Shown here in pieces: positions 1 to 61,541 of a stretch of DNA of 61,541 bases (the first letter of the stretch is position 1; the number at the start of each line of letters is the position of its first letter). The stretch is from an uncultured Clostridia bacterium (GTDB lineage: Bacteria > Bacillota > Clostridia > Oscillospirales > Oscillospiraceae), in the NCBI GenBank assembly GCA_947572235.1, contig CANPBB010000005.1:1-61541 (forward strand), in the 5' to 3' direction. Under the pieces are notes generated by a model that saw only the letters and a program-made list of their open reading frames with translations, was not told the origin of the DNA and did not search any database. The position numbers and the translations under genes are program-made.

Positions 1-112
1 TCGTCCACCATGGCGGTGATCCGCTGCGTCATCCGCTGCTCCGACGCGGCGATCTTTTCGTCCACCATGGCGGTGATCCGCTGCGTCATCCGCTGCTCCG
101 ACGCGGCGATCT
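1..112. repeat. 57-bp tandem repeat inside the coiled-coil gene
   Basis: Two consecutive copies are nearly identical (1-57 and 58-112) and the array continues past the window edge. The period of 57 bp equals 19 codons, so copy-number change would keep the frame and only change the length of the coiled coil. Confidence 0.85.
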
Positions 113-218
113 CCTCCGCTACGAAGCCTTTGATTTCCTGAACAATTCCCTGCTTCTGCTGCTCCATTGCCTGCAGCATCACCTGTGTGATGGCTTGCAG
201 GTCCTGCGCCTCCAGCAT
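1..218 (-). CDS. Repetitive coiled-coil protein, 3' end missing
   Basis: The visible part is the first 72 codons of a leftward gene that runs off the window edge. The start ATG at 218 follows a GGGGGGAGAG ribosome binding site. The translation begins MLEAQDLQAITQVMLQAMEQ, is rich in Gln, Glu, Ala and Met, and is predicted to be all helix. After about residue 36 it enters exact 19-residue repeats whose core reads IAASEQRMTQRITAMVDE. Such proteins usually form coiled coils. No enzymatic motif is visible and the family is not recognised. It lies downstream of mnmA on the same strand with a 58-base gap, so it may share transcription with it. Confidence 0.7.
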   Translation of the reverse strand, partial: MLEAQDLQAITQVMLQAMEQQKQGIVQEIKGFVAEEIAASEQRMTQRITAMVDEKIAASEQRMTQRITAMVD

Positions 219-276
219 ACTCTCTCCCCCCTTTTTTCCTATTCTACCGTTTCTTTTTTTCTTTGTCAAGCTCTAA

Positions 277-1356
277 TCACTCCGCCTCCGCGATGATGCC
301 GCCGCCTAAGACCATGTCGCCGTCGTACAGCACCACCGACTGTCCCGGCGTCACCGCCCGCTGGGGTGTGTCGAAGCGGACCCGCACCCGGCCGTCCCGC
401 AGCACCTGCGCCTCCGCCGGCGCGCCGTGGCGGCTGTGGCGGATCTTTGCCTCCCCTCGAATTGCCCCCGTCGGGCAGGGAATGGACACCCAGTTGAAAT
501 CCTCCGCCGTCAGCGCGCCGCTGTAGAGGGCGTCGTCGTCCCCCAGCACCACCTGATTCCGCGCCTGATCCTTGGCCACCACGTACAGGGGCCGGTCGGC
601 GCTGACGCCTAAGCCCCGGCGCTGGCCCTTGGTGTAGGCCGGGAGGCCCCGGTGGCGGCCCAGTACGCGGCCGTGGACGTCCACGAAGTCCCCCGGCTCC
701 CCCACCGGGGCGCCGAAGCGCCGCAGGAAGGCCATATAGTCCCCGTCGGGCACAAAGCAGATGTCCTGACTGTCCGGGCGGTGGGCGCTCTCCAGTCCCG
801 CCGCCGCCGCCATGGCCCGGATCTCTCCCTTCCCGTAGTCCCCCAGGGGCAGCAGCAGGCGGCTGAGCACCTCCTGCCCCAAGGGATAGAGGAAGTAGCT
901 CTGGTCCTTGGCCTCGTCCGCCCCCCGGAGGAGCTGATACCGCCCGGTGGCGGCGTCCCGGCGGAGGCGGGCGTAGTGCCCGGTGGCAATGTAGTCAAAG
1001 CCCAGCTCCCTGGCCCGCTGGAGCAGGGCGGCGAACTTCACCCCCCGGTTGCAGGCGATGCAGGGGTTGGGCGTCCGGCCAGCGGCGTAGTCAGCGGCAA
1101 AGGGCTCCAATACTTCCCGGCGGAAAGCGGCGCTGAAGTTGAAGGGGAAGTGGTCCATCCCCAAGCGGTCCGCCGCCAACCGGGCGGCCTCCACGTCCTC
1201 CAAGGAGCAGCAGGTGCTCTCCCACTCCCTTCCCACCACCGCGTTGTCAAACAGCCGCAGGGTGCAGCCGGTGACTTGATACCCCTGCCGCTGGAGCAAT
1301 ATCGCCGCCGTCGAGCTGTCCACACCGCCGCTCATGCCCAATAGAACCTTCTCCAT
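277..1356 (-). CDS. mnmA: tRNA-specific 2-thiouridylase MnmA
   Basis: MnmA makes the 2-thio group of wobble uridine 34 in tRNA Lys, Glu and Gln, using ATP and relayed sulfur. The 359-residue product has the usual family length. It carries the PP-loop SGGVDSS at residues 9-15, the catalytic cysteine in NPCIACNRG (Cys102) and the second cysteine in SQDICFVPDG (Cys200). I chose the ATG at 1356 because the protein begins MEKVLLGMSGG exactly at the conserved N-terminus; the frame stays open further upstream but without family-like sequence. The gene is divergent from the lipoprotein at 1524. A TG-N-TATACT extended -10 lies about 30 bases upstream on this strand. Confidence 0.96.
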   Translation of the reverse strand: MEKVLLGMSGGVDSSTAAILLQRQGYQVTGCTLRLFDNAVVGREWESTCCSLEDVEAARLAADRLGMDHFPFNFSAAFRREVLEPFAADYAAGRTPNPCIACNRGVKFAALLQRARELGFDYIATGHYARLRRDAATGRYQLLRGADEAKDQSYFLYPLGQEVLSRLLLPLGDYGKGEIRAMAAAAGLESAHRPDSQDICFVPDGDYMAFLRRFGAPVGEPGDFVDVHGRVLGRHRGLPAYTKGQRRGLGVSADRPLYVVAKDQARNQVVLGDDDALYSGALTAEDFNWVSIPCPTGAIRGEAKIRHSRHGAPAEAQVLRDGRVRVRFDTPQRAVTPGQSVVLYDGDMVLGGGIIAEAE

Positions 1357-1423
1357 ACCGCGCCTCCCTGTTCTGTGCTGTCCGCAGTATACCACAGGTC
1401 TGTCCAAAATACCAGAGCGCCCC

Positions 1424-1452
1424 TTGCGGGGACGCAGTTTCTGTGCTATATT
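1424..1452 (+). promoter_or_regulatory. Probable promoter of the duplicated-domain lipoprotein gene
   Basis: TTGCGG at 1424-1429 and TATATT at 1447-1452 are separated by 17 bases and point toward the gene starting at 1524. The match is moderate. Confidence 0.45.
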
Positions 1453-1523
1453 GTTATAAGAGAGACCTTTTTCGCCCGTTTTCGTCTTATTCTGTATCAC
1501 AACCGTCAAAGGAGGGACTGACT

Positions 1524-3083
1524 ATGACTCTGCGCAGATGGCTGCCGCTGCTGCTCTGCCTGCTGCTTCTGGCGGGCTGTGCCTCGACTGAATCGCTCCC
1601 GCCGCCGGCGGAGAACAATCCCCTGTCCAAAGCCCCGCCGGTCAAGGGCGCTGTGACCTTGTACACCTATGACGGCAGGAGTGTCAACGCCCAGTGGATC
1701 ACCGACAGCGGGAGGAGCGCGGCCTTGGTGGCCGCCCTGTCCGCCGTCAATGCCCCCCGGACGGGGAAGTGGACGCCGGACTTGGTGGAGCTGCCTGTCT
1801 ACGCGGTGGAGTTTCAAGGCAGGGATGGCCAGATGATCCGCGGGGCTTGGTCCAACGGCTGCTGGGTCACTGAGGAGGGGAAGGCTTACCGCTTTGACTT
1901 CGACTTTGACGCCCTCCAAGCCGACCGCTCTTGGCAGGAGCGGGAGGGCGGCGGCTCCCTTGCCGGTCTGCCCTGCGCCTATGTCCTTACCCGCTGTCCA
2001 AACAGCTGGCGCGGCGACCTGCTGCCCCTGTCGGCGGAGCTGCAGCCGGAGGACGGTGTGACACTCACCACAGCCGGCTACGCAGACGGCCTTCTGCGCG
2101 TCCGGCTGCGCAATGAACGGGAGGAAACCTACCACTACGGCAAATCCTTTGGTCTCCAGGTCCTCTGGGACGGCGTCTATCGGGAGATCCCTCCCCAGAC
2201 CCTCTTGGCTATTAACGACCTCGCCTACCCCCTGCCCGCCGGCGAGACGGCGGAGGTTGTCTTTGACACCGCCCACTACGGCGATCTGCCCGCCGGGCAC
2301 TATCGCGTGGTGCTCCCCGGTGACATCTCCGCGGAGTTCCAGGTGGGCAACAGCCTGCTGGCGGAGGCCCAGCCGAAGGGCTCCGCCGCCACGCTGGGGT
2401 ATTACGACGGAGAGGTCACCACCTACTGGAATCTCTACGACGACGTTCAGGAGTGGGCGCTGATCTCCGCCCTCTCCGCCGTCCCCGCGGAGCCGGCCCC
2501 GGACTGGACGCCGGCTTTGGCCGCGCCGCCGGTGTACACCCTATCCCTCGGCGGCACGGAGGGGCCTGTCCGTATCGCTTGGTCCAACGGGTACTGGGTC
2601 ACTGAGGAGGGGACGGCCTGCCATTTTGATTTTGACTTCGCCTCCCTGCCCGGCGCCTTTGACTGGCAGGAGGACGGCTCCTATCCCTCCACCGCCTACA
2701 TGCCTTGCGGCCGTCTGCTGGCCCTCCAAGGGGATGCTTGGCGGCCGGATATGCTGCCGACTGCGGAGCCTTTGGTCCCGACGGAGGGGATTACCCTCAC
2801 GGTGACCGGCTATGACAGCGGCCTTTTGCACATCCGGCTGCACAACGCGCTGGAGACAGACCAATGCTACGGGGAGGCCTTCACCCTTCAGGTCCTCCTA
2901 AACGGCTCTTGGCGGGATGTACCCGTTCAGTCAGATCGGTGGTTTCACTCCATCGCCTACCCCCTGCCCGCCGGCGAGACGGCGGAGGTTGTCTTTGACA
3001 CCGCCCACTACGGCGATCTGCCCGCCGGGCACTATCGCGTGGTGCTCTCCGGCGTCGATATCGCCGGGGAGTTCGATATTTGA
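1524..3083 (+). CDS. Lipoprotein with two repeated Ig-like modules
   Basis: The 519-residue protein starts at ATG 1524 behind AAAGGAGGG. It has a lipoprotein signal peptide ending in the lipobox LLAGC at about residues 17-21, so it should be anchored to the outer face of the membrane. The mature part is two tandem homologous units of about 244 residues. Each holds a segment with AWSNGxWVTEEG and a C-terminal beta-rich segment with GLLxxRLxN, then AYPLPAGETAEVVFDTAHYG. That second segment resembles the small bacterial Ig-like domains common in Clostridia; this is from memory. No catalytic motif is visible. The gene stands alone, followed by a terminator. Function unknown, perhaps binding or sensing at the cell surface. 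Confidence 0.8.
   Translation: MTLRRWLPLLLCLLLLAGCASTESLPPPAENNPLSKAPPVKGAVTLYTYDGRSVNAQWITDSGRSAALVAALSAVNAPRTGKWTPDLVELPVYAVEFQGRDGQMIRGAWSNGCWVTEEGKAYRFDFDFDALQADRSWQEREGGGSLAGLPCAYVLTRCPNSWRGDLLPLSAELQPEDGVTLTTAGYADGLLRVRLRNEREETYHYGKSFGLQVLWDGVYREIPPQTLLAINDLAYPLPAGETAEVVFDTAHYGDLPAGHYRVVLPGDISAEFQVGNSLLAEAQPKGSAATLGYYDGEVTTYWNLYDDVQEWALISALSAVPAEPAPDWTPALAAPPVYTLSLGGTEGPVRIAWSNGYWVTEEGTACHFDFDFASLPGAFDWQEDGSYPSTAYMPCGRLLALQGDAWRPDMLPTAEPLVPTEGITLTVTGYDSGLLHIRLHNALETDQCYGEAFTLQVLLNGSWRDVPVQSDRWFHSIAYPLPAGETAEVVFDTAHYGDLPAGHYRVVLSGVDIAGEFDI
2221..2315 (+). repeat. 95-bp perfect direct repeat, first copy (second at 2953-3047)
   Basis: The 95 bases at 2221-2315 recur without a mismatch at 2953-3047, 732 bp (244 codons) apart, while most of the two surrounding protein modules has diverged strongly. 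This points to recent gene conversion of the C-terminal Ig-like strand region. Confidence 0.85.
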
Positions 3084-3120
3084 AAAAGAACCCGCCGCGT
3101 CTGCGGCGGGCTCTTTTTTT
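3083..3120. terminator. Bidirectional intrinsic terminator
   Basis: The stem CCCGCCGC/GCGGCGGG (3091-3098 with 3103-3110) is flanked by an A-rich run on the left and seven T on the right. It can end both the rightward lipoprotein transcript and the leftward tatD transcript. Confidence 0.9.
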
Positions 3121-3886
3121 ACCTGATTGAGAAAAACCGCTTCCCGTTCTCCATGGTGATCTTGGCGCACTCCTCCGGGGAGATGCCCTTGATCTCCGCC
3201 AGCTTCTCGCAGATGTAACGCACATTGCCCGAGTCGTTCCGCTGTCCCCGGCAGGGCACCGGGGCCATGTAGGGGCTGTCCGTCTCGATCATCAGCCGGT
3301 CCAGCGGCACCGCCGCCGCGGCCTCCACGCTCCGTCGGGCGTTCTTGTAGGTCAGAACCCCGGTGAAGGACACCATCCACCCCAGCTTTACCAGCTCCCG
3401 CGCCAGCTCCGCGCTGCCAGAGAAACAGTGGAACACCCCCCGCACCTTGGGGAACTGCCGGACCAGCGCCAAGCTGTCGGCGTGGGCCTCCCGGTCGTGG
3501 ACGATCACCGGCAGATTCAGCTCCTCCGCCAGTTTCAGCTGGTCACGAAAGACTACTTGCTGTAATTCTTTTGAGGGATTCTCCTCCCAGTAGTAGTCCA
3601 AGCCGATCTCTCCGATAGCCACCACCTTCTCCTCCCGGCTCAGGTCGCGGAGGATGTCCAAGTCCTCCTCTTGGTAGGGGGCGCAGTTCTCCGGGTGATA
3701 GCCCACGGCGGCGCAGACGTGGGGGTATCGGCGGCTCAGGTCCACGGCGGCCCGAGAGGAGGGGAGGTCGCAGCCGGGGTTCACCACCAAGGATACGCCC
3801 CGGGACGGGAGGGCGGAGAGAACGGCGTCGCGGTCGGCGGCGAACTCCTCCGCGTCGTAGTGGGCGTGGGTGTCGAAGAGGGCCAT
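3119..3886 (-). CDS. tatD: TatD-family metal-dependent hydrolase/DNase
   Basis: The 255-residue protein belongs to the TatD family, TIM-barrel two-metal nucleases linked to DNA repair and turnover. Metal ligands are visible as DTHAHYD at the N-terminus, GEIGLDYYW, the HDREAHAD segment, FHCFSGS and the final ETDSPYMAP. The ATG at 3886 sits 9 bases from AGGAG. An ATG seven codons upstream overlaps that site and is less likely. The gene is separated from ftsH by about 185 bases. Exact substrate cannot be read from sequence. Confidence 0.93.
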   Translation of the reverse strand: MALFDTHAHYDAEEFAADRDAVLSALPSRGVSLVVNPGCDLPSSRAAVDLSRRYPHVCAAVGYHPENCAPYQEEDLDILRDLSREEKVVAIGEIGLDYYWEENPSKELQQVVFRDQLKLAEELNLPVIVHDREAHADSLALVRQFPKVRGVFHCFSGSAELARELVKLGWMVSFTGVLTYKNARRSVEAAAAVPLDRLMIETDSPYMAPVPCRGQRNDSGNVRYICEKLAEIKGISPEECAKITMENGKRFFSIR

Positions 3887-4042
3887 GGGATTGTTCTCCT
3901 TTTTCACTGTAGGATAGTGGATATTGTCCGCTTGGTGTGTTTGGGGAATCGCCGTCTCCGGCGGCAGGACTCAGCGGCTTGGCGCGCTGTTCCACAGGTT
4001 TTTACTGCATCCGCATAAAACGCCACAGCCGCAGGGACGAAC

Positions 4043-4069
4043 AAAAAGGGGCCGACAGGCCCCCTTTTT
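4043..4069 (-). terminator. Terminator downstream of ftsH
   Basis: A GC-rich stem (GGGGCC/GGCCCC with loop gaca) is flanked by A5 and T5. Read leftward it ends in TTTTT directly behind the ftsH stop. Confidence 0.85.
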
Positions 4070-4071
4070 GC

Positions 4072-5955
4072 CTATTCTCCGGCGGTGGGCATCTCCGGCG
4101 CGGCCGGCTGGCTGGCCTCGCCCTCCATATACCGCCGGAAGGTCTCGCTGTCCATAGTCTCGTGCGCCAAAAGATACTCCGCTACCGCTGTCAGCTTGTC
4201 ACTGTCGCCTCGCAGCAGCGTCTCGCAGCGGGTATAGGCGGCGTCGATGATGGCCTTTACCTCCACGTCGATCTGGGCGGCTACCTCCTCGGAGTAGGGC
4301 TTGGCCTGGCCCATGCTCCGGCCGATGAACACCTCGTCGCTGCCGGTCTCAAAGTTGATGGTTCCCAGCTTCTCACTCATACCGTAGACCGTGACCATCT
4401 TCCGGGCAATGGCGGTGGCCCGCTCAATGTCGCTGCTGGCCCCGGTGGAGATGTCGCTGAGCATCAGACGCTCCGCCACCCGGCCCCCCAGAAGGGAGAC
4501 AATCTGCTCCTCCATATACCGCTTGGAATAGTACCCCTTGTCCTCCTGGGGAAGGGAGATGGTCATGCCCCCGGCCTGGCCTCGGGGCACGATGGTAATC
4601 TGGTGCACCGGGTCGTGCTGGGGCAGGCGGTACATCACCACCGCGTGGCCCGCCTCGTGGTAGGCGGTGAGTTTCCGCTCGTGCTCCGGCACCACCCGGC
4701 TGCGCTTCTCCGGTCCGGCGATGACCTTGATCACCGACTGCTCCATATCCTCCATGGTGATAAACCGCCGGTCTCCGCGGGCGGCGGAGAGGGCCGCCTC
4801 GTTCACCAAGTTCTCCAAGTCCGCCCCGGTAAAGCCGGCGGTGGACTGGGCGATCTTTTTCAGGCTCACGTCCTCGGCGATAGGTTTGTTGCGCACGTAG
4901 ATCTCTAGGATCTCCTCCCGGCCCCGGATGTCCGGACGGCCCACATAGACCTGCCGGTCAAACCGGCCGGGCCGCAGCAGGGCCGGGTCCAGGATATCCC
5001 GGCGGTTGGTGGCGGCTAAGACCACCACCCCCTCGTTGGAGCCGAAGCCGTCCATCTCCACCAGAAGCTGGTTTAAGGTCTGCTCCCGCTCGTCGTGGCC
5101 GCCGCCGAGGCCCGCGCCTCTCTGCCGGCCCACGGCGTCGATCTCATCAATGAACACCACCGCCGGGGCGGACTTCTTGGCCTCGGCGAAGAGGTCACGG
5201 ACGCGGCTGGCGCCCACGCCCACATAGAGCTCCACAAAGTCGGAGCCGGAGATGGAGAGGAACTGTACCCCGGCCTCCCCGGCCACCGCCTTGGCCAAGA
5301 GGGTCTTACCGGTACCCGGAGGGCCCACCAGCAGCACGCCCTTGGGAATCCGGGCGCCCAAGTCCAAATACTTCTCCGGGTCCTTGAGAAACTCCACGAT
5401 CTCCTGGAGCTCCTCCTTCTCCTCATCGGCGCCGGCCACCTCCCGGAAGGTGACTTTCTTGGCGCTGTCCGCGCCGAAACGGATGCGGGCCTTGCCGAAC
5501 TTGGCGCCCTTGTCCATGCCGCCCCCTTGGGCCCGGACCATCATGAACTGCCACATGAGGAACATCCCGGCAATCAGCACCACATACAGCAGGATGCTGG
5601 ACCACCAGGGCGGCGTATAGGGCGGGCTCATGTCGTAGTTGACGATGATCCCCGCGGCGTACTGCTCCTGAATCAGGTCCCGCATGTCCGCGTAGAACAG
5701 CTCCACGCTGGGCACCTGACAGCGGACAGGCAAGCGGCCAGAGGATACGGTGCTGTCCCGCACCACCAGATCGAGGGTGTTCTCCTTCACCGAGAAAGTC
5801 TCCACCCGCTCCTGATAAAACAGCTGCTTGGCCTCCGCATAGGTCACAGTCTTGCCGCTATTGACGCCATAGAGGGCGTAGTAGCCCAGCACCAGCGCCA
5901 GCAGCACCAGCAGCCAGAACCCCACATCAATCGACCGCCTGCGATTTTTTGACAA
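4072..5955 (-). CDS. ftsH: ATP-dependent zinc metalloprotease FtsH
   Basis: FtsH is a membrane-anchored AAA+ protease that degrades misfolded membrane proteins and unstable regulators. Two N-terminal membrane segments (about residues 12-30 and 117-139) frame an extracytoplasmic part. Walker A GPPGTGKT is near 211-218, Walker B VVFIDEID near 266-273, and the zinc site HEAGH near 433-437. I place the start at TTG 5955 because an AAGGAGTGAGGAG site lies just upstream and the protein then begins [16 protein letters not shown]-type starts further upstream add non-conserved sequence and lack such a site. That gives 627 residues, normal for the family. The last gene of the dnaB-tilS-hpt-ftsH group, as in many Firmicutes. 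Confidence 0.95.
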
Positions 5956-6070
5956 CTTCTCCTCACTCCTTCTCTCCCCGGCAAGCCGGGAATAACATAC
6001 CATCCGCGCCCCGCGCATTATATTCTGCGCACACGGCGAAGCCGTAGTGCCGGATTCGCTCTCAGCAGAG

Positions 6071-6205
6071 TTTCGCGCCCGCAGGCGCGAAATATAGTAA
6101 AATCATTTTTTCCGGAAACCGCGTTTTCGGAAAAAATCCCTCTCAGCCGACAAGCGTGCGAACCCTCCGCCCCCGGCGGAGGGCGAGTGCGACGCAGGCG
6201 GCTGC
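6071..6205 (-). repeat. Multi-hairpin intergenic element, copy A (hpt-ftsH gap)
   Basis: This stretch recurs at 11769-11887. Conserved parts in plus-strand order are: a hairpin TTTCGCGCC/GGCGCGAAA; an A/T-rich link; a hairpin TTTTTTCCG/CGGAAAAAA around a GAAACCGCGTTTTC core; the block TCTCAGCCGACAAGCGTGCG; and GCGAGTGCG...GGCGGCTGC. Copy A has an extra stem CCTCCGCC/GGCGGAGG at 6163-6182. In copy B the second stem reads TTTTTGCCG/CGGCAAAAA, a paired change that keeps pairing. Both copies lie in a gap between co-directional leftward genes (hpt and ftsH here; gdpP and rplI for copy B), so either could act as RNA. Function unknown. Confidence 0.75.
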
Positions 6206-6214
6206 AAACCCCCT

Positions 6215-6243
6215 CGAATTAAGTGACACCGTCACTTAATTCG
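6215..6243. other. Perfect 13-bp hairpin over the hpt stop codon
   Basis: CGAATTAAGTGAC at 6215-6227 pairs with 6231-6243 around a 3-base loop. The right arm contains the last hpt codons and its TAA. There is no T-run, so it is more likely an mRNA 3'-end stabiliser or part of the adjoining repeat than a terminator. Copy B of the element has an analogous stem at 11897-11922. Confidence 0.6.
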
Positions 6244-6787
6244 AATAAACTTCCGGCTTCAAAATCCCGATATAGGGCAGATTCCGGTACTTTTGGGCGT
6301 AGTCCAGCCCGTATCCCACCACAAACTCGTCTGGGACAGCGAAGCCCACGTAGTCAGCGTGGATGGCCTTCTTCCGCCGCTCGGGCTTATCCAGCAGGGT
6401 GCAGATGGTGACGCTGGCCGCCCCCTTGGTGAGAAAATACTGCTGGAGGAAGCTCAGGGTATTCCCCGAGTCCAAAATATCCTCCACCACCACCAAGTGC
6501 CGGCCGGAGATATCCTGCTGGATGTCGTGGGTGATCTTCACCACGCCGGAGCTGGCGGTGGCGTCGCCGTAGGAGGACACGGCGATGAACTCCACATCGC
6601 AGGGCACCTGACAGGCCCGGACGATGTCCGCCATAAAGATGAAAGCTCCCCGGAGCACGCTGATAAAGATGGGCCGCTTGTCTTGAAACTTCGGCGCCAT
6701 CTCCGCCCCCAGCTCCCGCACCCGGGCCGCGATCTCCTCCTCCGTGTACAGTACCTTCAGAATATCCTGCCCCATCTCACCGTTCAT
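6236..6787 (-). CDS. hpt: Hypoxanthine phosphoribosyltransferase
   Basis: Hpt salvages hypoxanthine and guanine to IMP and GMP with PRPP. The 183-residue product shows the PRPP-binding loop VVVEDILDSGNTL at about residues 100-112, the flexible-loop SSYGD segment and a C-terminal VGYGLDYAQKYRNLPYIG. Two ATGs lie one codon apart (6793 and 6787). The second has the better distance to GAGGAG, so I use it. The tilS stop (6790-6792) lies between them, so the two genes are translationally coupled. The pair tilS-hpt followed by ftsH is a conserved Firmicute arrangement. Confidence 0.96.
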   Translation of the reverse strand: MNGEMGQDILKVLYTEEEIAARVRELGAEMAPKFQDKRPIFISVLRGAFIFMADIVRACQVPCDVEFIAVSSYGDATASSGVVKITHDIQQDISGRHLVVVEDILDSGNTLSFLQQYFLTKGAASVTICTLLDKPERRKKAIHADYVGFAVPDEFVVGYGLDYAQKYRNLPYIGILKPEVYSN

Positions 6788-6789
6788 AG

Positions 6790-8148
6790 TCATTCTCCTC
6801 TTTCTATTTGTTGAAAAATTACAAACACCGGCTTTTCTCCCTCCGCCGGCGTAAATTGCGCGTTCACACCGACTCCGGCGGCGGCGGCGGGGACCTCCCC
6901 CGCCCGCAGCACCGGCAGCGTATCCCGCCGATAGGGCCGGATTCCCCGCTCGGCGTACAGCCGCTTCAAAGACCGCTCCCCCCGGCTGCCTGAAAGCCTG
7001 AAATGGTCCTCCCGCCTCCAGAGGGTCACTGCCGTCGGCGTCAGCGGCGGCAGACGCAGGGCAAAGCACTCCCCCGCTCCCGGTGTCTCTCTCAGCGATA
7101 CCCGCCAGCCTCCAAACACGGCTGTCCCCCCCTTTTGAAGGGGCACCGGCTCCAGACGGGGGGGCGGCTGGGTGATAACCACGTCCGTCCCCTCCCGATA
7201 GGCCAGCAGGCCATAGGACAGGCGCCGCTCCTGGGCCTCCCGCCCTGCCCGGGCCACGGCCAGCACCGAACCCACATCCACGGCGGTGAGGTCCTGACTA
7301 TGGCCGCAGAGCCGCTCCAGCAGCGTCAGCACCGCCCGGGCGGCCACGGCCTCCGGCGCGGCGGTCAGCGCCTCCCGGCTGATGCGAAGGCCCCGCCAAG
7401 TCCCGCGGGCCTGTTCCGCCAGCGCCGCCGCCGCTTGGTCGATGGCCTCGCCCTCCCTCCGGAGAATTCCGGCGGTCCGGCTCATATTCTCCACCGCCCG
7501 CGGGTTTACCTGACACAGCACCGGCAGCACTTGGTGCCGCAGCAGATTCCGGGCGGCGTCATCCTCAAAATTGGTCTCGTCCTCCACGTATAAAATCCCG
7601 TGGCGGGCAGCATAGCCCTCGATCTCCTCCCGGGGGATCTGCAAAAGGGGCCGCGCCACCTGTCCCCGCACCTGCGGGATGCCGGACAGTCCCCGGCCCC
7701 CGGTGCCCCGGCACAGGTTCAGCAGCATGGTCTCCGCGTTGTCTCCGGCATGGTGGGCGGTGAGTATCCACTGACACCCCCGCTCCGCGGCGGTCCGCTC
7801 CAAAAAGGCGTAGCGCAGGGTCCGACCCGCCTCCTCGATAGTCATGCCCCGGTGCTTTGCCAGCGCCCGGGTGTCCCCCTCCCCTCGGACAAAGGGCACA
7901 CCATGGGTCCGGCAGAAATCCCGGACAAAGGCCTCGTCCCGGTCCGCCGTCTCCGCGCGGAGGCGGTGGTTGAAGTGGGCAGCCACCACCTCCGCGCCGT
8001 TCTCCCGGCTCCACTGGAGGGTCAGGTGGAGCAGGCACATGGAGTCCCGCCCCCCGGACACCGCCAAGAGCCACCGCCGCTCCCCGGCGGGGGTCTTTGC
8101 CGCCAGACGGTGCAGAAACAGCCGGGCGGAGAGCAGCTCACTCCCCAT
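6790..8148 (-). CDS. tilS: tRNA(Ile)-lysidine synthase TilS
   Basis: TilS converts C34 of the CAU-anticodon tRNA Ile to lysidine so that it reads AUA. The 452-residue product has the PP-loop AVSGGRDSMCLL near residues 29-40, then AHFNHRLR, TAHHAGDNAET and the C-terminal TilS substrate-binding domains (SGSRGERSLKRLYAERGI). The start ATG 8148 overlaps the end of dnaB by 11 bases, so translation is probably coupled to dnaB. Its stop lies three bases before the hpt ATG. Confidence 0.95.
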   Translation of the reverse strand: MGSELLSARLFLHRLAAKTPAGERRWLLAVSGGRDSMCLLHLTLQWSRENGAEVVAAHFNHRLRAETADRDEAFVRDFCRTHGVPFVRGEGDTRALAKHRGMTIEEAGRTLRYAFLERTAAERGCQWILTAHHAGDNAETMLLNLCRGTGGRGLSGIPQVRGQVARPLLQIPREEIEGYAARHGILYVEDETNFEDDAARNLLRHQVLPVLCQVNPRAVENMSRTAGILRREGEAIDQAAAALAEQARGTWRGLRISREALTAAPEAVAARAVLTLLERLCGHSQDLTAVDVGSVLAVARAGREAQERRLSYGLLAYREGTDVVITQPPPRLEPVPLQKGGTAVFGGWRVSLRETPGAGECFALRLPPLTPTAVTLWRREDHFRLSGSRGERSLKRLYAERGIRPYRRDTLPVLRAGEVPAAAAGVGVNAQFTPAEGEKPVFVIFQQIERGE

Positions 8149-9490
8149 AGCGCATCTCGATGGTGCCAAAGGAGGTATAGTCGGGGAGCCATTTCAGCTC
8201 CACCTTGCCGGTCTCCCCGTGGCGGTTTTTGGCCACGATGCACTCGGCAATGTTCCGCTTCTCGCTGTCCTCGTTGTAGTAGTCGTCCCGGTAGAGGAAG
8301 AGCACGATGTCCGCGTCCTGCTCAATGGCGCCGGACTCACGGAGGTCGGAGAGCATGGGCCGCTTGTCCTCCCGCTTCTCGTTGGCGCGGCTCAATTGAC
8401 TCAGGCACACCACCGGCACCTCCAGCTCCTTGGCCATGATCTTCAGCATACGGGAGATGTCGCTCACCGCCTGCTGCCGATTCTCCCCGGCGTAGCCCCT
8501 GCCTCCGGCGGAGGTCATCAGCTGGAGATAGTCGATGATCACCAGGCCCAAGTTCTCCATCCGGCGGCACTTGGCATTCATATCCGCCACGGTGAGCAGG
8601 GGGTTGTCGTCAATGCGGATATCCGTCTGATTCAGGGCATTGGCCGACTGGGCAATCCGCACCCAGTCCGTCTCGCTGAGGTTCCCGGTGATCAGCTTCT
8701 GGTTGCTGACGAAGGCCTCGGCGCTGAGGAGGCGGGTGGCCAGCTGCTCCTTGGACATCTCCAAGGAGAACACGGCCACGGTTTTCTGGCAGGCCTTCCC
8801 CACATTCAGCGCGAAGTTCAGCGCCAGCGAGGTCTTGCCCATGCCCGGCCGGGCGGCCACTAAGATGAGGTCGGACTTGTTCAGCCCGTGGATCTTGCTG
8901 TCAACGGCGGAGAGCCCCGTGGAGAGCCCCGGCAGCCCCACCTGCCCGCTGGAGAGCTCATTGAGGTGGTCCAGCACCCCGGTGAGCACCTGTCCGATGT
9001 GGACCATGTCTTGAGCGCTGCGTCCCCGCCGGATGGCGTAGATCTTCTGCTCCGCCGCCTCCAGGGTGGTCCGGGCCTCCCCCGTCCCCTCCTGCACCAT
9101 GGCGGTAATCTCCCCGGCGGCGCTGGCGACGGAGCGCAGCAGGGCCTTGTCCCGGACAATGGCCGCATACTCCATGGCATTGGCGCTGGTGGGGGTCACC
9201 TCCATCAGCTGGGCCAGATAGGACCGGGTGGTCTGGGGATCGTAGACGCCGTTTTTCTGCATCTCCTCCGCCACGGTGAGACCGTCAATGGGCCGGGAGT
9301 AGGAGAACATGGTGTAGATGGTCTCAAAGATCTCCCGATTCTGCCGCAGATAGAAGTCCTCCGGCTGGAGCTTATCCATCACGTCCTTCACGCAGGTCGC
9401 GTCAATGAGCATGGACCCCAGCACAGCCTGCTCCGCATCAATGCTGTGGGGCATGGCTTGTCGGGTTAAAATGTCTTCGATGACGGGCAT
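8138..9490 (-). CDS. dnaB: Replicative DNA helicase DnaB
   Basis: DnaB (DnaC in Bacillus) is the hexameric 5'-3' helicase of the replication fork. The 450-residue protein has the N-terminal dimerisation domain beginning PHSIDAEQAVLGSMLID, Walker A ARPGMGKTS in the RecA-like domain, Walker B LVIIDYLQLM and the DnaB hallmark SQLSRANEKREDKRP. The ATG at 9490 follows AAAGGAG. It is the first gene of a tight leftward series dnaB-tilS-hpt-ftsH. Upstream lies a repeat-filled gap instead of the usual rplI neighbour. Confidence 0.97.
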   Translation of the reverse strand: MPVIEDILTRQAMPHSIDAEQAVLGSMLIDATCVKDVMDKLQPEDFYLRQNREIFETIYTMFSYSRPIDGLTVAEEMQKNGVYDPQTTRSYLAQLMEVTPTSANAMEYAAIVRDKALLRSVASAAGEITAMVQEGTGEARTTLEAAEQKIYAIRRGRSAQDMVHIGQVLTGVLDHLNELSSGQVGLPGLSTGLSAVDSKIHGLNKSDLILVAARPGMGKTSLALNFALNVGKACQKTVAVFSLEMSKEQLATRLLSAEAFVSNQKLITGNLSETDWVRIAQSANALNQTDIRIDDNPLLTVADMNAKCRRMENLGLVIIDYLQLMTSAGGRGYAGENRQQAVSDISRMLKIMAKELEVPVVCLSQLSRANEKREDKRPMLSDLRESGAIEQDADIVLFLYRDDYYNEDSEKRNIAECIVAKNRHGETGKVELKWLPDYTSFGTIEMRYGE

Positions 9491-9541
9491 AGGGAGGTCT
9501 CCTTTCCTCTTTTTCAGCGGGGGGATCGCCCCCCGGGGCGA

Positions 9542-9569
9542 CCTACTTTTCTCGCGCGAGAAAAGTAGG
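9542..9569. repeat. 28-bp perfect palindrome
   Basis: CCTACTTTTCTCGC at 9542-9555 is followed immediately by its exact complement at 9556-9569. It sits between the dnaB start region and copy 1 of the dispersed repeat, preceded by a second stem GGGGGGATCGCCCCCC. It may form a cruciform or mark the repeat's border. Confidence 0.8.
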
Positions 9570-9885
9570 CAAAAGCGCGCTTAGGTGTCCGCTCAGGCGG
9601 GCTTTAGCCCCCCTCCTTGGGGGGCACAGCCCTTATTCGCTCCCCCCTAAGAACCCCAAGACGCGACGCAGCTTCGGTAGACTGGTACGTAGGTTTACTG
9701 CGCAGCTTCGGACGCGGCGGCGGTGGCTCTCCCACGGATAAAGGTATCTTGAGAGCGTGCCCCCGTCTTTAGCCATGCTGTAGACGGCCGCTGCCGCTCT
9801 GCCTGCCTCGCTTCGACTTGCCGCCGGGACTTGATAGGGGTTGCGCTGTTCGTAGTGCGGCAAAGGCCGCCGTGCCTATTGGTGT
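9561..9885 (+). repeat. Dispersed long repeat, copy 1
   Basis: Recognised by the shared opening GCTTAGGTGTCCGCTCAGG, the imperfect hairpin around GGCGGGCTTTAGCCC, then CCTAAGAACCCCAAG, the block ACGCGGCGGCGGT, and GCCGCTGCCGCTCTGC. Other copies are at 39112-39565 (same strand), and 27175-27467 and 46880-47325 (opposite strand). Short open frames cross it but differ between copies, so it is treated as non-coding. Confidence 0.75.
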
Positions 9886-9892
9886 ACCGTAT

Positions 9893-10181
9893 GTAGGGGC
9901 GGCCTGTGGCCGCCCGTTTTATAGGCGCTCACCGTATGGGGGGGGAGGACGGGCCGATGGGGACATCGGCCCCTACGGACGAGGGAATTTTGTGGGGACC
10001 GGTGTCCTCACCGGTCCGTTCTACCGGCGCTCGTCGCACTGGGGAAGGGCAGGCGCACGGTGTGCGCCCACATGATGTGTTTGGCTATGCCGTTCGTAGG
10101 GCGCGACGACCTCGGCGCGCCGTCCCTCGTCGGCTGGGATGGTTCGATAGACCACCCGCAGGGGCGGATATGCTCCGCTCG
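9893..10181. repeat. REP/REPIN-like palindrome array 1
   Basis: At least six short palindromes follow one another. Examples are a GTAG-headed GGGGCGGCC/GGCCGCCC at 9893, GGGCCGAT/ATCGGCCC ending in CTAC at 9951-9976, ACCGGTGTCCTCACCGGT near 10000, GGCGCACGGTGTGCGCC near 10050, and a GTAG-headed GGCGCG module at 10096. Pairs face each other across a linker resembling GTTCTACCGGCGCTC. The order matches the array at 50301-50636. It lies just beyond the 3' end of the gene at 10199. Confidence 0.8.
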
Positions 10182-10198
10182 TCGGCGGCGTTGCTTTC

Positions 10199-10954
10199 CT
10201 ATGGACGCGGTGCATTTTTCGCGGGTATTGCCCAATCCCGCAAATTCCCGCACTCCCGCAGCTTCCCCCGCAGCTTCTTTTGCAGCTCATCTGCGATCTG
10301 GTGGTCCTGCGCAAACCAGTCGTTCAGCGCCCGCAGGCCCTCCTCCTCCCGGCCCGAGGCCGACAGGAGAAACGCCCGGATATATTCCGGCGCGGGCCAG
10401 TGGTTGAGCGTCTGCCGGCTCTGCTCCCCGGCCATGGCCAGACCCCTCTCAGCCCCCTGGGAGGCGGAAAACCAAGCGTCCCCCAAGGGCTTCGACCGCT
10501 CAAAAACGCGCAGCAGCAGCCGCTCCACATCCTCCAAATCCCTGCCGAAGAGGCTGAACTGATAGTTCCGGCTCCCGGCCTCCTCGGGGGAGATCAGCTC
10601 CCTCGTCCAGACAAACAGCTGCAGCCCCGCGCTTTTCTCCGTTCTCTGATAGCGGTACCCTTTGCCGTCATTTTGGAGAACCGGAACAAAATCAAAACAC
10701 CAGCCAAAGGCAAACTCGCCGCCGGCGCCCTTCAGGAGGCGGACGCGGACCACCCGACGGGCATAGGCCTCCCAAGGGCCGATCCACTGGTAGGCGCCGT
10801 CGTACCGATACCCCTCCGCCTCCAGCACAGGCGAGACCCGGCGCTTCAGCAGCTCTTTGAGCTGGGTATTGGTGGCCAGCATGTCATAGGACCGCTCCGA
10901 TGGGCTCTCCGCCCGTCGGGATTTCCCCAGAATGGGCCAGTTTTTCCAGTCCAT
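10199..10954 (-). CDS. Protein of unknown function, possibly DUF4304-like
   Basis: A 251-residue soluble protein starting at ATG 10954 behind GGGAG. The N-terminal half has KELLKRRVSPVLEAEGYRYD followed by beta-rich sequence, loosely like DUF4304 proteins; this is a weak impression. The C-terminal half is helical (LRALNDWFAQDHQIADELQK). No signal peptide, membrane segment or catalytic motif is visible. It lies between rplI and dnaB, which are usually close together, with repeat-filled gaps on both sides. Its last residues (AIPAKNAPRP) run close to REP array 1. Confidence 0.65.
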   Translation of the reverse strand: MDWKNWPILGKSRRAESPSERSYDMLATNTQLKELLKRRVSPVLEAEGYRYDGAYQWIGPWEAYARRVVRVRLLKGAGGEFAFGWCFDFVPVLQNDGKGYRYQRTEKSAGLQLFVWTRELISPEEAGSRNYQFSLFGRDLEDVERLLLRVFERSKPLGDAWFSASQGAERGLAMAGEQSRQTLNHWPAPEYIRAFLLSASGREEEGLRALNDWFAQDHQIADELQKKLRGKLRECGNLRDWAIPAKNAPRP

Positions 10955-11244
10955 TTGCTATACTCCCGTTCTATGTGTCAGGTTTTTGATCTGCCGTTTT
11001 GGGCATCCCCGGCGCGGTGGGGGCGGGAGAGCGGGCCGTTTAGCGAACCAGCCCGGTTGACGGGGGACGGCGCGCCAAGGTCATCGCGCCCTACGGGGGT
11101 CATCGGGGACGTGGCAGGCGTCGGGGGAGGGTCCCCGGGCCCAGAGCCGCCCGGGGGCGAACCCCCTGTCCCCAAATCGTGCCGACGCGGCGCGAAAAAA
11201 GGCCGGGTACTGCGCCGCAGCCCCCCTTGGAGGACCCGCGCCAA
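10955..11244. other. Intergenic stretch with one REP-like module
   Basis: Between rplI and the unknown gene there is no convincing coding sequence. A REP-like palindrome GGCGCGCC...GGTCATCGCGCC ending in CTAC occurs at 11065-11094. Another inverted stretch (GGCGTCGGGGGAGGGTCCCC) lies just beyond. Confidence 0.6.
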
Positions 11245-11694
11245 CTATTTCTCCTCCGCCACCACCACATAAACGGTGCCGGAGATCTCAAACCCCAGCT
11301 TGGCCTTCAGCTCATAGGTCCCAAAGGCCTTGATGGGCTCATCAATCACAATCTTCTGCTTGGCAAGCTCAATGCCGTGCTGGCTTAAAAGCCCCTCGCT
11401 GATCTCCTTGGAGGTGATGGTGCCGAAGAGCTTCCCATTGGCTCCGGCCTTGGCGGTGAGCTTCACCACAGCCCCCTTGAGCTTTTCGGCCACAGCCTCC
11501 GCCTCGGCCTTCTGCCGGGCCTCCTCGGCCTTCCGGGCCTTCTCCTGCAGCTTCATGGTATTCATGGCGTCAGCGGTGGCGGGCACCGCCAGCTTCCGGG
11601 GCAGCAGGAAGTTGCGGGCATACCCCTCGGCCACCTCCACCATCTGCCCCTTCTTCCCCTGACCTCTTACATCCTGCTGTAAAATTACTTTCAT
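11245..11694 (-). CDS. rplI: 50S ribosomal protein L9
   Basis: L9 binds 23S rRNA at the base of the L1 stalk. The 149-residue product starts [21 protein letters not shown], has the glycine-rich N-domain with [13 protein letters not shown], a long charged helix (about residues 42-75) and the C-domain with [13 protein letters not shown] directly precedes the ATG; I use the ATG because L9 begins MKVIL and it is 9 bases from AGGAGG. It is downstream of gdpP, as in many Firmicutes, with a multi-hairpin element in between. Confidence 0.97.
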
Positions 11695-11768
11695 CACAAA
11701 AATCCTCCTATATGATGTCTCCCGCTTCTCCTTTGCGGCTCCCGCCGCAAAGAAAAATCCTTGCAGGG

Positions 11769-11887
11769 TTTCGCGTCCAAGGCGCGAAATAAACTAAAAA
11801 TCATTTTTGCCGGAAACCGCGTTTTCGGCAAAAATACTTCTCAGCCGACAGGCGTGCGGGCAAAGCGAGTGCGGCGCTGGCGGCTGC
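11769..11887 (-). repeat. Multi-hairpin intergenic element, copy B (gdpP-rplI gap)
   Basis: Homologous to 6071-6205 over most of its length. The first stem reads TTTCGCGTCC/GGCGCGAAA. The second reads TTTTTGCCG/CGGCAAAAA around the identical GAAACCGCGTTTTC core. Then come TCTCAGCCGACAGGCGTGCG and GCGAGTGCGGCG...GGCGGCTGC. It lacks the extra 8-bp stem of copy A. A further dyad at 11897-11922 (CGCTTGAAATCCG against CGGATTTTAAGCG) sits just before the gdpP stop. Placement in the transcribed gap of a leftward gene pair matches copy A. Confidence 0.75.
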
Positions 11888-11935
11888 GGGCCCTTTCGCT
11901 TGAAATCCGCGGATTTTAAGCGCGGTGCGAAGCGC

Positions 11936-13927
11936 CTATTCCTCAAAGTACCGATCAATCGAGCGCAATACCCGCTCCCGCACCGCGTCGGTGGTGGTGT
12001 TGGGGACAAAGCCGCCGGCCGCGGTGTTGTTGCCGCCGCCGCCCAAGGCCTCCAAGATCACCTGCACGTTGATATCCCCCAAGCTCCGGGCGGAGAGGGC
12101 GGCGCCCTCGCCGCTGCGGTAGACCACCACCGAGGCTTGGACGCCCTTCAGGGTAAGAAGGTCGTCGGCGGCCTTGGCGGCCACGATCCGGGGACACTCC
12201 CGGTTTACCGCCGCCACAGCGATGTCCTCGTGGACCATCACCGCCTGGCGGATGATGTCGTATCGCTCCACCATGCTGTGGAGGTCGCTCTGGAACAGGC
12301 GGCTGACCTCGATGGTATCCGCCCCGGAGCGGCGGAGGAAAGCCGCGGCCTCGAAGGTGCGGCTGCCTGTGCGCTGGGTGAAGTTCTTGGTATCCAAAAC
12401 CATCCCCGCCAGAAGGGCCTCCGCCTCCCCCCGGAGGAGGTCGGAGCCGTCCACCAGATACTGCAGAAGCTCCGTCACCAGCTCGCTGGCGGAGGAGGCG
12501 TAGGGCTCGTGGAAGTTCAGCGCCGCATTCTCAATATAGGTGGCGGCCCGGCGGTGGTGGTCGATTACCGCCACACGGTTGCAGGTATCTAAGAGCTGGC
12601 TTGACTCCACCATGTCCGGCCGGTTGGTATCCACCACCACCAGAAGGGCGCCGGGCTGGGCGTGGACAAAGGCGTCGCTGCCGGAGACAAACATGTCCTC
12701 GTACTCCGGCAGGAGCTGGAGCCGATGGACCAGCGGATTGGCGTTGTTGTTGCTTAAATCCAGCACAATCCGGCACCGTTTGCGGTGTTTGCGGGCCACG
12801 CAGCAGATACCGGCGGCGGCGCCCACGGTGTCCATATCGGCGTACTCGTGCCCCATGACGTAGACCTCGCTGGCGTCGCTGACCAGATCCCCCAGGGCCT
12901 TGGCCATGACCCGGCTTTTCACCTTGGTCCGCTTCTCCGCCGACTGGCGGCGGCCGCCGTAGAACTGGAAGTCGATGCTGTCCCGGACCACCGCCTGATC
13001 GCCGCCCCGGCTGAGGGCCATCTCGATGCACTTGTTGGCGCTGGTAAAGAGCTGCTCAAAGGTCTCGTTGTCCTTGCCCATGCCGATGGAAAGGGTGGCG
13101 GTGACGCCGTCGGCGCTGGTAACGGAGTGGACGGCATCCAGGATAGAGAACTTCTCCTCCACCATCTCCTCAAAGAACTGCTCCTCAAAGACGAAGAGGT
13201 AGCGGTCCCGATCATACTTGCGCAGGAGGCCGCTTTTGCCCTCCACCCAAGTGTTGATCCGCTCGTCAATCTGGGCCAGGACGGAGGAGCGGGCGGCCTC
13301 GCCGCCGGCCTTCATCAGCTCCTCATAGTTGTCAATCATCAGAATGCTGACCACCGGGCGGCTCTCGGCGTACCGGTCGCAGATGCGGGCGGTGTCGGTG
13401 ATGTCCATCCAGTAGGTGGTCACCAAGAGATTCTCCCCCACTGCCTTGCCGCTGACCCGGTTGGCCGAGCCAAAGACTTGGTAGAGCCGGCCATTGAGTT
13501 CCACCCGGTCGGGGCACACCTTCTCCCCGTTGAGAAGCCACTGGCAGCTGAAGCCGGGGATCAGCTCCCCCAAATGGATATTGAAGAACAGCTCGTCGCT
13601 CTGCCCGGCGATGGCGAGGAAGTTGTCGTTGCTCCAGATCACCTCCTGTGTGTCCGCCCGGAATACCAGGATGGGCAGGGGGGCGTTCAAAATGGCGTTC
13701 TTACTGGCGGAGTCCACGCCGCCGGTGAGGCCGTTGATGTACTGGAGCAGGTTCTGCTTGCGCTTCTTGGCGGCGTGCTGGACAAAGATGTAGAAGATCA
13801 GCGTCAGCGCGGCCTCCGCCAGCGCCAGCACCGGCTGGAAGGGGATGGCCAGCACCACGAACAGGCTCAGGCAGATAATCGCCGGCTGGATGTTGGGCTC
13901 AATCAGGCGGGTTAGTTTCTTATTCAA
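11936..13927 (-). CDS. gdpP: Cyclic-di-AMP phosphodiesterase GdpP
   Basis: GdpP hydrolyses c-di-AMP, a second messenger controlling potassium and wall homeostasis. The 663-residue protein has two N-terminal membrane segments (about residues 14-50), a PAS-like region, a degenerate GGDEF domain, then DHH and DHHA1 domains: GHEYADMDTVGAA, VVVDTNRPDMV, VIDHHRR and GGGGNNTAAGG. I use TTG 13927 as start because GGGAGG lies 8 bases upstream and the protein then begins with the positively charged NKKLTRLIEP; an upstream TTG precedes that site. The rplI gene follows on the same strand. Confidence 0.95.
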   Translation of the reverse strand: MNKKLTRLIEPNIQPAIICLSLFVVLAIPFQPVLALAEAALTLIFYIFVQHAAKKRKQNLLQYINGLTGGVDSASKNAILNAPLPILVFRADTQEVIWSNDNFLAIAGQSDELFFNIHLGELIPGFSCQWLLNGEKVCPDRVELNGRLYQVFGSANRVSGKAVGENLLVTTYWMDITDTARICDRYAESRPVVSILMIDNYEELMKAGGEAARSSVLAQIDERINTWVEGKSGLLRKYDRDRYLFVFEEQFFEEMVEEKFSILDAVHSVTSADGVTATLSIGMGKDNETFEQLFTSANKCIEMALSRGGDQAVVRDSIDFQFYGGRRQSAEKRTKVKSRVMAKALGDLVSDASEVYVMGHEYADMDTVGAAAGICCVARKHRKRCRIVLDLSNNNANPLVHRLQLLPEYEDMFVSGSDAFVHAQPGALLVVVDTNRPDMVESSQLLDTCNRVAVIDHHRRAATYIENAALNFHEPYASSASELVTELLQYLVDGSDLLRGEAEALLAGMVLDTKNFTQRTGSRTFEAAAFLRRSGADTIEVSRLFQSDLHSMVERYDIIRQAVMVHEDIAVAAVNRECPRIVAAKAADDLLTLKGVQASVVVYRSGEGAALSARSLGDINVQVILEALGGGGNNTAAGGFVPNTTTDAVRERVLRSIDRYFEE

Positions 13928-13984
13928 ATGATATCCCTCCCACAAAAAGCAGAGGCACTCTCTCTAAATCAGTGCTCTTTAAGG

Positions 13985-14013
13985 ATTATATCATGGGGTT
14001 GGCGTAAAGTAAA
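13985..14013 (-). promoter_or_regulatory. Promoter for gdpP-rplI
   Basis: Read leftward, TTTACT (14008-14013) and TATAAT (13985-13990) are 17 bases apart and lie about 60 bases before the gdpP start. Confidence 0.65.
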
Positions 14014-14050
14014 GGAATGACTGACGAAATTGCGCGCCCCCGTTAAGAAA

Positions 14051-14076
14051 CCCCGCCGCAGCGATCTGCGGCGGGG
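14051..14076 (-). terminator. Terminator-like hairpin after the AEC transporter gene
   Basis: The stem CCCCGCCGCA/TGCGGCGGGG encloses a 6-base loop. Read leftward it is followed by TTTCTTAACG, a weak T-run. Confidence 0.7.
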
Positions 14077-14096
14077 CCCCTATGTTCCCTTTTGCC

Positions 14097-15014
14097 CTAC
14101 AGCAGCAGGATGGCCACCAAGGGCATGGTCAGCATGGACACTATCGTGGTTATAAACACGGCGAAGGAGGCCAGCCCCTCATTGGAGTTGTATTCGATGC
14201 AGAGCACGGTGGTGTTGGCCGCCGCCGGCACCGCCGAGAGAACCACGGAGACGCCTAAAATCAGCGGGTCCTGGAGGAACAGGCGCAGCACCGCCCACAC
14301 CGCCACAGGCCGCAGCAGCAGCGTAAAGGCGGCGAGCACGTACACCCGCCACTCCCGCAGCAGCTCCCGGCCGGGCAGGTTGGCCAGGGAGGACCCCACC
14401 ACCAGCATGGCCCCGGGAACCGTCATGGCCCCTAAGCTGCCCACCGCGTCGGAGAGGAAGGCGGGCAGGCGCACCCCCAGCACCAGCAGCGTCAGAGCCG
14501 CCACGGCGGAGATCACCGGCGCGCTGTGCAGGGTCTTTTTCAGGCTGTCGGCGTCCCGTTTGCCGCTGATGAGCACCACACCGTAGGTGTAGACCAGCAC
14601 GTTGAAGGGAATATTGTAGATGGCGGCGTAGAACAGCGCCCCCTCCCCGAAGAGGGAGCTGATCAGGGGGAAGCCCAGAAAGCCGATATTCCCAAAGAGG
14701 ACCATAAACTGGTAAACCCCGCTGTCCGGCCGGTTCCGGGCAACAGTCCTGCTGAAGAGGAGGCTCAGGAGGAAGAGCACCCCGTAGTAGGCGGCCGCCG
14801 AGCCGGCCAGCTCCGCGGCGGCCGAGGGGCTGAGGTTGATATCCGTGTTGACGATGGAGTCCACGATCATGGCGCTCATGGACACGTTGATAATCAGGCG
14901 GGAGAGCATCTTGTTGGCCTCCGGCTTCAACAGCCCCGCCTTGTTGCACAAAAAACCTGTGGCCATCAGCAGAAACAGCGTCCCCATGCAGGCCGCCAAG
15001 TTATTGAAATCCAT
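14097..15014 (-). CDS. AEC-family (auxin efflux carrier-like) permease
   Basis: A 305-residue integral membrane protein starting MDFNNLAACMGTLF at ATG 15014. It has about ten hydrophobic segments in the two-times-five arrangement of the AEC/bile-acid-type fold, with GNIGFLGFPL and VPAAANTTVLCIEY as family-like motifs. Bacterial members export or take up small organic anions such as malate, but the substrate cannot be read from sequence. The upstream gap contains no close neighbour on this strand and the gene appears monocistronic. Confidence 0.9.
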   Translation of the reverse strand: MDFNNLAACMGTLFLLMATGFLCNKAGLLKPEANKMLSRLIINVSMSAMIVDSIVNTDINLSPSAAAELAGSAAAYYGVLFLLSLLFSRTVARNRPDSGVYQFMVLFGNIGFLGFPLISSLFGEGALFYAAIYNIPFNVLVYTYGVVLISGKRDADSLKKTLHSAPVISAVAALTLLVLGVRLPAFLSDAVGSLGAMTVPGAMLVVGSSLANLPGRELLREWRVYVLAAFTLLLRPVAVWAVLRLFLQDPLILGVSVVLSAVPAAANTTVLCIEYNSNEGLASFAVFITTIVSMLTMPLVAILLL

Positions 15015-15159
15015 GTTTGGTCTTTCCTTCCCCTGTTTCCGCCGTCCCCGCCGGGGATGGGCAGAAATCAAAAATCGCCGCAGCTTCTTAGGATTATAGA
15101 CCAAAACGGAGCAATGTCAAATGTTTTCTTTTCTGGGAGAACCGGTTCCGCCGCCGGTC

Positions 15160-16044
15160 CTACTCTAAAAGGGCCGTCAAGTCCTCCACCGCCAGCCCCG
15201 GCTGGAGGGCCAGGCTGATCCCGTAGCCCAATATTTTCCCGATCTCCCGCACCTGGGCGTCCACGTCCTTGGGCGTCACAAACAGCGACGCCCCCCTGCC
15301 CGCCAGTGCCGCCGGCTCCTCCGTGTCCTCCCCATCCCCCAGAAGATCCAGCGCCAAGGTCCGGGCGTCCACCACCGTTGGCACGCCTACCGAGATCACC
15401 GGCACGCCCAGCAGCTCCTCGTTCAGCGCCAGACGGCGGTTCCCCACGCCGCTGCCGGGGATGATCCCTGTGCTGCTGAGCTGGATGGTGGTGCACAGGC
15501 GCTGGAGGCTCCGGGCGGCCAGCGCGTCAATCACCACCACCGCCGCGCACTCCGAGGCCTGGGACAGGCCCCGGACCCACTCGGCGGACTCCAGCCCCGT
15601 GGTGCCCAGCACCCCCGCCGCCGCCGCCGAGGTGGGGCGGAAGTCCGGCAGGACCTCCTTCAGGTGCCGGGTGATCAGCAGGTGCTCAATGGCCAGGGGG
15701 CCCACCGCGTCCGGAGTCATGGCCCGGTTCCCCAGCCCCGCCACAAACACCGGCCCCTCCTCCGGCAGCAGCTCCCCCAGCTCCTCCGAGAGGGCCTTCA
15801 CCGCCGGCAGAAACTGTCCCGAGCGGTGGGCGAAGTAAGGTGATAGGTCCACCGTCCGGTAGGAGCCCACCGGCTTCCCCAAGGCCTCGGCCCCCTCCTG
15901 ATCCAAAATGTCCACACGGGTGACGGGAAACCCCCGCCGCTGCCGCTCCCGGGCCCGGACGCCCCGGAGCTTGGTGGTCTCCCCCGCCCGCTCCCGGTAG
16001 AGTTCCCGGGCCTCCACGGCCAAATCCGTTCGGTACTGCTGCAT
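15160..16044 (-). CDS. gpr: Germination protease Gpr
   Basis: Gpr is the endopeptidase that degrades small acid-soluble spore proteins during germination. The 294-residue protein starts MQQYRTDLAVEARELYRERA, which includes the propeptide, and contains GLGNRAMTPDAVGPL, VVVIDALAARS and STGIIPGSGVGNRR, typical of this aspartic-type protease family. It is direct evidence of an endospore-former. It is divergent from rpsT, as gpr is in many Clostridia and Bacilli. A sigma-G promoter would be expected but I could not place one with confidence. Confidence 0.96.
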   Translation of the reverse strand: MQQYRTDLAVEARELYRERAGETTKLRGVRARERQRRGFPVTRVDILDQEGAEALGKPVGSYRTVDLSPYFAHRSGQFLPAVKALSEELGELLPEEGPVFVAGLGNRAMTPDAVGPLAIEHLLITRHLKEVLPDFRPTSAAAAGVLGTTGLESAEWVRGLSQASECAAVVVIDALAARSLQRLCTTIQLSSTGIIPGSGVGNRRLALNEELLGVPVISVGVPTVVDARTLALDLLGDGEDTEEPAALAGRGASLFVTPKDVDAQVREIGKILGYGISLALQPGLAVEDLTALLE

Positions 16045-16152
16045 AGCTTGTGACGCTCCTCTCTTTTGGCTACAAGATGTAGTATTCTCAGGGTATTTTT
16101 CACGGGGTCAGAAAATTTATTCGAAAAAAGCGGAGGAAAATTGAAAAAAGAC

Positions 16153-16181
16153 TTGCAAAAAGAGGGAAACCATGCTAAAAT
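16153..16181 (+). promoter_or_regulatory. rpsT promoter
   Basis: TTGCAA (16153-16158) and TAAAAT (16176-16181) are separated by 17 bases. The leader that follows contains a GGAGGA/TCCTCC hairpin near 16193-16212. Confidence 0.7.
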
Positions 16182-16242
16182 ACCATCCTGCGTGGAGGAG
16201 CAGCGTCCTCCCGTGAATTTCCCGTTGGAGGAGGTGTTTGGT

Positions 16243-16503
16243 TTGCCGAATATCAAGTCTGCTAAGAAGCGTGTTTTGCTGTCTCAGGCCCGCAACGCCC
16301 GCAACAAGGCCAATCGCAGCGCGCTGAAGACCGCGATCAAGAAGTTTGAGGCTGCTGCCGCGGAAGGCAAGCGCACCGAGGCCGAGGGCGCTTACAAGGC
16401 CGCCGTGAAAATGGTCGATCAGAGCGTGCGCAAGGGTGTGCTGCACAAGAACAATGCTGCCCATAAGAAGAGCGCGATGACCTTGAAGCTGAGCAAGATT
16501 TAA
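16243..16503 (+). CDS. rpsT: 30S ribosomal protein S20
   Basis: The 86-residue basic protein begins PNIKSAKKRVLLSQARNARN after a TTG start at 16243 and contains the typical long helices of S20, which binds 16S rRNA early in 30S assembly. The TTG follows a strong GGAGGAGGTG. TTG starts are common for rpsT and may be part of autoregulation. The gene is monocistronic, with a promoter upstream and a strong terminator downstream. Confidence 0.97.
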   Translation: MPNIKSAKKRVLLSQARNARNKANRSALKTAIKKFEAAAAEGKRTEAEGAYKAAVKMVDQSVRKGVLHKNNAAHKKSAMTLKLSKI

Positions 16504-16514
16504 CAAACCAAACT

Positions 16515-16554
16515 GGGGAGACGAAAGAGAAATCTTTCGTCTCCCCGTTTTTTT
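16515..16554 (+). terminator. rpsT terminator
   Basis: A 14-bp stem GGGGAGACGAAAGA with loop GAAA and exact complement is followed by G and seven T. Confidence 0.95.
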
Positions 16555-16573
16555 GTCCCTGCCCTATGGACGC

Positions 16574-17584
16574 TCAGTCCTGGAGGACCCCCACGGTGGT
16601 GCCCACATAGTAGTGGGTCAGAATCTCCCGATAGCTCTTCCCCTCCTGCGCCAGCACGTTGGCCCCATACTGGCTCATGCCCACGCCGTGGCCGTAGCCG
16701 GTGACGGAGAAAACCACCTCGCTGTCGGTAAAGCTGATGGTGAAGGCCGCGCTGCGCAGGCCCAGCAGGGTCCGAAGCTCCCCTCCGCTCAGACTGACGC
16801 CCCCCACCTGGAGGCTGGTCACCGAGCCGTTCTCCGTCTGCTGGATGTTGGTGAACCAGTTGGAGGGGGTGCCGGACAGGTTGGCTGTGGGGTAACTGGC
16901 GATGAATCGCTCCTTGAACTCCGTCAGGGTGAAGGTCTCCTTGCTGTGGTAGTTGGGCACGTTGTCCGCCCCCTCCGGGGAGGGGACGCTCTGGAGGTAG
17001 GGCAGATCCTGCGTCCAGACCTCCCCTGAGGGGCGGGTGGCCCCCGCGGAGGAGGAGTGGAACACCGCCAGCACCGGGGCGTTGTCATAGAGGACCACCT
17101 CCCCGTCGGTCTCCGCCACGGCCAGACGGATTTTCTCCTCGTACACCGCCGTGGCCATGCCCCAGCTCTGGGCGGCCTCCTCCTCGCTCTGGTAGGCCTT
17201 GCAGCAATTGATGTCGTCACAGGCGTCGGCCTCCGGGTGGTTGGCGCTGCCGCCGCCGCGGATCTTATAGAGGGTATAGGTCCGGGCGGCCACCGCCTGT
17301 GCCTTCAGGGCCTCCTCGGCAAAGGAGGCGGGCATCTCCGCCCTTACCACCCCCCGGAGGTACTCCTCCATGGTCATCTCCACCACCTCCCCCTGCACCA
17401 GCACCCGCAGTGTCCGGGCGCTGTCGCGGACAGCGGGGGGGATCTCCCGCTCCCCGCCCTCATCCATCACCGGAGTCTCCTCCGGCGGAGCAGCCTCCTC
17501 CGCCGGACTGTGCTCCCCCCAGAGCCAAGGGAGAAAGAAGATCAAAAACAAAATCACCATGGCCGCCGCGAGACTTCTGCGCAC
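16574..17584 (-). CDS. spoIID: Stage II sporulation protein D
   Basis: SpoIID is a lytic transglycosylase that removes septal peptidoglycan during forespore engulfment. The 336-residue product has one N-terminal membrane anchor (residues 3-22), a Pro/Glu-rich linker, then the SpoIID domain: MTMEEYLRGVVRAEMPASF with the catalytic glutamate, AQAVAARTYTLY, and the C-terminal GYGHGVGMSQYGA. I use the GTG at 17584 because AAGGAGG lies 8 bases upstream. It converges on rpsT. Unlike Bacillus it is not next to spoIIQ or spoIIID. Confidence 0.95.
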   Translation of the reverse strand: MRRSLAAAMVILFLIFFLPWLWGEHSPAEEAAPPEETPVMDEGGEREIPPAVRDSARTLRVLVQGEVVEMTMEEYLRGVVRAEMPASFAEEALKAQAVAARTYTLYKIRGGGSANHPEADACDDINCCKAYQSEEEAAQSWGMATAVYEEKIRLAVAETDGEVVLYDNAPVLAVFHSSSAGATRPSGEVWTQDLPYLQSVPSPEGADNVPNYHSKETFTLTEFKERFIASYPTANLSGTPSNWFTNIQQTENGSVTSLQVGGVSLSGGELRTLLGLRSAAFTISFTDSEVVFSVTGYGHGVGMSQYGANVLAQEGKSYREILTHYYVGTTVGVLQD

Positions 17585-17778
17585 CGTCCCCGCCTCCTTG
17601 CTTGCGTGTCAGTATAAATTACTCTATGAGGTGCCTGTCCAAAAGATGATGACAAATCTTGTGCCAAGTGGTATACTACGGTTTAGTCATTCGGAACGAG
17701 GAATGGGGCGGTAGGAATGGCGGAACCACAATTCCTCATTCCCCATTCACTACGCCTTTGAAAGGAATTTTGTGCCAT

Positions 17779-18570
17779 ATGAAAAAAAACATGCTGTTGC
17801 TGCCGCTCCTCCTCGGGGCGGTGGGGGGGATGCTGCGGTTTTTTCAGCGGCGGACCGTCTTTGGCCCCGACGGGCTGGTGCGGCCCCACCCCCTGTCCCT
17901 GCTGATGCTGCTGTGGCTCGCGGCCGCGGCCCTGTTCTTTCTCCTGACCGCCTGTCAAAAGCAGGGGAAGCAGCTGACCTTCTTTCAAAGCTTCGCCCTG
18001 CCGGCGGGACAGCCGCCCTTCGACTTGGTCTGCGGCGGTCTGCTCTTTGTGGTCTCCGGGGCCATGCTGCTGGTGGAGGATACGGGCGGCGGGGAGCTGG
18101 TGCCCCTGATTGCCGCCGCCCTGTCGGTGTTCAGCGGGCTGACGCTGCTGCTTTTCTTGCGGGCGTGGCGGAGGGGGACCGTGTCAGGCGCTCTGCTGCT
18201 GCCCCCGGTGCTGCTGGCGCTGCTGCTGCTGCTGACCACCTACCAGAGATACGCCTCCTATCCCGTGACGGAGGCCTACTATGTGGAGGTGCTGTCGCAG
18301 GCCGGGATGGCCTGTGCCTTCCATCAGGTGGCCGCCCATGGTTTTCGGCAGGGGCGGCGTCGCCCCCTCCTCTGGTGTGTGCCCACCGCCATTGTGCTGA
18401 CGCTCTGCGCCCTCCCCGACGCCGCCTCCCTCCCACAGGCGGGAATCCTTCTGGCCGCTGCCGCCTCCCTTTTCGCCTTCTGGCGCTGCTGCGGCACCTA
18501 TGAGCCGCCGGAGGCGGAGGAGGACGGCGCCGCGGGGGATGAGGGCACATTACAGCAGGAGGAGGCGTGA
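17779..18570 (+). CDS. Multi-pass membrane protein upstream of thiI
   Basis: A 263-residue protein with about seven hydrophobic segments starting MKKNMLLLPLLLGAVGGMLR at ATG 17779, and an acidic cytoplasmic tail (EPPEAEEDGAAGDEG). The ribosome binding site is poor (AAGGA, 12 bases away). Its stop is one base from the thiI start, so it probably forms an operon with thiI. The family is not recognised and no transport signature is visible. Confidence 0.75.
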   Translation: MKKNMLLLPLLLGAVGGMLRFFQRRTVFGPDGLVRPHPLSLLMLLWLAAAALFFLLTACQKQGKQLTFFQSFALPAGQPPFDLVCGGLLFVVSGAMLLVEDTGGGELVPLIAAALSVFSGLTLLLFLRAWRRGTVSGALLLPPVLLALLLLLTTYQRYASYPVTEAYYVEVLSQAGMACAFHQVAAHGFRQGRRRPLLWCVPTAIVLTLCALPDAASLPQAGILLAAAASLFAFWRCCGTYEPPEAEEDGAAGDEGTLQQEEA

Positions 18571-18571
18571 G

Positions 18572-19747
18572 ATGAAGGAGATTATTTTGCTGAAGCTGGG
18601 CGAGCTGGTGCTCAAGGGCCTCAACCGCCGGAGCTTTGAGGACAAGCTGCTGGCCAACATCCGCCGGCGGCTGCGAAACTTCGGGGAGTTCTCCGTGACC
18701 TCCAAACAGTCCACCATCTATGTGGAGCCCCTGTCGGAAAGCTGCGACCTTGAAGGGGCTTATGACGCCTGCGGCAGGGTCTTTGGCATTGTGGCCATGG
18801 TCCGGGCCCGGGCCTGCGAGAAGGACAAGGACGCCATTGTGGCCTGCGCCAAGGACTACCTCGCCCCTCAGCTCATGGCGGTCAGGAGCTTCAAGGTGGA
18901 GAGCAAACGGGCGGACAAGACATTTCCCTTGGGCAGTATCGAGCTGAGCCAGTACGTGGGCGGAGAGCTCCACGAGCTCTTTCCCCACCTGACGGTGGAT
19001 GTCCACCACCCAGAGCTCACGGTGCAGATCGAGGTTCGGGAGACCGCCGCCTATGTCCACGGCCCCGCCCGCCCCGGCGCGGGAGGCCTCCCCATCGGCA
19101 TGGGGGGCACGGCGGTGAGCCTGCTCTCCGGCGGCATCGACAGCCCGGTGGCCTCCTACCTGATGGCCCGGCGGGGGATGCGGCTGGAGATGGTCCACTT
19201 CCACTCCCCGCCCTACACCTCCCCCCAAGCCCTGGAGAAGGTGCTGACGCTGGCAAAGCTGCTGGTGCCCTGCTGCGGGCGTCTGGTGGTCCACACGGTG
19301 CCCTTTACCGAGATCCAAGAGACCATCCGCCGCTGCTGCCCGGAGGACTACTTCACGCTGATCATGCGGCGGTTCATGATGCGCTGCGCGGACCGGGTGG
19401 CGGACCGGGTGGGGGCCAAGTGCCTTGTCACCGGGGAATGCCTGGGGCAGGTGGCCAGCCAGACCGTGGAGGCCATGGCCTCCACCGAGGACGCGGCGAA
19501 GCGCCCCATCTTCCGGCCGGTGATCGCCATGGACAAGGAGGAGATCGTCCGCATTGCCCGGAGGATCGGCACCTTCGAGACCTCCATCCAGCCCTTCGAG
19601 GACTGCTGCACCGTCTTTACCCCGAGGCACCCAAGGACCCACCCGGAGATCGCCGACGTGCGGCACTTTGAGGAGGCGCTGGACGTGGAGGGGCTGGTGG
19701 ACCGGGCCATGGAGGCGTCACGGTATGAGGTGATTCGTTTCGCTTGA
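18572..19747 (+). CDS. thiI: tRNA 4-thiouridine synthase ThiI
   Basis: ThiI makes 4-thiouridine at position 8 of tRNA and may feed sulfur to thiamine. The 391-residue form has an N-terminal ferredoxin-like part, the THUMP domain (about residues 60-165) and the AANH ATP-pyrophosphatase domain with SLLSGGIDSPVASY, GECLGQVASQT and DCCTVF. It lacks the C-terminal rhodanese domain, so like Bacillus ThiI it should depend on a separate cysteine desulfurase, which is not in this window. The ATG at 18572 is preceded by GGAGGAGG. Confidence 0.96.
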   Translation: MKEIILLKLGELVLKGLNRRSFEDKLLANIRRRLRNFGEFSVTSKQSTIYVEPLSESCDLEGAYDACGRVFGIVAMVRARACEKDKDAIVACAKDYLAPQLMAVRSFKVESKRADKTFPLGSIELSQYVGGELHELFPHLTVDVHHPELTVQIEVRETAAYVHGPARPGAGGLPIGMGGTAVSLLSGGIDSPVASYLMARRGMRLEMVHFHSPPYTSPQALEKVLTLAKLLVPCCGRLVVHTVPFTEIQETIRRCCPEDYFTLIMRRFMMRCADRVADRVGAKCLVTGECLGQVASQTVEAMASTEDAAKRPIFRPVIAMDKEEIVRIARRIGTFETSIQPFEDCCTVFTPRHPRTHPEIADVRHFEEALDVEGLVDRAMEASRYEVIRFA

Positions 19748-19789
19748 AATCGGAGAATTTCAGGTGGGAAGGGGGAGAGAGGAAACGTT

Positions 19790-20377
19790 ATGGAGTACAT
19801 GAAAGAAGTCTTTGCCCAGTACGACCGGCGCTGCGTCCGGGTCTATCAGGCCTACAACAGCGCCATCGCGGCGGAGGCGGTGGCCCTCCAGACCTTTGGG
19901 GAGAGCTTCAACCTCAACCGCATGACGTGGATCAAGCCGTCCTTTCTGTGGATGATGTACCGCTCCAACTGGGGGACAAAGAAGAATCAGGAGTGCGTCT
20001 TGGCGATAGATGTCTATCAGGAGACCTTTGATCGGCTGCTGGCCAAGGCGGTGCTCACCTCTCCGGACGCCGCCGGCTGCGACGGCCTCCAGTGGCGGCG
20101 GGACTTTGAGCGCGCCGAGGTCTACTGCCAGTGGGACCCGGACCGCAATCCCAGCGGCGCCCCCATCGGACGCGCCGCCATCCAGATCGGACTGAAGGGA
20201 GAGATCCTGTCGGAGTTCCTGCGCACAGGCATCCACCGGATTGAGGATCTGACCCCCTCCGTGCGCAAGTGGAACGAGCAGCGGAAGGCAGGCGGGCTAT
20301 CCGCCAAGTCCCTGCCAGTGGAGCGGCTCTACCCCCTGACCAACCAAGCCGTCCGAAAACGCCTGAGTATGAAATAG
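19790..20377 (+). CDS. DUF4291 domain protein
   Basis: The 195-residue product starts at ATG 19790 behind AGAGGA. It carries the signature RMTWIKPSFLWMMYRSNWG with flanking VYQAYNSAIA and VLAIDVYQETFDRLL, which matches DUF4291, a family of unknown function scattered in bacteria and fungi. No catalytic assignment is possible. It begins 42 bases after thiI. The intervening hairpin-like stretch (GAAATCGGAGAATTTC) suggests partial separation of the transcripts. Confidence 0.88.
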   Translation: MEYMKEVFAQYDRRCVRVYQAYNSAIAAEAVALQTFGESFNLNRMTWIKPSFLWMMYRSNWGTKKNQECVLAIDVYQETFDRLLAKAVLTSPDAAGCDGLQWRRDFERAEVYCQWDPDRNPSGAPIGRAAIQIGLKGEILSEFLRTGIHRIEDLTPSVRKWNEQRKAGGLSAKSLPVERLYPLTNQAVRKRLSMK

Positions 20378-20425
20378 CGGCGCAGAGCTATGGTGCGGCG
20401 GTTTACCGGAGGGGGTTCCGGCAGA

Positions 20426-20527
20426 CGGACACGGCGCGCCGGGGTCGTCGCGCCCTACAGGCTGGAGCATCGAACACGCTGCGATAGACCGCTTGTAGGG
20501 CGGGACGACCCAACCCGCCGTCCCGCA
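20426..20527. repeat. Two REP-like modules between the DUF4291 gene and cinA
   Basis: Module 1 (20426-20458) reads GGCGCGCC...GTCGTCGCGCC and ends in CTAC. Module 2 (20492-20527) starts GTAGGGCGGGACGACC and closes with CCCGCCGTCCC. They face outward, each with its GTAG toward the other. The rest of the 250-base gap shows nothing else. Confidence 0.7.
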
Positions 20528-20630
20528 GGGCTCCGGCGCATTTCGGCAGACCGCATGGGGGACAGATCGAAGTCTATCAATCTATGAAACTTCATTACCA
20601 TATATCACACAGGAAAAGAGGCGCACTACT

Positions 20631-21890
20631 ATGCAATGGAATGCGGAGCTGATCGCCGTGGGCACTGAGCTGCTCCTCGGCAACATCGCCAACACCGACG
20701 CCCAGATGCTCAGCGAGGGGCTGAGCACGATAGGCATCAATGTCTACTACCACACCGTGGTGGGGGACAACCCCCAGCGGCTGCGGGAGGCCTTGGACAT
20801 CGCCCGGAAGCGGGCTAACATCATCATCACCACCGGCGGCCTGGGGCCCACCTACGACGATCTCACCAAGCAGACCATCTGCGAGACCTTCGGCCTGCCG
20901 CTGGAGTTCCACGAGGACATCTGGGAGGACATCTGCGCCTACTTCACCAAGCGGATGAAGCGGGAGGACATCCCCGAGGGGAACAAGCAGCAGGCCATGC
21001 TCCCCGTGGGCTGTACCGTGCTGGACAACCCGGTGGGCACCGCCCCCGGCTGTGCCTTTGAGAAGGACGGCATCCACGTGCTCATGCTCCCCGGCCCCCC
21101 CTTTGAGTGCCGCTACCTGTTCGAGAACCGGGCCAAGGCCTATTTAGAGAAGCTGACACACGAGAAGATCTACAGCCACGAGCTGCGGATCTTCGGCATG
21201 GGGGAGAGCCACGTGGAGCAGGCCCTCCATGAGATCATGGTCCGGGGGACCAACCCCACGCTGGCCCCCTACGCCAAGACCGGGGAGGTGATGCTCCGGG
21301 CCACCGCCAAGGCTCCCACAGAGGGGGAGGCGGAGGCGCTGCTCCGCCCCCTGATCGCCGAGGTCCGGCAGGTCCTGGGCGACGTGATCTACGGCGAGGA
21401 TGTGGGCAGCTTGGAGGAGGTGGTGCTGGCGCTGCTCAAGGAGCGGGACATGACCCTCTCCGCGGCGGAGAGCTGCACCGGCGGGCTCATCGCCAAGCGG
21501 TTTACCGACCTGCCCGGTGCCTCGGCGGTCTTCCGGGGCGGCGTGGTGTCCTACACCAGCAAGGTGAAGGAGAGCGCCTTGGGCGTGCCCCACGAGCTGA
21601 TTGAGGAGCACGGCGCGGTGTCCGAGGCGGTAGCCTGCGCCATGGCCGAGGGGTGCCGGCGGGTGTGCGGCAGCGACATCGCGGTATCCGTCACCGGCGT
21701 AGCCGGCCCGGAGCGGGACGAGCGGGACCACCCGGTGGGGACGGTGTTTATCGGCCTCGCCACCAAGCACGGCACCATCTGCCGGCAGATCGACCTGAGC
21801 CGCGGCCGCAGCCGGGGCCACATCCGCACCTTAGCCGCCCACCACGCCTTCGATATCGTCCGCCGGAGCCTGCTGCACACGGTGCTGTGA
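20631..21890 (+). CDS. cinA: CinA-type nicotinamide-nucleotide amidase/competence-damage protein
   Basis: The 419-residue full-length CinA has two domains. The N-terminal COG1058/MoCF domain shows ELLLGNIANTDAQ and TTGGLGPTYDD. The C-terminal domain shows SAAESCTGGLIAKR and SVTGVAGPERDERDHPVGTV; in characterised homologues it deamidates nicotinamide mononucleotide. A role in competence is annotated for some species but is not shown here. It starts at ATG 20631 with a moderate AGAGG site and ends before a strong hairpin. Confidence 0.95.
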   Translation: MQWNAELIAVGTELLLGNIANTDAQMLSEGLSTIGINVYYHTVVGDNPQRLREALDIARKRANIIITTGGLGPTYDDLTKQTICETFGLPLEFHEDIWEDICAYFTKRMKREDIPEGNKQQAMLPVGCTVLDNPVGTAPGCAFEKDGIHVLMLPGPPFECRYLFENRAKAYLEKLTHEKIYSHELRIFGMGESHVEQALHEIMVRGTNPTLAPYAKTGEVMLRATAKAPTEGEAEALLRPLIAEVRQVLGDVIYGEDVGSLEEVVLALLKERDMTLSAAESCTGGLIAKRFTDLPGASAVFRGGVVSYTSKVKESALGVPHELIEEHGAVSEAVACAMAEGCRRVCGSDIAVSVTGVAGPERDERDHPVGTVFIGLATKHGTICRQIDLSRGRSRGHIRTLAAHHAFDIVRRSLLHTVL

Positions 21891-21917
21891 GGGCGCTGAT
21901 GATCGCTTGAAGATACC

Positions 21918-21953
21918 AAGAATCCCCTGCGGGTGTTCCCGCAGGGGATTCTT
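21918..21953 (+). terminator. cinA terminator
   Basis: A perfect 16-bp stem AAGAATCCCCTGCGGG with a TGTT loop ends in CTT. The T-run is short but the stem is strong. Confidence 0.8.
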
Positions 21954-21996
21954 CGCGTGGGGAGGGTGCGTGCCCGCGCACGGTCCGGTACTGCGT

Positions 21997-22143
21997 CCGC
22001 AGGGCGGGACGCCCCCGGCCCGCCGCCCCCCGCCGCCAACCGGGATGATCCGATAAAACTTGTAGGGGCGGACATTGTCCGCCCGCCCCTTCCCAGTTCA
22101 TGGGACATCGACAGAGCGGGCGCACAATGTGCGCCCTTACGGG
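21997..22143. repeat. REP-like modules between cinA and the TPR-like membrane gene
   Basis: Contains a degenerate GGGCGGGACG module (about 22003-22030), a GTAG-headed GGGGCGGACATTGTCCGCCC at 22062-22085, and the inverted GGGCGCACAATGTGCGCCC at 22118-22136, together a REPIN-like facing pair. Confidence 0.75.
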
Positions 22144-22215
22144 TGCGGTGGTCTACCGAGCGCAGCTTGGTTGACGAACACGCCAACCGGGGTGGTTCGG
22201 CAGAGGCGCGGCGGT

Positions 22216-22992
22216 TCACCCGGCGGCGCCGGGGAACTCACCCTCTGTCCGGTTCAGCACCTCGCGGATGTGTGTCAGGGAGCTTTTCGCCCCGGCGGCA
22301 TCAAACTGCCCCTCCGCCTGCGCCAATGCCTCCCGGGCCTTGTCCAGTTCCCCTTGGGCGATGAGCCGATAGAGACACAGCCCCTGCCAGGCGCTGGGGG
22401 CGCCGCCGGTTTCCGCCGCGGCCATGGCGCTGAGGGCCTTCTCCTCCCGCTTCATGATGGCCAGCCCCTCCGCCCACCGCTCCCGGCGGAAGGCGTTCAT
22501 GGCCAAATCCGAGGCCCACACCGTCCGCGCGGCCCCCGGCAGGCGGTAGGTGGCCGCCTCATGGAGCAGATCCAGCGCGGTATCCAGCTCCTCCCGGCTG
22601 TGGTAGCCCGCCACCAAGTTCAAGCAGATATACCGCTGATAAAACGCCCCCTTCCACTCCTTCCGCAGGGCCTCGTACCCGGCGATGTAGGCGTCCACAT
22701 CGCTGGAGAGCAGGGGGAGCAGGTCGTTGCAGGCCTTTACAAACCGGTTCCGCCGCCGGGCCCACAGCGCAAGGGCAGCCACTGCCGCAACCATCCCCAA
22801 GCAGGCCCAGCCGACCCGGTGGAACACATCGGCACGGGACAGCCCCAGGATATCCCCCACCCAGTAGAACAGATAGCTGAGCCCAAGGCCTGCAAGGAGC
22901 GCAAGCAGCAGACGCAGAAGGGAGAAGGGCCTCCTCGGCGCCCCTCCGCTCTCCTTCACCACTTTGTTGGGCAGAGCTCCATTGGGTCTCAC
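22216..22992 (-). CDS. Membrane protein with TPR-like cytosolic part
   Basis: A protein of about 258 residues with two N-terminal hydrophobic segments (about residues 25-45 and 60-78) and a helical C-terminal region with repeat-like motifs (ALDLLHEAATYRLPGAA, DKAREALAQAEGQFDA), suggestive of TPR-type packing. I use GTG 22992, which overlaps the stop of the preceding gene as GTGA. A second GTG two codons upstream is possible. The overlap suggests co-expression with the deacetylase-like lipoprotein. Function unknown. Confidence 0.7.
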   Translation of the reverse strand: MRPNGALPNKVVKESGGAPRRPFSLLRLLLALLAGLGLSYLFYWVGDILGLSRADVFHRVGWACLGMVAAVAALALWARRRNRFVKACNDLLPLLSSDVDAYIAGYEALRKEWKGAFYQRYICLNLVAGYHSREELDTALDLLHEAATYRLPGAARTVWASDLAMNAFRRERWAEGLAIMKREEKALSAMAAAETGGAPSAWQGLCLYRLIAQGELDKAREALAQAEGQFDAAGAKSSLTHIREVLNRTEGEFPGAAG

Positions 22993-24233
22993 TGCCACCC
23001 CACCTCTCTCTCCGGGCGGGACTCCAAGTCGATGATCTCCCGCGCGTCATAGAATTGGCCGTACCTCTTGTCGGCGTACTTGCTGCGCAGGGTGGTGCCG
23101 TCCGGGTGGAGCCGGTCGCAGATCACCGCGCAGATGTCCTTCTTGATAAAGCTGAAGCTCTCCGTGCCAACGGAGCAGAACACCCGGAAGCCCTTCTCTT
23201 GGAAGTACCGGAACACCTCCCCGGTCTGCTTCCAGTCCCCGCCGTCAGGCCGCTCCCCGTGGGGGTAGAAGAGGATCGTGGTGGGGCCGACCAGACTCCC
23301 CACCTCGTTGAGCCACTTCTCCGTGTCGCTGCGGATCTTCTCCATGCCGTTGCTGCCAAGGCGTATATGCCCCCAGGTGTGGCTGCCGAAGGTCCAGCCG
23401 GTGCGCTTCAGCTCCGCCACAATGGGCTTCACCGCCTCAATCTCCCGCTGCCGGCTGGCCTCCCGCTCCGGTGTCCAGTCCTCGCTGTCGGTCTGGGTGC
23501 GGTAGCCCAAGATCCCCTCGTAGCCGGTGAGGCTCAGGCAGGCCTTGGCCCCGAAGGGGGAGAAGTCCGGGTGCTCCTCCACGAATTTGTCCAAAATAGT
23601 GATGGCGTCCAAATCCCGGCTGATCACCTCGTTCCCCGCCGGGTCCAGGCCGTAGGACCAAATCTTTCCGTCCTCCCCGAGGATCAGCTTGTAGGTAAAG
23701 CCGTTCTCCAGCATGTAGGGGTAGTAGTTGGTATCATCATAGGAGAAGATCAGGGGCTTCTTCCCCTCGGGGAGGTACAGGGTATTGCGGACCATCACCG
23801 GCTCCCCGGCCTCGCTTATGTCCTCCCGCCACACGTCGCCGATATCCACCAGTATGTAGTCCCGCTCATAGAGGCTGTTCAGAATCTTGTTGAACTCCCC
23901 CACCGTGACCATGTAGTCGTCAATCCCCTCCTCCATCCGATCACCGTCGAAGGCCAGCTCCGGATAGGCCACCACCGGATGGAAGAACAGGTGCTCCACC
24001 CGCCCCTCACTGGGGACGTAGGTGACGCCGTCCCGGACGCCTCCCTCGGGCATGACGGTGGGGTCTATAATGGTGTAGGGCTCCGGTTCCGGCTCCTCGG
24101 GGGGCAGCGGCTCCGCCGGCGCGGTGATCTCCTCCGGGGGCGGGGGCGTCTCCGCGGGCTTCTCCCCGCAGCCGGAAAGCGTCAAACTGATCATCAGCAG
24201 CACCAGCGCCACAGCGGTAAGGTTCCTTCTCAT
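22989..24233 (-). CDS. Polysaccharide deacetylase-like lipoprotein
   Basis: A 414-residue exported protein. The signal peptide ends in the lipobox LTLSGC at residues 17-22, followed by a Pro/Glu-rich spacer (about 25-52). The catalytic region resembles NodB-type carbohydrate esterases: PLIFSYDDTNYYPYM stands for the usual SFDDG motif, GSHTWGHIRLG for the H-x3-H metal site, and ILFYPHGERPDGG for the third motif. The first motif has Tyr and an Asn insertion, so activity is plausible but not certain. Likely acts on cell wall or surface glycan. Paired with the overlapping membrane gene downstream. Confidence 0.85.
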   Translation of the reverse strand: MRRNLTAVALVLLMISLTLSGCGEKPAETPPPPEEITAPAEPLPPEEPEPEPYTIIDPTVMPEGGVRDGVTYVPSEGRVEHLFFHPVVAYPELAFDGDRMEEGIDDYMVTVGEFNKILNSLYERDYILVDIGDVWREDISEAGEPVMVRNTLYLPEGKKPLIFSYDDTNYYPYMLENGFTYKLILGEDGKIWSYGLDPAGNEVISRDLDAITILDKFVEEHPDFSPFGAKACLSLTGYEGILGYRTQTDSEDWTPEREASRQREIEAVKPIVAELKRTGWTFGSHTWGHIRLGSNGMEKIRSDTEKWLNEVGSLVGPTTILFYPHGERPDGGDWKQTGEVFRYFQEKGFRVFCSVGTESFSFIKKDICAVICDRLHPDGTTLRSKYADKRYGQFYDAREIIDLESRPEREVGWQ

Positions 24234-24271
24234 ATCCCAAGGTATCTCCTTTTCCTATTTCTATGGTACTC

Positions 24272-24299
24272 AGTATAGCAGGATTGGAGGGAAGGTCAA
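24272..24299 (-). promoter_or_regulatory. Promoter of the deacetylase-like operon
   Basis: Read leftward, TTGACC (24294-24299) and TATACT (24272-24277) are spaced 16 bases and lie about 40 bases before the start at 24233. Confidence 0.7.
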
Positions 24300-24353
24300 C
24301 AACAAGAAAATTACAAATAGGTTGCAAATTCGCATCCCACAGACAAAGCGGAA

Positions 24354-24595
24354 CGGGGACGGCATTCGCCGTCCCCGTCCCTATGTTTTGGAAGATTGGA
24401 TGAAAAGAAGTTATTGTCTCTTGCAAGGATTATCATAGGGGAAAGTTTTTAAGAAAGTAAGCATCAGTTGTTACAAAAGTATTAAATCTTATGGTAAACC
24501 TCCCCCGCCAAAAAATGCGCGAAAAAGGGAGGCCCCTGTGAAATCCAGAGGCCTCCCTTCCTATTATGTTCACATTTTCGCCTGTGGCTGTGCAA
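24354..24595 (-). terminator. Hairpins and terminator downstream of the membrane gene at 24596
   Basis: The main terminator is AAGGGAGGCC (24525-24534) paired with GGCCTCCCTT (24550-24559); read leftward it is followed by TTTTT. A second stem ACGGGGACGGC/GCCGTCCCCGT lies at 24354-24380. The remaining roughly 130 bases are AT-richer and show nothing identifiable. Confidence 0.75.
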
Positions 24596-25381
24596 TTACC
24601 GCTTGTCCGGGGCGTCCCAGGGATCGCCGGAGGCGGGGGTGGAGGGCGGCGGGGTGTACCCGGCGTCAGGGGCGCTGTAGGTGGTGTTGGCGGAGGCGGG
24701 AGGCGCCCAAGGCTCGTCGGAGGACATCGCCGCGGCCTTGGCGGCCTGGGCCTTCTTCTTATAGTTCATGTGCAGCACCACGAACAGCACGTTCAGCGCG
24801 ATCATGGCGAAGCCGATGATCATCAAGGGCATCAGGCCGGGGGACATGGGCTTGATCATCAGGGGCAGGGCGTAGGGGGTAATCTGATCCGCGTTCTTGG
24901 TCTCAAACCACTCCATATCCTGGAACCACTCAACAAAGTACCCGTAGAGCTCATCCTCCATCTCGTCGATGTAGCCCTCGTAGTGGTAGTAGGCGTTGGG
25001 ATCGAGATCCGCCGCCGCGTCGGTGAGCCAAGCCCAAGTGGAGTCGTCAATCGCCTTAAAGGCGGAGCGGTTGTCCACACTGCCCTCGATGCCGATGTAG
25101 GACTCCTCACCCACGGGGATGATGTAGTAGTAGCCGGAGACCTTGGAGGGGGTGCGGGAGCCGTCGGAGTTCTTGGTATAGGTCTCCTCGGTGGCGAAAG
25201 TATCCAAAATCAAATAGACATCGCCCTCCACGTGGAGGCCGCTCTTGAGCTCCGCATCGGCGAGTTCGTTGAAGTCCACCGGCTTCTTCAGGGAGATGAA
25301 GAACTCCGGCAGCACCATAAACAGTGCCATAATACCAATGATCAAGGTGGGGACCATTACTCTAATAGGTAGACGTTTCAT
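24596..25381 (-). CDS. Two-TM membrane protein of unknown function
   Basis: A 261-residue protein starting MKRLPIRVMVPTLIIG at ATG 25381, six bases after AAAGGAG. It has an N-terminal membrane segment (residues 7-28), an extracytoplasmic domain of about 150 residues rich in Tyr, Asp and Glu, a second membrane segment (about residues 183-206), and a low-complexity Pro/Ala/Ser cytoplasmic tail. The topology recalls a family of uncharacterised Clostridial proteins but no name can be assigned safely. It is monocistronic, with a terminator downstream and a hairpin-rich gap upstream. Confidence 0.75.
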   Translation of the reverse strand: MKRLPIRVMVPTLIIGIMALFMVLPEFFISLKKPVDFNELADAELKSGLHVEGDVYLILDTFATEETYTKNSDGSRTPSKVSGYYYIIPVGEESYIGIEGSVDNRSAFKAIDDSTWAWLTDAAADLDPNAYYHYEGYIDEMEDELYGYFVEWFQDMEWFETKNADQITPYALPLMIKPMSPGLMPLMIIGFAMIALNVLFVVLHMNYKKKAQAAKAAAMSSDEPWAPPASANTTYSAPDAGYTPPPSTPASGDPWDAPDKR

Positions 25382-25539
25382 AGATTTCTCCTTTCGGTTT
25401 GCACACAGCAAACAAGTTCAAAGGCCAGTATAGACCTCCATTTCGCCTCTGTCAATACACAAAAAGAGCGCTTCTCTCGGCGTTTTCTTGAGGTGTGCCT
25501 CCACCTTGGAACATTTCCCCATCACTTCCTTTCTCTTTT

Positions 25540-25625
25540 TGAAAGGAAGTGAAAAAATCAAGATTTTTTCACCGCTTTCTTTTCCCGCTTCTGTTCTATA
25601 TTTTTCTCGAACATCCCCGCCGCCG
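25540..25625 (-). other. Hairpin pair downstream of tadA
   Basis: GTGAAAAAAT/ATTTTTTCAC (about 25548-25571) overlaps a larger dyad formed by CACTTCCTTTC and GAAAGGAAGTG (about 25523-25551). Together they probably serve as the tadA terminator. The two stems are mutually exclusive. Confidence 0.5.
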
Positions 25626-26075
25626 CTACTTCCGCAGGGCGCGGAAGAAGTCCCCCAGCACCCCGGCACACTCCTCTTTTCGTATGCCGCCGAGAACGGC
25701 GGGGGCATGGGGGAAGTCCTCCATGAAGAGGTTCATCACGCCGCCGCAGGCCCCCAGCGCCGGGTCGGCGGCGCCGAAGCAGAGGCGGGGGATACGGGCG
25801 TTCAGAATGGCCCCGGCGCACATGGGACAGGGCTCCAAAGTCACATAGAGGGTGCAGTCCTCCAGCCGCCAGGAGCCTATGGCGGCGTTGGCCATGGTGA
25901 TGGCCTCGATCTCCGCGTGGGAGAGGGCGCTCTGCTTCTCCTCCCGGCGGTTTCGCCCCGCTCCCACGATCTCGCCATCGCGGACGATGACACAGCCCAC
26001 AGGCACCTCCCCGGCGGCGGCGGCCTCCTTAGCCAGCCGCAGGGCCTTTTCCATATAGATTTCATGACAGGACAT
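25626..26075 (-). CDS. tadA: tRNA-specific adenosine deaminase TadA
   Basis: TadA deaminates A34 to inosine in tRNA Arg(ACG). The 149-residue protein has the zinc motif HAEIEAI (about residues 57-63) and PCPMCAGAI (about 87-95), with the N-terminal EIYMEKALRLAKEA helix. The ATG at 26075 lies 8 bases from AGGAG. The frame extends upstream without family similarity. It is divergent from yaaL-bofA. In Bacillus these genes also lie near each other in the origin region. Confidence 0.96.
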   Translation of the reverse strand: MSCHEIYMEKALRLAKEAAAAGEVPVGCVIVRDGEIVGAGRNRREEKQSALSHAEIEAITMANAAIGSWRLEDCTLYVTLEPCPMCAGAILNARIPRLCFGAADPALGACGGVMNLFMEDFPHAPAVLGGIRKEECAGVLGDFFRALRK

Positions 26076-26190
26076 AACTTGATCTCCTTCGACGTTTGGA
26101 ATTTGGCATATTTGTCCATGATAGCAGTATATATAGCAACGAGGCAAGGCGCCCCTTCCTCCGGGGAGGGTGAAACGAAGGAGGACAACT

Positions 26191-26463
26191 ATGCTGCGGC
26201 GAATTTCACCTATCCACAGCGGGAGCGGCATCCCCGAGGAGCAGCAGGAGCTGCTGCGCGCCCTCCAGGCGGCCCAGCGGGATCTGAGCCACGCCTATCT
26301 ATCCTTCAATGACGCGGTGGACCCGGAGCTTGTGGAGTCCAGCATCTATGAGATCCGCTCCCTGCAAGCGCGGATCAACTACCTGCTCCGGCGGATGAAG
26401 GCCAAGGAGGATACGTCGGGCGTGGCGGCCGCCGGGGGAGGTGGGAAGCGAAAATGGGTCTGA
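26191..26463 (+). CDS. yaaL: YaaL family protein (DUF2508)
   Basis: A 90-residue protein with IPEEQQELLRALQAAQRDLS, then FNDAVDPELVESSIYEIRSL and INYLLRRMKAK, the typical DUF2508 pattern. In Bacillus yaaL directly precedes bofA, as here. Its function is unknown. The ATG at 26191 follows AAGGAGG. The stop overlaps the bofA start by 10 bases, so translation is coupled. Confidence 0.9.
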   Translation: MLRRISPIHSGSGIPEEQQELLRALQAAQRDLSHAYLSFNDAVDPELVESSIYEIRSLQARINYLLRRMKAKEDTSGVAAAGGGGKRKWV

Positions 26464-26720
26464 CGGAGAAGATCTCCCTCGGGGTGTTTGCTCTGTTTCT
26501 CTTTGTGGTGGTGGTTCGGGTGTTCCACACGCCCCTGAAGCTGATGATGCGGGTGTTTTTCAATACCCTGTTGGGTTTTGGAGCCTTGGCGATTTTGAAT
26601 CTGACCTCCACAGTAACAGGGATCGCCCTGGGGGTGAACGTACTTAACGCGGTGGTAATCGGAATCCTTGGCGTACCGGGACTGGGGCTGCTGCTGCTCA
26701 TGCAGTGGCTGTTTGTTTAA
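26454..26720 (+). CDS. bofA: Pro-sigma-K processing inhibitor BofA family
   Basis: An 88-residue membrane protein with two to three hydrophobic segments and the conserved C-terminal part NAVVIGILGVPGLGLLLLMQW. BofA inhibits the SpoIVFB intramembrane protease that activates sigma-K in the mother cell, linking it to forespore signals. It lies in an operon with yaaL. Together with gpr and spoIID it supports a sporulating lifestyle. Confidence 0.92.
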   Translation: MGLTEKISLGVFALFLFVVVVRVFHTPLKLMMRVFFNTLLGFGALAILNLTSTVTGIALGVNVLNAVVIGILGVPGLGLLLLMQWLFV

Positions 26721-26790
26721 TCATACCCGGAAGGGCACGGTGCCTTTTGGCACAGTTAAACAGCCGTCAAGAAGCTAAGGGGAAAGGCGC

Positions 26791-26826
26791 GGCGGGAGGC
26801 CGGCCCGGAAGGGCCGTCCTCCCGCC
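26791..26826 (+). terminator. Strong hairpin after bofA
   Basis: GGCGGGAGG pairs with CCTCCCGCC, with an inner GGCCC/GGGCC stem. There is no clear T-run, so it may be a 3'-end stabiliser or a weak terminator. Confidence 0.55.
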
Positions 26827-26880
26827 TCCGCGTCCCACCGTGTCTGCTGGCCGAACAGCCTCGGGAAAACGCCGCGCCAT

Positions 26881-27008
26881 GCAGAGGCGGACATTGTCCG
26901 CCCGTTCTATCGACGCCCAGCAAACCAAAGGAGGGCGGGTGGGTGGTTGATTGGGGCGTTCCGGGCAGCGGGGGACGGCGCGCCGGGGTTGCCGTACCCT
27001 ACGGGCGG
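26881..27008. repeat. REP-like modules downstream of bofA
   Basis: AGGCGGACATTGTCCGCCCG (26883-26902) is followed by TTCTATCGACGCCC, a linker also seen in the other arrays. An inverted GGCGCGCC module then ends CCCTAC at about 27002. Confidence 0.65.
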
Positions 27009-27174
27009 TCTATCGGGGGTGCCTACGGGGAATCCCTTCACCGCCGTTCGGCGCCCCCCTCATCTCGGCCTAAGAGCCGCCCCTATGGGGCGGCTGGCCT
27101 CGAAACGCGCCTGCGGGCGCAGCCTTTAGCAAGGGAGGCTAAGGCGCGAAGCGCCATAATCCCCCGGCCTTGGT

Positions 27175-27467
27175 GCGGAAGGCATCGGAAAAATGGGCGC
27201 ACAATACCCGTAAGGGGCACGCCGCATCCATAAGGCGGCAAAGCCGCCGGCGCCCCCCTGCAAACGGTTTGCCGACATCACCGGAAAGCACAGGCGGCAT
27301 CTGCGGCACCAAGCCAGCGAAGCAACCATCAAGTCCCGGAGGCAAGTCGAAACGAGGTTGGAAGGGCGGCGGCGGACGCCTGCAACATGGCTATAGACGG
27401 GGGTACGCTCACAAGACGCCATCTGCTCAGCGAGGGCCACCGCCGCTGCGTCCGAAGCTGCGCAGTA
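27175..27467 (-). repeat. Dispersed long repeat, copy 3, truncated by an IS
   Basis: Reverse-complement copy of the family at 9561 and 39112. It contains AATACCCGTAAGGGGCACGC, GGCGGCATCTGCGGCACCAA and CCGCCGCTGCGTCCGAAGCT. It stops at TGCGCAGTA (27461-27467) where the IS630 remnant starts. The remaining part, with the TTTAGCCC hairpin, is missing. Confidence 0.7.
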
Positions 27468-27874
27468 TAGTAAAACCGGTTGAGAAAAGGGATAGAAGCG
27501 AGCAGAATAAGGACATGAGTTATTCAAAAAGATATAGGGAACGCACAATAGGATACCGGCAGGCAGGACATAGCTTGGAAGCGGCCCGCCACGTCTTCAA
27601 GGTTTCCAAATCGACAATAGAAAAATGGGGAAAGCAGCTGAAAGAAACTGGGAATTTCAAAATTGTGATGGATAACGCTTCACTCCATTCCAAAGAGCGG
27701 CTGCTCTTTGCTGCCCAAAACGCCGGATACAGGCCGCTCTCTCTTCCACCCTGCCCCCCGGAACTCAACCCCATTGAACATTTATAGGCTTGGCTAAAGC
27801 GCTTTTTGAGAAAAATCCTTCCCGCGGTCCCTTCCTTTGATGCTGCCCTTTGTAACGCCTTTCAGCTGCGGTGA
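27468..27874 (+). mobile_element. IS630-family remnant
   Basis: The junction with the repeat is at a TA, the known target of IS630/Tc1 elements, and intact repeat copies continue at that point with unrelated bases. The remnant carries a deleted transposase gene and no recognisable right end. Confidence 0.7.
27515..27874 (+). pseudogene. IS630 transposase with internal deletion and nonsense mutation
   Basis: The N-terminal helix-turn-helix (YRQAGHSLEAARHVFKVSKS) is joined directly to the C-terminal DDE part (FKIVMDNASLHSKE, SLPPCPPELNPIEHL). The middle, including the first catalytic aspartate, is gone. An in-frame TAG at 27785 replaces the conserved tryptophan of NPIEHLW-AWLKR; the frame then continues to TGA at 27872. 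It cannot make active transposase. Confidence 0.85.
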
Positions 27875-27913
27875 CTACACATCCCACAACTCAAACAGAA
27901 CCGGGATCCTGTT

Positions 27914-28385
27914 ATGCGGGGCAAGGCCTGTTGTTTCACGGGGTACCGGAAGCTGCCGGAGGAGGTGAGGGCTGAACTGGCGCCGCGGCCGAAAGAAGCC
28001 CTCTTGGCTTTGATCCACGAGGGCTCCGTCCGTTTCTCCGCAGGGGGTGCGCTGGGGCTTGGCACCATGACGCCATGGCGCCGCTGGCTCTGCGGGATCA
28101 ACACCCCCAGATTGGGCCGCGCCTGATCCCCCTGTGAGAACCAGACGCGGAGCTGATCCGCGGCGAATATCGCGTGCTGCCAGCACATCCTCTCCCAAAC
28201 CGATGCGGTGGCACACATCTCCTAAGCCTACACGCCCGACTGAATGCACCGTCCGAACCGGGATCTGGCGGCGCGGAGCCCCATCTGCGTCTGCTGCCTG
28301 ACCCGCCCCATCGGCGGCACAGCCTATACCGTGCGCTGCGCCCAATCCCAAGGCCCGCGCCTTATCCACATGGCCCCGCCCAAAA
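27914..28385 (+). pseudogene. Broken SLOG-family (DUF1273/YpsA-like) gene
   Basis: The first 48 or so codons read KACCFTGYRKLPEEVRAEL and VRFSAGGALGLGTM, matching the start of SLOG/DUF1273 nucleotide-binding proteins. After that the frame is lost. Downstream pieces in shifted frames (MHRPNRDLAARSPICVCCL, RPIGGTAYTVRCAQSQG) match the rest of the family. Stops and frameshifts separate the parts, so the gene is dead. It lies in a decayed zone next to the IS630 remnant. Confidence 0.75.
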
Positions 28386-28421
28386 ATTCCAAAATTCCTA
28401 ATTTTGAACCGTATCCGCAAT

Positions 28422-30020
28422 TTATGTCAAATGATCCCCCAGCCTCTCCAGATTGGACACCAAGTTGATAAATACGCCGCTGGACTCCGCACGGCACTCG
28501 CCGGCGTTGAGGCGGCGGATGTGGCCGTCGATCAGCTCCTTACGCATGGCGTCGATCTCGTCCTCCACCGCCGCCACTTGGGGCAGCAGGGCCTGATCCT
28601 TCTCCAAAATGGCCCGCTTGGTCAGCTGGTACAGCGCCTCCACACGGCCGGCCATCCTTGTCAGGTCCTCTTGGACGGTCTCAGAGAAGACCAGCTCTTG
28701 GTCCATGGCCTTTTGGGTGTACTTAGTGCAGTTGTCCGCGATCTCAGCGATACGCATGATGTCCCCCAAGTTGCTGTGGAGGTTGGTGATGCTCCGCTCC
28801 TCGGCCACCTTGCTCTTAGCGGAGAGACGGATCATGTAGCCCACCATCCCCTGACTGATGCCGCCGGTGCGCTCAATCAGCTCCTGCGTGGGGGCAATCA
28901 AGGATCTGTCACGGGTCTGAAAGGAGCGGAAGCCTGTGCGGAAGGCCTCCATAGCCGTGTCGGAGAGGCGCAGCAGCTCCTTCTCCAGCTGGGCGATAGC
29001 GAGGGAGGAGGAGGAGAGCATACGCTCATCGAGGAAGGAGAGGGGCTCCTCCGCCTTCTTCTCCCGGATCAGCAGCTCCGAGACACGGACAAAGGCCCCG
29101 CAGAAGGGCAGGAACATCACCGTGCAGGCCACGTTGAAGAAGGTGTGGAACATGGCGATCTGGGTGGCCAGCGCGGGAAACCAACGGCGGAAGGTGTCCG
29201 CCATAAAGGTGGGCCACAGGGCTAAGATGACGAAGAAGAGCACCGAGCCCAAGGTGTTGAACATCAGGTGGATCAGCCCCGCCCGCCGGGCGTTGGTCCC
29301 CGCGGTGGCGGAGGACATCAGCGCCGTGACGCAGGAGCCGATATTGGTGCCAAGGATGATATAGAGCACCTCATTGCCGCCGGAGCCCACGGTGAGCCCG
29401 GCCACGGACATGGCGATGATCACCGAGGTGGTGGCGGAGCTGGACTGGACGATGGCGGTCAGGAAAATGCCTAAGAGAAAGAGGAGCAGAGGATTGTGGA
29501 CCGTCTCAAAGATGGCCTGCACAGCGTCCCGACTGGCCTTCATGGCGTCAGACATCAGGTTGAGGCCAATGAAGATGAGACCTAAGCCGGCGAGGATGAG
29601 GCCGGTCTTTTTTACGGTATCCCGCTTCCCGGCCATGCTGAGGAGGATGCCGACAAAGACTAACACCTGAATATAGGTGGTAATGGGGAAGGCGCTGAGG
29701 GCGGCGATCTGGGCGGTGACGGTGGTACCGATGTTGGCGCCCATGATCATAGCCGCCGCTTGGTAGAGGTTCATCACCCCCACGTTGACAAAGCCCACAA
29801 TCAGCACCGTGGTCACGCCGGAGCTTTGGATCAGGGCGGTGGCCGCCGCGCCGATGCCCACATTCACAAGGCGCTTGTCCGCTGTCCGGCCGAAGAGCTC
29901 CCGGATCTTCCCGGTGGCCAGCTGTTCGATGTTGGCGGTAAGCAGATGCACCCCCACCAAAAAGACCCCGGTGCCGGCCAGCAGCCGGACCAAAAAGAGA
30001 CTCAGCTCCGCAGGTGTCAT
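28422..30020 (-). CDS. Na+/phosphate cotransporter family protein with PhoU-like tail
   Basis: A 532-residue protein with two homologous Na/Pi-cotransporter repeats carrying the QSSGVTTVLIVG and QSSSATTSVIIAM signatures (near residues 64 and 192), about nine membrane segments, and a helical PhoU-like C-terminal region from about residue 350. It should import phosphate or a related anion with sodium. The ATG at 30020 lies six bases from AAAGGAGG. The protein ends LVSNLERLGDHLT, inside what is usually the last PhoU helix; relatives continue for about a dozen more residues. That suggests slight C-terminal loss next to the decayed zone. Confidence 0.9.
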   Translation of the reverse strand: MTPAELSLFLVRLLAGTGVFLVGVHLLTANIEQLATGKIRELFGRTADKRLVNVGIGAAATALIQSSGVTTVLIVGFVNVGVMNLYQAAAMIMGANIGTTVTAQIAALSAFPITTYIQVLVFVGILLSMAGKRDTVKKTGLILAGLGLIFIGLNLMSDAMKASRDAVQAIFETVHNPLLLFLLGIFLTAIVQSSSATTSVIIAMSVAGLTVGSGGNEVLYIILGTNIGSCVTALMSSATAGTNARRAGLIHLMFNTLGSVLFFVILALWPTFMADTFRRWFPALATQIAMFHTFFNVACTVMFLPFCGAFVRVSELLIREKKAEEPLSFLDERMLSSSSLAIAQLEKELLRLSDTAMEAFRTGFRSFQTRDRSLIAPTQELIERTGGISQGMVGYMIRLSAKSKVAEERSITNLHSNLGDIMRIAEIADNCTKYTQKAMDQELVFSETVQEDLTRMAGRVEALYQLTKRAILEKDQALLPQVAAVEDEIDAMRKELIDGHIRRLNAGECRAESSGVFINLVSNLERLGDHLT

Positions 30021-30540
30021 GTCATGCCTCCTTTATTTCTCTGCACAACCATATTCTTTCCCAAAGAGATGGATTGTAAAAGGGCCGAAAAAGGCGAGGC
30101 CTTGCCGCCCGGAAAGATGTGGAACCAAATCAATGCGGCATGTCCGAGGCTCTTTGCATGTAATAGTATGGCAGTATCACAGAAGCCGCGGGGGGATCCT
30201 ATGATACCGCGCGGCCAGAGGTCCTCCACGCAATATGCGCTTGATTCATTTGATTCCGCGTTCTCCAGAGAACGACAAAGTCTCGCCACTTACTCACAGA
30301 GCCGGGTCTCTCGACCGTATTGACGGCTCGGCAAACACAGGCGGGGCCTGTGCAGGCTACTCCCTTTGTACAGGTTCATATATACCTGATTTTTCCCCTC
30401 CTGTCAATGTACAATTCCGCTAAAAATTCCCTCACCATAGAAAACCGGGGATGAATGGGAACTTTTGGCCCCTATGCCGGGCAGGGCCGCCTGCTTATGA
30501 TCCATACCGCAGAAATCCGTCCCTCCATATGGGGCCGTCA
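30021..30540. other. Gap of about 520 bases with no gene recognised
   Basis: Lies between two leftward genes. It has several weak dyads (for example GAGCCG...CGGCTC near 30300) but no convincing ORF or RNA. It may hold the cotransporter promoter. Confidence 0.4.
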
Positions 30541-30576
30541 AAAGCGGAGGCGGCGCTGCCGTCTCCGCTTTTTTGC
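30541..30576. terminator. Terminator after the MerR gene
   Basis: AAAAGCGGAGGCGGC pairs with GCCGTCTCCGCTTTT (one G-T mispair). T-runs exist on both strands, so it is bidirectional. Confidence 0.85.
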
Positions 30577-30579
30577 ATC

Positions 30580-30936
30580 CTATTCCATCTTTCCCTGCTC
30601 GTACAGCTCGATTTTGTAGTCCAACCGCTCCAAGGACTCCTGCATCTCCGCCATACGCGCCTGGAGCTGACGGCGCTGCTCAATCAGGAGATTCTTTCGG
30701 GCCTCCAGCGTCTTTGCACCCTGCTGGTACAAAGCCACATAGTCGATCAGCGCGTCAATCTGCACCCCGGCAGCGCGCATACACTTCATCAGCTCCACCC
30801 ACCGGCAGGAGGCCTCGTCATAGCACCGGACACCGCCGCCGCTCCGGGGCACCGGAGGGATCAGGCCGATGCGCTCATAGTAGCGCAGGGTGTCGGCGGT
30901 GAGGCCGTAGCGCCGGCTTACCTCCGCAATGGTCAT
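30580..30936 (-). CDS. MerR-family transcriptional regulator
   Basis: A 118-residue protein with an N-terminal winged helix-turn-helix (TIAEVSRRYGLTADTLRYYERIGL trimmed to TIAEVSRRYGLTADTLRYYE) followed by a long dimerisation helix (about residues 75-112). There is no C-terminal metal-binding cysteine cluster, which fits the small AdhR/NmlR-like branch that often controls redox or aldehyde-responsive genes. It starts 9 bases after the aldo-keto reductase gene. A MerR-type operator lies before the DUF362 gene upstream, so it probably controls all three genes. Confidence 0.92.
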   Translation of the reverse strand: MTIAEVSRRYGLTADTLRYYERIGLIPPVPRSGGGVRCYDEASCRWVELMKCMRAAGVQIDALIDYVALYQQGAKTLEARKNLLIEQRRQLQARMAEMQESLERLDYKIELYEQGKME

Positions 30937-30945
30937 ACCGCACCC

Positions 30946-32094
30946 CTACCTTCCAAAGAGCTCTGCCGCCTGCCTCATGTTCTCCACCACCGGCACGCCA
31001 AAGGGGCACCGCTCCTCACACTGGCCGCAGGACAGGCACTCCGAGGCGGTATGGGGCAGCAGGGCATAGTGCTCCCGCACGGTCTCCGGCACGCTCCCTT
31101 GGGCCCGGGAGAGGTTCAGGAACTTGGTCACATCCGCCACGCTGATCCCCGTCGGGCAGGGGGCGCAGTGTCCGCAGTACATACAGTGCCCCTGCCAGCT
31201 GATCTTCGGCAGGGCGGCGAAGGCGGCGGCGTAATCCCGCGCCTCCTCCGGCGCGGCCTCGTAGCCGGCGCAGCCCTCCAGCTCCGCCAAGGTCCTGGCC
31301 CCGCACATGACGGAAGCCACCGCCGGCCTGGTGAGGGCGTAGTGGAGGCACTGATAGGGCGTCAGGGCCCGTCCCGCCGGGGACAGGGTGTCGCTGAGGA
31401 GGTCCCCGCCGCCGAAGGCCTTCATCACCGTGATGCCCACCCCAAGGCGCTGGCAGGTCTCATAGAGGGCCTGCCGCTGGGGGTCCATGTTCACCAGCTC
31501 CTGCCGGTAGTTCTCCTCCTTAAACAGCTCCTCCACGTCCTCACCCGCAGGCTGGAGGTCGTAGCAGGGGTTCACGCTGAACATCAGCACGTCAATGTCC
31601 CCGCTCTCCACAGCGGCCAGGGCCACCTCCGGGTTGTGGCTGGAGAGGCCGATATGTCCGATAACCCCCGCCGCCTTCAGCTCCCTGGCATAGGCCAGAA
31701 CCGGCCCGTTTTCAATGGAGCGCCAGTCGTCCAGCGCGTCGGAGTAGTGGATCATGCCGATCTCCGCACGATCGGTGCCCAGCAGGCGCAGAGCGTCGGC
31801 AAAGCCGGCCTTCACCTCATCTATGTCCCGTGTCCGCTTATACTGTCCATCCCTCCACACGCTGCAAAGGTGTGTCTGAAGGACAAACTTCTCCCGCCGG
31901 CCCCTCAGCGCCTCCCCCAGATTCCGGCGCAGCTCCGGGTCAGGGCTGTACAGGTCGATGCAGTTGATACCAAAACGCTCCATCGCGTCCACCAGCAAGC
32001 GGACTTCATCGGCGCTTTTGCCCACAAAGCCCTCGCACCCCATGCCGATCTCGCTGACAGAGAGCCCGGTACGGCCTAATGTACGGTAGTTCAT
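30946..32094 (-). CDS. Aldo/keto reductase with C-terminal 4Fe-4S domain
   Basis: A 382-residue protein. The N-terminal 270 residues form an AKR barrel (MNYRTLGRTGLSVSEIGMGC, GINCIDLYSPDPE). The C-terminal part has a ferredoxin-like double cluster motif: CMYCGHCAPCP and CLSCGQCEERCPFG. Such fusions are frequent in anaerobes and are presumed to reduce small carbonyl compounds with electrons from ferredoxin or NAD(P)H; the substrate is unknown. The ATG at 32094 follows AAAGGGAG. It is sandwiched between the DUF362 and MerR genes on the same strand. Confidence 0.93.
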   Translation of the reverse strand: MNYRTLGRTGLSVSEIGMGCEGFVGKSADEVRLLVDAMERFGINCIDLYSPDPELRRNLGEALRGRREKFVLQTHLCSVWRDGQYKRTRDIDEVKAGFADALRLLGTDRAEIGMIHYSDALDDWRSIENGPVLAYARELKAAGVIGHIGLSSHNPEVALAAVESGDIDVLMFSVNPCYDLQPAGEDVEELFKEENYRQELVNMDPQRQALYETCQRLGVGITVMKAFGGGDLLSDTLSPAGRALTPYQCLHYALTRPAVASVMCGARTLAELEGCAGYEAAPEEARDYAAAFAALPKISWQGHCMYCGHCAPCPTGISVADVTKFLNLSRAQGSVPETVREHYALLPHTASECLSCGQCEERCPFGVPVVENMRQAAELFGR

Positions 32095-32110
32095 AGCTTT
32101 CTCCCTTTCG

Positions 32111-32207
32111 AATTAGGAATTATTTTTTAGAAAAAGGAGGAATAGATGGTATTCCGCCGGAAAATTTCAAATCGTACCGCAAAGGCGGAATACCATCATT
32201 CCTAATT
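32111..32207. repeat. Nested inverted repeat
   Basis: The outer arms AATTAGGAAT (32111-32120) and ATTCCTAATT (32198-32207) enclose an inner perfect 14-bp stem GATGGTATTCCGCC/GGCGGAATACCATC (32145-32158 with 32184-32197). Read leftward, the inner stem is followed by TATTCCTCCTTTTTC, so it could act as a terminator between the DUF362 and reductase genes. The outer arms look like ends of a tiny insertion. Confidence 0.6.
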
Positions 32208-32233
32208 CCTAATTTCTCTTTTCCCTCCGGTTG

Positions 32234-33115
32234 TCAGCCGAGGCTTACGATCTCATACTCCCTGCTCCCCAAGCCCAGCTTCTCGGCGGACTGGATGGTC
32301 AGGATGCCGTTGCGGGACTCCATGCGCTGGATGAGGGCCGCTTTGCCCGGGTCGGGGGAGGCGTACACCGCATCTACGCAGGCCTGGTCGATGGCCACCG
32401 GGTCCAAGGAGGCGAAGATGCCGATATCCATCATCTCCGGCTCCGCCGCCGCCGCACAGCAGTCGCAGTCCACACTGAGGCGGTTGGCTACGTTGATATA
32501 GACAATGTTCTCCGCGCCCATATAGTCCATCACCGCCCTGTCCGCGTCGGCCATGGAGCGGAGGAAGGAGTCGTGGTCGGCGTTCATGATGTTCTCAAAG
32601 CCGGCGTCCGCTTGACCGGCGGTATGAATCCAAGCCTTGCCCCGGCCGCTGGCCACGCCGATGGACATGTTTTTCAGCGCCCCGCCGAGGCCTCCCATGG
32701 GATGGCCCTTGAAATGGGAGAGCATCAGCATGGAATCGTAATTGGCCAAGTTTTTGCCTACGAAGTTCTCCTTCAGATGGAAACCGCCAGCCACCGGCAG
32801 GGACATGTCCCCCTCCTCGTCCATCAGATCGCAGGGGGCGATGGCGGCGAAGCCGTGGTCGCGGATGAGCTGCCAGTGGGCCTCGTTGGTGTCCCGGGCG
32901 CCGGCGTAGGCGGTGTTGCACTCCACGATGGTGCCATTGAGCTTTTTGACCAGCGCGGCAATCAGAGCGGGCTGGAGGAAGTTGTGGTTTCCCTTCTCCC
33001 CGGTGGACAGCTTCACCGCCACCTTGCCCTTCAGTGTGACACATAGGGCATCGTAGATTTTGATGAGGCTCTCAGGGGTGATTTCCTTGCTGAAATAGAC
33101 CTTTGCCTTTGTCAT
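32234..33115 (-). CDS. DUF362 family protein
   Basis: A 293-residue protein starting MTKAKVYFSKEITPE at ATG 33115 behind GGGAGG. It shows DUF362 features: KVAVKLSTGEKGNHNFLQPA, MLSHFKGHPMGGLGGALKN, and SLDPVAIDQACVDAVY near the C-terminus. It lacks the C-terminal ferredoxin domain found in many relatives, though CDCC near residue 218 could bind metal. The family is widespread in anaerobes and its reaction is unknown. It is first of a three-gene leftward group with the ferredoxin-type reductase and MerR. Confidence 0.9.
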   Translation of the reverse strand: MTKAKVYFSKEITPESLIKIYDALCVTLKGKVAVKLSTGEKGNHNFLQPALIAALVKKLNGTIVECNTAYAGARDTNEAHWQLIRDHGFAAIAPCDLMDEEGDMSLPVAGGFHLKENFVGKNLANYDSMLMLSHFKGHPMGGLGGALKNMSIGVASGRGKAWIHTAGQADAGFENIMNADHDSFLRSMADADRAVMDYMGAENIVYINVANRLSVDCDCCAAAAEPEMMDIGIFASLDPVAIDQACVDAVYASPDPGKAALIQRMESRNGILTIQSAEKLGLGSREYEIVSLG

Positions 33116-33185
33116 AGTTGGGTTCCTCCCTTTGAAAAATTCCATTTTCTGTTCAATTTCGGGCGTTATCTGTGCTATTGATTTT

Positions 33186-33216
33186 ATTTTACACCTTGGA
33201 GTGCACTCCATGTCAA
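33186..33216 (-). promoter_or_regulatory. MerR-type promoter/operator before the DUF362 gene
   Basis: Read leftward, TTGACA (33211-33216) and TAAAAT (33186-33191) are separated by 19 bases, the long spacing characteristic of MerR-activated promoters. The spacer contains the perfect 14-bp palindrome TGGAGTGCACTCCA (33197-33210), centred as expected for the regulator. Confidence 0.85.
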
Positions 33217-33294
33217 GGGATTTTCTCCAAATTGACGGAGTTTTATGAAAGCGGCGGTTTTGGGGAGTGCTGCGGAACGCGCCGCCTCCGCCCC

Positions 33295-34380
33295 CTATAT
33301 CTTTTCCCTGATCACCTCCACATTTGCCCGCAGCCTCTCATTTCCCGGCTCCAGCTCCAGCGCCGCTTCCGCCGCGCGAAGGGCCTCCCGCGGCCTCCCG
33401 GTATGCCAAAATGCCATCGCCTGCAGATCATGGGGCAGGCTTCCCCACGCTGCCGCCTCACAGATATAGCTGTCGGGCCGCTCCCGCAGGGCCAGTGCGC
33501 AACCGGTGAAGTACAGCACCCCCTCCCAAGCCTCCTCCTGATAGAGAAGCATGGCCAAGTCTATGTAGGGCTCCCGCAGATGGGGGGCCTCGGCCGCCGC
33601 CCGGAGGTACCAGCCCCAAGCGGCTCTCCGCTCCCCCTTCTCCATCAGGGCCCGGGCGATGTAGCGCATGGAGGCGGCCCGCTCGTCGGCCCAGCGGGCC
33701 TTGGGCAGGCTCAGGTGCCGCTGCAGCGTCTCGATACACCGGTCGTATTGGCCGTAGTAGAGGTATTCCCGGCCCAAGTAGTGCAGATTCCGGTCATCCG
33801 CCGGGTCTTCGGCTACAGAGAGCTCCAGCAGCGGCAGATACTGCCCGCGGGATTTGCTGGGGTCTGGGTGGTGGTCCAGCTGGACGCCTTGGACGGCGAC
33901 CTTGCGCCCCGGCATCCCCGGTCCCACCCACTGGAGCACCTCATGGACCGGGTGGACCCACCGCCAGCCTTGGCGGCTGTGGATCTTCTCCGGCCAAAAC
34001 ACCACACCCTCCCGGCCATCTTCGGTAAAGCTCCAAGTGTATCGGTAGCTCATCTGGCTGACACCGCTGTCCCAAGCCCCATCTATCGCGGCCCGCCAGC
34101 CGGGGTGGAATACCTCGTCCAAATCGGTACAGACACAGAGGTCCATCTCCTGGGGCACCAGCTCCAAGGAGCGGTTTCGGGCGGTATCAAAGCGCCAAGG
34201 GACGATCTCCTCCACCGTCACCTCCGCTCCCCGGCGGCACAGGCGCTCCACAGTGGCGTCGCTGGAGCCGGTGTCCAGTACAACAATGTGGTCCGCCTCG
34301 GACATGGCATCCATCCAGCGGTCCACAAACTGCTCCTCATTCTTGGCAATGGCGTAGACACAGATGCGAGGTTTTGTCAT
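33295..34380 (-). CDS. Family 2 glycosyltransferase with TPR-like tail
   Basis: A 361-residue cytosolic protein. The GT-A part begins ICVYAIAKNEEQFVDRWMDA with VVLDTGSSDATVE, and the DxD-type metal site is in CVCTDLDEVF. The C-terminal 150 residues are TPR-like (LHYLGREYLYYGQYDRCIET, REALRAAEAALELEPGNERL). This layout resembles SunS-like and spore-coat glycosyltransferases that modify proteins. It lies directly downstream of the collagen-like gene on the same strand, so that protein is the likely acceptor; this is inferred. The ATG at 34380 is preceded by AAAGGAG. Confidence 0.9.
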   Translation of the reverse strand: MTKPRICVYAIAKNEEQFVDRWMDAMSEADHIVVLDTGSSDATVERLCRRGAEVTVEEIVPWRFDTARNRSLELVPQEMDLCVCTDLDEVFHPGWRAAIDGAWDSGVSQMSYRYTWSFTEDGREGVVFWPEKIHSRQGWRWVHPVHEVLQWVGPGMPGRKVAVQGVQLDHHPDPSKSRGQYLPLLELSVAEDPADDRNLHYLGREYLYYGQYDRCIETLQRHLSLPKARWADERAASMRYIARALMEKGERRAAWGWYLRAAAEAPHLREPYIDLAMLLYQEEAWEGVLYFTGCALALRERPDSYICEAAAWGSLPHDLQAMAFWHTGRPREALRAAEAALELEPGNERLRANVEVIREKI

Positions 34381-34405
34381 ATGAAACTCCTTTCTATAGG
34401 GAAAA

Positions 34406-34435
34406 GCGGGGGACCGCCACAGAGCGGTCCCCCAG
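34406..34435 (-). terminator. Hairpin between the collagen-like and glycosyltransferase genes
   Basis: GGGGGACCGC/GCGGTCCCCC with a CACAGA loop. Read leftward it is followed by CTTTTCCC, a weak T-run, so some read-through to the glycosyltransferase is possible. Confidence 0.6.
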
Positions 34436-34466
34436 CTTCCCGGCAGGCTAAGCCTGTTAGGTGGGA

Positions 34467-35480
34467 TTAGGTTGCAATAATGCCAGCAGCCCGGAGGGCG
34501 GCTAAGATCTGATTGATCTCCGTCACAATGGCGCCCAGGTCTGCGGAAGGCTCCAAGTTCGCTATGGCGGCTCCCGGTGTAATGGTGCCGGCAGGCCCGG
34601 TAGGACCGGTGGGGCCAATAGGACCGGCAGGGCCGGCAGGCCCAGTGGGGCCCTCCACACCGGCAGGGCCAGCCGCACCGGCAGGGCCGGCAGGCCCAGT
34701 GGGGCCCATCGCACCGGCGGGGCCAGCCGCACCGGCAGGGCCGGCAGGCCCAGTGGGGCCCTCCGCGCCGGCGGGGCCAGCCGCACCGGCAGGGCCGGCA
34801 GGCCCAGTGGGGCCCTCCACACCGGCAGGGCCAGCCGCACCGGCAGGGCCGGCAGGCCCAGTGGGGCCCATCGCACCGGCGGGGCCAGCCGCACCGGCAG
34901 GCCCAGTGGGGCCCATCGCGCCGGCGGGACCGGCAGCGCCTGTTGCACCAGTCGCACCAGTCGCACCAGTCGCACCAGTCGCACCAGTCGCACCGGTGGC
35001 ACCAGTGGGCCCGGTGGGGCCTTGCGGACCCGCCGCACCCGGGGCGCCTGTTGCACCGGCAGCTCCGGCCGGGCCCATGGGGCCCATAGGTCCGGCAGGG
35101 CCTTGGGGACCTGTCACAGTCACCAAATCAAAATCCGGGGAAGTACCAGGGACCCCCGCCGCGCCGTTGCGGTTGGCGCGGTAAAGGCTGCCGTCATAGT
35201 AGACCAGGCCCCCTAAGGGGTAGTAGGCGCCGGGGACAAAGGGGGCCACGCTGTCCAGCCCCGCACCGGCAGGGCCAGTGGGCCCGGTAGGCCCGGTGGG
35301 GCCAGTGGGACCCATCACGCCCGGACGAGGCGGCATGGGCGGTACTGGATGGGGCGGACGAGGCGGATGAGGCGGGCGGGGCGGCGGCCCGGGAGGGCAG
35401 GGCGGCGGCCCCGGGGGGCAGGGCGGAGGACAGCAGCTCCGGCAGTACTGCTCCCAATCGGTAGCTTGATAACGTTTCAT
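34467..35480 (-). CDS. Collagen-like repeat protein (BclA-type filament)
   Basis: A 337-residue protein starting [20 protein letters not shown] at ATG 35480, six bases after AAGGAG. A cysteine- and proline-rich N-terminus is followed by a Gly-X-Y region interrupted by a small domain ([20 protein letters not shown]), then more than 50 Gly-X-Y triplets, many Gly-Pro-Thr or Gly-Ala-Thr. The C-terminal 40 residues ([19 protein letters not shown]) recur in Clostridial collagen-like surface proteins and may trimerise. Spore exosporium filaments such as BclA are built this way and are O-glycosylated on Thr. The adjacent glycosyltransferase supports that. Confidence 0.88.
34600..34997 (-). repeat. 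Collagen-coding tandem repeats (54 bp and 9 bp)
   Basis: Five near-identical 54-bp units code for [16 protein letters not shown] plus AM, VE or AE (about 34630-34900). A run of 9-bp units coding Gly-Ala-Thr occupies about 34944-34990. Both periods are multiples of three, so slippage changes length without frameshift. Confidence 0.85.
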
Positions 35481-35504
35481 AGACAGCTCCTTCACGTCAA
35501 GCAG

Positions 35505-35543
35505 AATGGGGTGCGGCAGAGAAGCACTCTGCCACACCCCATT
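35505..35543. terminator. Hairpin between dCMP deaminase and the collagen-like gene
   Basis: AATGGGGTG-GGCAGAG pairs with CTCTGCC-CACCCCATT around AAGCA. The T-run is weak on both sides. Confidence 0.6.
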
Positions 35544-35591
35544 TTATGGTGATGGCCTGCTATTGGTGTACCAGGACGGCGGAAAGAGGCG

Positions 35592-36086
35592 TTACATTTC
35601 CCCCAGCGTCTCAGGAAGGGTGTCGTCCTCGTCTACCCAGTCCCGCTTTACATCCACCACACTGTACTCGGTGGGCGTGTTGCGGATCACTACCTTCTCA
35701 AGGCCCGCGTTGATAATCAGACGCCGGCACATGGAGCAGGAGGTGGCATCCCCCAGCACCTCCCCGGTGGCGGCGTCCTTCCCGGCCAAGTACAGCGTGC
35801 CACCCGCCATGTCCCGCCGGGCGGCGGAGATGATGGCATTGGCCTCGGCATGGACACTGCGGCACAGCTCATACCGCTGCCCGGAGGGGATTTTCAGCGC
35901 GGCTCTGGTGCAGTAGCCCAAGTCCACGCAGTTCCGCCGGCCTCGGGGGGCGCCGTTGTAGCCGGTGGAGATGATCTCATCATTTTTGACAATAATCGCC
36001 CCATAGCACCGCCGCAGGCAGGTGGCCCGCTCAATGACAGTCTGGGCGATGTCCAAGTAGTAGTTTTCCTTGCTGATACGCTGCAT
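35592..36086 (-). CDS. dCMP/CMP deaminase family protein
   Basis: A 164-residue zinc deaminase with SVHAEANAII (about residues 77-86) and ATSCSMCRRLI (about 112-122), plus the extra ligand-rich insert CVDLGYCTRAALK typical of dCMP deaminases. It would convert dCMP to dUMP for dTMP synthesis. The ATG at 36086 follows GGAGG. It is the only pyrimidine gene in the region. ComEB-like competence annotation is possible in homologues but not implied here. Confidence 0.92.
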   Translation of the reverse strand: MQRISKENYYLDIAQTVIERATCLRRCYGAIIVKNDEIISTGYNGAPRGRRNCVDLGYCTRAALKIPSGQRYELCRSVHAEANAIISAARRDMAGGTLYLAGKDAATGEVLGDATSCSMCRRLIINAGLEKVVIRNTPTEYSVVDVKRDWVDEDDTLPETLGEM

Positions 36087-36188
36087 AGCAACACCTCCGG
36101 CGGATTTTTTTCACGGTTTTTCGTGGTTTTTCTATTTTATCAGCTCCCGCCCCGCCACGCAATGGTTTTTTTCACCGAAGCGCCCCTC

Positions 36189-37610
36189 TCAGCGAAAGCC
36201 GCCCTCCCGCCTCTGCCACGCCTCCCGCAGCACATCCGCCAGCGGCAGAATGTCGGCGTCCCGAAGGGCCGCATACCCTAAGATTACCGTACTCGCCGGG
36301 CAGGTTGACCGGTGCTCCATGTAGTAGGCGCTGAGTCCCTGCAGCCCCACCCCGGCCTCGCCGGCCCGGCGCACCATCTCCTCCTCGCTGAGGCCCGTTT
36401 TCAGCGTCAGCAGCAGGTGAAGCCCTGTGTGACGGCCCTGCAGATGGATATTCTCCGGCCCCAAGGCGGCGCCGAGGGCCTCGCACAGCCGTTCCATCCG
36501 GGCCTTGTAGGCACTGCGCATCCGGGAGAGGTGGCGGGTAAAGTATCCGCCCTCCATGAAGCGGTACAGGGTCTGCTGCTCAAAACGGCTCACGGTGTTG
36601 GCGTAGCTGCCGTAGGTCTCCCGGTACCGCTCTAACAGCTCCGGCGGCAGCACCATGCAGGCGACGCGGATGCTGGGCGCCAAGCTCTTGGAGAAGGTGG
36701 AGAGGTAGATCACCGGCCCCAGCTGTCCCCCCATGCCCTGCAAACTGGGCAGGGGACGGGTGTCAAAACGAAACTCTGCGTCGTAGTCGTCCTCGATAAT
36801 ATACCGCCCCGGCCGCTCCCGCGCCCAGCGGAGGAGCTGGCTCCGCCGGCCGGCGGGCATGGTGACGGCGGTAGGGAAGTGGTGGCTGGGGGTGACGCAG
36901 CACAGCTCCGCCCCGCTCTGTTCCAAGGCCTCCAAGCTGAGGCCGGCGCTGTCGATGTCCACAAAGCGGCAGGCCACGCCGTTATTTTGCAGGATGGTGG
37001 ACAGTCTCTGGTACCCCGGATTCTCCACCGCCGCTGTCTGCCCTTGAAGCAGGCGGGCCACCAGACCCAGCAGGTACTCTGTCCCCGCCCCCACCACGAT
37101 CTGTTCCGGGCTGCACACCACCCCCCGGTAGGTGGCCAAATATTCCCCCACCGCCTGCCGTAAGGCCCGCTCCCCCTGCCGGGGCCCATGACTTAGAAGC
37201 TCCGGCGCGTCATAAAGCAGCTCCTTTTGGATCCGCCCCCAAGTGCGGAAGGGAAAGAGCTCCGTGTCCACCGACCCGGTGGACAGGTCAAACCGGCAGG
37301 GGGGAGGGGACACCTCCTCAGGGATGGCCACCACCACCGCCGCCCCCGGCGTCACAGCCTCCGCCGTCTCCAGCACGAAGAAGCCGCTGCGGGGCCGGGC
37401 CTCCAAATAGCCCTCCGCCACCAGCATCTGATAGGCGGTGTCCACCGTATTCACCCCCACAGAGAGCTGCTGGGACAATGACCGCTTTCCCGGCAGACGG
37501 GTCCCGGCTGGCAGCTCCCCGGCACGGATCTGGCCGAGGATGCTCGAATAGAGCTGTTCATACAGCGGCGCACCATCACCACTGCGCAGGGTCAAGGGCA
37601 GGCGGTACAC
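36189..37610 (-). CDS. MocR/PdxR-type GntR regulator with aminotransferase domain
   Basis: A 473-residue fusion. The N-terminal GntR winged helix (PLYEQLYSSILGQIRAGELP, LSQQLSVGVNTVDTAYQML) is joined to a fold-type I aminotransferase with the PLP lysine in YLSTFSKSLAPSIRVA. I use GTG 37610 because AGGAGG lies 9 bases upstream and the sequence before it is not family-like. MocR proteins commonly sense pyridoxal phosphate and control vitamin B6 synthesis or uptake. It is divergent from two ECF S-components, and a paired operator lies between. Confidence 0.93.
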   Translation of the reverse strand: MYRLPLTLRSGDGAPLYEQLYSSILGQIRAGELPAGTRLPGKRSLSQQLSVGVNTVDTAYQMLVAEGYLEARPRSGFFVLETAEAVTPGAAVVVAIPEEVSPPPCRFDLSTGSVDTELFPFRTWGRIQKELLYDAPELLSHGPRQGERALRQAVGEYLATYRGVVCSPEQIVVGAGTEYLLGLVARLLQGQTAAVENPGYQRLSTILQNNGVACRFVDIDSAGLSLEALEQSGAELCCVTPSHHFPTAVTMPAGRRSQLLRWARERPGRYIIEDDYDAEFRFDTRPLPSLQGMGGQLGPVIYLSTFSKSLAPSIRVACMVLPPELLERYRETYGSYANTVSRFEQQTLYRFMEGGYFTRHLSRMRSAYKARMERLCEALGAALGPENIHLQGRHTGLHLLLTLKTGLSEEEMVRRAGEAGVGLQGLSAYYMEHRSTCPASTVILGYAALRDADILPLADVLREAWQRREGGFR

Positions 37611-37633
37611 GGGCGGTCCCCTCCTTTTTGAAA

Positions 37634-37694
37634 AACTGATCCCATAAAAAATATATGTTCTGGATATTTTAATAGGGTCAGTTATCGGTATAAT
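37634..37694 (+). promoter_or_regulatory. Putative MocR operator pair and ECF promoter
   Basis: AACTGATCCCATAAAA (37634-37649) and TTTTAATAGGGTCAGTT (37667-37683) are imperfect inverted copies about 33 bases apart. A good -10 TATAAT lies at 37689-37694 with no recognisable -35, as expected for an activator-dependent promoter. The same sites lie about 25-75 bases upstream of the MocR start. Confidence 0.65.
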
Positions 37695-37783
37695 GGAAGC
37701 ATACAGGAAAGGAATACAGCTGTCAAGAGGAAAGGATTTGTTAGTAGGAATCAGGAATGGTTTTGGGATGGGAGGCCTGCGAC

Positions 37784-38317
37784 ATGAAATCAGAATCGCT
37801 GCGGAGACGCGCTCCGGTGCTGTGGCTGACAATGACCGCTGTTCTCATGGCGATGAATATCGCCCTCAGCTCCTTCGGGATGCCTGTGCCAGGGGGACAC
37901 CTCTATTTGAATGATATTGTGATCTGCACCGCCGGCATTCTGCTGGACCCGGTAGGGGCCTTCGCGGTGGGAGGGATCGGCGCGTTTCTGGGGGATTTCT
38001 TCTTCTATCCCGCCCCCATGTTTGTCTCACTGGTCACACACGGGCTGCAGGCGGTGGTAATCTCCCTCTGTGCCCACCGCTCCCGAGAGCATCGGCTGGG
38101 CGGGGCCGTCACCGGTGTGACACTGGGTGCGGTTATCATGGTGGTGGGCTACTCCTTGGGCCGGGCCTTCCTCTACAGCACGCCGGAGTATGCCATCTTG
38201 AAGCTGCCCTTCCAGATCCTGCAGGCCGCCTTGGGGGCCGTGTGCGGCGTCGCACTCTGCTTCCCCTGCCGCTTGGCAGCTCTTTTTGACCGCTGGAGCC
38301 AGTCCCGCTCTCTGTAG
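37784..38317 (+). CDS. ECF transporter S-component (1)
   Basis: A 177-residue membrane protein with about five to six hydrophobic helices starting at ATG 37784 behind GGGAGG. MAMNIALSSFGMPVPGGHLYLND and GAFAVGGIGAFLGDFFF recall the substrate-specific subunits of energy-coupling-factor vitamin transporters. No A or T subunit lies nearby, so it would be a group II ECF using a shared module elsewhere. Divergence from MocR suggests a B6-related substrate; this is inferred. Confidence 0.82.
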   Translation: MKSESLRRRAPVLWLTMTAVLMAMNIALSSFGMPVPGGHLYLNDIVICTAGILLDPVGAFAVGGIGAFLGDFFFYPAPMFVSLVTHGLQAVVISLCAHRSREHRLGGAVTGVTLGAVIMVVGYSLGRAFLYSTPEYAILKLPFQILQAALGAVCGVALCFPCRLAALFDRWSQSRSL

Positions 38318-38361
38318 AGAGCGTTTTATACCCTATCAAAATACAACAGGAGGCGTTACCT

Positions 38362-38937
38362 ATGGAGAAGAAGAAGTTCTTTACCGTGCAGAGGATCACC
38401 CTCATCGGCGTCCTCTCGGCGATGGTGTTTGCGCTGACCAAGTTTGCCAGCATCCCCATCCCCAGTCCCTTGGGCAAGACAGCAATCCAGCTGGGGAATA
38501 CCATGTGCATCCTCTCCGCGCTGCTCTTTGGACCCATCACCGGTTCCCTGGCGGCGGGCATCGGCTCGGCGATGGTGGATTTGACGGACCCGGCTTGGGC
38601 GCCGGAGTTTTGGATCACCTTCATCAATAAGTTTGCCATGGCCATGGTGGCAGGGCTTTTGATGCATGTGGTGCGCTTTGGCCGCGAGAGAATACGCATC
38701 TGGCTGGCCGGCGCCGCCGGGGCGATGACCTATGTGGCGCTGTATGTGGCTAAGAATATTATCTCCGGGCACTTCCTCAAAGGGTTTGCGTGGAATGTCG
38801 CCATTGTGGAGACGCTGACGCTGAAGCTGCCGGTGTCCTTGGCCAATGGGATTATCGCCACCATCTGCGCGGCGATGCTGTATCTGGCGATGAGCCCGGC
38901 CCTGCGCAGGGCCCACCTGTTGGGCACCGCAGCGTAG
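38362..38937 (+). CDS. ECF transporter S-component (2)
   Basis: A 191-residue protein with about six membrane helices. RITLIGVLSAMVFALTKFAS, AIQLGNTMCILSALLFGPIT and AAGIGSAMVDLTDP are typical for S-components of the QueT/PdxU-like type. It starts 45 bases after the first S-component with AGGAGG 8 bases before the ATG, so both are in one operon. The two S-proteins are distinct, not a simple duplication. Confidence 0.85.
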   Translation: MEKKKFFTVQRITLIGVLSAMVFALTKFASIPIPSPLGKTAIQLGNTMCILSALLFGPITGSLAAGIGSAMVDLTDPAWAPEFWITFINKFAMAMVAGLLMHVVRFGRERIRIWLAGAAGAMTYVALYVAKNIISGHFLKGFAWNVAIVETLTLKLPVSLANGIIATICAAMLYLAMSPALRRAHLLGTAA

Positions 38938-38968
38938 GGGACGGAGGTTTCGCCCCCTCGGGGCGACT

Positions 38969-39074
38969 GGGTCTGGGGGCTCTTGTCCCCAGACCCGGCA
39001 GATTTCGGCAAAGTGGCGAAATCTGCCGCTGCGGCGGGTTGCTTTGGACGCAAAGGAAAACCATACGGTTTTCC
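38969..39074 (+). terminator. Three consecutive hairpins after the ECF genes
   Basis: GGGTCTGGGG/CCCCAGACCC (38969-38996), GGCAGATTTC/GAAATCTGCC (38997-39027) and GGAAAACC/GGTTTTCC (39055-39074) stand in a row. There is no strong T-run. They separate the operon from the repeat zone and may stop or stabilise the transcript. Confidence 0.6.
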
Positions 39075-39111
39075 TTCACACATCCTCCCCCTTTTTCCCC
39101 TCCTGCAAGCA

Positions 39112-39565
39112 ATTCGGCAAAAGGCTCTTAGGTGTCCGCTCAGGCGGGCTTTAGCCCCTTTTTTGGGGGGACACATCCCTTATCTGCTTCCCCCAAGAAC
39201 CCCAAGGCGCGACGCAGCTTTGGCAGACCGGTGCTCATCCAACCTTGCCGTTTCGGACGCGGCGGCGGTGGTTCTCGCAAAGCAGAAGGTATCCCGAAGG
39301 CGCCCCCCGCCTTCAGCCTTTTGGCAAAGCGCCGCTGCCGCTCTGCTTCCCTCGACGCGACTTGCCTCCGGGATCTGAAAAGCCGCTTCGCCGGCATAGT
39401 GCTGCAAGCGCCGCCGTGCTTGCCGGTAGTGTCGGTATGCCGTTTGCGGGGGTGCCCCTTGTGCGCCCGTTCTCCGACAATAGGATGGTCTGTCAAACCG
39501 TTCGCGGGGACACACACAGCGCCGCCGTTGGCGGCTCTGCCGCTTACGTCTGCGGCGTACCCTTT
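39112..39565 (+). repeat. Dispersed long repeat, copy 2 (longest)
   Basis: Starts CAAAAGGCTCTTAGGTGTCC, continues through GGCGGGCTTTAGCCCC, AAGAACCCCAAGGCGCGACG and GCCGCTGCCGCTCTGC, and reaches CGTACCCTTTACGCATATTG. It agrees with copy 1 over its first 300 bases and with copy 4 across almost the whole length. The frames open on either strand differ among copies. Confidence 0.75.
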
Positions 39566-39877
39566 ACGCATATTGTACCCCATCCTCCCAACACCCCCCC
39601 GTACCGAGGCAGGGCGATTGTGGCGCTTCACGCCTTGCCTCTCTTGCTAAAGGCGCGCTTCGAATCCGCCTGCCCCAAGCGGACGGCACCTATCCCGAGG
39701 TAAGGGGACCGCCGCATGGCGGCGGAGGGTTCCCACACAGGCGCTTCTGTCAGCCCCACCTGTAGGACGCGACAACTTGGCGCTCCGTTTCCCCTGTCTG
39801 CCAAGAAAGTCCGACAGGCCGCTCGCGGGCATACCTGTCCATCGACTACAGCACCTTTCCCCACAAAAAAATATCAA
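39566..39877. other. Gap with one decayed REP-like module
   Basis: A degenerate GTAG-headed module is visible at about 39770-39793 (GTAGGACGCGACAACTTGGC). Nothing else is recognised. Confidence 0.45.
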
Positions 39878-39914
39878 AAAGCGCCCCCATGACCGCAGGT
39901 TATGGGGGCGCTTT
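39878..39914. terminator. 17-bp hairpin terminator
   Basis: AAAGCGCCCCCATGACC pairs with GGTTATGGGGGCGCTTT with one mismatch. A-runs and T-runs flank it, though no intact gene ends right here. The following 350 bases to 40262 show only degraded sequence. Confidence 0.65.
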
Positions 39915-40262
39915 ACCTCAGCCGAATTTGTCATCGAGCCCTATATCAATCACGCCATGGGCGGGCTCAAATTTTGAAATCGCTTTTTCAGCAGCTGCCC
40001 GGTCTCTCCGTTTTTGTCCACCCTTTAAACTCCGCAATGCAGGCCAGCTGATCCAGCAGATCCTGTGGAACGCGCGGCGTGCAGCGGGATCGTGGATTCT
40101 TTATGGAAAAACACCTCTGACACAGTATTGACAGTATATAGCATCGGAATTCTGCGCCGTGTAAAAAGACGCATTTGTGGCGCAATATAGGCCCAGAGCT
40201 GCTTTGCGTCCCCCGGCTGCTGCCTGACAGAAGCGGCGCCGCAGACGGCCGCCCCTTTCTGG

Positions 40263-40463
40263 TCAAAAGACCTCCTTCGGCACAAACAGGCCATCCACAG
40301 TGCTTCCCAGCACCTCTGCCAAGCGGAAGGCTAAGGCCAGTGTGGGGTCATATTTGTCATTCTCTATGGCGTTCACCGTCTGCCTTGTGACGCCGCAGCG
40401 GCGGGCCAGCTCCTCTTGGGAGAGGCCTAAGGCTTTCCGCTTTTCCCGGATGCTGTTTTTCAT
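40263..40463 (-). CDS. Small Xre/Cro-type regulator
   Basis: A 66-residue helix-turn-helix protein MKNSIREKRKALGLSQEELA with VTRQTVNAIENDKYDPTLAL, the YozG-like type often paired with a membrane protein. Its ATG lies one base after the TGA of the upstream gene, so the two are translationally coupled. It probably represses its own operon through the palindrome at 40795. Confidence 0.92.
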   Translation of the reverse strand: MKNSIREKRKALGLSQEELARRCGVTRQTVNAIENDKYDPTLALAFRLAEVLGSTVDGLFVPKEVF

Positions 40464-40464
40464 C

Positions 40465-40770
40465 TCAGCCCCCATGCCTCCTCCGATAGTACAGCAGGGA
40501 CAGGCAGTAGAGAATCGCCGCCACCTCCAGCTGGATAAGGGAGTTGGTGGACATGGACTTGGCCCAGATAAAGCTGACCGCCACGTTCAGCAGATGGGCC
40601 CCCGCGGTGGACGCCAGCGTGAAGGCGCTGGCCTTCCAGACCACGATCTGTCCCCGCTCGTCCCCTGGCCGCAGCAGCGAGAAGAGCATCACGCCATCCA
40701 GCGCCGCGAAGATAAGCAGTACCGCCCCTAAGAAAATGATGGTCCCAATCGGCATTCCTGTCTGGTTCAT
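40465..40770 (-). CDS. Three-TM membrane protein paired with the Xre regulator
   Basis: A 101-residue protein with three hydrophobic segments (about residues 8-30, 44-66 and 76-94) and a basic C-terminus YYRRRHGG. Small membrane proteins of this kind, encoded directly before a YozG-like regulator, are frequent in Firmicutes; their role is unknown. It is transcribed from the strong promoter at 40820-40848. Confidence 0.8.
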   Translation of the reverse strand: MNQTGMPIGTIIFLGAVLLIFAALDGVMLFSLLRPGDERGQIVVWKASAFTLASTAGAHLLNVAVSFIWAKSMSTNSLIQLEVAAILYCLSLLYYRRRHGG

Positions 40771-40794
40771 GTTGATTTGTCCTTTCCTAAAGAT

Positions 40795-40848
40795 ATGTCA
40801 AAAAGATTTGACATTTTGGAGTATACCATTAAGCGCCCGTTATGTCAA
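40795..40848 (-). promoter_or_regulatory. Promoter and palindromic operator of the membrane-Xre pair
   Basis: Read leftward, TTGACA (40843-40848) and TATACT (40820-40825) are 17 bases apart. Downstream of the -10 is the near-perfect 20-base palindrome with ends ATGTCAAA and TTTGACAT (40795-40814), placed to block elongation or initiation. The -35 contains a further TGTCAA half-site. Confidence 0.8.
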
Positions 40849-40962
40849 GACTTTTTTACATTTTAGAACCTATGGTTGCACAAAATGATGCAAGGCAGGG
40901 GCGCTTTTTTCGCGCTCCTGCCCTGTTTTTCACTGTTTTCTGCGGTTTTTTCACGGTTATTT

Positions 40963-42213
40963 TTACAGCCCCATCTGACTTTTTGCATTAGCCAGCATCA
41001 ATTTGATCCGGTTCTCCTGATTCACCTTGGTGGCCCCGGCGTCGTAGTCGATGGCCACAATGTTGATCCCCGGATTGGCCGCCTTAATGGGTTTCATCAT
41101 GCCTTTGCCGCAGATGTGGTTGGGAAGGCACCCGAAGGGCTGGGTACATACGATATTCTTGACCCCTTTGTCCGCCAGCTCCAGCATCTCCGCCGTCAGC
41201 AGCCACCCCTCCCCCATCTTCACGCCCATGCCGATGTACCCCTGCACCAAGGAGATGGTGTGGGTGAACAGGGTGGGCGGGGTAAAGCGGCCTTGGGCGG
41301 CGATGGCGTCAATCATGTCCCGCTCTTTCCCCAAGAGGTAGCGGTAAACAGTCTGGTAGAGGAGGCGGGTACGCCGGCCCATGCCGTAGAGGCGGTAGTC
41401 CAAGTGGAAATTATAGAGGCAGTAGAGGCAGAAGTCCAAAAGGCCGGGGATTACCACCTCGGCGCCCTCGTCCACCAAAAACTGCTCCAAGTTGTTGTTG
41501 CCAAGGGGGGAGTATTTCACGAAGATCTCCCCCACCACGCCTACCATCACCTTGTCACTTTTCTCCACCGGCAGGGCGGCGAAGTCGTTTAGGATGCGGC
41601 GGTAGTTGGCCTTCACCCTGCCATAGCCGTGGCGGCCTCTGCCGCACATCTCCGAGGCAATGCGGTCCGTCCACCGGTCGGCCAAGGCTTGGGCGCTGCC
41701 CAGCTCCCTCTCATAGGGCTTGGTCTGGTTCACCAAGGTCATGAGCAGGTCGCCGTAGAGGACGCCGTAGAGCATCCGGCGCACAAGGGACACGGAGAGC
41801 TGGAACCCGGGGTGGCGCTCCAGACCGGTCATGCTCAGGGAGATCACCGGCACATGGCCCATGTCCGCCTTAGCCAAGGCCTTGCGCAGCAGATGGATGT
41901 AGTTGGAGGCCCGGCAGCCGCCGCCGGTCTGGAACAGCACCAAGGCCACCTTGTCCCTGTCGTAGCCGCCGTTTTGCAGGGCATCCAAGAACTGACCGAT
42001 GACCAAAATGGCTGGGTAGCAGGTGTCGTTGTGGACGTATTTGAGCCCTGTTTCCGCGATGTGGGGGCCGGAGGTCTCCAAGAGCTGGACCTTGTACCCC
42101 TCCTTCTCCAGCACCTTGCTGATGATGCGAAAGTGCATGGGCAGCATATTGGGCACCAAAATGGTGTGGGTCTTTTTCATCTCCTCAGTAAAGGGGATGT
42201 AGCTGCGATTCAT
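40963..42213 (-). CDS. 2-hydroxyacyl-CoA dehydratase-related protein (DUF2229-type partner)
   Basis: A 416-residue protein with conserved cysteine motifs: NDTCYPAILVIGQF, FQTGGGCRASNY, FCLYCLYNF and CTQPFGCLPNH. It matches the smaller partner of activase-DUF2229 proteins in Clostridia, which resemble 2-hydroxyacyl-CoA dehydratase subunits and are expected to bind a 4Fe-4S cluster. The start overlaps the stop of the 990-residue activase gene as ATGA, so the two are made together. The metabolic substrate is unknown and no CoA-transferase or acyl-CoA gene is adjacent. Confidence 0.88.
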   Translation of the reverse strand: MNRSYIPFTEEMKKTHTILVPNMLPMHFRIISKVLEKEGYKVQLLETSGPHIAETGLKYVHNDTCYPAILVIGQFLDALQNGGYDRDKVALVLFQTGGGCRASNYIHLLRKALAKADMGHVPVISLSMTGLERHPGFQLSVSLVRRMLYGVLYGDLLMTLVNQTKPYERELGSAQALADRWTDRIASEMCGRGRHGYGRVKANYRRILNDFAALPVEKSDKVMVGVVGEIFVKYSPLGNNNLEQFLVDEGAEVVIPGLLDFCLYCLYNFHLDYRLYGMGRRTRLLYQTVYRYLLGKERDMIDAIAAQGRFTPPTLFTHTISLVQGYIGMGVKMGEGWLLTAEMLELADKGVKNIVCTQPFGCLPNHICGKGMMKPIKAANPGINIVAIDYDAGATKVNQENRIKLMLANAKSQMGL

Positions 42214-45182
42214 ACTGTCACGGCCTCCTTCTCCTCCGCGGCGGCACCTTGGCGCTCCTTCTCCTCCAGAGCGCCGATAAGACTGCGCAGGCGGATTTTT
42301 ACCGCGCCTAAGTTGGTGATCTCGTCAATCTTGATCTGTGTGTAAAGCTTGTCATAGCCCTCCAGGATGGAGCGGACTTCGTCGGTGGTGATGGCGTCCA
42401 CGCCGCAGCCGAAGCTCACCAGCTGTACCAGCTCCGTGTCCGGGTGTTCCCCGGCGTATCGGGCCGCCCGGTAGAGACGGGCGTGATAGGTCCACTGGTT
42501 TAAGACATGGACATCCACCGGCTCCGCCAGATGGCAGACGCTGTCCTCGCTGACCACCACGAAGCCAAGGGAAGCGGCCAGCTTGTCAATGCCGTGGCCA
42601 ATCTCCGGGTCCGCGTGGTAGGGCCGGCCGGCCAGGATCATGATCCGCTTCCCGTTCGCACGGGCGAAGGCGATGGCACGCTCCCCTTCCGCGCGGATGG
42701 AGGCCATGTGCTGCCCGTAGGCGGCGAAGGCGGCATCCACGGCCCTGTGCACCTCCCGCTTATGGATGCCGGGGAAGGGGGCGGAGAGGCTGGCGGTGAG
42801 CTCCTTCACCAGCTCCCTCCTGTTGTTGATGTTCAGGAAGGGGTAGAGGAAGGTGGTCTGGGCTAAATCGTCCATGTTGCCGCGAAGGAGCTCGGCATAG
42901 TAGGCCACCACGGGACAGTTGTAGTGGTTGTCCGCTTGGTGCTCATCCATGTTGTAGGTGAGGCAGGGGTAGAAGATGACGTCCACACCCCGCTCGATCA
43001 GCTCCTCCATATGGCCGTGCATGATCTTGGCCGGATAGCAGGCGGTGTCCGAGGGGATGGAGAACTGCCCCTTCTCATAGGTCCGCCGGTTGGACAGGTT
43101 GGACACCTCCACTTGGAAGCCTAAGGAACGGAAAAAGGCGTGCCAAAAGGGCAGAAGCTCATACATCCCCAAGGCCAGAGGGAGGCCGATGGTCCCCCGT
43201 GTGCTTTCCCCCGGCTGGAGGTGGGAGAGGGCGTCCCGCTTGAAGGCGTGGAGGTTGGGCATCTCCTGCGTGTCCTTCAGCCCCAGCCCCCGCTGGCACT
43301 GGTTGCCGGAGATGAACTTTTTCCCGCCGCCGAAGCTGTTGATGGTGAGGCGGCAGTGGTTGGCGCAGCCTTGGCAGACCGAGGCCTTGGCGGTGTGGAT
43401 GAAGGAATTCAGACCCTCGGCGGTAAGAATCGTGGATTTTGACAGATCCATGCAGTAGAGCGCCGCGCCGTAGGCCCCCATGAGGCCGGCGATGGCGGGG
43501 CGGATCACGTTCCGGCCCAGCTCCTGCTCGAAGGCCCGGAGAACAGCGTCGTTGTAGAAGGTGCCCCCCTGCACCACCACGTGCTGTCCCAGCTCCTCGG
43601 GACTGCCGGCGCGGATGACCTTGTAGATGGCGTTTTTTACCACGCTGATGGAGAGGCCGGCGGAGATGTCCTCCACCGAGGCCCCGTCCTTCTGGGACTG
43701 CTTTACCGAGGAGTTCATAAACACGGTGCACCGGCTGCCCAAATTCACCGGCCGCTTGCCGTGGAGGCCCTTGGCGGCAAAGTCGGCAATGGAGTAGCCC
43801 ATGGACTTGGCGAAGGTTTCGATAAAGGAGCCGCAGCCGGAGGAGCAGGCCTCGTTGAGCATGATGGAGTCGATGGCGGCGTTTTTGATTTTGAAGCACT
43901 TGATGTCCTGCCCGCCGATGTCGAGGATGAAATCCACCTCTGGGCAGAAATACCGGGCGGCGGTGTAGTGGGCGATGGTCTCCACCACCCCTCGGTCCAC
44001 ACCGAAGGCGTTTTGGATCAGCTCCTCGCCATAGCCGGTGACGGCGCTGCCGCAGAGGGTGATCCTGTCGCCGCAGAGCTGGTAGATCTTCGTGAGCTGC
44101 TCCCGGACCAGCTCCACCGGGTTCCCCCGGTTGGAGTCGTAGTAGCTGTACAGAATTTCCCGGTCCCTCGACAGCAGCACCAGCTTGGTGGTGGTGCTGC
44201 CGCAGTCGATGCCTAAGTAGGCGGCTCCGGCGTAGTCCCCGATGTCCCGCCGGGCCACGTCTGCCCCGGCGTGGCGGGCGCGGAAGGCCTCGTAATCCGC
44301 CGGCGTCTCAAAGAGGGCGGGGAGACGGTCCGAGGCGGTGATGGCGGTGATGCTCCGCTCAATGGCGGTATCCAGTTCCGCCACGGTGACAAGCTTCCCG
44401 GCCTTCTCCGCGTAGAGGGAGGCGCCGTAGGCCACGGCGAAGCGCCCGTACTCTGGGAACACCGCCTCCTCGTCGGAGAGTTTCAAGGTCTCCTGAAACC
44501 GCTGGCGCAGGCCCTTGCAGTAATAGAGGGGGCCGCCTAAAAAGAGGACTTTCCCCTGAATCCGCCGGCCTTGGGCCAAGCCGGCGATGGTCTGATTCAC
44601 CACCGCTTGGTAGATGCTGGCGGCCACGTCCTCCTTGTTGGCCCCTTGATTGAGAAGGGGCTGGATATCCGTCTTGGCGAAGACCCCGCAGCGGCTGGCG
44701 ATGGGATAGATCCGCTGGTGGCGAAGGCTCAGCTCGTCCATCTCGTCGGCGGTGACGTTCAGAAGGGTGGCCATCTGGTCAATAAAAGCTCCGGTACCCC
44801 CGGCGCAGGAGCCATTCATCCGCTCGTCTATGCCGCCGTCGAAGAAGATGATCTTGGCGTCCTCGCCCCCCAGTTCGATAACGGCGGAGGTATCCGGCTC
44901 CAGCTGCTTCACCACCTCTCCGGTGGCGAATACCTCCTGCACAAAGGGCAGGCCGATGCTCTCCGCCAGTCCCAGCCCCGCGGAGCCGGAGAGGGCGGCG
45001 GCAAAGGGCCGGTCCCCAATCAGCACCGCCGCCCGCCCCAGAAGCTCCAGCGTCTTCTGGCGCACCTGGGACATATGGCGCTGGTACTCCTCAAACAGGA
45101 TATCCTCCCCCAGCCGCAGCACCACCTTGACAGTGGTACTGCCCACGTCGATGCCGAGGGACAGCGTATGGTTTTCGTTCAT
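42210..45182 (-). CDS. Double BadF/HgdC-type activase fused to DUF2229
   Basis: A 990-residue protein. Two ASKHA ATPase domains follow each other, each starting with a phosphate-binding GIDVGSTTVKVVL or GIDCGSTTTKLVLL motif (near residues 9 and 323). Activase cluster cysteines are seen in NGSCAGGTGAFIDQ and NEACSSGCGSFIET. The C-terminal third is DUF2229 with CQGCANHCRL and FYPCLTYNMDEH. Family members drive low-potential electron transfer to dehydratase-like partners with ATP. The partner gene overlaps it downstream. The ATG at 45182 follows GGAGTGAG. Confidence 0.93.
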   Translation of the reverse strand: MNENHTLSLGIDVGSTTVKVVLRLGEDILFEEYQRHMSQVRQKTLELLGRAAVLIGDRPFAAALSGSAGLGLAESIGLPFVQEVFATGEVVKQLEPDTSAVIELGGEDAKIIFFDGGIDERMNGSCAGGTGAFIDQMATLLNVTADEMDELSLRHQRIYPIASRCGVFAKTDIQPLLNQGANKEDVAASIYQAVVNQTIAGLAQGRRIQGKVLFLGGPLYYCKGLRQRFQETLKLSDEEAVFPEYGRFAVAYGASLYAEKAGKLVTVAELDTAIERSITAITASDRLPALFETPADYEAFRARHAGADVARRDIGDYAGAAYLGIDCGSTTTKLVLLSRDREILYSYYDSNRGNPVELVREQLTKIYQLCGDRITLCGSAVTGYGEELIQNAFGVDRGVVETIAHYTAARYFCPEVDFILDIGGQDIKCFKIKNAAIDSIMLNEACSSGCGSFIETFAKSMGYSIADFAAKGLHGKRPVNLGSRCTVFMNSSVKQSQKDGASVEDISAGLSISVVKNAIYKVIRAGSPEELGQHVVVQGGTFYNDAVLRAFEQELGRNVIRPAIAGLMGAYGAALYCMDLSKSTILTAEGLNSFIHTAKASVCQGCANHCRLTINSFGGGKKFISGNQCQRGLGLKDTQEMPNLHAFKRDALSHLQPGESTRGTIGLPLALGMYELLPFWHAFFRSLGFQVEVSNLSNRRTYEKGQFSIPSDTACYPAKIMHGHMEELIERGVDVIFYPCLTYNMDEHQADNHYNCPVVAYYAELLRGNMDDLAQTTFLYPFLNINNRRELVKELTASLSAPFPGIHKREVHRAVDAAFAAYGQHMASIRAEGERAIAFARANGKRIMILAGRPYHADPEIGHGIDKLAASLGFVVVSEDSVCHLAEPVDVHVLNQWTYHARLYRAARYAGEHPDTELVQLVSFGCGVDAITTDEVRSILEGYDKLYTQIKIDEITNLGAVKIRLRSLIGALEEKERQGAAAEEKEAVTV

Positions 45183-45692
45183 AACAGCTCACTCCGATAG
45201 GCTTATGATTTTTTCCGTGTTTTTACTATCCCAAACACAGAACATGTGTTATAATGACATATATATCACCTGTACCGTCAGAAAAAGCACCCCAACCGGC
45301 ACGGCATACCCGGCTATTATAGCATAGGTTTCTGAAAAGTTCCTGCATAAATCGTTAAATTTTCGTTAAAATCTTCGCGGGATTTTCTCTATGCACCCGA
45401 AAAAATCCTGCCCAGCCGCCCTTGGTGCAGCGGAGCGCCGAAGCACCTGCGGCACCGGACGCCGCACATCGGGATGTCCAGCGTGGACGGCCTCGGCCCG
45501 CCATCCCCCGTGTCAACGCGATTGCAGAATATGGCGTGTGCAGGGGCGCACAATGTGCGTCCCTACAGATTCTGACAGCAGAATTTTGTACCTCTAAGTT
45601 TCTGCCCAGCAATTCAAATTGTCCCGCTGCGCGGGGCACCGCAACTCCCAACCCCTAAACTTCTAACTCCTAATTGAAAGGGGGCGCTCGCC
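45183..45692. other. Divergent gap with one REP-like module
   Basis: Between the leftward activase gene and the rightward VTC gene. A dyad AACAC...GTGTT with TATAAT (about 45235-45256) may be a promoter or operator. A REP-like GGGGCGCACAATGTGCGTCC ending in CTAC lies at 45542-45566. No gene is seen. Confidence 0.55.
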
Positions 45693-46364
45693 ATGCAGTT
45701 TCGCCACGAGGTCAAGCACACCATCGACCGCTCGGACTATATCACCCTCTGCCAGCGGCTGAACGCGGTGATGCGGCCGGACCCCTACGCCGGTCCCGAC
45801 GGCACCTACGCCATCCACAGCCTGTACTTCGACACCCTCTCGGACCGGGTGCTTCGGGAGAAGGCCGAAGGGATGAACCGGCGGGAGAAGTTCCGTCTGC
45901 GCTGCTACAACGGAGATTTGGACCATGTGCGCTTGGAGAAGAAAGTGAAGCGGGACGACCTCTGCGGCAAGGAGGGGGTGGTGCTCACCCGGGCGCAGGC
46001 GGAGGCGCTGCTCCGGGGGGAGGTGTGCTTTCCCGAGGACGCCCCGACGCTGCTGCTGGAGCTGTCTGTGCGGATGCGGTCCGAGGGGCTGCTGCCCCGG
46101 GCCATTGTGGATTACGTCCGCCGGCCCTACGTGTGCGCGGCGGGAAACGTGCGTGTGACGCTGGACAGCGAAATCCGCACCGGGGTGTACCGGACGGACT
46201 TCCTGCGGACGGACCGCCCCACCGTCCCCGCCCGGAATGCGCCGCTGCTGCTGGAGGTGAAATGGGGGGCGTTTTTGCCGGACTATGTGCGCACGGCGGT
46301 GACTCTGCCGGGGGTAAGGTGGGCGGCGTTCTCCAAGTATGCGGCGTGCCGGGTGTACGGGTGA
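45693..46364 (+). CDS. VTC-domain polyphosphate polymerase-like protein
   Basis: A 223-residue protein starting MQFRHEVKHTIDRSDYITLC with IHSLYFDTLSDRVLREK, KFRLRCYNGD, VRLEKKVK and LLLEVKWGAFLPDYV. These are the tunnel-lining basic and acidic residues of the VTC/CYTH-like triphosphate tunnel fold, which makes polyphosphate in yeast Vtc4. In Clostridia it is usually followed by a DUF4956 membrane gene and a CotH-like gene; here neither is intact. The ATG at 45693 has GAAAGGGGG upstream. Confidence 0.9.
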   Translation: MQFRHEVKHTIDRSDYITLCQRLNAVMRPDPYAGPDGTYAIHSLYFDTLSDRVLREKAEGMNRREKFRLRCYNGDLDHVRLEKKVKRDDLCGKEGVVLTRAQAEALLRGEVCFPEDAPTLLLELSVRMRSEGLLPRAIVDYVRRPYVCAAGNVRVTLDSEIRTGVYRTDFLRTDRPTVPARNAPLLLEVKWGAFLPDYVRTAVTLPGVRWAAFSKYAACRVYG

Positions 46365-46406
46365 GGGGGGATAACCGGACTGCTGCAACGGATTCGGGCG
46401 GAAATT

Positions 46407-46823
46407 GTGAGCAGAGGCAGCAGATGGCGGCTGCTGACAGTGGGGGTGGCGCTGGCGGCTGCATCCGGACGGGGATACGACTATGACGGGGACGGCCTAT
46501 GGTGCCTTTGAACCATCGCGCCGTAAGAAAGAGGAGCCGCTTGTCATGCCAGCGGAGCTGGAGGATATCCGGTAAGAGTGGTGAGCAAAGGGGCCTTTTT
46601 ATAGGGCCAGTCGCAGACCATCCTTCCAAAGAGACTCACAACGATTCGAGAATATGTGTTTGATGATGGGGCTGCGGCTTTTAACAGTTTGCCGCAGACG
46701 GCAGAAGATTCTGCTTTTTGTGCACAAAGTACGGAGTTTCACTTTATCTTCCTCCTTGAACCGGAAGCGGTATACCACTTTGACGGTCAGGAGGATTTAG
46801 GCCTGTTTTTTCCAAACCGGTGA
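46407..46823 (+). pseudogene. Possible decayed genes after the VTC gene
   Basis: A short frame 46407-46511 reads VSRGSRWRLLTVGVALAAAS and looks like a signal peptide start, then stops. A second frame 46605-46823, without a good start codon, reads TIREYVFDDGAAAFNSLPQT and FHFIFLLEPEAVYHFDGQED and looks protein-like. Together they suggest remnants of one or two genes once downstream of VTC. The original families are not recognised. Confidence 0.35.
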
Positions 46824-46879
46824 CGTGTCCCTCCCCCGGACGTTGCCAAGCGGATTCGCCCGCCTAAGTCTGGCGGGCG

Positions 46880-47325
46880 TTGGTGAAGCAGGCACATAAT
46901 ACCCGCAAGGGATACGCCGCATCCGTAAGCGGCAGATCCGCCAACGGCTGCGCTGTGTGCACCTCTACACACGGTATATCGGCATTACCAGAAAGCACGG
47001 CGGCATTTGCCGCACCGGGCCAGCGAAGCGGCCATCAAGTTTCGGGGGCAAGCCGTGGCGGGGCTGGCAGAGCAGCAGCGGCGGTTTATCAAGGGGCTAA
47101 AGGCGGAGGTACGCTCTCAGGACATCTTCTGCTATGCAAGAGCAACCGCCGCCGCGTTTGAAGCTGCGCACCAAGCCCTTGCGCCGGTCTATCGAAGCTG
47201 CATCGCGGCTTGTGGCTCTTAGGGGGAAGCGAATAAAGACTGTGCCCTGCCACAGGCGGGGCTAAAGCCCGCCTGTGTGGACACCTAAGCACCCTTTTGC
47301 TGACTTTTGGGCTGTGCCCTGGGGC
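46880..47325 (-). repeat. Dispersed long repeat, copy 4
   Basis: Reverse-complement copy: AATACCCGCAAGGGATACGC at one end, CGGCATTTGCCGCACCGGGC and CCGCCGCCGCGTTTGAAGCT in the middle, and GGGCTAAAGCCCGCCTGTGT with GGACACCTAAGCACCC at the other. It lies immediately beyond the uvrA 3' end. Confidence 0.75.
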
Positions 47326-47350
47326 ACTCCCCCGCGCAGGGGGACGCGCG

Positions 47351-50176
47351 CTACCCCAACATCTTCCTCAAATACCTCCCCGTGTAGCTCGCCGGACACT
47401 CGGCGACCTCCTCCGGGGTGCCGGTACACACGATTCTCCCTCCCCCGTCGCCCCCCTCGGGCCCTAAATCAATAATATGGTCCGCGGTTTTGATTACGTC
47501 CAAATTGTGCTCGATCACCACCACCGTGTTGCCCACGGCCACCAGCCGCTGAAGGACCTCCAGCAGCTTCCCCACATCGTCGGTGTGGAGGCCGGTAGTG
47601 GGCTCATCCAAAATATAGATGGTCTGCCCGGTGCTCCGCTTGCTGAGTTCCGTGGCCAGCTTCACACGCTGGGCCTCGCCGCCGGAGAGGGTGGTGGAGG
47701 GCTGGCCGATCTTGATATACCCCAGACCCACGTCGCACAGCGTCTCCATGCGGCTGCCGATCTTGGGGATGGCCTTGAAGAACTCCCGGCCCTCCTCGGC
47801 GGTCATCTCCAGCACCTCATGGATGTTCTTGCCCTTATAGCGCACCTCCAGCGTCTCCCGGTTGTACCGGCGGCCCTTGCAGACCTCGCAGGGGACGTAG
47901 ATGTCCGGCAGGAAGTGCATCTCGATTTTGAGAAGCCCGTCACCGCCGCAGGCCTCGCAGCGCCCCCCGCGGACGTTGAAGCTGAAGCGGCCCGGGCCGT
48001 AGCCTCTGGCCTTGGCCTCGGCGGTGGAGGCGAACAGGTCCCGGATGTCGTTAAAGACCCCGGTGTAGGTGGCCGGGTTGGACCGGGGGGTACGGCCGAT
48101 AGGGCTCTGGTCGATGCTGATCACCTTGTCAAGGAACTCCGCCCCCTCGATGCCGTCGTGTTTGCCGGGGCGGCACTTCATCCGGTTCAAATCCGCCCCT
48201 AACCGCTTGAAGAGGATCTCGTTGACCAGCGAGGACTTGCCGCTGCCGGAGACGCCGGTGACGCAGGTGAAGGCTCCCAGCGGAAAGGACACGTCAATAT
48301 GCCGCAGGTTGTTCTCTTCCGCTCCCCGGACGGTAAGGACATTCCCGCTGCCCCGCCGGCGCTCCGCGGGGACGGGGATCTTCTTTTTCCCCGACAGATA
48401 CAGCCCTGTCAGGCTCTTGGGGGCCCTCATCACCTCCGCCGGGGTGCCGGCGGCGATGATCTCACCCCCGTGAACCCCAGCACCGGGGCCCACGTCGATA
48501 ATATAGTCCGCGGCCCGCATGGTGTCCTCGTCGTGCTCCACCACCACCAAGGTGTTGCCCAAGTCCCGGAGGTGACGGAGGGTGTCAAGGAGCTTGTCAT
48601 TGTCCCGCTGGTGGAGGCCGATGGAGGGCTCATCTAAGATATACAGCACCCCCATCAGCGCCGAGCCGATCTGGGTGGCCAGCCGGATGCGCTGGCTTTC
48701 CCCGCCGGAGAGGGTGCCGGCGGACCGGCTGAGGGTCAGATACTCCAGCCCCACACTGCGCAGGAAGCCCAGACGGGCCTTGATCTCCTTCACGATCTGG
48801 TCGGCGATCATGGCCTGCGTCTCCCCCAGCTGAAGGCCCTCCATATACTGGAGCGCCTCCACCACGGAGAGGTTGGTGTACTGGTGGATATTCATCGTCC
48901 CCACCGTCACCGCCAAGCTCTCCCGCCGGAGGCGGCGGCCCTGACACTCGGGGCAGGGACACGCGCTCATGCACTCCTCCAGCTCCCGGCGGCTGGCATC
49001 GGACTGGGTCTCGCTGTAGCGGCGCTGGAGGTTGTTGCAGATGCCCTCGAAGGCCTGATGGAGCACCCCCTTGCCCTGGGGGCGGTCATAGCGGAGCTCC
49101 AGTTTCTCCCCCTTGGTGCCGTAGAGGATGATGTCTTGCACCTTGTCACTTAGGTCCTGCCAAGGGGTGGTGAGCTTAAAGCCGTACTGCTTGGAGAGGG
49201 CGTCAAAGTACATCCGGGAGATGCCGTCCCCCCGGATATTGTTCCAGCCGCTGGCCTCGATGGCCCCGTCCAAAATGGACTTGGACCCATCGGGGATGAT
49301 CCGGGCCGGATCCACCTTCAGCTGGCTGCCAAGGCCCGTGCAGGCGGGGCAGGCGCCGAAGGGGTTGTTGAAGGAGAACATCCGGGGGGTCAGCTCCTCG
49401 ATGCTGACGCCGCAGTCCTCACAGGCGTAGTTCTGGGAGAACACGATGTCCCGGTCCTCCTCCAAGACGTTGATCACCACCAGCCCGCCGGAGAGGGCGG
49501 AGGCGGCTTCTACGCTGTCGGTGAGGCGCTTGTTCATGTCCTCGCGGATGAGAAGGCGGTCCACCACCACCTCGATGTTGTGCTTTTTGTTTTTATCCAG
49601 CTTGATCTCCTCGGTGAGGTCGTAGAGGGAGCCGTCCGCCCGAACCCGGACGTAGCCGGACTTCCGGGCGTCCTCGAAGATCTTGGCGTGCTCGCCCTTC
49701 TTTCCCCGGATCACCGGGGCCAGTACCTGTATCTTCGTCCGCTGGGGCAGGAGGAGGACCTGATCAATGATCTGATCAATGGTCTGCTGCTTGATCTCCT
49801 TGCCGCAGACCGGACAGTGGGGCACCCCCACGCGGGCCCAGAGCAGGCGGAGGTAGTCGTAGATCTCCGTCACCGTGCCCACAGTGGACCGGGGATTCTT
49901 GGAGGTGGTCTTCTGGTCGATGGAGATAGCGGGGGAGAGGCCGTCGATATAGTCCACATCGGGCTTCTCCATCTGTCCCAGGAACATCCGGGCGTAGGAG
50001 GAGAGGGACTCCACGTACCGCCGCTGCCCCTCGGCGTAGATGGTATCGAAGGCCAAGGAGGACTTGCCGCTGCCGGAGAGGCCGGTGATCACCACCAGCT
50101 TGTCCCGGGGGATCTCCACGTCGATGTTCTTGAGGTTGTTTTCACGGGCACCTTTGACGATGATTTTGTCTTGCAT
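47351..50176 (-). CDS. uvrA: Excinuclease ABC subunit A
   Basis: UvrA is the damage-recognition ATPase of nucleotide excision repair. The 941-residue protein has two ABC modules with Walker [14 protein letters not shown] (about residue 33) and [16 protein letters not shown] signatures [12 protein letters not shown] and [12 protein letters not shown], and zinc-binding sites [15 protein letters not shown]...CPACTG and [19 protein letters not shown] (the last abridged). The ATG at 50176 follows AAGGAG. Unusually, uvrA is separated from uvrB by a repeat array and small regulator genes instead of being adjacent. Confidence 0.98.
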
Positions 50177-50300
50177 AGGGAGGGCTCCTTTTTTTAATTA
50201 GGAATGAGGAATTTTAAGAATGGAGGGCGGATGTCCCACACAGCGGGACAGATTGGAACATGCGGTGGAAATCGGGGCGGCAGGGCTGAACCGAGCATGT

Positions 50301-50636
50301 GTAGGGCGCGACGACCCGGCGCGCCGTGTCCGTCCCCCGAACTGCCCCGACAGAGCCCCTCACCCCGTAGGGGCGCGCTCTACCGACACCCGCCGTACCG
50401 GAGAAGGGCGGCGCACCATGCCCGTCCTTCGAACCGCCCCGATAGAACCTCGCACCCCGTAGGGGCGCACATCGTGCGCCCGCTCTACCGACGCCCACCG
50501 TACCGGGGAGGACGGGCCGATGAGGACATCGGCCCCTACGGACGCGGAAATTCTGTAGGGACCGGTGTCCTCACCGGTCCGCTCTACCGACGCCCACCGC
50601 ACCGGGGGAGGACGGGCGCACAATGTGCGCCCCTAC
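50301..50636. repeat. REP/REPIN-like palindrome array 2
   Basis: Six modules in about 340 bases: GTAG-GGCGCGACGACCCGGCGCGCC at 50301 (abridged in meaning: a GGCGCG stem), a truncated GTAGGGGCGCG at 50367, GTAG-GGGCGCACATCGTGCGCCC at 50458, inverted GGGCCGATGAGGACATCGGC ending CTAC at 50512-50538, GTAG-GGACCGGTGTCCTCACC at 50555, and inverted GGGCGCACAATGTGCGCCC ending CTAC at 50613-50636. Facing pairs share the linker GCTCTACCGACGCCCACCG followed by ACCGGGG-AGGAC. Each pair forms one large hairpin. Confidence 0.85.
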
Positions 50637-50866
50637 ATATTCCGACGATCTGTTCGGCCCAGCAAATAATCGGTAGACACACCGAAATAGTCGGCAAGAA
50701 GCACGATATCCAGCGAGGGAACATTGACCTGCCCATACTCGATGGTCTGATAGTGGCGCTCTGTACATTTCAATAATGCCGCCATCTCCCGCTGTTTGAG
50801 TTTTCGCTCTTTTCGCAGCTCCTTTATTCTTGCGGAAAAGAGCGGCATAATAATTTCCTTGCTCAT
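50633..50866 (-). CDS. Small Xre regulator A
   Basis: A 77-residue helix-turn-helix protein starting at ATG 50866 (AGAGGAA upstream). The core is ARIKELRKERKLKQREMAAL, HYQTIEYGQVNVPSLDIVLL, ADYFGVSTDYLLGRTDRR. It is nearly identical to the pseudogene at 55362. Its stop codon TAG is the TAG of the GTAG foot of a REP-like palindrome. It is one of five related genes around uvrB. Confidence 0.9.
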   Translation of the reverse strand: MSKEIIMPLFSARIKELRKERKLKQREMAALLKCTERHYQTIEYGQVNVPSLDIVLLADYFGVSTDYLLGRTDRRNM

Positions 50867-50947
50867 TTCACATTTCCTCTTAACACAAAATGCGGGAGAC
50901 ATTCAATTAAATTTTGTATCTTCATCAACACCTGCCGCAGCAATAAA

Positions 50948-50976
50948 GGACAGGCGCACACTGTGCGCCCCTACAA
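50948..50976 (-). repeat. Single REP-like module after Xre regulator B
   Basis: GGCGCACACTGTGCGCC followed by CCTAC, that is a GTAG foot read leftward, three bases beyond the TGA of the regulator gene. Confidence 0.8.
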
Positions 50977-50978
50977 GG

Positions 50979-51215
50979 TCAACGGCGCTTCCGGCGGTCG
51001 GAAAATCCCAATAGATAATCAATAGATACACCAAAATAGTTGGCAAGGGTAATTATATCTAAAATAGGCAGATTGATCTGTCCATATTCGATTTTTTGAT
51101 AATGGCTTTCCGTACATTCCAGTATGACAGCCATATCTTTCTGCTTTAATTTTTTCTCTTTTCGTAATAATTTAACCCTTTCAGAAAAACCGGGCAAAAC
51201 TACTTCTCGTCCCAT
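50979..51215 (-). CDS. Small Xre regulator B (paired with the 93-aa protein at 51333)
   Basis: A 78-residue regulator MGREVVLPGFSERVKLLRKE with HYQKIEYGQINLPILDIITL and ADYFGVS-like ANYFGVSIDYLLGFSDRR. Its ribosome binding site AAGGAG overlaps the -35 of the divergent promoter at 51229. It probably binds the shared region and controls the neighbouring small gene. Confidence 0.9.
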   Translation of the reverse strand: MGREVVLPGFSERVKLLRKEKKLKQKDMAVILECTESHYQKIEYGQINLPILDIITLANYFGVSIDYLLGFSDRRKRR

Positions 51216-51228
51216 AACTATTTTCTCC

Positions 51229-51257
51229 TTGACACCCTATGACATTCTGTGTATAAT
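51229..51257 (+). promoter_or_regulatory. Consensus promoter of the first 93-aa gene
   Basis: TTGACA (51229-51234), a 17-base spacer and TATAAT (51252-51257) form a perfect sigma-A promoter. The spacer starts CAC and ends GTG (CACCCTATGACATTCTGTG), a possible operator half-site pair. Confidence 0.92.
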
Positions 51258-51332
51258 GGAATTATAGACGCTACTACATACTGAGTTTTTGCTTAACACA
51301 TCAATGAACAATGTGCTATGGAGGTACCCCAC

Positions 51333-51614
51333 ATGGAAACAATCTACGACTGGCTCTACGCGCACTACTACCAGCCCCACGCGGAGGAGGTGCTGGGCGC
51401 CTACGGGGACATGGGGGCCATCACGGAGGAGGCGGAGCGGCTGCTGCTTACCGGGGAGGGGAGCGAGCTGGAGCGGCAGGACGCCATCAACACCCTGCAG
51501 CGGCTCAACGGCACGGCGGCCTTCGCCGCCGGGGTCTGCTTCGGGCGGCGCTCCGTCCTCGACATGGAGTTTATCGCCCCCATCGCCTTGGGCGGCATGA
51601 CGCTGGCGGTGTAG
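51333..51614 (+). CDS. 93-residue protein of unknown function, copy 1
   Basis: Starts METIYDWLYAHYYQPHAEEV at ATG 51333, eight bases after GGAGG. Conserved blocks shared with copy 2 at 56265 are AYGDMG, RQDAIN and NGTAAFAAGVCFG. It is acidic, mainly helical, with a moderately hydrophobic C-terminus but no clear membrane span or signal peptide. It resembles short DUF6809-like proteins of gut Clostridia from memory; this is uncertain. It is divergent from an Xre gene and transcribed from a perfect promoter. Confidence 0.82.
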   Translation: METIYDWLYAHYYQPHAEEVLGAYGDMGAITEEAERLLLTGEGSELERQDAINTLQRLNGTAAFAAGVCFGRRSVLDMEFIAPIALGGMTLAV

Positions 51615-51617
51615 GGG

Positions 51618-52349
51618 CTACTCCATCCGCTTGATCTCGAAGAATGCCCCCTTGCGGTAGATCAGGACGGTTCCGTCGTTCAGGAAGAACAGGTCCTGGC
51701 CTAAGGGGCGGCGGCCCTCGGTACTCTCCCGGGTCTGGGCGGTGACGCTGCGGATGCGCCTGCCCTCGATGCCCAGGGCCTCGAAGGAGGCTTGGCCCAG
51801 GGTCTCCGGGATGCGGACGTGGCCCTCCCGGTGGACTGTGTGGACGGTGTAGGGCTCGTCCTCGTCCAAGAGGTAGGTCTCGCCGGCGGCGGTGAAGCAC
51901 TCCGGGCCGTAGGTGAGGCGGACGCCGATCCATGCGGCGATCTCCTCCTCCGTCTGGACGCAGCCGGGGGTGCGGTAACGGAAGGCCGTCACCTCCCACT
52001 CCCCATAGCAGGCGTCCTCCACGGTGAAGGGGACGCCAAAATTCTCCGGGAGAAAGCGCAGGGGCTGTATGATGAGGTACAGAGCAAAGAACGCCGCCGC
52101 CCCGAACTCCCACAGGGTGGCCAATAGCAGCAGCCAAGGGCCCTTTTTCCCCTCCCGCTTCCAGCGCTTCCGCAGGCGCAGGAGGCAGAGGGCGGCCAGC
52201 AGATTCCCCGCCGCCAAGAGCGCCGCAATGAGATTCACTAAGAGACTGTGGGCCGTCATCCAGAGCAGGGCGCTGGTTATCGCGGAGAAAAACAGGGCCA
52301 GAATGATGATGGGAATAAAGACCCACCCAAACAGCGCCATAAACGCCAT
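51618..52349 (-). CDS. Three-TM membrane protein of unknown function
   Basis: A 243-residue protein starting MAFMALFGWVFIPIIILALF behind AGGAGGG. It has three hydrophobic segments (about residues 3-25, 29-58 and 72-95), then a soluble domain of about 145 residues with a Tyr/Glu-rich beta pattern (CYGEWEVTAFRYRTPGC, LFFLNDGTVLIYRKGAFFEI). Its stop is three bases from the stop of the 93-aa gene, so the two converge. It follows ybaK by 12 bases and could be the last gene of the uvrB group. Confidence 0.78.
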   Translation of the reverse strand: MAFMALFGWVFIPIIILALFFSAITSALLWMTAHSLLVNLIAALLAAGNLLAALCLLRLRKRWKREGKKGPWLLLLATLWEFGAAAFFALYLIIQPLRFLPENFGVPFTVEDACYGEWEVTAFRYRTPGCVQTEEEIAAWIGVRLTYGPECFTAAGETYLLDEDEPYTVHTVHREGHVRIPETLGQASFEALGIEGRRIRSVTAQTRESTEGRRPLGQDLFFLNDGTVLIYRKGAFFEIKRME

Positions 52350-52361
52350 AGTCCGTCCCTC

Positions 52362-52844
52362 CTACACAACGATATCCGCTTCGGTCCCCTCCACCAGCGC
52401 CATCAGCTCGGCGGGGGACAGGGTCACCTGATAGCCGATTTTCCCGGCGGAGACCGTGATGGCGTCCACAATCCCGGCGGTCTCGTGAAAGACCGTGGGG
52501 TAGGGCTTCCGCATCCCCACCGGGGAGCAGCCCCCCCGGATGTAGCCGGAGAGGGCGAGGATCTCCTTCACGTGGACCATCTCAACCGATTTCTCCCTCA
52601 CCGCCTTGGCGGCTTTTTTTAGGTCCAGGGTGTCCCCCACGGGGATCACAAAGACGTAGATCCCCCCGGAGGCTCCCCGGGCCAGCAGGGTTTTGAACAC
52701 CGTCTCCGGGTCCAAGCCGAGGGCTTGGGCCACGGTGAGCCCATCTACCGCCACCCCCTCCTGATGGGGGTAGGTGCGCGGGGTGTAGGGAATGCGCCGC
52801 TGGTCCAACAGGCGCATCACGTTGGTTTTATCGTCCTTGGGCAT
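52362..52844 (-). CDS. ybaK: Cys-tRNA(Pro)/Cys-tRNA deacylase, YbaK/EbsC type
   Basis: A 160-residue YbaK-like editing protein that hydrolyses Cys mis-attached to tRNA Pro. It shows the catalytic lysine context ETVFKTLLARG (about residues 47-57), VFVIPVGDTLDLKKAAKA and the GGCSPVGMRKPYPTVF loop. The start overlaps the end of the upstream transposase gene by 28 bases, so its translation may depend on that gene. Confidence 0.94.
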   Translation of the reverse strand: MPKDDKTNVMRLLDQRRIPYTPRTYPHQEGVAVDGLTVAQALGLDPETVFKTLLARGASGGIYVFVIPVGDTLDLKKAAKAVREKSVEMVHVKEILALSGYIRGGCSPVGMRKPYPTVFHETAGIVDAITVSAGKIGYQVTLSPAELMALVEGTEADIVV

Positions 52845-53329
52845 TCGAGATCACCGTCCTTGTAATAGCAGTCCTCCCGCCACTTGGCGGGGTTGGTGTC
52901 AATATAGTGCCAGATACGGAGATAATCCGCCTCGCCGCGGATGATGTGGTCGTGGAAGCTCTCCTGCCATATGGAAAAACCGCAGGCCATCGTAACATCA
53001 CACTTCAAAAAACGTACAACCATTGGGATGGATTCTGTGGGGGCCGATGTCCTCATCGGCCCGTCCCCCGGCGCAGGGATACGAAATATAACATGAATGT
53101 GATTTGGCATGATCACATATTTGTCCACCGTTGGCATGGCTGCGATCGTATGATCAACAATTTTCCCGATCTTTGATAATTCGATGTGCGGGGCGATGTG
53201 GACATCGCCCCCTACGATTGTACCGAAAAAATGTTCCCGGCCTTTTGTGCAAATGGTAACAAAATACCACCCTGTCCGGCTGTAATCGTACCCTTGCAGC
53301 CGGTTTTTCCGTCTCCGCGGTTTTCCCAT
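52817..53329 (-). CDS. REP-associated tyrosine transposase (RAYT, IS200-like Y1 family)
   Basis: A 170-residue HUH/Y1 transposase. GWYFVTICTKGREHFFG starts the fold, the metal-binding HIH is in MPNHIHVIFR (residues 77-79), and the probable catalytic tyrosine is in FHDHIIRGEADYLRIWHYID (Tyr136), followed by TNPAKW. RAYT proteins cut REP hairpins next to a conserved tetranucleotide. The ATG at 53329 lies one base after the uvrB TGA. Two REP-like palindromes are inside the gene and encode DVHIAPH and GPMRTSAPTES without breaking the frame. No insertion-sequence ends surround it, as is typical of domesticated RAYTs. Confidence 0.9.
   Translation of the reverse strand: MGKPRRRKNRLQGYDYSRTGWYFVTICTKGREHFFGTIVGGDVHIAPHIELSKIGKIVDHTIAAMPTVDKYVIMPNHIHVIFRIPAPGDGPMRTSAPTESIPMVVRFLKCDVTMACGFSIWQESFHDHIIRGEADYLRIWHYIDTNPAKWREDCYYKDGDLECPRTIKPT
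53037..53063 (+). repeat. REP-like module inside the RAYT gene (1)
   Basis: GTGG followed by GGGCCGATGTCCTCATCGGC and CCG. It matches the GGGCCGAT/ATCGGCCC modules at 9951 and 50512, including the neighbouring ATTCTGT. It codes in frame for about ten residues of a loop. Confidence 0.85.
53189..53215 (-). repeat. REP-like module inside the RAYT gene (2)
   Basis: GGGGCGATGTGGACATCGCCCC ends in CTAC, so read on the gene strand it is a GTAG-headed palindrome. It codes for part of VGGDVHIAPH. Confidence 0.85.
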
Positions 53330-53330
53330 C

Positions 53331-55301
53331 TCACTCCGTCTTCTGCTTGCGCAGCTCAATAATACGGTCGCGCAGGATGGCGGCATATTCGAACTCCAGC
53401 ATCTTGCTGGCCTCCCGCATCTCCTTCTCCAGCCTGACGATCTCCCGCTCCGCCTCGGCCCGGGTGAGCCTGCGGCCGGCGCTGCGCTGGGCGGCCTCGG
53501 CGGACTTGCTGATCTCCAGCACCTCCCGGACGGACTTGATGACGGTCTTGGGGACGATGCCGTGGGCCTTGTTGAATTCGTCCTGCTTCCTCCGGCGGCG
53601 CTCCGTCTCGTCCATGGCGGCCCGCATGCTGCGCGTCACCGTGTCCGCATAGAGGATGACCAGCCCCTCCGCGTTTCGGGCGGCGCGGCCGATGGTCTGG
53701 ATCAGGCTGGTCTCACTGCGGAGGAACCCCTCCTTGTCCGCGTCCAAAATAGCCACCAGAGAGACCTCCGGCATGTCGAGACCCTCCCGCAGCAGATTGA
53801 TGCCCACCAATACGTCGAACTCGCCCAAGCGCAGGTCTCTTATCAGCTCCATCCGCTCGATCGTCTCCACATCGTGGTGCATGTAGCGCACCCGGATGCC
53901 AGCGTTTTTCAGGTAGGCGGTCAGATCCTCCGCCATCTTCTTGGTCAGCGTGGTCACCAGTACCCGCTCGCCCCGCTGGGCCCGCTGGTTGATCTCGCCG
54001 ATCAAATCGTCAATCTGACCGGTGACGGGGCGGACCTCCACCACCGGGTCCAGAAGGCCCGTGGGGCGGATCACCTGCTCCACCACTTGGTCGGCCTGCT
54101 CCCGCTCGTAGTCGGTGGGGGTGGCAGAGACGCAGATGATCTGGTGGAAACGCTCCTCAAACTCCTCAAATCGCAGCGGCCGGTTGTCGAAGGCGCAGGG
54201 GAGGCGGAAGCCGTACTCCACCAAGCTCTCCTTCCGGGCCCTGTCGCCGTTGTACATGGCCCGGACTTGGGGCAAAGTGACGTGGCTTTCGTCCACAAAG
54301 AGAACAAAGTCGTCGGGGAAGTAGTCCAAGAGGGTCATGGGCGGGGAGCCCACCGGGCGGTTGGAGATACAGCGGCTGTAGTTCTCAATACCGGTGCAGT
54401 AGCCCAGCTCCCGCATCATCTCCATGTCGTACTCCGTCCGCTGACGGATCCGCTGGGCCTCCACCAGCTTGTCATTGTCCTCAAAGAATTTGACCCGCTC
54501 CTCCAGCTCCTCCCGGATCTGCACCAGCGCCTGCTCGATCTTCTCCGGGGGAGTAACATAGTGGCTGGCGGGGTAGATGGCCACGTGGTTCAAAAGGCGG
54601 TTCACCGCGCCGGTAAGGGGGTTGATCTCGCTGAGGCGGTCGATCTCGTCACCGAAGAACTCCACCCGGATGGCCCGGTCCCGGTAGTAGGCGGGGTAGA
54701 GCTCCACCGTGTCCCCCCGGACGCGGAACATATTCCGCTCAAAGGCCACATCGTTGCGCTCGTACCGGATCTCCACCAGACGCTGCAAAAGCTCATCCCG
54801 GCTCCGCTCCTGCCCGGTGCGGAGGGAGATCATCATCTTCTCAAAGTCGTCAGGCTCCCCCAAGCCGTAGATACAGGAGACGGAGGCCACCACGATCACG
54901 TCCCGCCGCTCAAAGAGGGCGGCGGTGGCGCTGAGGCGGAGCCGGTCGATCTCGTCGTTGGTGGTGGCATCCTTGGCGATATAGGTGTCGGTATGCGGAA
55001 TATAGGCCTCCGGCTGATAGTAGTCGTAGTAGGAGACGAAGTACTCCACGGCGTTGTTGGGGAAGAACTCCTTAAACTCGGCGCAGAGCTGGGCGGCCAG
55101 GGTCTTATTGTGGGCCAGGACCAGCGTGGGGCGCTGGACGGCCTCAATGACCTTAGCCATGGTGTAGGTCTTCCCCGAGCCGGTGACACCTAAGAGGACC
55201 TGCTGGCGCAGGCCGTCCTCAATGCCGGCGGCCAGCTTCTCAATCGCCTGAGGCTGATCCCCGGCGGGGGTGTAGGGTGAGACAACTTCAAAATTTGGCA
55301 T
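53331..55301 (-). CDS. uvrB: Excinuclease ABC subunit B
   Basis: UvrB verifies damage and loads UvrC in nucleotide excision repair. The 656-residue protein has helicase motif [15 protein letters not shown] (about residues 38-51), the beta-hairpin region [20 protein letters not shown], motif [11 protein letters not shown], motif [14 protein letters not shown], and the C-terminal UVR domain ([20 protein letters not shown]) that binds UvrC. The ATG at 55301 follows AGGAG. It is followed at once by the RAYT and ybaK genes on the same strand. Confidence 0.98.
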
Positions 55302-55361
55302 AGAACTTCTCCTGTCGGTACCACGAAAGCGGTACCCGCTTTTTTTTGCGCTTGTGCGCCC

Positions 55362-55598
55362 CTACAGGCGCTCCCGGCGGTCTGTACGGCCCAGCAAATA
55401 ATCAGTGGACACGCCGAAGTAGTCGGCAAACAGCATTATATCCAACGAGGGGACATTAACCTGTCCATACTCGATGCACTGGTAGTGACGCTCCGTGCAT
55501 TCCAGCAGTGCTGCCATCTCCCGCTGCTTGAGTTTTCACTCCTTCCGCAGTTCCTTTATCCTTGCAGAAAAAAGCGGCATAATAATTTTTGTATTCAT
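55362..55598 (-). pseudogene. Small Xre regulator C, broken by a stop codon
   Basis: From ATG 55598 the frame reads IMPLFSARIKELRKE, then TGA at codon 21, then KLKQREMAALLECTERHYQC to DYLLGRTDRRERL and TAG. In the close paralogue at 50633 the stop position is CGA (Arg), so a single C-to-T change explains the break. The final TAG belongs to a REP-like GTAGGGGCGCAC. Confidence 0.85.
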
Positions 55599-55602
55599 TT
55601 CG

Positions 55603-55842
55603 TCATTCTCCTCTTGACAGGCTGCCCGTCAGGCCCAGCAGGCAATCGGTAGACACGCCAAAATAGTTAGCGAGGATGAGCAGTGTCGAAACCGGAATAT
55701 TGATCTGCCCATATTCTATCATCTGATAGTACCGCACCGTACATTGCAGCAGCTCTGCCATATTCTTCTGCGTCAAATTTCTCGCTTTCCGCAGTTCTTT
55801 CAATTTAGCAGAGAAATCCGGTAAAATAGTTTCACGTGTCAT
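55603..55842 (-). CDS. Small Xre regulator D
   Basis: A 79-residue regulator MTRETILPDFSAKLKELRKA with RYYQMIEYGQINIPVSTLLI and ANYFGVSTDCLLGLTG, starting at ATG 55842 with AGGAGG upstream. It is more diverged than A, B and E and has no REP at its end. The next gene C follows after 4 bases. Confidence 0.88.
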   Translation of the reverse strand: MTRETILPDFSAKLKELRKARNLTQKNMAELLQCTVRYYQMIEYGQINIPVSTLLILANYFGVSTDCLLGLTGSLSRGE

Positions 55843-55948
55843 GGTTCAGCCCCCTCCTGACATGAAGCTGTACAAAAACCCACCGAAGGGCCCATTGAAA
55901 CGTCTCTGGCACCAGAAGAACAGGTAGATAGAACCCGCCCCTACAAAA

Positions 55949-56179
55949 TCAACGGCGCTTCCGATGATCATCCAACCCCAAAAGGTAATCGGCAGACACA
56001 TCAAAATAATCGGCAAGGGTAACTAAATCCAACGATGGGACATTGATCTGCCCATACTCAATCCGTTGGTAGTGGCGGTCTGTACAATTGAGCAACTCCG
56101 CCATATCCTTTTGCGTGCGCTTCTTCTCTTTTCGGAGCTCTTTTAGTCTGGCAGAAAAAATTGGCATGATAACATTCAT
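55949..56179 (-). CDS. Small Xre regulator E (paired with the 93-aa protein at 56265)
   Basis: A 76-residue regulator MNVIMPIFSARLKELRKEKK with HYQRIEYGQINVPSLDLVTL and ADYFDVSADYLLGLDDHRKR. It ends TGA right next to a half REP (GTAGGGGCGGG, 55930-55944). It is divergent from the second 93-aa gene with the same overlap of ribosome binding site and -35 as pair one. Confidence 0.9.
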   Translation of the reverse strand: MNVIMPIFSARLKELRKEKKRTQKDMAELLNCTDRHYQRIEYGQINVPSLDLVTLADYFDVSADYLLGLDDHRKRR

Positions 56180-56192
56180 TTGAAACTTCCCC

Positions 56193-56221
56193 TTGACACG
56201 ACATATTGCGTGGTGTATAAT
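56193..56221 (+). promoter_or_regulatory. Consensus promoter of the second 93-aa gene
   Basis: TTGACA (56193-56198), 17-base spacer, TATAAT (56216-56221). The spacer region holds the inverted repeat CACG...CGTG (CACGACATATTGCGTG), a likely operator for the divergent Xre protein. Confidence 0.92.
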
Positions 56222-56264
56222 ATAGGCATAGCGACATAAGATGTTGTATTATGGAGGCGTCCAC

Positions 56265-56546
56265 ATGGAAACAATCTACGAATGGTTATACGAAAACTAC
56301 TACAAACCCCATGCGAAGGAAATCCTTGACGCCTATGGGGATATGGGGCCGGTTGCGGAGGAGGCGGAGCAGCTGCTGCTGGCCGGGGAGGGCGATACGA
56401 TAGCGCGGCAGGATGCCATCAACGCCCTGCGGCGGATCAACGGCACCGCAGCCTTCGCGGCGGGGGTTTGCTTTGGCAGCCGCCTGCTGCTGGATGCGGA
56501 TTTTATCTCCAGTGTTGCCTTGGGCGGGCTATCCCTCACGATTTAG
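56265..56546 (+). CDS. 93-residue protein of unknown function, copy 2
   Basis: METIYEWLYENYYKPHAKEI, the same length as copy 1 and about two thirds identical by eye (AYGDMG, RQDAIN, NGTAAFAAGVCFG conserved). ATG 56265 follows GGAGG at the same distance. The conserved length and blocks together with many substitutions show an old duplication kept under selection. Converges with radC. Confidence 0.82.
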   Translation: METIYEWLYENYYKPHAKEILDAYGDMGPVAEEAEQLLLAGEGDTIARQDAINALRRINGTAAFAAGVCFGSRLLLDADFISSVALGGLSLTI

Positions 56547-56567
56547 CAGACGAGGGATACCCCCTCC

Positions 56568-57254
56568 TCAAAAGCACCGCTGGGCAATGGACCCATTCTC
56601 CGCCATCGAAACAAAATCCTGATCCGCCACAATGATGTGGTCCACCAGCCTTACCCCGATGGCGGAGAGGGCCTCCGCCACCTGCGAGGTGGCGACATAG
56701 TCCTCCCGGGAGGGCAGCGCCACCCCGCTGGGGTGGTTGTGGGCCAGCACCACGCCCACCGCGTTGCACCGCAGGGCGATCTCCACCACCCGGCGGACAC
56801 TGCACTCCGCCGCCGACGCGCCGCCCTCACTGAGCCGGCGGCAGCAGAGCACCTTTCCCTTTCCGTCCAAGCACACCTGATACATCAACTCGCTGCGCTG
56901 GCCGAAGAACAGATCCAAAAAGTACGCGCCCATCTCCTCCGTGGTGGTAAGCTTCAGATTCTGCCCCTCAGCGGAGAGGCGGAGGCGGCGGAAAATCGCC
57001 GGCAGCAGCGCCACCAGCGAGGCCGCATGGGGCCCCATGCCCTCCACCTGCTCCAGCTCCTCCAAGGGGGCGGCGAACACCGCGGGCAAGGAGCCAAAGT
57101 GGTCCAAAAGCGCGTGCGCAATAGGGTTGGTGTCCCGGCGGCCGATGGCGTAGAACAGCAGCAGCTCCAGCACCTCATGGTCGGCAAAGGCATCCAAGCC
57201 GTGGCGGACAAACTGCTCCCGCCGCCTCTTTCTGTGCCCGTCGTGTACGCCCAT
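56568..57254 (-). CDS. radC: RadC/MPN-domain protein
   Basis: A 228-residue RadC homologue with an N-terminal HhH-like region (GSLPAVFAAPLEELEQVEGM) and a C-terminal JAMM domain, LAHNHPSGVALPSREDY holding the H-x-H and Asp metal ligands. It was named for DNA repair, but that role is disproved for E. coli; it is probably a metal-dependent isopeptidase or nuclease-like protein of unclear function. The ATG at 57254 follows GAGGAGG. Confidence 0.93.
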   Translation of the reverse strand: MGVHDGHRKRRREQFVRHGLDAFADHEVLELLLFYAIGRRDTNPIAHALLDHFGSLPAVFAAPLEELEQVEGMGPHAASLVALLPAIFRRLRLSAEGQNLKLTTTEEMGAYFLDLFFGQRSELMYQVCLDGKGKVLCCRRLSEGGASAAECSVRRVVEIALRCNAVGVVLAHNHPSGVALPSREDYVATSQVAEALSAIGVRLVDHIIVADQDFVSMAENGSIAQRCF

Positions 57255-57423
57255 AGCCGCCCTCCTCTCCGCGTCCCCGCCTCAGGATCGCCTTGTTCTC
57301 TGTAACAGGTCCGTATTTTGTATTTTCCGCGGTTTTTGATTATCGTACTATTGTACCATAATATCTTTTACAGAACAAGAGGGAGTTTGTCAAAAAAATT
57401 CCTCCTCTGGCAGGGGAAAAAGG

Positions 57424-57452
57424 TTGACAGCGGAGGGAAAAAAGCATACTAT
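57424..57452 (+). promoter_or_regulatory. Promoter of the M-box/mgtE transcript
   Basis: TTGACA (57424-57429), a 17-base spacer and TACTAT (57447-57452), about 20 bases before the riboswitch. Confidence 0.8.
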
Positions 57453-57471
57453 AACAGAAGGAATATCATAA

Positions 57472-57694
57472 GGTCCGGTAGGCAAGGCTACCTCAGGGAT
57501 ATGGATCGCTGCCGCGTAACCGTGGAGACACGGTGGGATGGTTTGAGCAGGTCATGTCGAAAACAAGGCATGATCTAATGCGATTTCACCGCCCTGAGAT
57601 GCTAAAGCTCGAACGGTGGTCGGGGAGAGGATGCGCCCCGATTCTCAGCGCAGATGCCATGACTGCCGGGTTGCCGCAAGTCATGGATTTTTTT
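57472..57694 (+). ncRNA. M-box (ykoK) magnesium riboswitch with terminator
   Basis: The aptamer shows the M-box signatures in order: GGTAGGCAAGGCTACC, ATGGATCGCTGCCG, CAGGTCATGTCGAAAACAAG with GGCATGATCTAATGC, and GATGCTAAAGCTCGAACG. CTCAGGG (57492-57498) pairs with CCCTGAG (57592-57598) to close the long stem. An intrinsic terminator follows: CCATGACT (57657-57664) with AGTCATGG (57679-57686) and seven T. High Mg2+ should fold the aptamer and stop transcription before mgtE. Confidence 0.95.
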
Positions 57695-57725
57695 ATGGAC
57701 AAATGCCGGGAAGGGGGTATACAGG

Positions 57726-59105
57726 ATGCTGGATATTGAGAATGGAGCCTTTATGGAGCAGTTGGAGGAGATGGCGGAGCGAAAACAGTGGACGGCCCTC
57801 CGGGATCTCCTCAGCGAGGAGGCCGCGGCGGACATTGCCGACGTGCTCAGTCAGCTGCCGGACACCCGCCTGCCGGTGCTCTACCGTCTGCTACCCAAGG
57901 AGCTGGCGGCGGAGGTATTTGTGGAGATGGAGCCGGAGGGGCAGGAGCTGCTCATCAAGACCTTCTCCGACACGGAGCTGAAGGAGGTTTTAGACGAGCT
58001 CTATGTGGACGACACAGTGGACATCATCGAGGAGATGCCCGCCTCGGTGGTGAAGCGGATTTTGCAGTCCGCAGACCCGGAGACCCGGCGCAGCGTCAAC
58101 GAGATTCTCAAGTACCCGGAGGACTCCGCCGGCTCCATTATGACCACGGAGTTTGTGGATCTGAAGCGGGACATGACTGTGGAGGACGCCTTTAAGCGCA
58201 TCCGACGCACCGGCGTGGACAAGGAGACCATCAACATCTGCTACGTGGTGGACCCCAGCCGCCATCTGCTGGGCTTGGTGTCCATCCGGACGCTGCTGCT
58301 CTCGGACTACGAGGACATCATTGAGGATATCATGGAGACCAATGTCATCGCTGTGTCCACCATGGAGGACCGGGAGGACGTGGCCCAGAGCCTGAGCAAG
58401 TACGACTTTTTGGCTATGCCGGTGGTGGACGACGAGCACCGGCTGGTGGGCATCGTCACCATCGACGACGCCATCGACGTGATGGAGAAGGAGGCCACCG
58501 AGGACTTCGAGCGCATCGTCGGCATCAACCCCACGGATAAGCCCTACCTGCGCACCGGGGTGTGGGAAACAGTGAAGAGCCGTATCCCCTGGCTGCTGCT
58601 GCTGATGCTCTCGGCCACCTTCACCGGCGTGGTGATCTCCAGCTTTGAGGACTCCCTCGCCGCCTGCTCGGTGCTCATCGGCTTTATCCCCATGCTGATG
58701 GACACCGGCGGCAACAGCGGCAACCAGGCCAGCGTGGCCCTGATCCGCTCGCTGAGCTTAAACGAGGTGGCCTTCGGCGATCTGGCGGCGGTGCTGTGGA
58801 AGGAGATCCGCGTAGCGGTGAGCTGCGGGGCGCTGCTCTCGGGGTGCAACTTTGTGAAGCTGATGCTGGTGGACCGGCTGCTGCTGGGGAATACCGCGGT
58901 GACAGTGCCGGTGGCGGCGGTGATCTGTTTGACCTTGGTCTGTACGGTGTTCTGCGCCAAGGTGGTGGGAAGCCTCCTGCCCCTGCTCTCCGACAAGGTG
59001 GGCTTGGATCCGGCGGTAGTGGCGGGCCCCTTCATCACCACCATCGTGGACGTGGTGTCGCTGCTGATCTACTTTAGCTTCGCCACGGTACTGCTGGGCC
59101 TGTAG
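57726..59105 (+). CDS. mgtE: Magnesium transporter MgtE
   Basis: A 459-residue Mg2+ channel. An N-terminal superhelical domain (about residues 10-130), two CBS domains (about 135-255, with SAGSIMTTEFVDL and VIAVSTMEDREDV), then five membrane helices with the pore sequence FIPMLMDTGGNSGNQASV. The cytosolic part closes the pore at high Mg2+. The upstream M-box makes expression Mg2+-responsive as well. The ATG at 57726 has AAGGGGG upstream. Confidence 0.97.
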   Translation: MLDIENGAFMEQLEEMAERKQWTALRDLLSEEAAADIADVLSQLPDTRLPVLYRLLPKELAAEVFVEMEPEGQELLIKTFSDTELKEVLDELYVDDTVDIIEEMPASVVKRILQSADPETRRSVNEILKYPEDSAGSIMTTEFVDLKRDMTVEDAFKRIRRTGVDKETINICYVVDPSRHLLGLVSIRTLLLSDYEDIIEDIMETNVIAVSTMEDREDVAQSLSKYDFLAMPVVDDEHRLVGIVTIDDAIDVMEKEATEDFERIVGINPTDKPYLRTGVWETVKSRIPWLLLLMLSATFTGVVISSFEDSLAACSVLIGFIPMLMDTGGNSGNQASVALIRSLSLNEVAFGDLAAVLWKEIRVAVSCGALLSGCNFVKLMLVDRLLLGNTAVTVPVAAVICLTLVCTVFCAKVVGSLLPLLSDKVGLDPAVVAGPFITTIVDVVSLLIYFSFATVLLGL

Positions 59106-59150
59106 AGGCGAATCATTTTTTATCGACATACGCGCAAGGCCCGCGGCCCC

Positions 59151-59191
59151 AAATAGCAAAGAACGCCCCGTGGGGGCGTTCTTTGCTATTT
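59151..59191. terminator. 19-bp perfect bidirectional terminator
   Basis: AAATAGCAAAGAACGCCCC (59151-59169) pairs fully with 59173-59191 around GTG. It serves mgtE rightward and the small gene at 59191 leftward. Confidence 0.95.
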
Positions 59192-59415
59192 TATTTGAAC
59201 AGCTTACCCAGCGCGTCCCCAATATCCACCGTGGCCAGCTTGGCCTTGATGCCGTTGACCAAGGGCTGGAGCTTCTCGTCGGGCAGGTCCACGCCCACCA
59301 GCTTCTCGATGGTCTTGATGGGGTCCTGCTCAAAGTTTTTCAGCAAGGCCGGATCGCTCTGGAGCTTTTTTACCAGCTCCTCCACCTTTTCCTTCACGTC
59401 AAACTTCAAATCCAT
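59191..59415 (-). CDS. Small helical protein of unknown function
   Basis: A 74-residue protein MDLKFDVKEKVEELVKKLQS with FEQDPIKTIEKLVGVDLPDE and LVNGIKAKL. It is all-helical, charged and without a signal peptide. Short proteins with a DPI-hinge like this occur singly in Clostridia; function unknown. Good GAGGAG upstream and its own terminator support it as a real gene. Confidence 0.8.
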   Translation of the reverse strand: MDLKFDVKEKVEELVKKLQSDPALLKNFEQDPIKTIEKLVGVDLPDEKLQPLVNGIKAKLATVDIGDALGKLFK

Positions 59416-59762
59416 GCCTATTCTCTCCTCCGCTTCATTTCGTCGGACCGCCGCCGCTTCCTCCCGCGGCCTCCGCTGTACTGATGATGCCAGAAAATGC
59501 CCTGTTTGTCAACCAAAACTTCCTATAGCTGCCAGCCTCCCCCCAAATCAGACATTTTTAGCAAAAAGCCGATCCCCGCAGGAGACTGCCGCCAGTAGAT
59601 TTTCCCCATAGCGCACCGCGGCATCGGAACAAAGGAGAGGGCGGAGCAGCCATAAAGCAGAGATTGTTTTCAGCAGGAAGATATGCTGTACTTCAATTAT
59701 ATTTGTATCTATTATAGCGAGTCCTTGCCCCCCTTTCTCAATCACCAATAACCGCCGCAAAA
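59416..59762. other. Gap of about 350 bases
   Basis: Holds the upstream region of the small gene and AT-richer sequence with no ORF, RNA or repeat recognised. Confidence 0.4.
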
Positions 59763-59802
59763 AAGATGGTACCGCTTGGATTCTCCCAAGCGGTACCATC
59801 TT
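59763..59802 (-). terminator. Terminator of the V-ATPase operon
   Basis: A perfect 17-bp stem AAGATGGTACCGCTTGG with a 6-base loop. Read leftward it is followed by TTTTT. Confidence 0.92.
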
Positions 59803-59853
59803 CTCATCATTCGCGCACCGAAACAAACGGTACAAAGGCGATCCAGCCGCCTC

Positions 59854-60567
59854 TTATACCTCCTTCGGCGCCTCGCCGGACTTCCCAAAGGCCTTGGCGA
59901 TCCGGTCGTTCTGCTCCTGCCGGTCCTCGATGGCCTCCTTCAGGACCATGTCCTTGACCTTCATCAGTCGGACAATGTTCCCGCGCTCATTCTCGTCCAG
60001 CTTCATGGAGATATAGCGGATATTGTGCTGGAAATTGGGGATCATCACGTACTCCAGCGCGTTGACGCGGCGGCGGGTTTTCTCGATATCCTCCGCCAGC
60101 AGCTGCATGGTCTTCTCCACCTCCGCCAGCTCCAGCATATCCTGAAACACGCGGCTGAGGGCCTCCAAGGCCGCGTCCAGCTCACCGCTGGTCTGGGCGA
60201 AGCCGTAGGGATAGATCTCCGTGGGGTCCTCATTTCTGGTGTGGAAGGTGTAGCGGGGCACATTGACAGACATGATGTTCTGAAACTTCATGTCCAGCTC
60301 CACACTCTGCTTGGGATAGAGCAGCGCCTGCTCCAGCATCTCCGGGCTCATGATGGCCGAGGCCACAGTGAAGGCCGCGTTGGCCTCCTCCAGCCCCTTC
60401 TCCACCTTGGCGCGGAGCACCCGGTTCTTACGCACGATCTCGAGGAACTGCTTCATCAGCTCGTCCCGCTTATCCTTCAGGAGCTTATGGCCCCGGGTGG
60501 CGGTTTTCAGCCGGCCTTTCAGCCGGGTCAGCTCCATTCTGGTGGGGTTTACGGTTGCGGATGGCAT
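59854..60567 (-). CDS. atpD: V/A-type ATP synthase subunit D
   Basis: A 237-residue central-stalk subunit: NPTRMELTRLKGRLKTATRG at the N-terminus, long coiled-coil helices, and the C-terminal VNALEYVMIPNFQHNIRYIS. It couples rotation between the V1/A1 head and the membrane ring. It starts 23 bases after the B-subunit stop and is the last gene of the operon, followed by a terminator. The ATG at 60567 has GAGGTG upstream. Confidence 0.96.
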   Translation of the reverse strand: MPSATVNPTRMELTRLKGRLKTATRGHKLLKDKRDELMKQFLEIVRKNRVLRAKVEKGLEEANAAFTVASAIMSPEMLEQALLYPKQSVELDMKFQNIMSVNVPRYTFHTRNEDPTEIYPYGFAQTSGELDAALEALSRVFQDMLELAEVEKTMQLLAEDIEKTRRRVNALEYVMIPNFQHNIRYISMKLDENERGNIVRLMKVKDMVLKEAIEDRQEQNDRIAKAFGKSGEAPKEV

Positions 60568-60590
60568 GGTATCTCACCTCTTTCTCCGCC

Positions 60591-61541
60591 TCACGCCTCC
60601 TGCTTGGGCAGGTACTTGTCAATCATGTCCTGCTTGATACGCTTCAGCTCGCTCTTCGGCAGAATGCTGAGCAGCTCCCAGCCCAAGTTCAGCGTCTCCT
60701 CCACGGAGCGGTTGGTCTCATAGCCCTGGGAGACATAGCGCTTCTCAAACTCGTCGGCAAACTTGGCGTACAGAAGATCGGTGGGGCTCAGGGCGGACTC
60801 GCCCAGGATGGTCATCAGCTCCTTGGCCTCCTTGCCCGAGGCGTAGGCGGCAAACAGCTGGTTCATGGTGGAGGCGTGGTCCTCGCGTGTCTTGCCCACG
60901 CCCACGCCCTTGTCCTTCAGACGGGAGAGGCTGGGCAGCACGTCCACCGGGGGCATGATGCCCTTGCGGTAGAGCTCACGGCTGAGGATGATCTGACCCT
61001 CGGTGATGTAGCCGGTGAGGTCGGGGATGGGGTGGGTCTTATCGTCCTCGGGCATGGTGAGGATGGGGATCATGGTGATGGACCCCTCCTTACCTAACTG
61101 ACGGCCGGCCCGCTCATAGATGGTGGCCAAGTTGGTGTACAGATAGCCGGGGTAGCCGCGGCGTCCGGGGACCTCCTTCTTGGCGGCGGAGACCTCACGC
61201 AGCGCCTCGGCGTAGTTGGTGATGTCAGTGAGGATAACCAGCACGTGCATCCCCTTGTCGAAGGCTAAATACTCCGCGGCGGTAAGGGCCATACGGGGCG
61301 TGGCGATACGCTCCACGGCGGGGTCGTCAGCCAGGTTGGTAAAGAGCACGGTACGGTCGATGGCGCCGGTACGCTTAAACTCGTTGACGAAGTACTCCGA
61401 CTCCTCAAAGGTGATACCGATGGCGGCGAACACCACGGCGAAGTTCGACTCGCCGCCCAGCACCTTGGCCTGACGGGCGATCTGCGCCGCCAGCTGGGCG
61501 TGGGGCAGGCCGGAGCCGGAGAAGATGGGCAGCTTCTGCCC
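60591..61541 (-). CDS. atpB: V/A-type ATP synthase subunit B, 5' end beyond the window
   Basis: The last 316 codons of the non-catalytic B subunit: [60 protein letters not shown], and [20 protein letters not shown]. The frame is open to the window edge, so the start lies outside. B and D next to each other fit the usual order of clostridial ntp/atp operons. Such ATPases in anaerobes pump Na+ or H+ by ATP hydrolysis or work as synthases. Confidence 0.97.

What the first reader, a model, noticed from the sequence alone, without database searches (positions are those of the whole stretch)
52817..53329. A REP/RAYT system: one Y1 transposase gene and about twenty GTAG-headed palindromes
Seen: a 170-aa HUH/Y1 transposase gene (HIH at 77-79, Tyr136), and many short GC palindromes in gaps at 9893, 10096, 11065, 20426, 20492, 22062, 26993, 45542, 50301-50636, 50950 and elsewhere, most with GTAG directly at the foot of the stem on one strand. 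Known: RAYT transposases of gammaproteobacteria act on REP hairpins headed by a GTAG-type tetranucleotide. Inference: this Firmicute has its own REP/RAYT pair, with stems that vary while the foot is constant.
Basis: partly seen in the sequence, partly recalled or inferred. Interest (0 to 1): 0.85.

Follow-up and report, generated by a model that had tools for sequence, protein, structure and literature searches.

The report
Transposase gene carrying its own substrates
A Clostridia-type bacterium has a REP/RAYT system (a small DNA-cutting enzyme plus the short hairpin repeats it is thought to act on), and two copies of the repeat sit in frame inside the enzyme's own gene, match each other, and vary together with the enzyme's probable DNA-reading part.

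The parts
52817..53329 (-). RAYT (TnpA-REP-type HUH/Y1) gene, 170 aa, HIH 77-79, catalytic Tyr most likely Y142, WQ 121-122
53189..53215 (-). Internal REP, site 1: GTAG foot on the coding strand, 10-bp stem, encodes VGGDVHIAP in the loop before helix A
53037..53063 (+). Internal REP, site 2: foot GTGG on the non-coding strand, 9-bp stem, encodes part of GDGPMRTSAPT in the poorly predicted loop between HUH and the next helix
   Evidence: residues 88-97 have pLDDT under 50
52961..53263 (-). Central segment (about residues 23-123: site 1, HUH, site 2, WQ) that differs as a block in the sister species G010; limits approximate
   Evidence: 58% identity and 66 gap columns here, against 96-99% on both sides
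53331..55301 (-). uvrB, directly upstream; RAYT starts one base after its stop
52362..52844 (-). Gene with an aminoacyl-tRNA editing domain (PF04073; called YbaK-like in my notes from recall), overlapping the RAYT 3' end by 28 nt
9893..10121 (.). Cluster of dispersed REPs of mixed stems (9893+, 9976-, 9992+, 10071-, 10096+)
20433..20458 (-). Dispersed REP, CGCGACGACC stem
22062..22140 (.). Inverted REP pair (22062+ with GTAG, 22140- with GTAA)
45542..45566 (-). Dispersed REP, imperfect stem
50301..50636 (.). REP cluster between uvrA and an HTH gene: 50301+, 50459+, 50539-, 50555+, 50636-
50952..50974 (-). Dispersed REP between two small genes

Best explanation
This is a REP/RAYT system in a Clostridia-type Firmicute. 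The RAYT is an HUH/Y1 single-strand DNA endonuclease that most likely reads the GTAG foot with its WQ region and the hairpin stem with the helix after site 2, and cuts and rejoins REP single strands (inferred from E. coli TnpA-REP, not shown here). Shown by sequence: its gene carries two REPs, in frame, in two loops either side of HUH, in inverted orientation with feet outward, which is the REPIN arrangement; the pair is matched in stem within each gene; stem class co-varies with the helix after site 2; and the middle of the gene differs as one block between two sister species whose gene ends are nearly identical. Inferred: the gene keeps enzyme specificity and substrate together as one module. 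When the module changes, by recombination or by RAYT-driven rewriting, enzyme and internal REPs change together and a new REP type can spread. Dispersed REPs of several stems would then be partly the legacy of earlier modules.
For: Family. Internal pair: 50 of 67 ORFs, wrong orientation 1 of 67 (site 1) and 0 of 67 (site 2), synonymous null 0.1 of 67; 44 of 80 in the partly overlapping second set, wrong way 2 and 4 of 80. Within-gene match: 8.65 of 9 arm bases and 50 of 51 of equal length, against 4.93 and 17.7 shuffled. Own-genome link: 25 REPs flanking 14 of 59 loci match the own gene at 7.96, against 5.05 permuted; the AAGGCAG stem occurs 39 times in G011, whose genes carry it, once in G138 and 0 times in the other 196 genomes; G060, whose gene carries CCGATG, has 27 copies of that type and none of the CGCGACGACC type. 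Enzyme-stem link: the nearest gene by masked middle has the same hairpin length in 94% of 89 genes, against 51% by the ends and 34% permuted; 15 of 20 columns after site 2 exceed z 4, against 1 of 35 before site 1, 6 of 45 between the REPs and 1 of 31 after WQ; fewest changes of hairpin length on trees: 12 (segment after site 2), 23 (between the REPs), 32 (ends), shuffled about 40. The top column is C110, aligned with E. coli K82, which contacts a REP stem base (PMC8266576 passage). Block difference.
Against: Nothing here shows cleavage, binding or transposition. Four genomes are rich in REP matches without a detected RAYT, and 17 of 49 genomes with a RAYT hit have 2 or fewer matches to the one REP pattern counted, though that pattern sees one stem class only. 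Stem and resident gene do not always agree: G083 has three copies of the GCGGGATG stem and G106 five close variants, while the RAYT genes that I fetched from them carry other stems or none. In the window's genome most listed dispersed REPs (GCGCACA and CCGGTG stems) are not the stem now inside the gene. In the sister pair the resident stem is not clearly enriched beyond the general excess in G010 (16 against 55 for one stem, 20 against 25 for the other, internal copies included). High single columns also occur outside the segment after site 2 (z 13.2 before site 1, 12.3 between the REPs, 11.0 just after WQ), and the z values ignore shared ancestry. The block difference rests on one clear pair, with L040/L155 only suggestive. 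NF047646's cut-off is not reached.
Confidence: 0.6

Rival explanations
1. Passive landing: REPs merely tolerate insertion in two surface loops of RAYT genes, and look matched because they came from the same recent REP population or were homogenised by template switching between nearby inverted repeats. They have no role in the enzyme system.
For: Both sites are loops, site 2 poorly predicted. REPs inside other genes and in RAYT genes are reported as tolerable insertions (PMC3733652 and PMC6006769 passages). Two REPs in one loop (L229) and a reversed pair (L202) occur. 17 of the 127 genes score for neither site.
Against: The same two sites and orientation recur in 50 of 67 and 44 of 80 genes. 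Stem class follows the segment outside the REP pair more closely than the segment between the REPs, which plain linkage does not predict. Genes scoring for neither REP do not have clearly shorter loops (medians 66 and 66 aa at site 1, 46 and 43 at site 2), so some may be decayed copies and not empty sites.
Confidence: 0.25
2. Autoregulation: the internal hairpins work in the RAYT mRNA or single-stranded gene as binding sites for the RAYT itself, limiting its expression, with matching kept by the need to be bound.
For: The hairpins are in the coding sequence; RAYT sits one base after uvrB and overlaps the next gene, so it is probably co-transcribed (inference). It also predicts stem-helix co-variation. 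PMC3733652 suggests that REP hairpins could lower RAYT expression (passage).
Against: Site 2 has its foot on the non-coding strand, so only site 1 presents GTAG in the mRNA. The known substrate of the E. coli enzyme is single-strand DNA.
Confidence: 0.12
3. Protein-level constraint: the loop peptides (VGxxxxxP, GxxxxxAPT) are what selection keeps, and the palindromes follow from them.
For: Similar peptides recur in many relatives.
Against: Synonymous resampling of the same proteins gives both hairpins in 0.1 of 67; peptides vary widely while hairpins recur.
Confidence: 0.02

Closest known systems
TnpA-REP / RAYT subclass 2.4 (Bertels group 4), as described in PMC6006769 (sections 13 and 17 and passages seen)
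   Same: NH[IFV]H, WQ, a Y---NP motif, long GTAG-footed REPs with a G-C base, and in-frame REP insertions within the RAYT gene, generally between HuH and Y
   Different: Here a second REP lies before HUH, making an inverted pair; stems match within the gene and co-vary with the helix after site 2. The text seen describes none of these. Its supplementary Figure S10 was not seen.
E. coli TnpA-REP (group 2 / subclass 2.2), PDB 4er8
   Same: Fold, HUH, WQ, Y---NP, GTAG-hairpin association; one RAYT with several REP types (y, z1, z2) in mosaics (PMC8266576 passages)
   Different: E. coli REPs have a bulged stem; a REP pair inside the gene is not mentioned in the passages seen
REPIN (inverted REP pair; recalled, with the title and start of abstract of PMC3116915 seen in a search listing)
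   Same: Two REPs in inverted orientation, feet outward
   Different: The internal pair spans a median 191 nt of coding sequence with HUH
IS200/IS605 TnpA (IS608, ISDra2)
   Different: Y---NP instead of the Y---Q signature of subclass 1.1; single match in its genome; Pfam Y1_Tnp is under its cut-off. Element ends were not searched for.

Membership tests
RAYT / TnpA-REP | HUH and Y---NP motifs on the Y1 HUH fold | tested here: met
RAYT / TnpA-REP | Over the NCBIfam equivalog cut-off (NF047646, 80 bits) | tested here: not met
   51.6 bits, E 8.6e-14; a name by this model alone would be withheld. I use RAYT for the wider class, on motifs, fold and REPs
RAYT / TnpA-REP | GTAG-footed REPs at or near the gene and in many copies in the genome | tested here: met
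RAYT / TnpA-REP | Binding and cleavage of single-strand REP | not testable with these tools
   needs protein
RAYT subclass 2.4 | NH[IFV]H, WQ, YIxNNP | tested here: inconclusive
   NHIH and WQ met; the window has YIDTNP, so the fourth letter differs
RAYT subclass 2.4 | REP inserted in frame in the gene | tested here: met
RAYT subclass 2.4 | Long HuH-Y distance (median 88 aa) | tested here: not met
   about 65 aa in the window protein (77 to 142); a median, not a limit
RAYT subclass 2.4 | Falls in the 2.4 cluster of the published partition | not tested
   reference sequences were not at hand; I do not file it as a 2.4 member
REPIN | Inverted REP pair, feet outward | tested here: met
   for the internal pair; definition recalled

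The most novel reading that the evidence does not exclude
RAYT genes of these Clostridia are self-labelled specificity modules. The middle of the gene codes for both the stem-reading helix and a matched pair of the substrate it reads, and is exchanged between genes as a unit, with the REPs possibly serving as the recombination handles. Each exchange would install a new REP type, so that the mixed REP stems of a genome are a record of earlier modules.
Probability: 0.3. Interest if true: 0.85.

Novelty: new variant of a known kind. Interest (0 to 1): 0.68.

Why it matters
How RAYTs choose their REPs, and how enzyme and repeat stay matched over evolution, is open; [quoted passage not shown] Here each gene carries its own presumed substrate, so enzyme and substrate can be paired by reading one sequence. 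That gives dozens of natural enzyme-stem pairs (35 distinct site-1 arms in 51 genes), points to a few helix residues as candidate specificity determinants, and makes swap experiments straightforward. It also extends RAYT/REP biology into Clostridia: the word Firmicutes occurs nowhere in the main text of PMC3733652 or PMC6006769, and the search for extragenic palindromes with Oscillospir and transposase found no paper.

Tried and rejected
Protein-level constraint as the cause of the palindromes: rejected by the synonymous null. Strict dependence of REPs on a present RAYT: rejected, because G056, G181, G146 and G016 keep many matches with no hit (G056 is in 160 contigs with several REPs at contig ends, so an assembly gap is possible). 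Direct test that the resident stem is the one amplified in each sister species: inconclusive. DNA identity between the REPs as a predictor of the stem: no relation below 80% identity, six pairs above; the protein-level test with hairpin-coded residues left out was then used. A first column scan on a gappy alignment reported no column after site 2 and was replaced by segment-wise alignment. HUH-Y distances printed are wrong (script slip) and are not used. Rfam has no match for these REPs in the window; its only match is an M-box. Foldseek proper was not run; VIA-align looked only at Foldseek's own top chains. I had meant to use the foot codon as evidence: site-1 Val is GTA in 100 of 100 in-frame cases, against 21% of other Val codons, but the scan admitted only GTAG and GTGG, so the fair comparison is GTA against GTG (elsewhere 283 to 379); likewise pairing was part of how hairpins were chosen, so kept pairing is partly by construction.

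Rows dropped: 70 loci were taken for the 103 matches (short fragments left out); 3 of the 70 (L049, L068, L102) had no HUH in an open frame and were not scored. The second set (80 loci, the best 80 of 404) overlaps the first in some contigs (for example L156 with G147, L165 with G046, by equal contig lengths); duplicates by sequence were removed, not. Genes without both hairpins or a recognised WQ were left out (89 or 90 genes kept).

Full report
1. What was claimed.

3. The palindromes. In the window, 25 hairpins have GT[AG][AG] at the foot, of which I class 16 as REP-like. Genome-wide the pattern GTAGGGGCN{8,11}GCCCG occurs 42 times against 3 for the control. In several places they form inverted pairs and clusters of mixed stems (for example 9893-10121 and 50301-50636), and a 128-nt unit is repeated at 9942 and 50505 with 88% identity.

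4. What was missed. Two of the palindromes lie inside the RAYT ORF: 53189-53215 with GTAG on the coding strand (site 1, before HUH) and 53037-53063 with GTGG on the other strand (site 2, after HUH). They are read in frame as VGGDVHIAP and as part of GDGPMRTSAPT. In the model site 1 is a loop between two strands, and site 2 lies in the one inner stretch with pLDDT under 50 (residues 88-97).

5. It is a family trait. The protein was found in 49 of 198 genomes, the window's own included (103 matches). I took 70 loci; 67 had HUH in an open frame. 54 have a GT[AG]G hairpin at site 1 with the foot on the coding strand, 55 at site 2 with the foot on the other strand, and 50 have both; the opposite orientations occur 1 and 0 times. 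Resampling synonymous codons of the same proteins gives 1.1, 1.4 and 0.1. The best 80 of 404 relatives in the GTDB collection gave 50, 59 and 44 of 80, wrong way 2 and 4; by their titles they are mostly Clostridia, with single records from other phyla, and they partly overlap the first set. Of the 127 distinct genes, 17 score for neither site; their loops are not clearly shorter (medians 66 and 66 aa, 46 and 43 aa).

6. The two stems in a gene match. In 51 genes the nine-base arms agree at 8.65 positions and 50 pairs have equal length; dealt out among genes the values are 4.93 (maximum 5.61 of 10,000) and 17.7 (maximum 30). Different genes of one genome agree no better (4.73; 40 ordered comparisons). 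The second set gives 8.5 against 4.94 (maximum 5.86) in 44 genes. Between genes stem positions from the third pair inward take several different Watson-Crick pairs (pairing was part of the selection, the variety was not). In the window the two stems differ at one base pair, changed on both sides, and at one loop base, and the feet are GTAG and GTGG.

7. Link to the rest of the genome. In 14 of 59 loci there are 25 REPs next to the gene; their arms match the own gene at 7.96 of 9, against 5.05 with genes permuted (maximum 6.6). The stem AAGGCAG is found 39 times in G011, which has two RAYT genes with it, once in G138, and in none of the other 196 genomes. The GCGGGATG pattern is exact only in G101 and G022, whose genes carry it, and many other matches in the seven genomes are variants changed on both sides of the stem; but G083 has three copies with this stem and a loop change, and G106 five GGCATG variants, although the genes that I fetched from them carry other stems or none. 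In the genus, G000 and G010 have the gene and 42 and 84 REP matches; the nine others have 0-3 and no hit, G005 having a weak, broken NF047646 hit (E 2.3e-6). In G009 and G007 no RAYT is found beside the uvrB end and the tRNA_edit gene (ORFs of G009). Over 198 genomes: 24 of 49 against 7 of 149 with 8 or more matches, p 1.2e-11. Against: G056 (118), G181 (53), G146 (40) and G016 (31) have no RAYT hit in two searches, and most of the places listed for G056, G016 and G181 are true palindromes (none of G146 was listed).

8. Enzyme and stem go together. I left out the hairpin-coded residues and compared the rest (89 genes). The nearest gene by the middle shares the hairpin length in 94% of cases and 7.78 of 9 arm bases; by the two ends, 51% and 6.39; permuted, 34% and 4.99. 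On short trees hairpin length changes 12 times on the segment after site 2, 23 on the segment between the REPs, 16 on both together, 32 on the ends; shuffled about 40 (lowest 31-34 of 200). Column by column 15 of 20 columns after site 2 exceed z 4, against 6 of 45 between the REPs, 1 of 35 before and 1 of 31 after WQ; single high columns lie in every segment (z 15.1, 13.2, 12.3 and 11.0). The association remains among genes with dissimilar ends (nearest by the segment after site 2: 67% same length against 30% for random picks). The top column is C110 of the window protein. In the alignment, counting from the printed residue 50, it faces K82 of E. coli TnpA-REP; the same count puts W94 and Q95 where PMC6006769 has them. 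PMC8266576 states that K82 in the DNA-binding helix contacts a bulged base of the REP stem (passage). The segment lies outside the REP pair, so plain linkage does not explain why it follows the stem best. Shared ancestry is not removed from the z values.

9. Block difference. G000 and G010 have the gene at the same place. Identity is 96% up to about codon 23, 58% with 66 gap columns over the next 356 alignment columns (both REPs, HUH, WQ), and 98-99% after that. The G010 middle is closest to L191, which has the same CGCGACGACC stem, and the G000 middle to L035, which has the CCGATG stem, while the ends of the two are closest to each other. Replacement of the middle by recombination is the simplest reading. 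This is one clear case; L040/L155 may be a second. Whether the resident stem is the one that spreads could not be decided: CGCGACGACC-type copies are 16 in G000 and 55 in G010, CCGATG-type 20 and 25 (internal copies included), while G010 has about twice as many REP matches overall; five other genus members have none of either.

10. Known and new. RAYT/REP systems are well known, and PMC6006769 (sections 13 and 17 and passages seen; supplement not seen) reports for subclass 2.4 that REPs are inserted in frame in the RAYT gene, generally between HuH and Y, in a peripheral extension that may have little impact on activity. The window gene fits that description in part (membership table). What I did not find in the passages and sections seen, nor in the listings of seven library searches, is the second REP before HUH, the matching of the pair, the link to the helix after site 2, and the block difference. 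Bertels and co-workers' 2017 paper is known to me only through PMC6006769 and recall.

11. Mechanism. Shown by sequence: family, pair, matching, co-variation, block difference, association with abundance. Inferred: that the enzyme binds and cuts these hairpins; that internal REPs are substrates, handles for exchange, or seeds; that mixed stems are a legacy of earlier modules. The passive reading (tolerated insertions, homogenised by template switching) stays open.

Noticed in passing
window 57467-57627 (+): M-box (magnesium) riboswitch, RF00380, 97.7 bits, the only Rfam match in the window at gathering score.
   Followed up: no
window 50642-51218 and 55374-56188: Five copies of a 228-nt family, the other four 64-83% identical to the reference copy; two cover small ORFs 50633-50902 and 50979-51215, the first with an HTH_3 domain. 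They flank the uvrB-RAYT block, and a 286-nt pair (51329, 56261) is repeated too.
   Followed up: partly
window 34552-35111: Long array of 9- and 18-nt repeats of the GGNCC type, like a collagen-type Gly-X-Y coding repeat (reading from the sequence only).
   Followed up: no
window 9572-9656 and 39119-39203: An 85-nt stretch repeated at 80% identity 29.5 kb apart, with a second shared stretch about 190 nt further on.
   Followed up: no
L202 (Pseudoflavonifractor MAG), L229 (Latescibacterota MAG), L186 (Chitinispirillales MAG): Variant internal REPs: feet inward in L202; two REPs in the single loop after HUH in L229; a degenerate REP in a long insert before HUH in L186 whose peptide ends like a second REP.
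   Followed up: partly
G056 (118 REP matches, no RAYT hit): Genome estimated 100% complete in 160 contigs, with many closely spaced REP pairs, several at contig ends, and no RAYT found by two searches.
   Followed up: partly
internal REPs of the 27-nt class: A recurrent single mismatch (G-A or A-G) at the seventh pair in 25 of 65 distinct hairpins, reminiscent of the stem irregularity of E. coli REPs.
   Followed up: no
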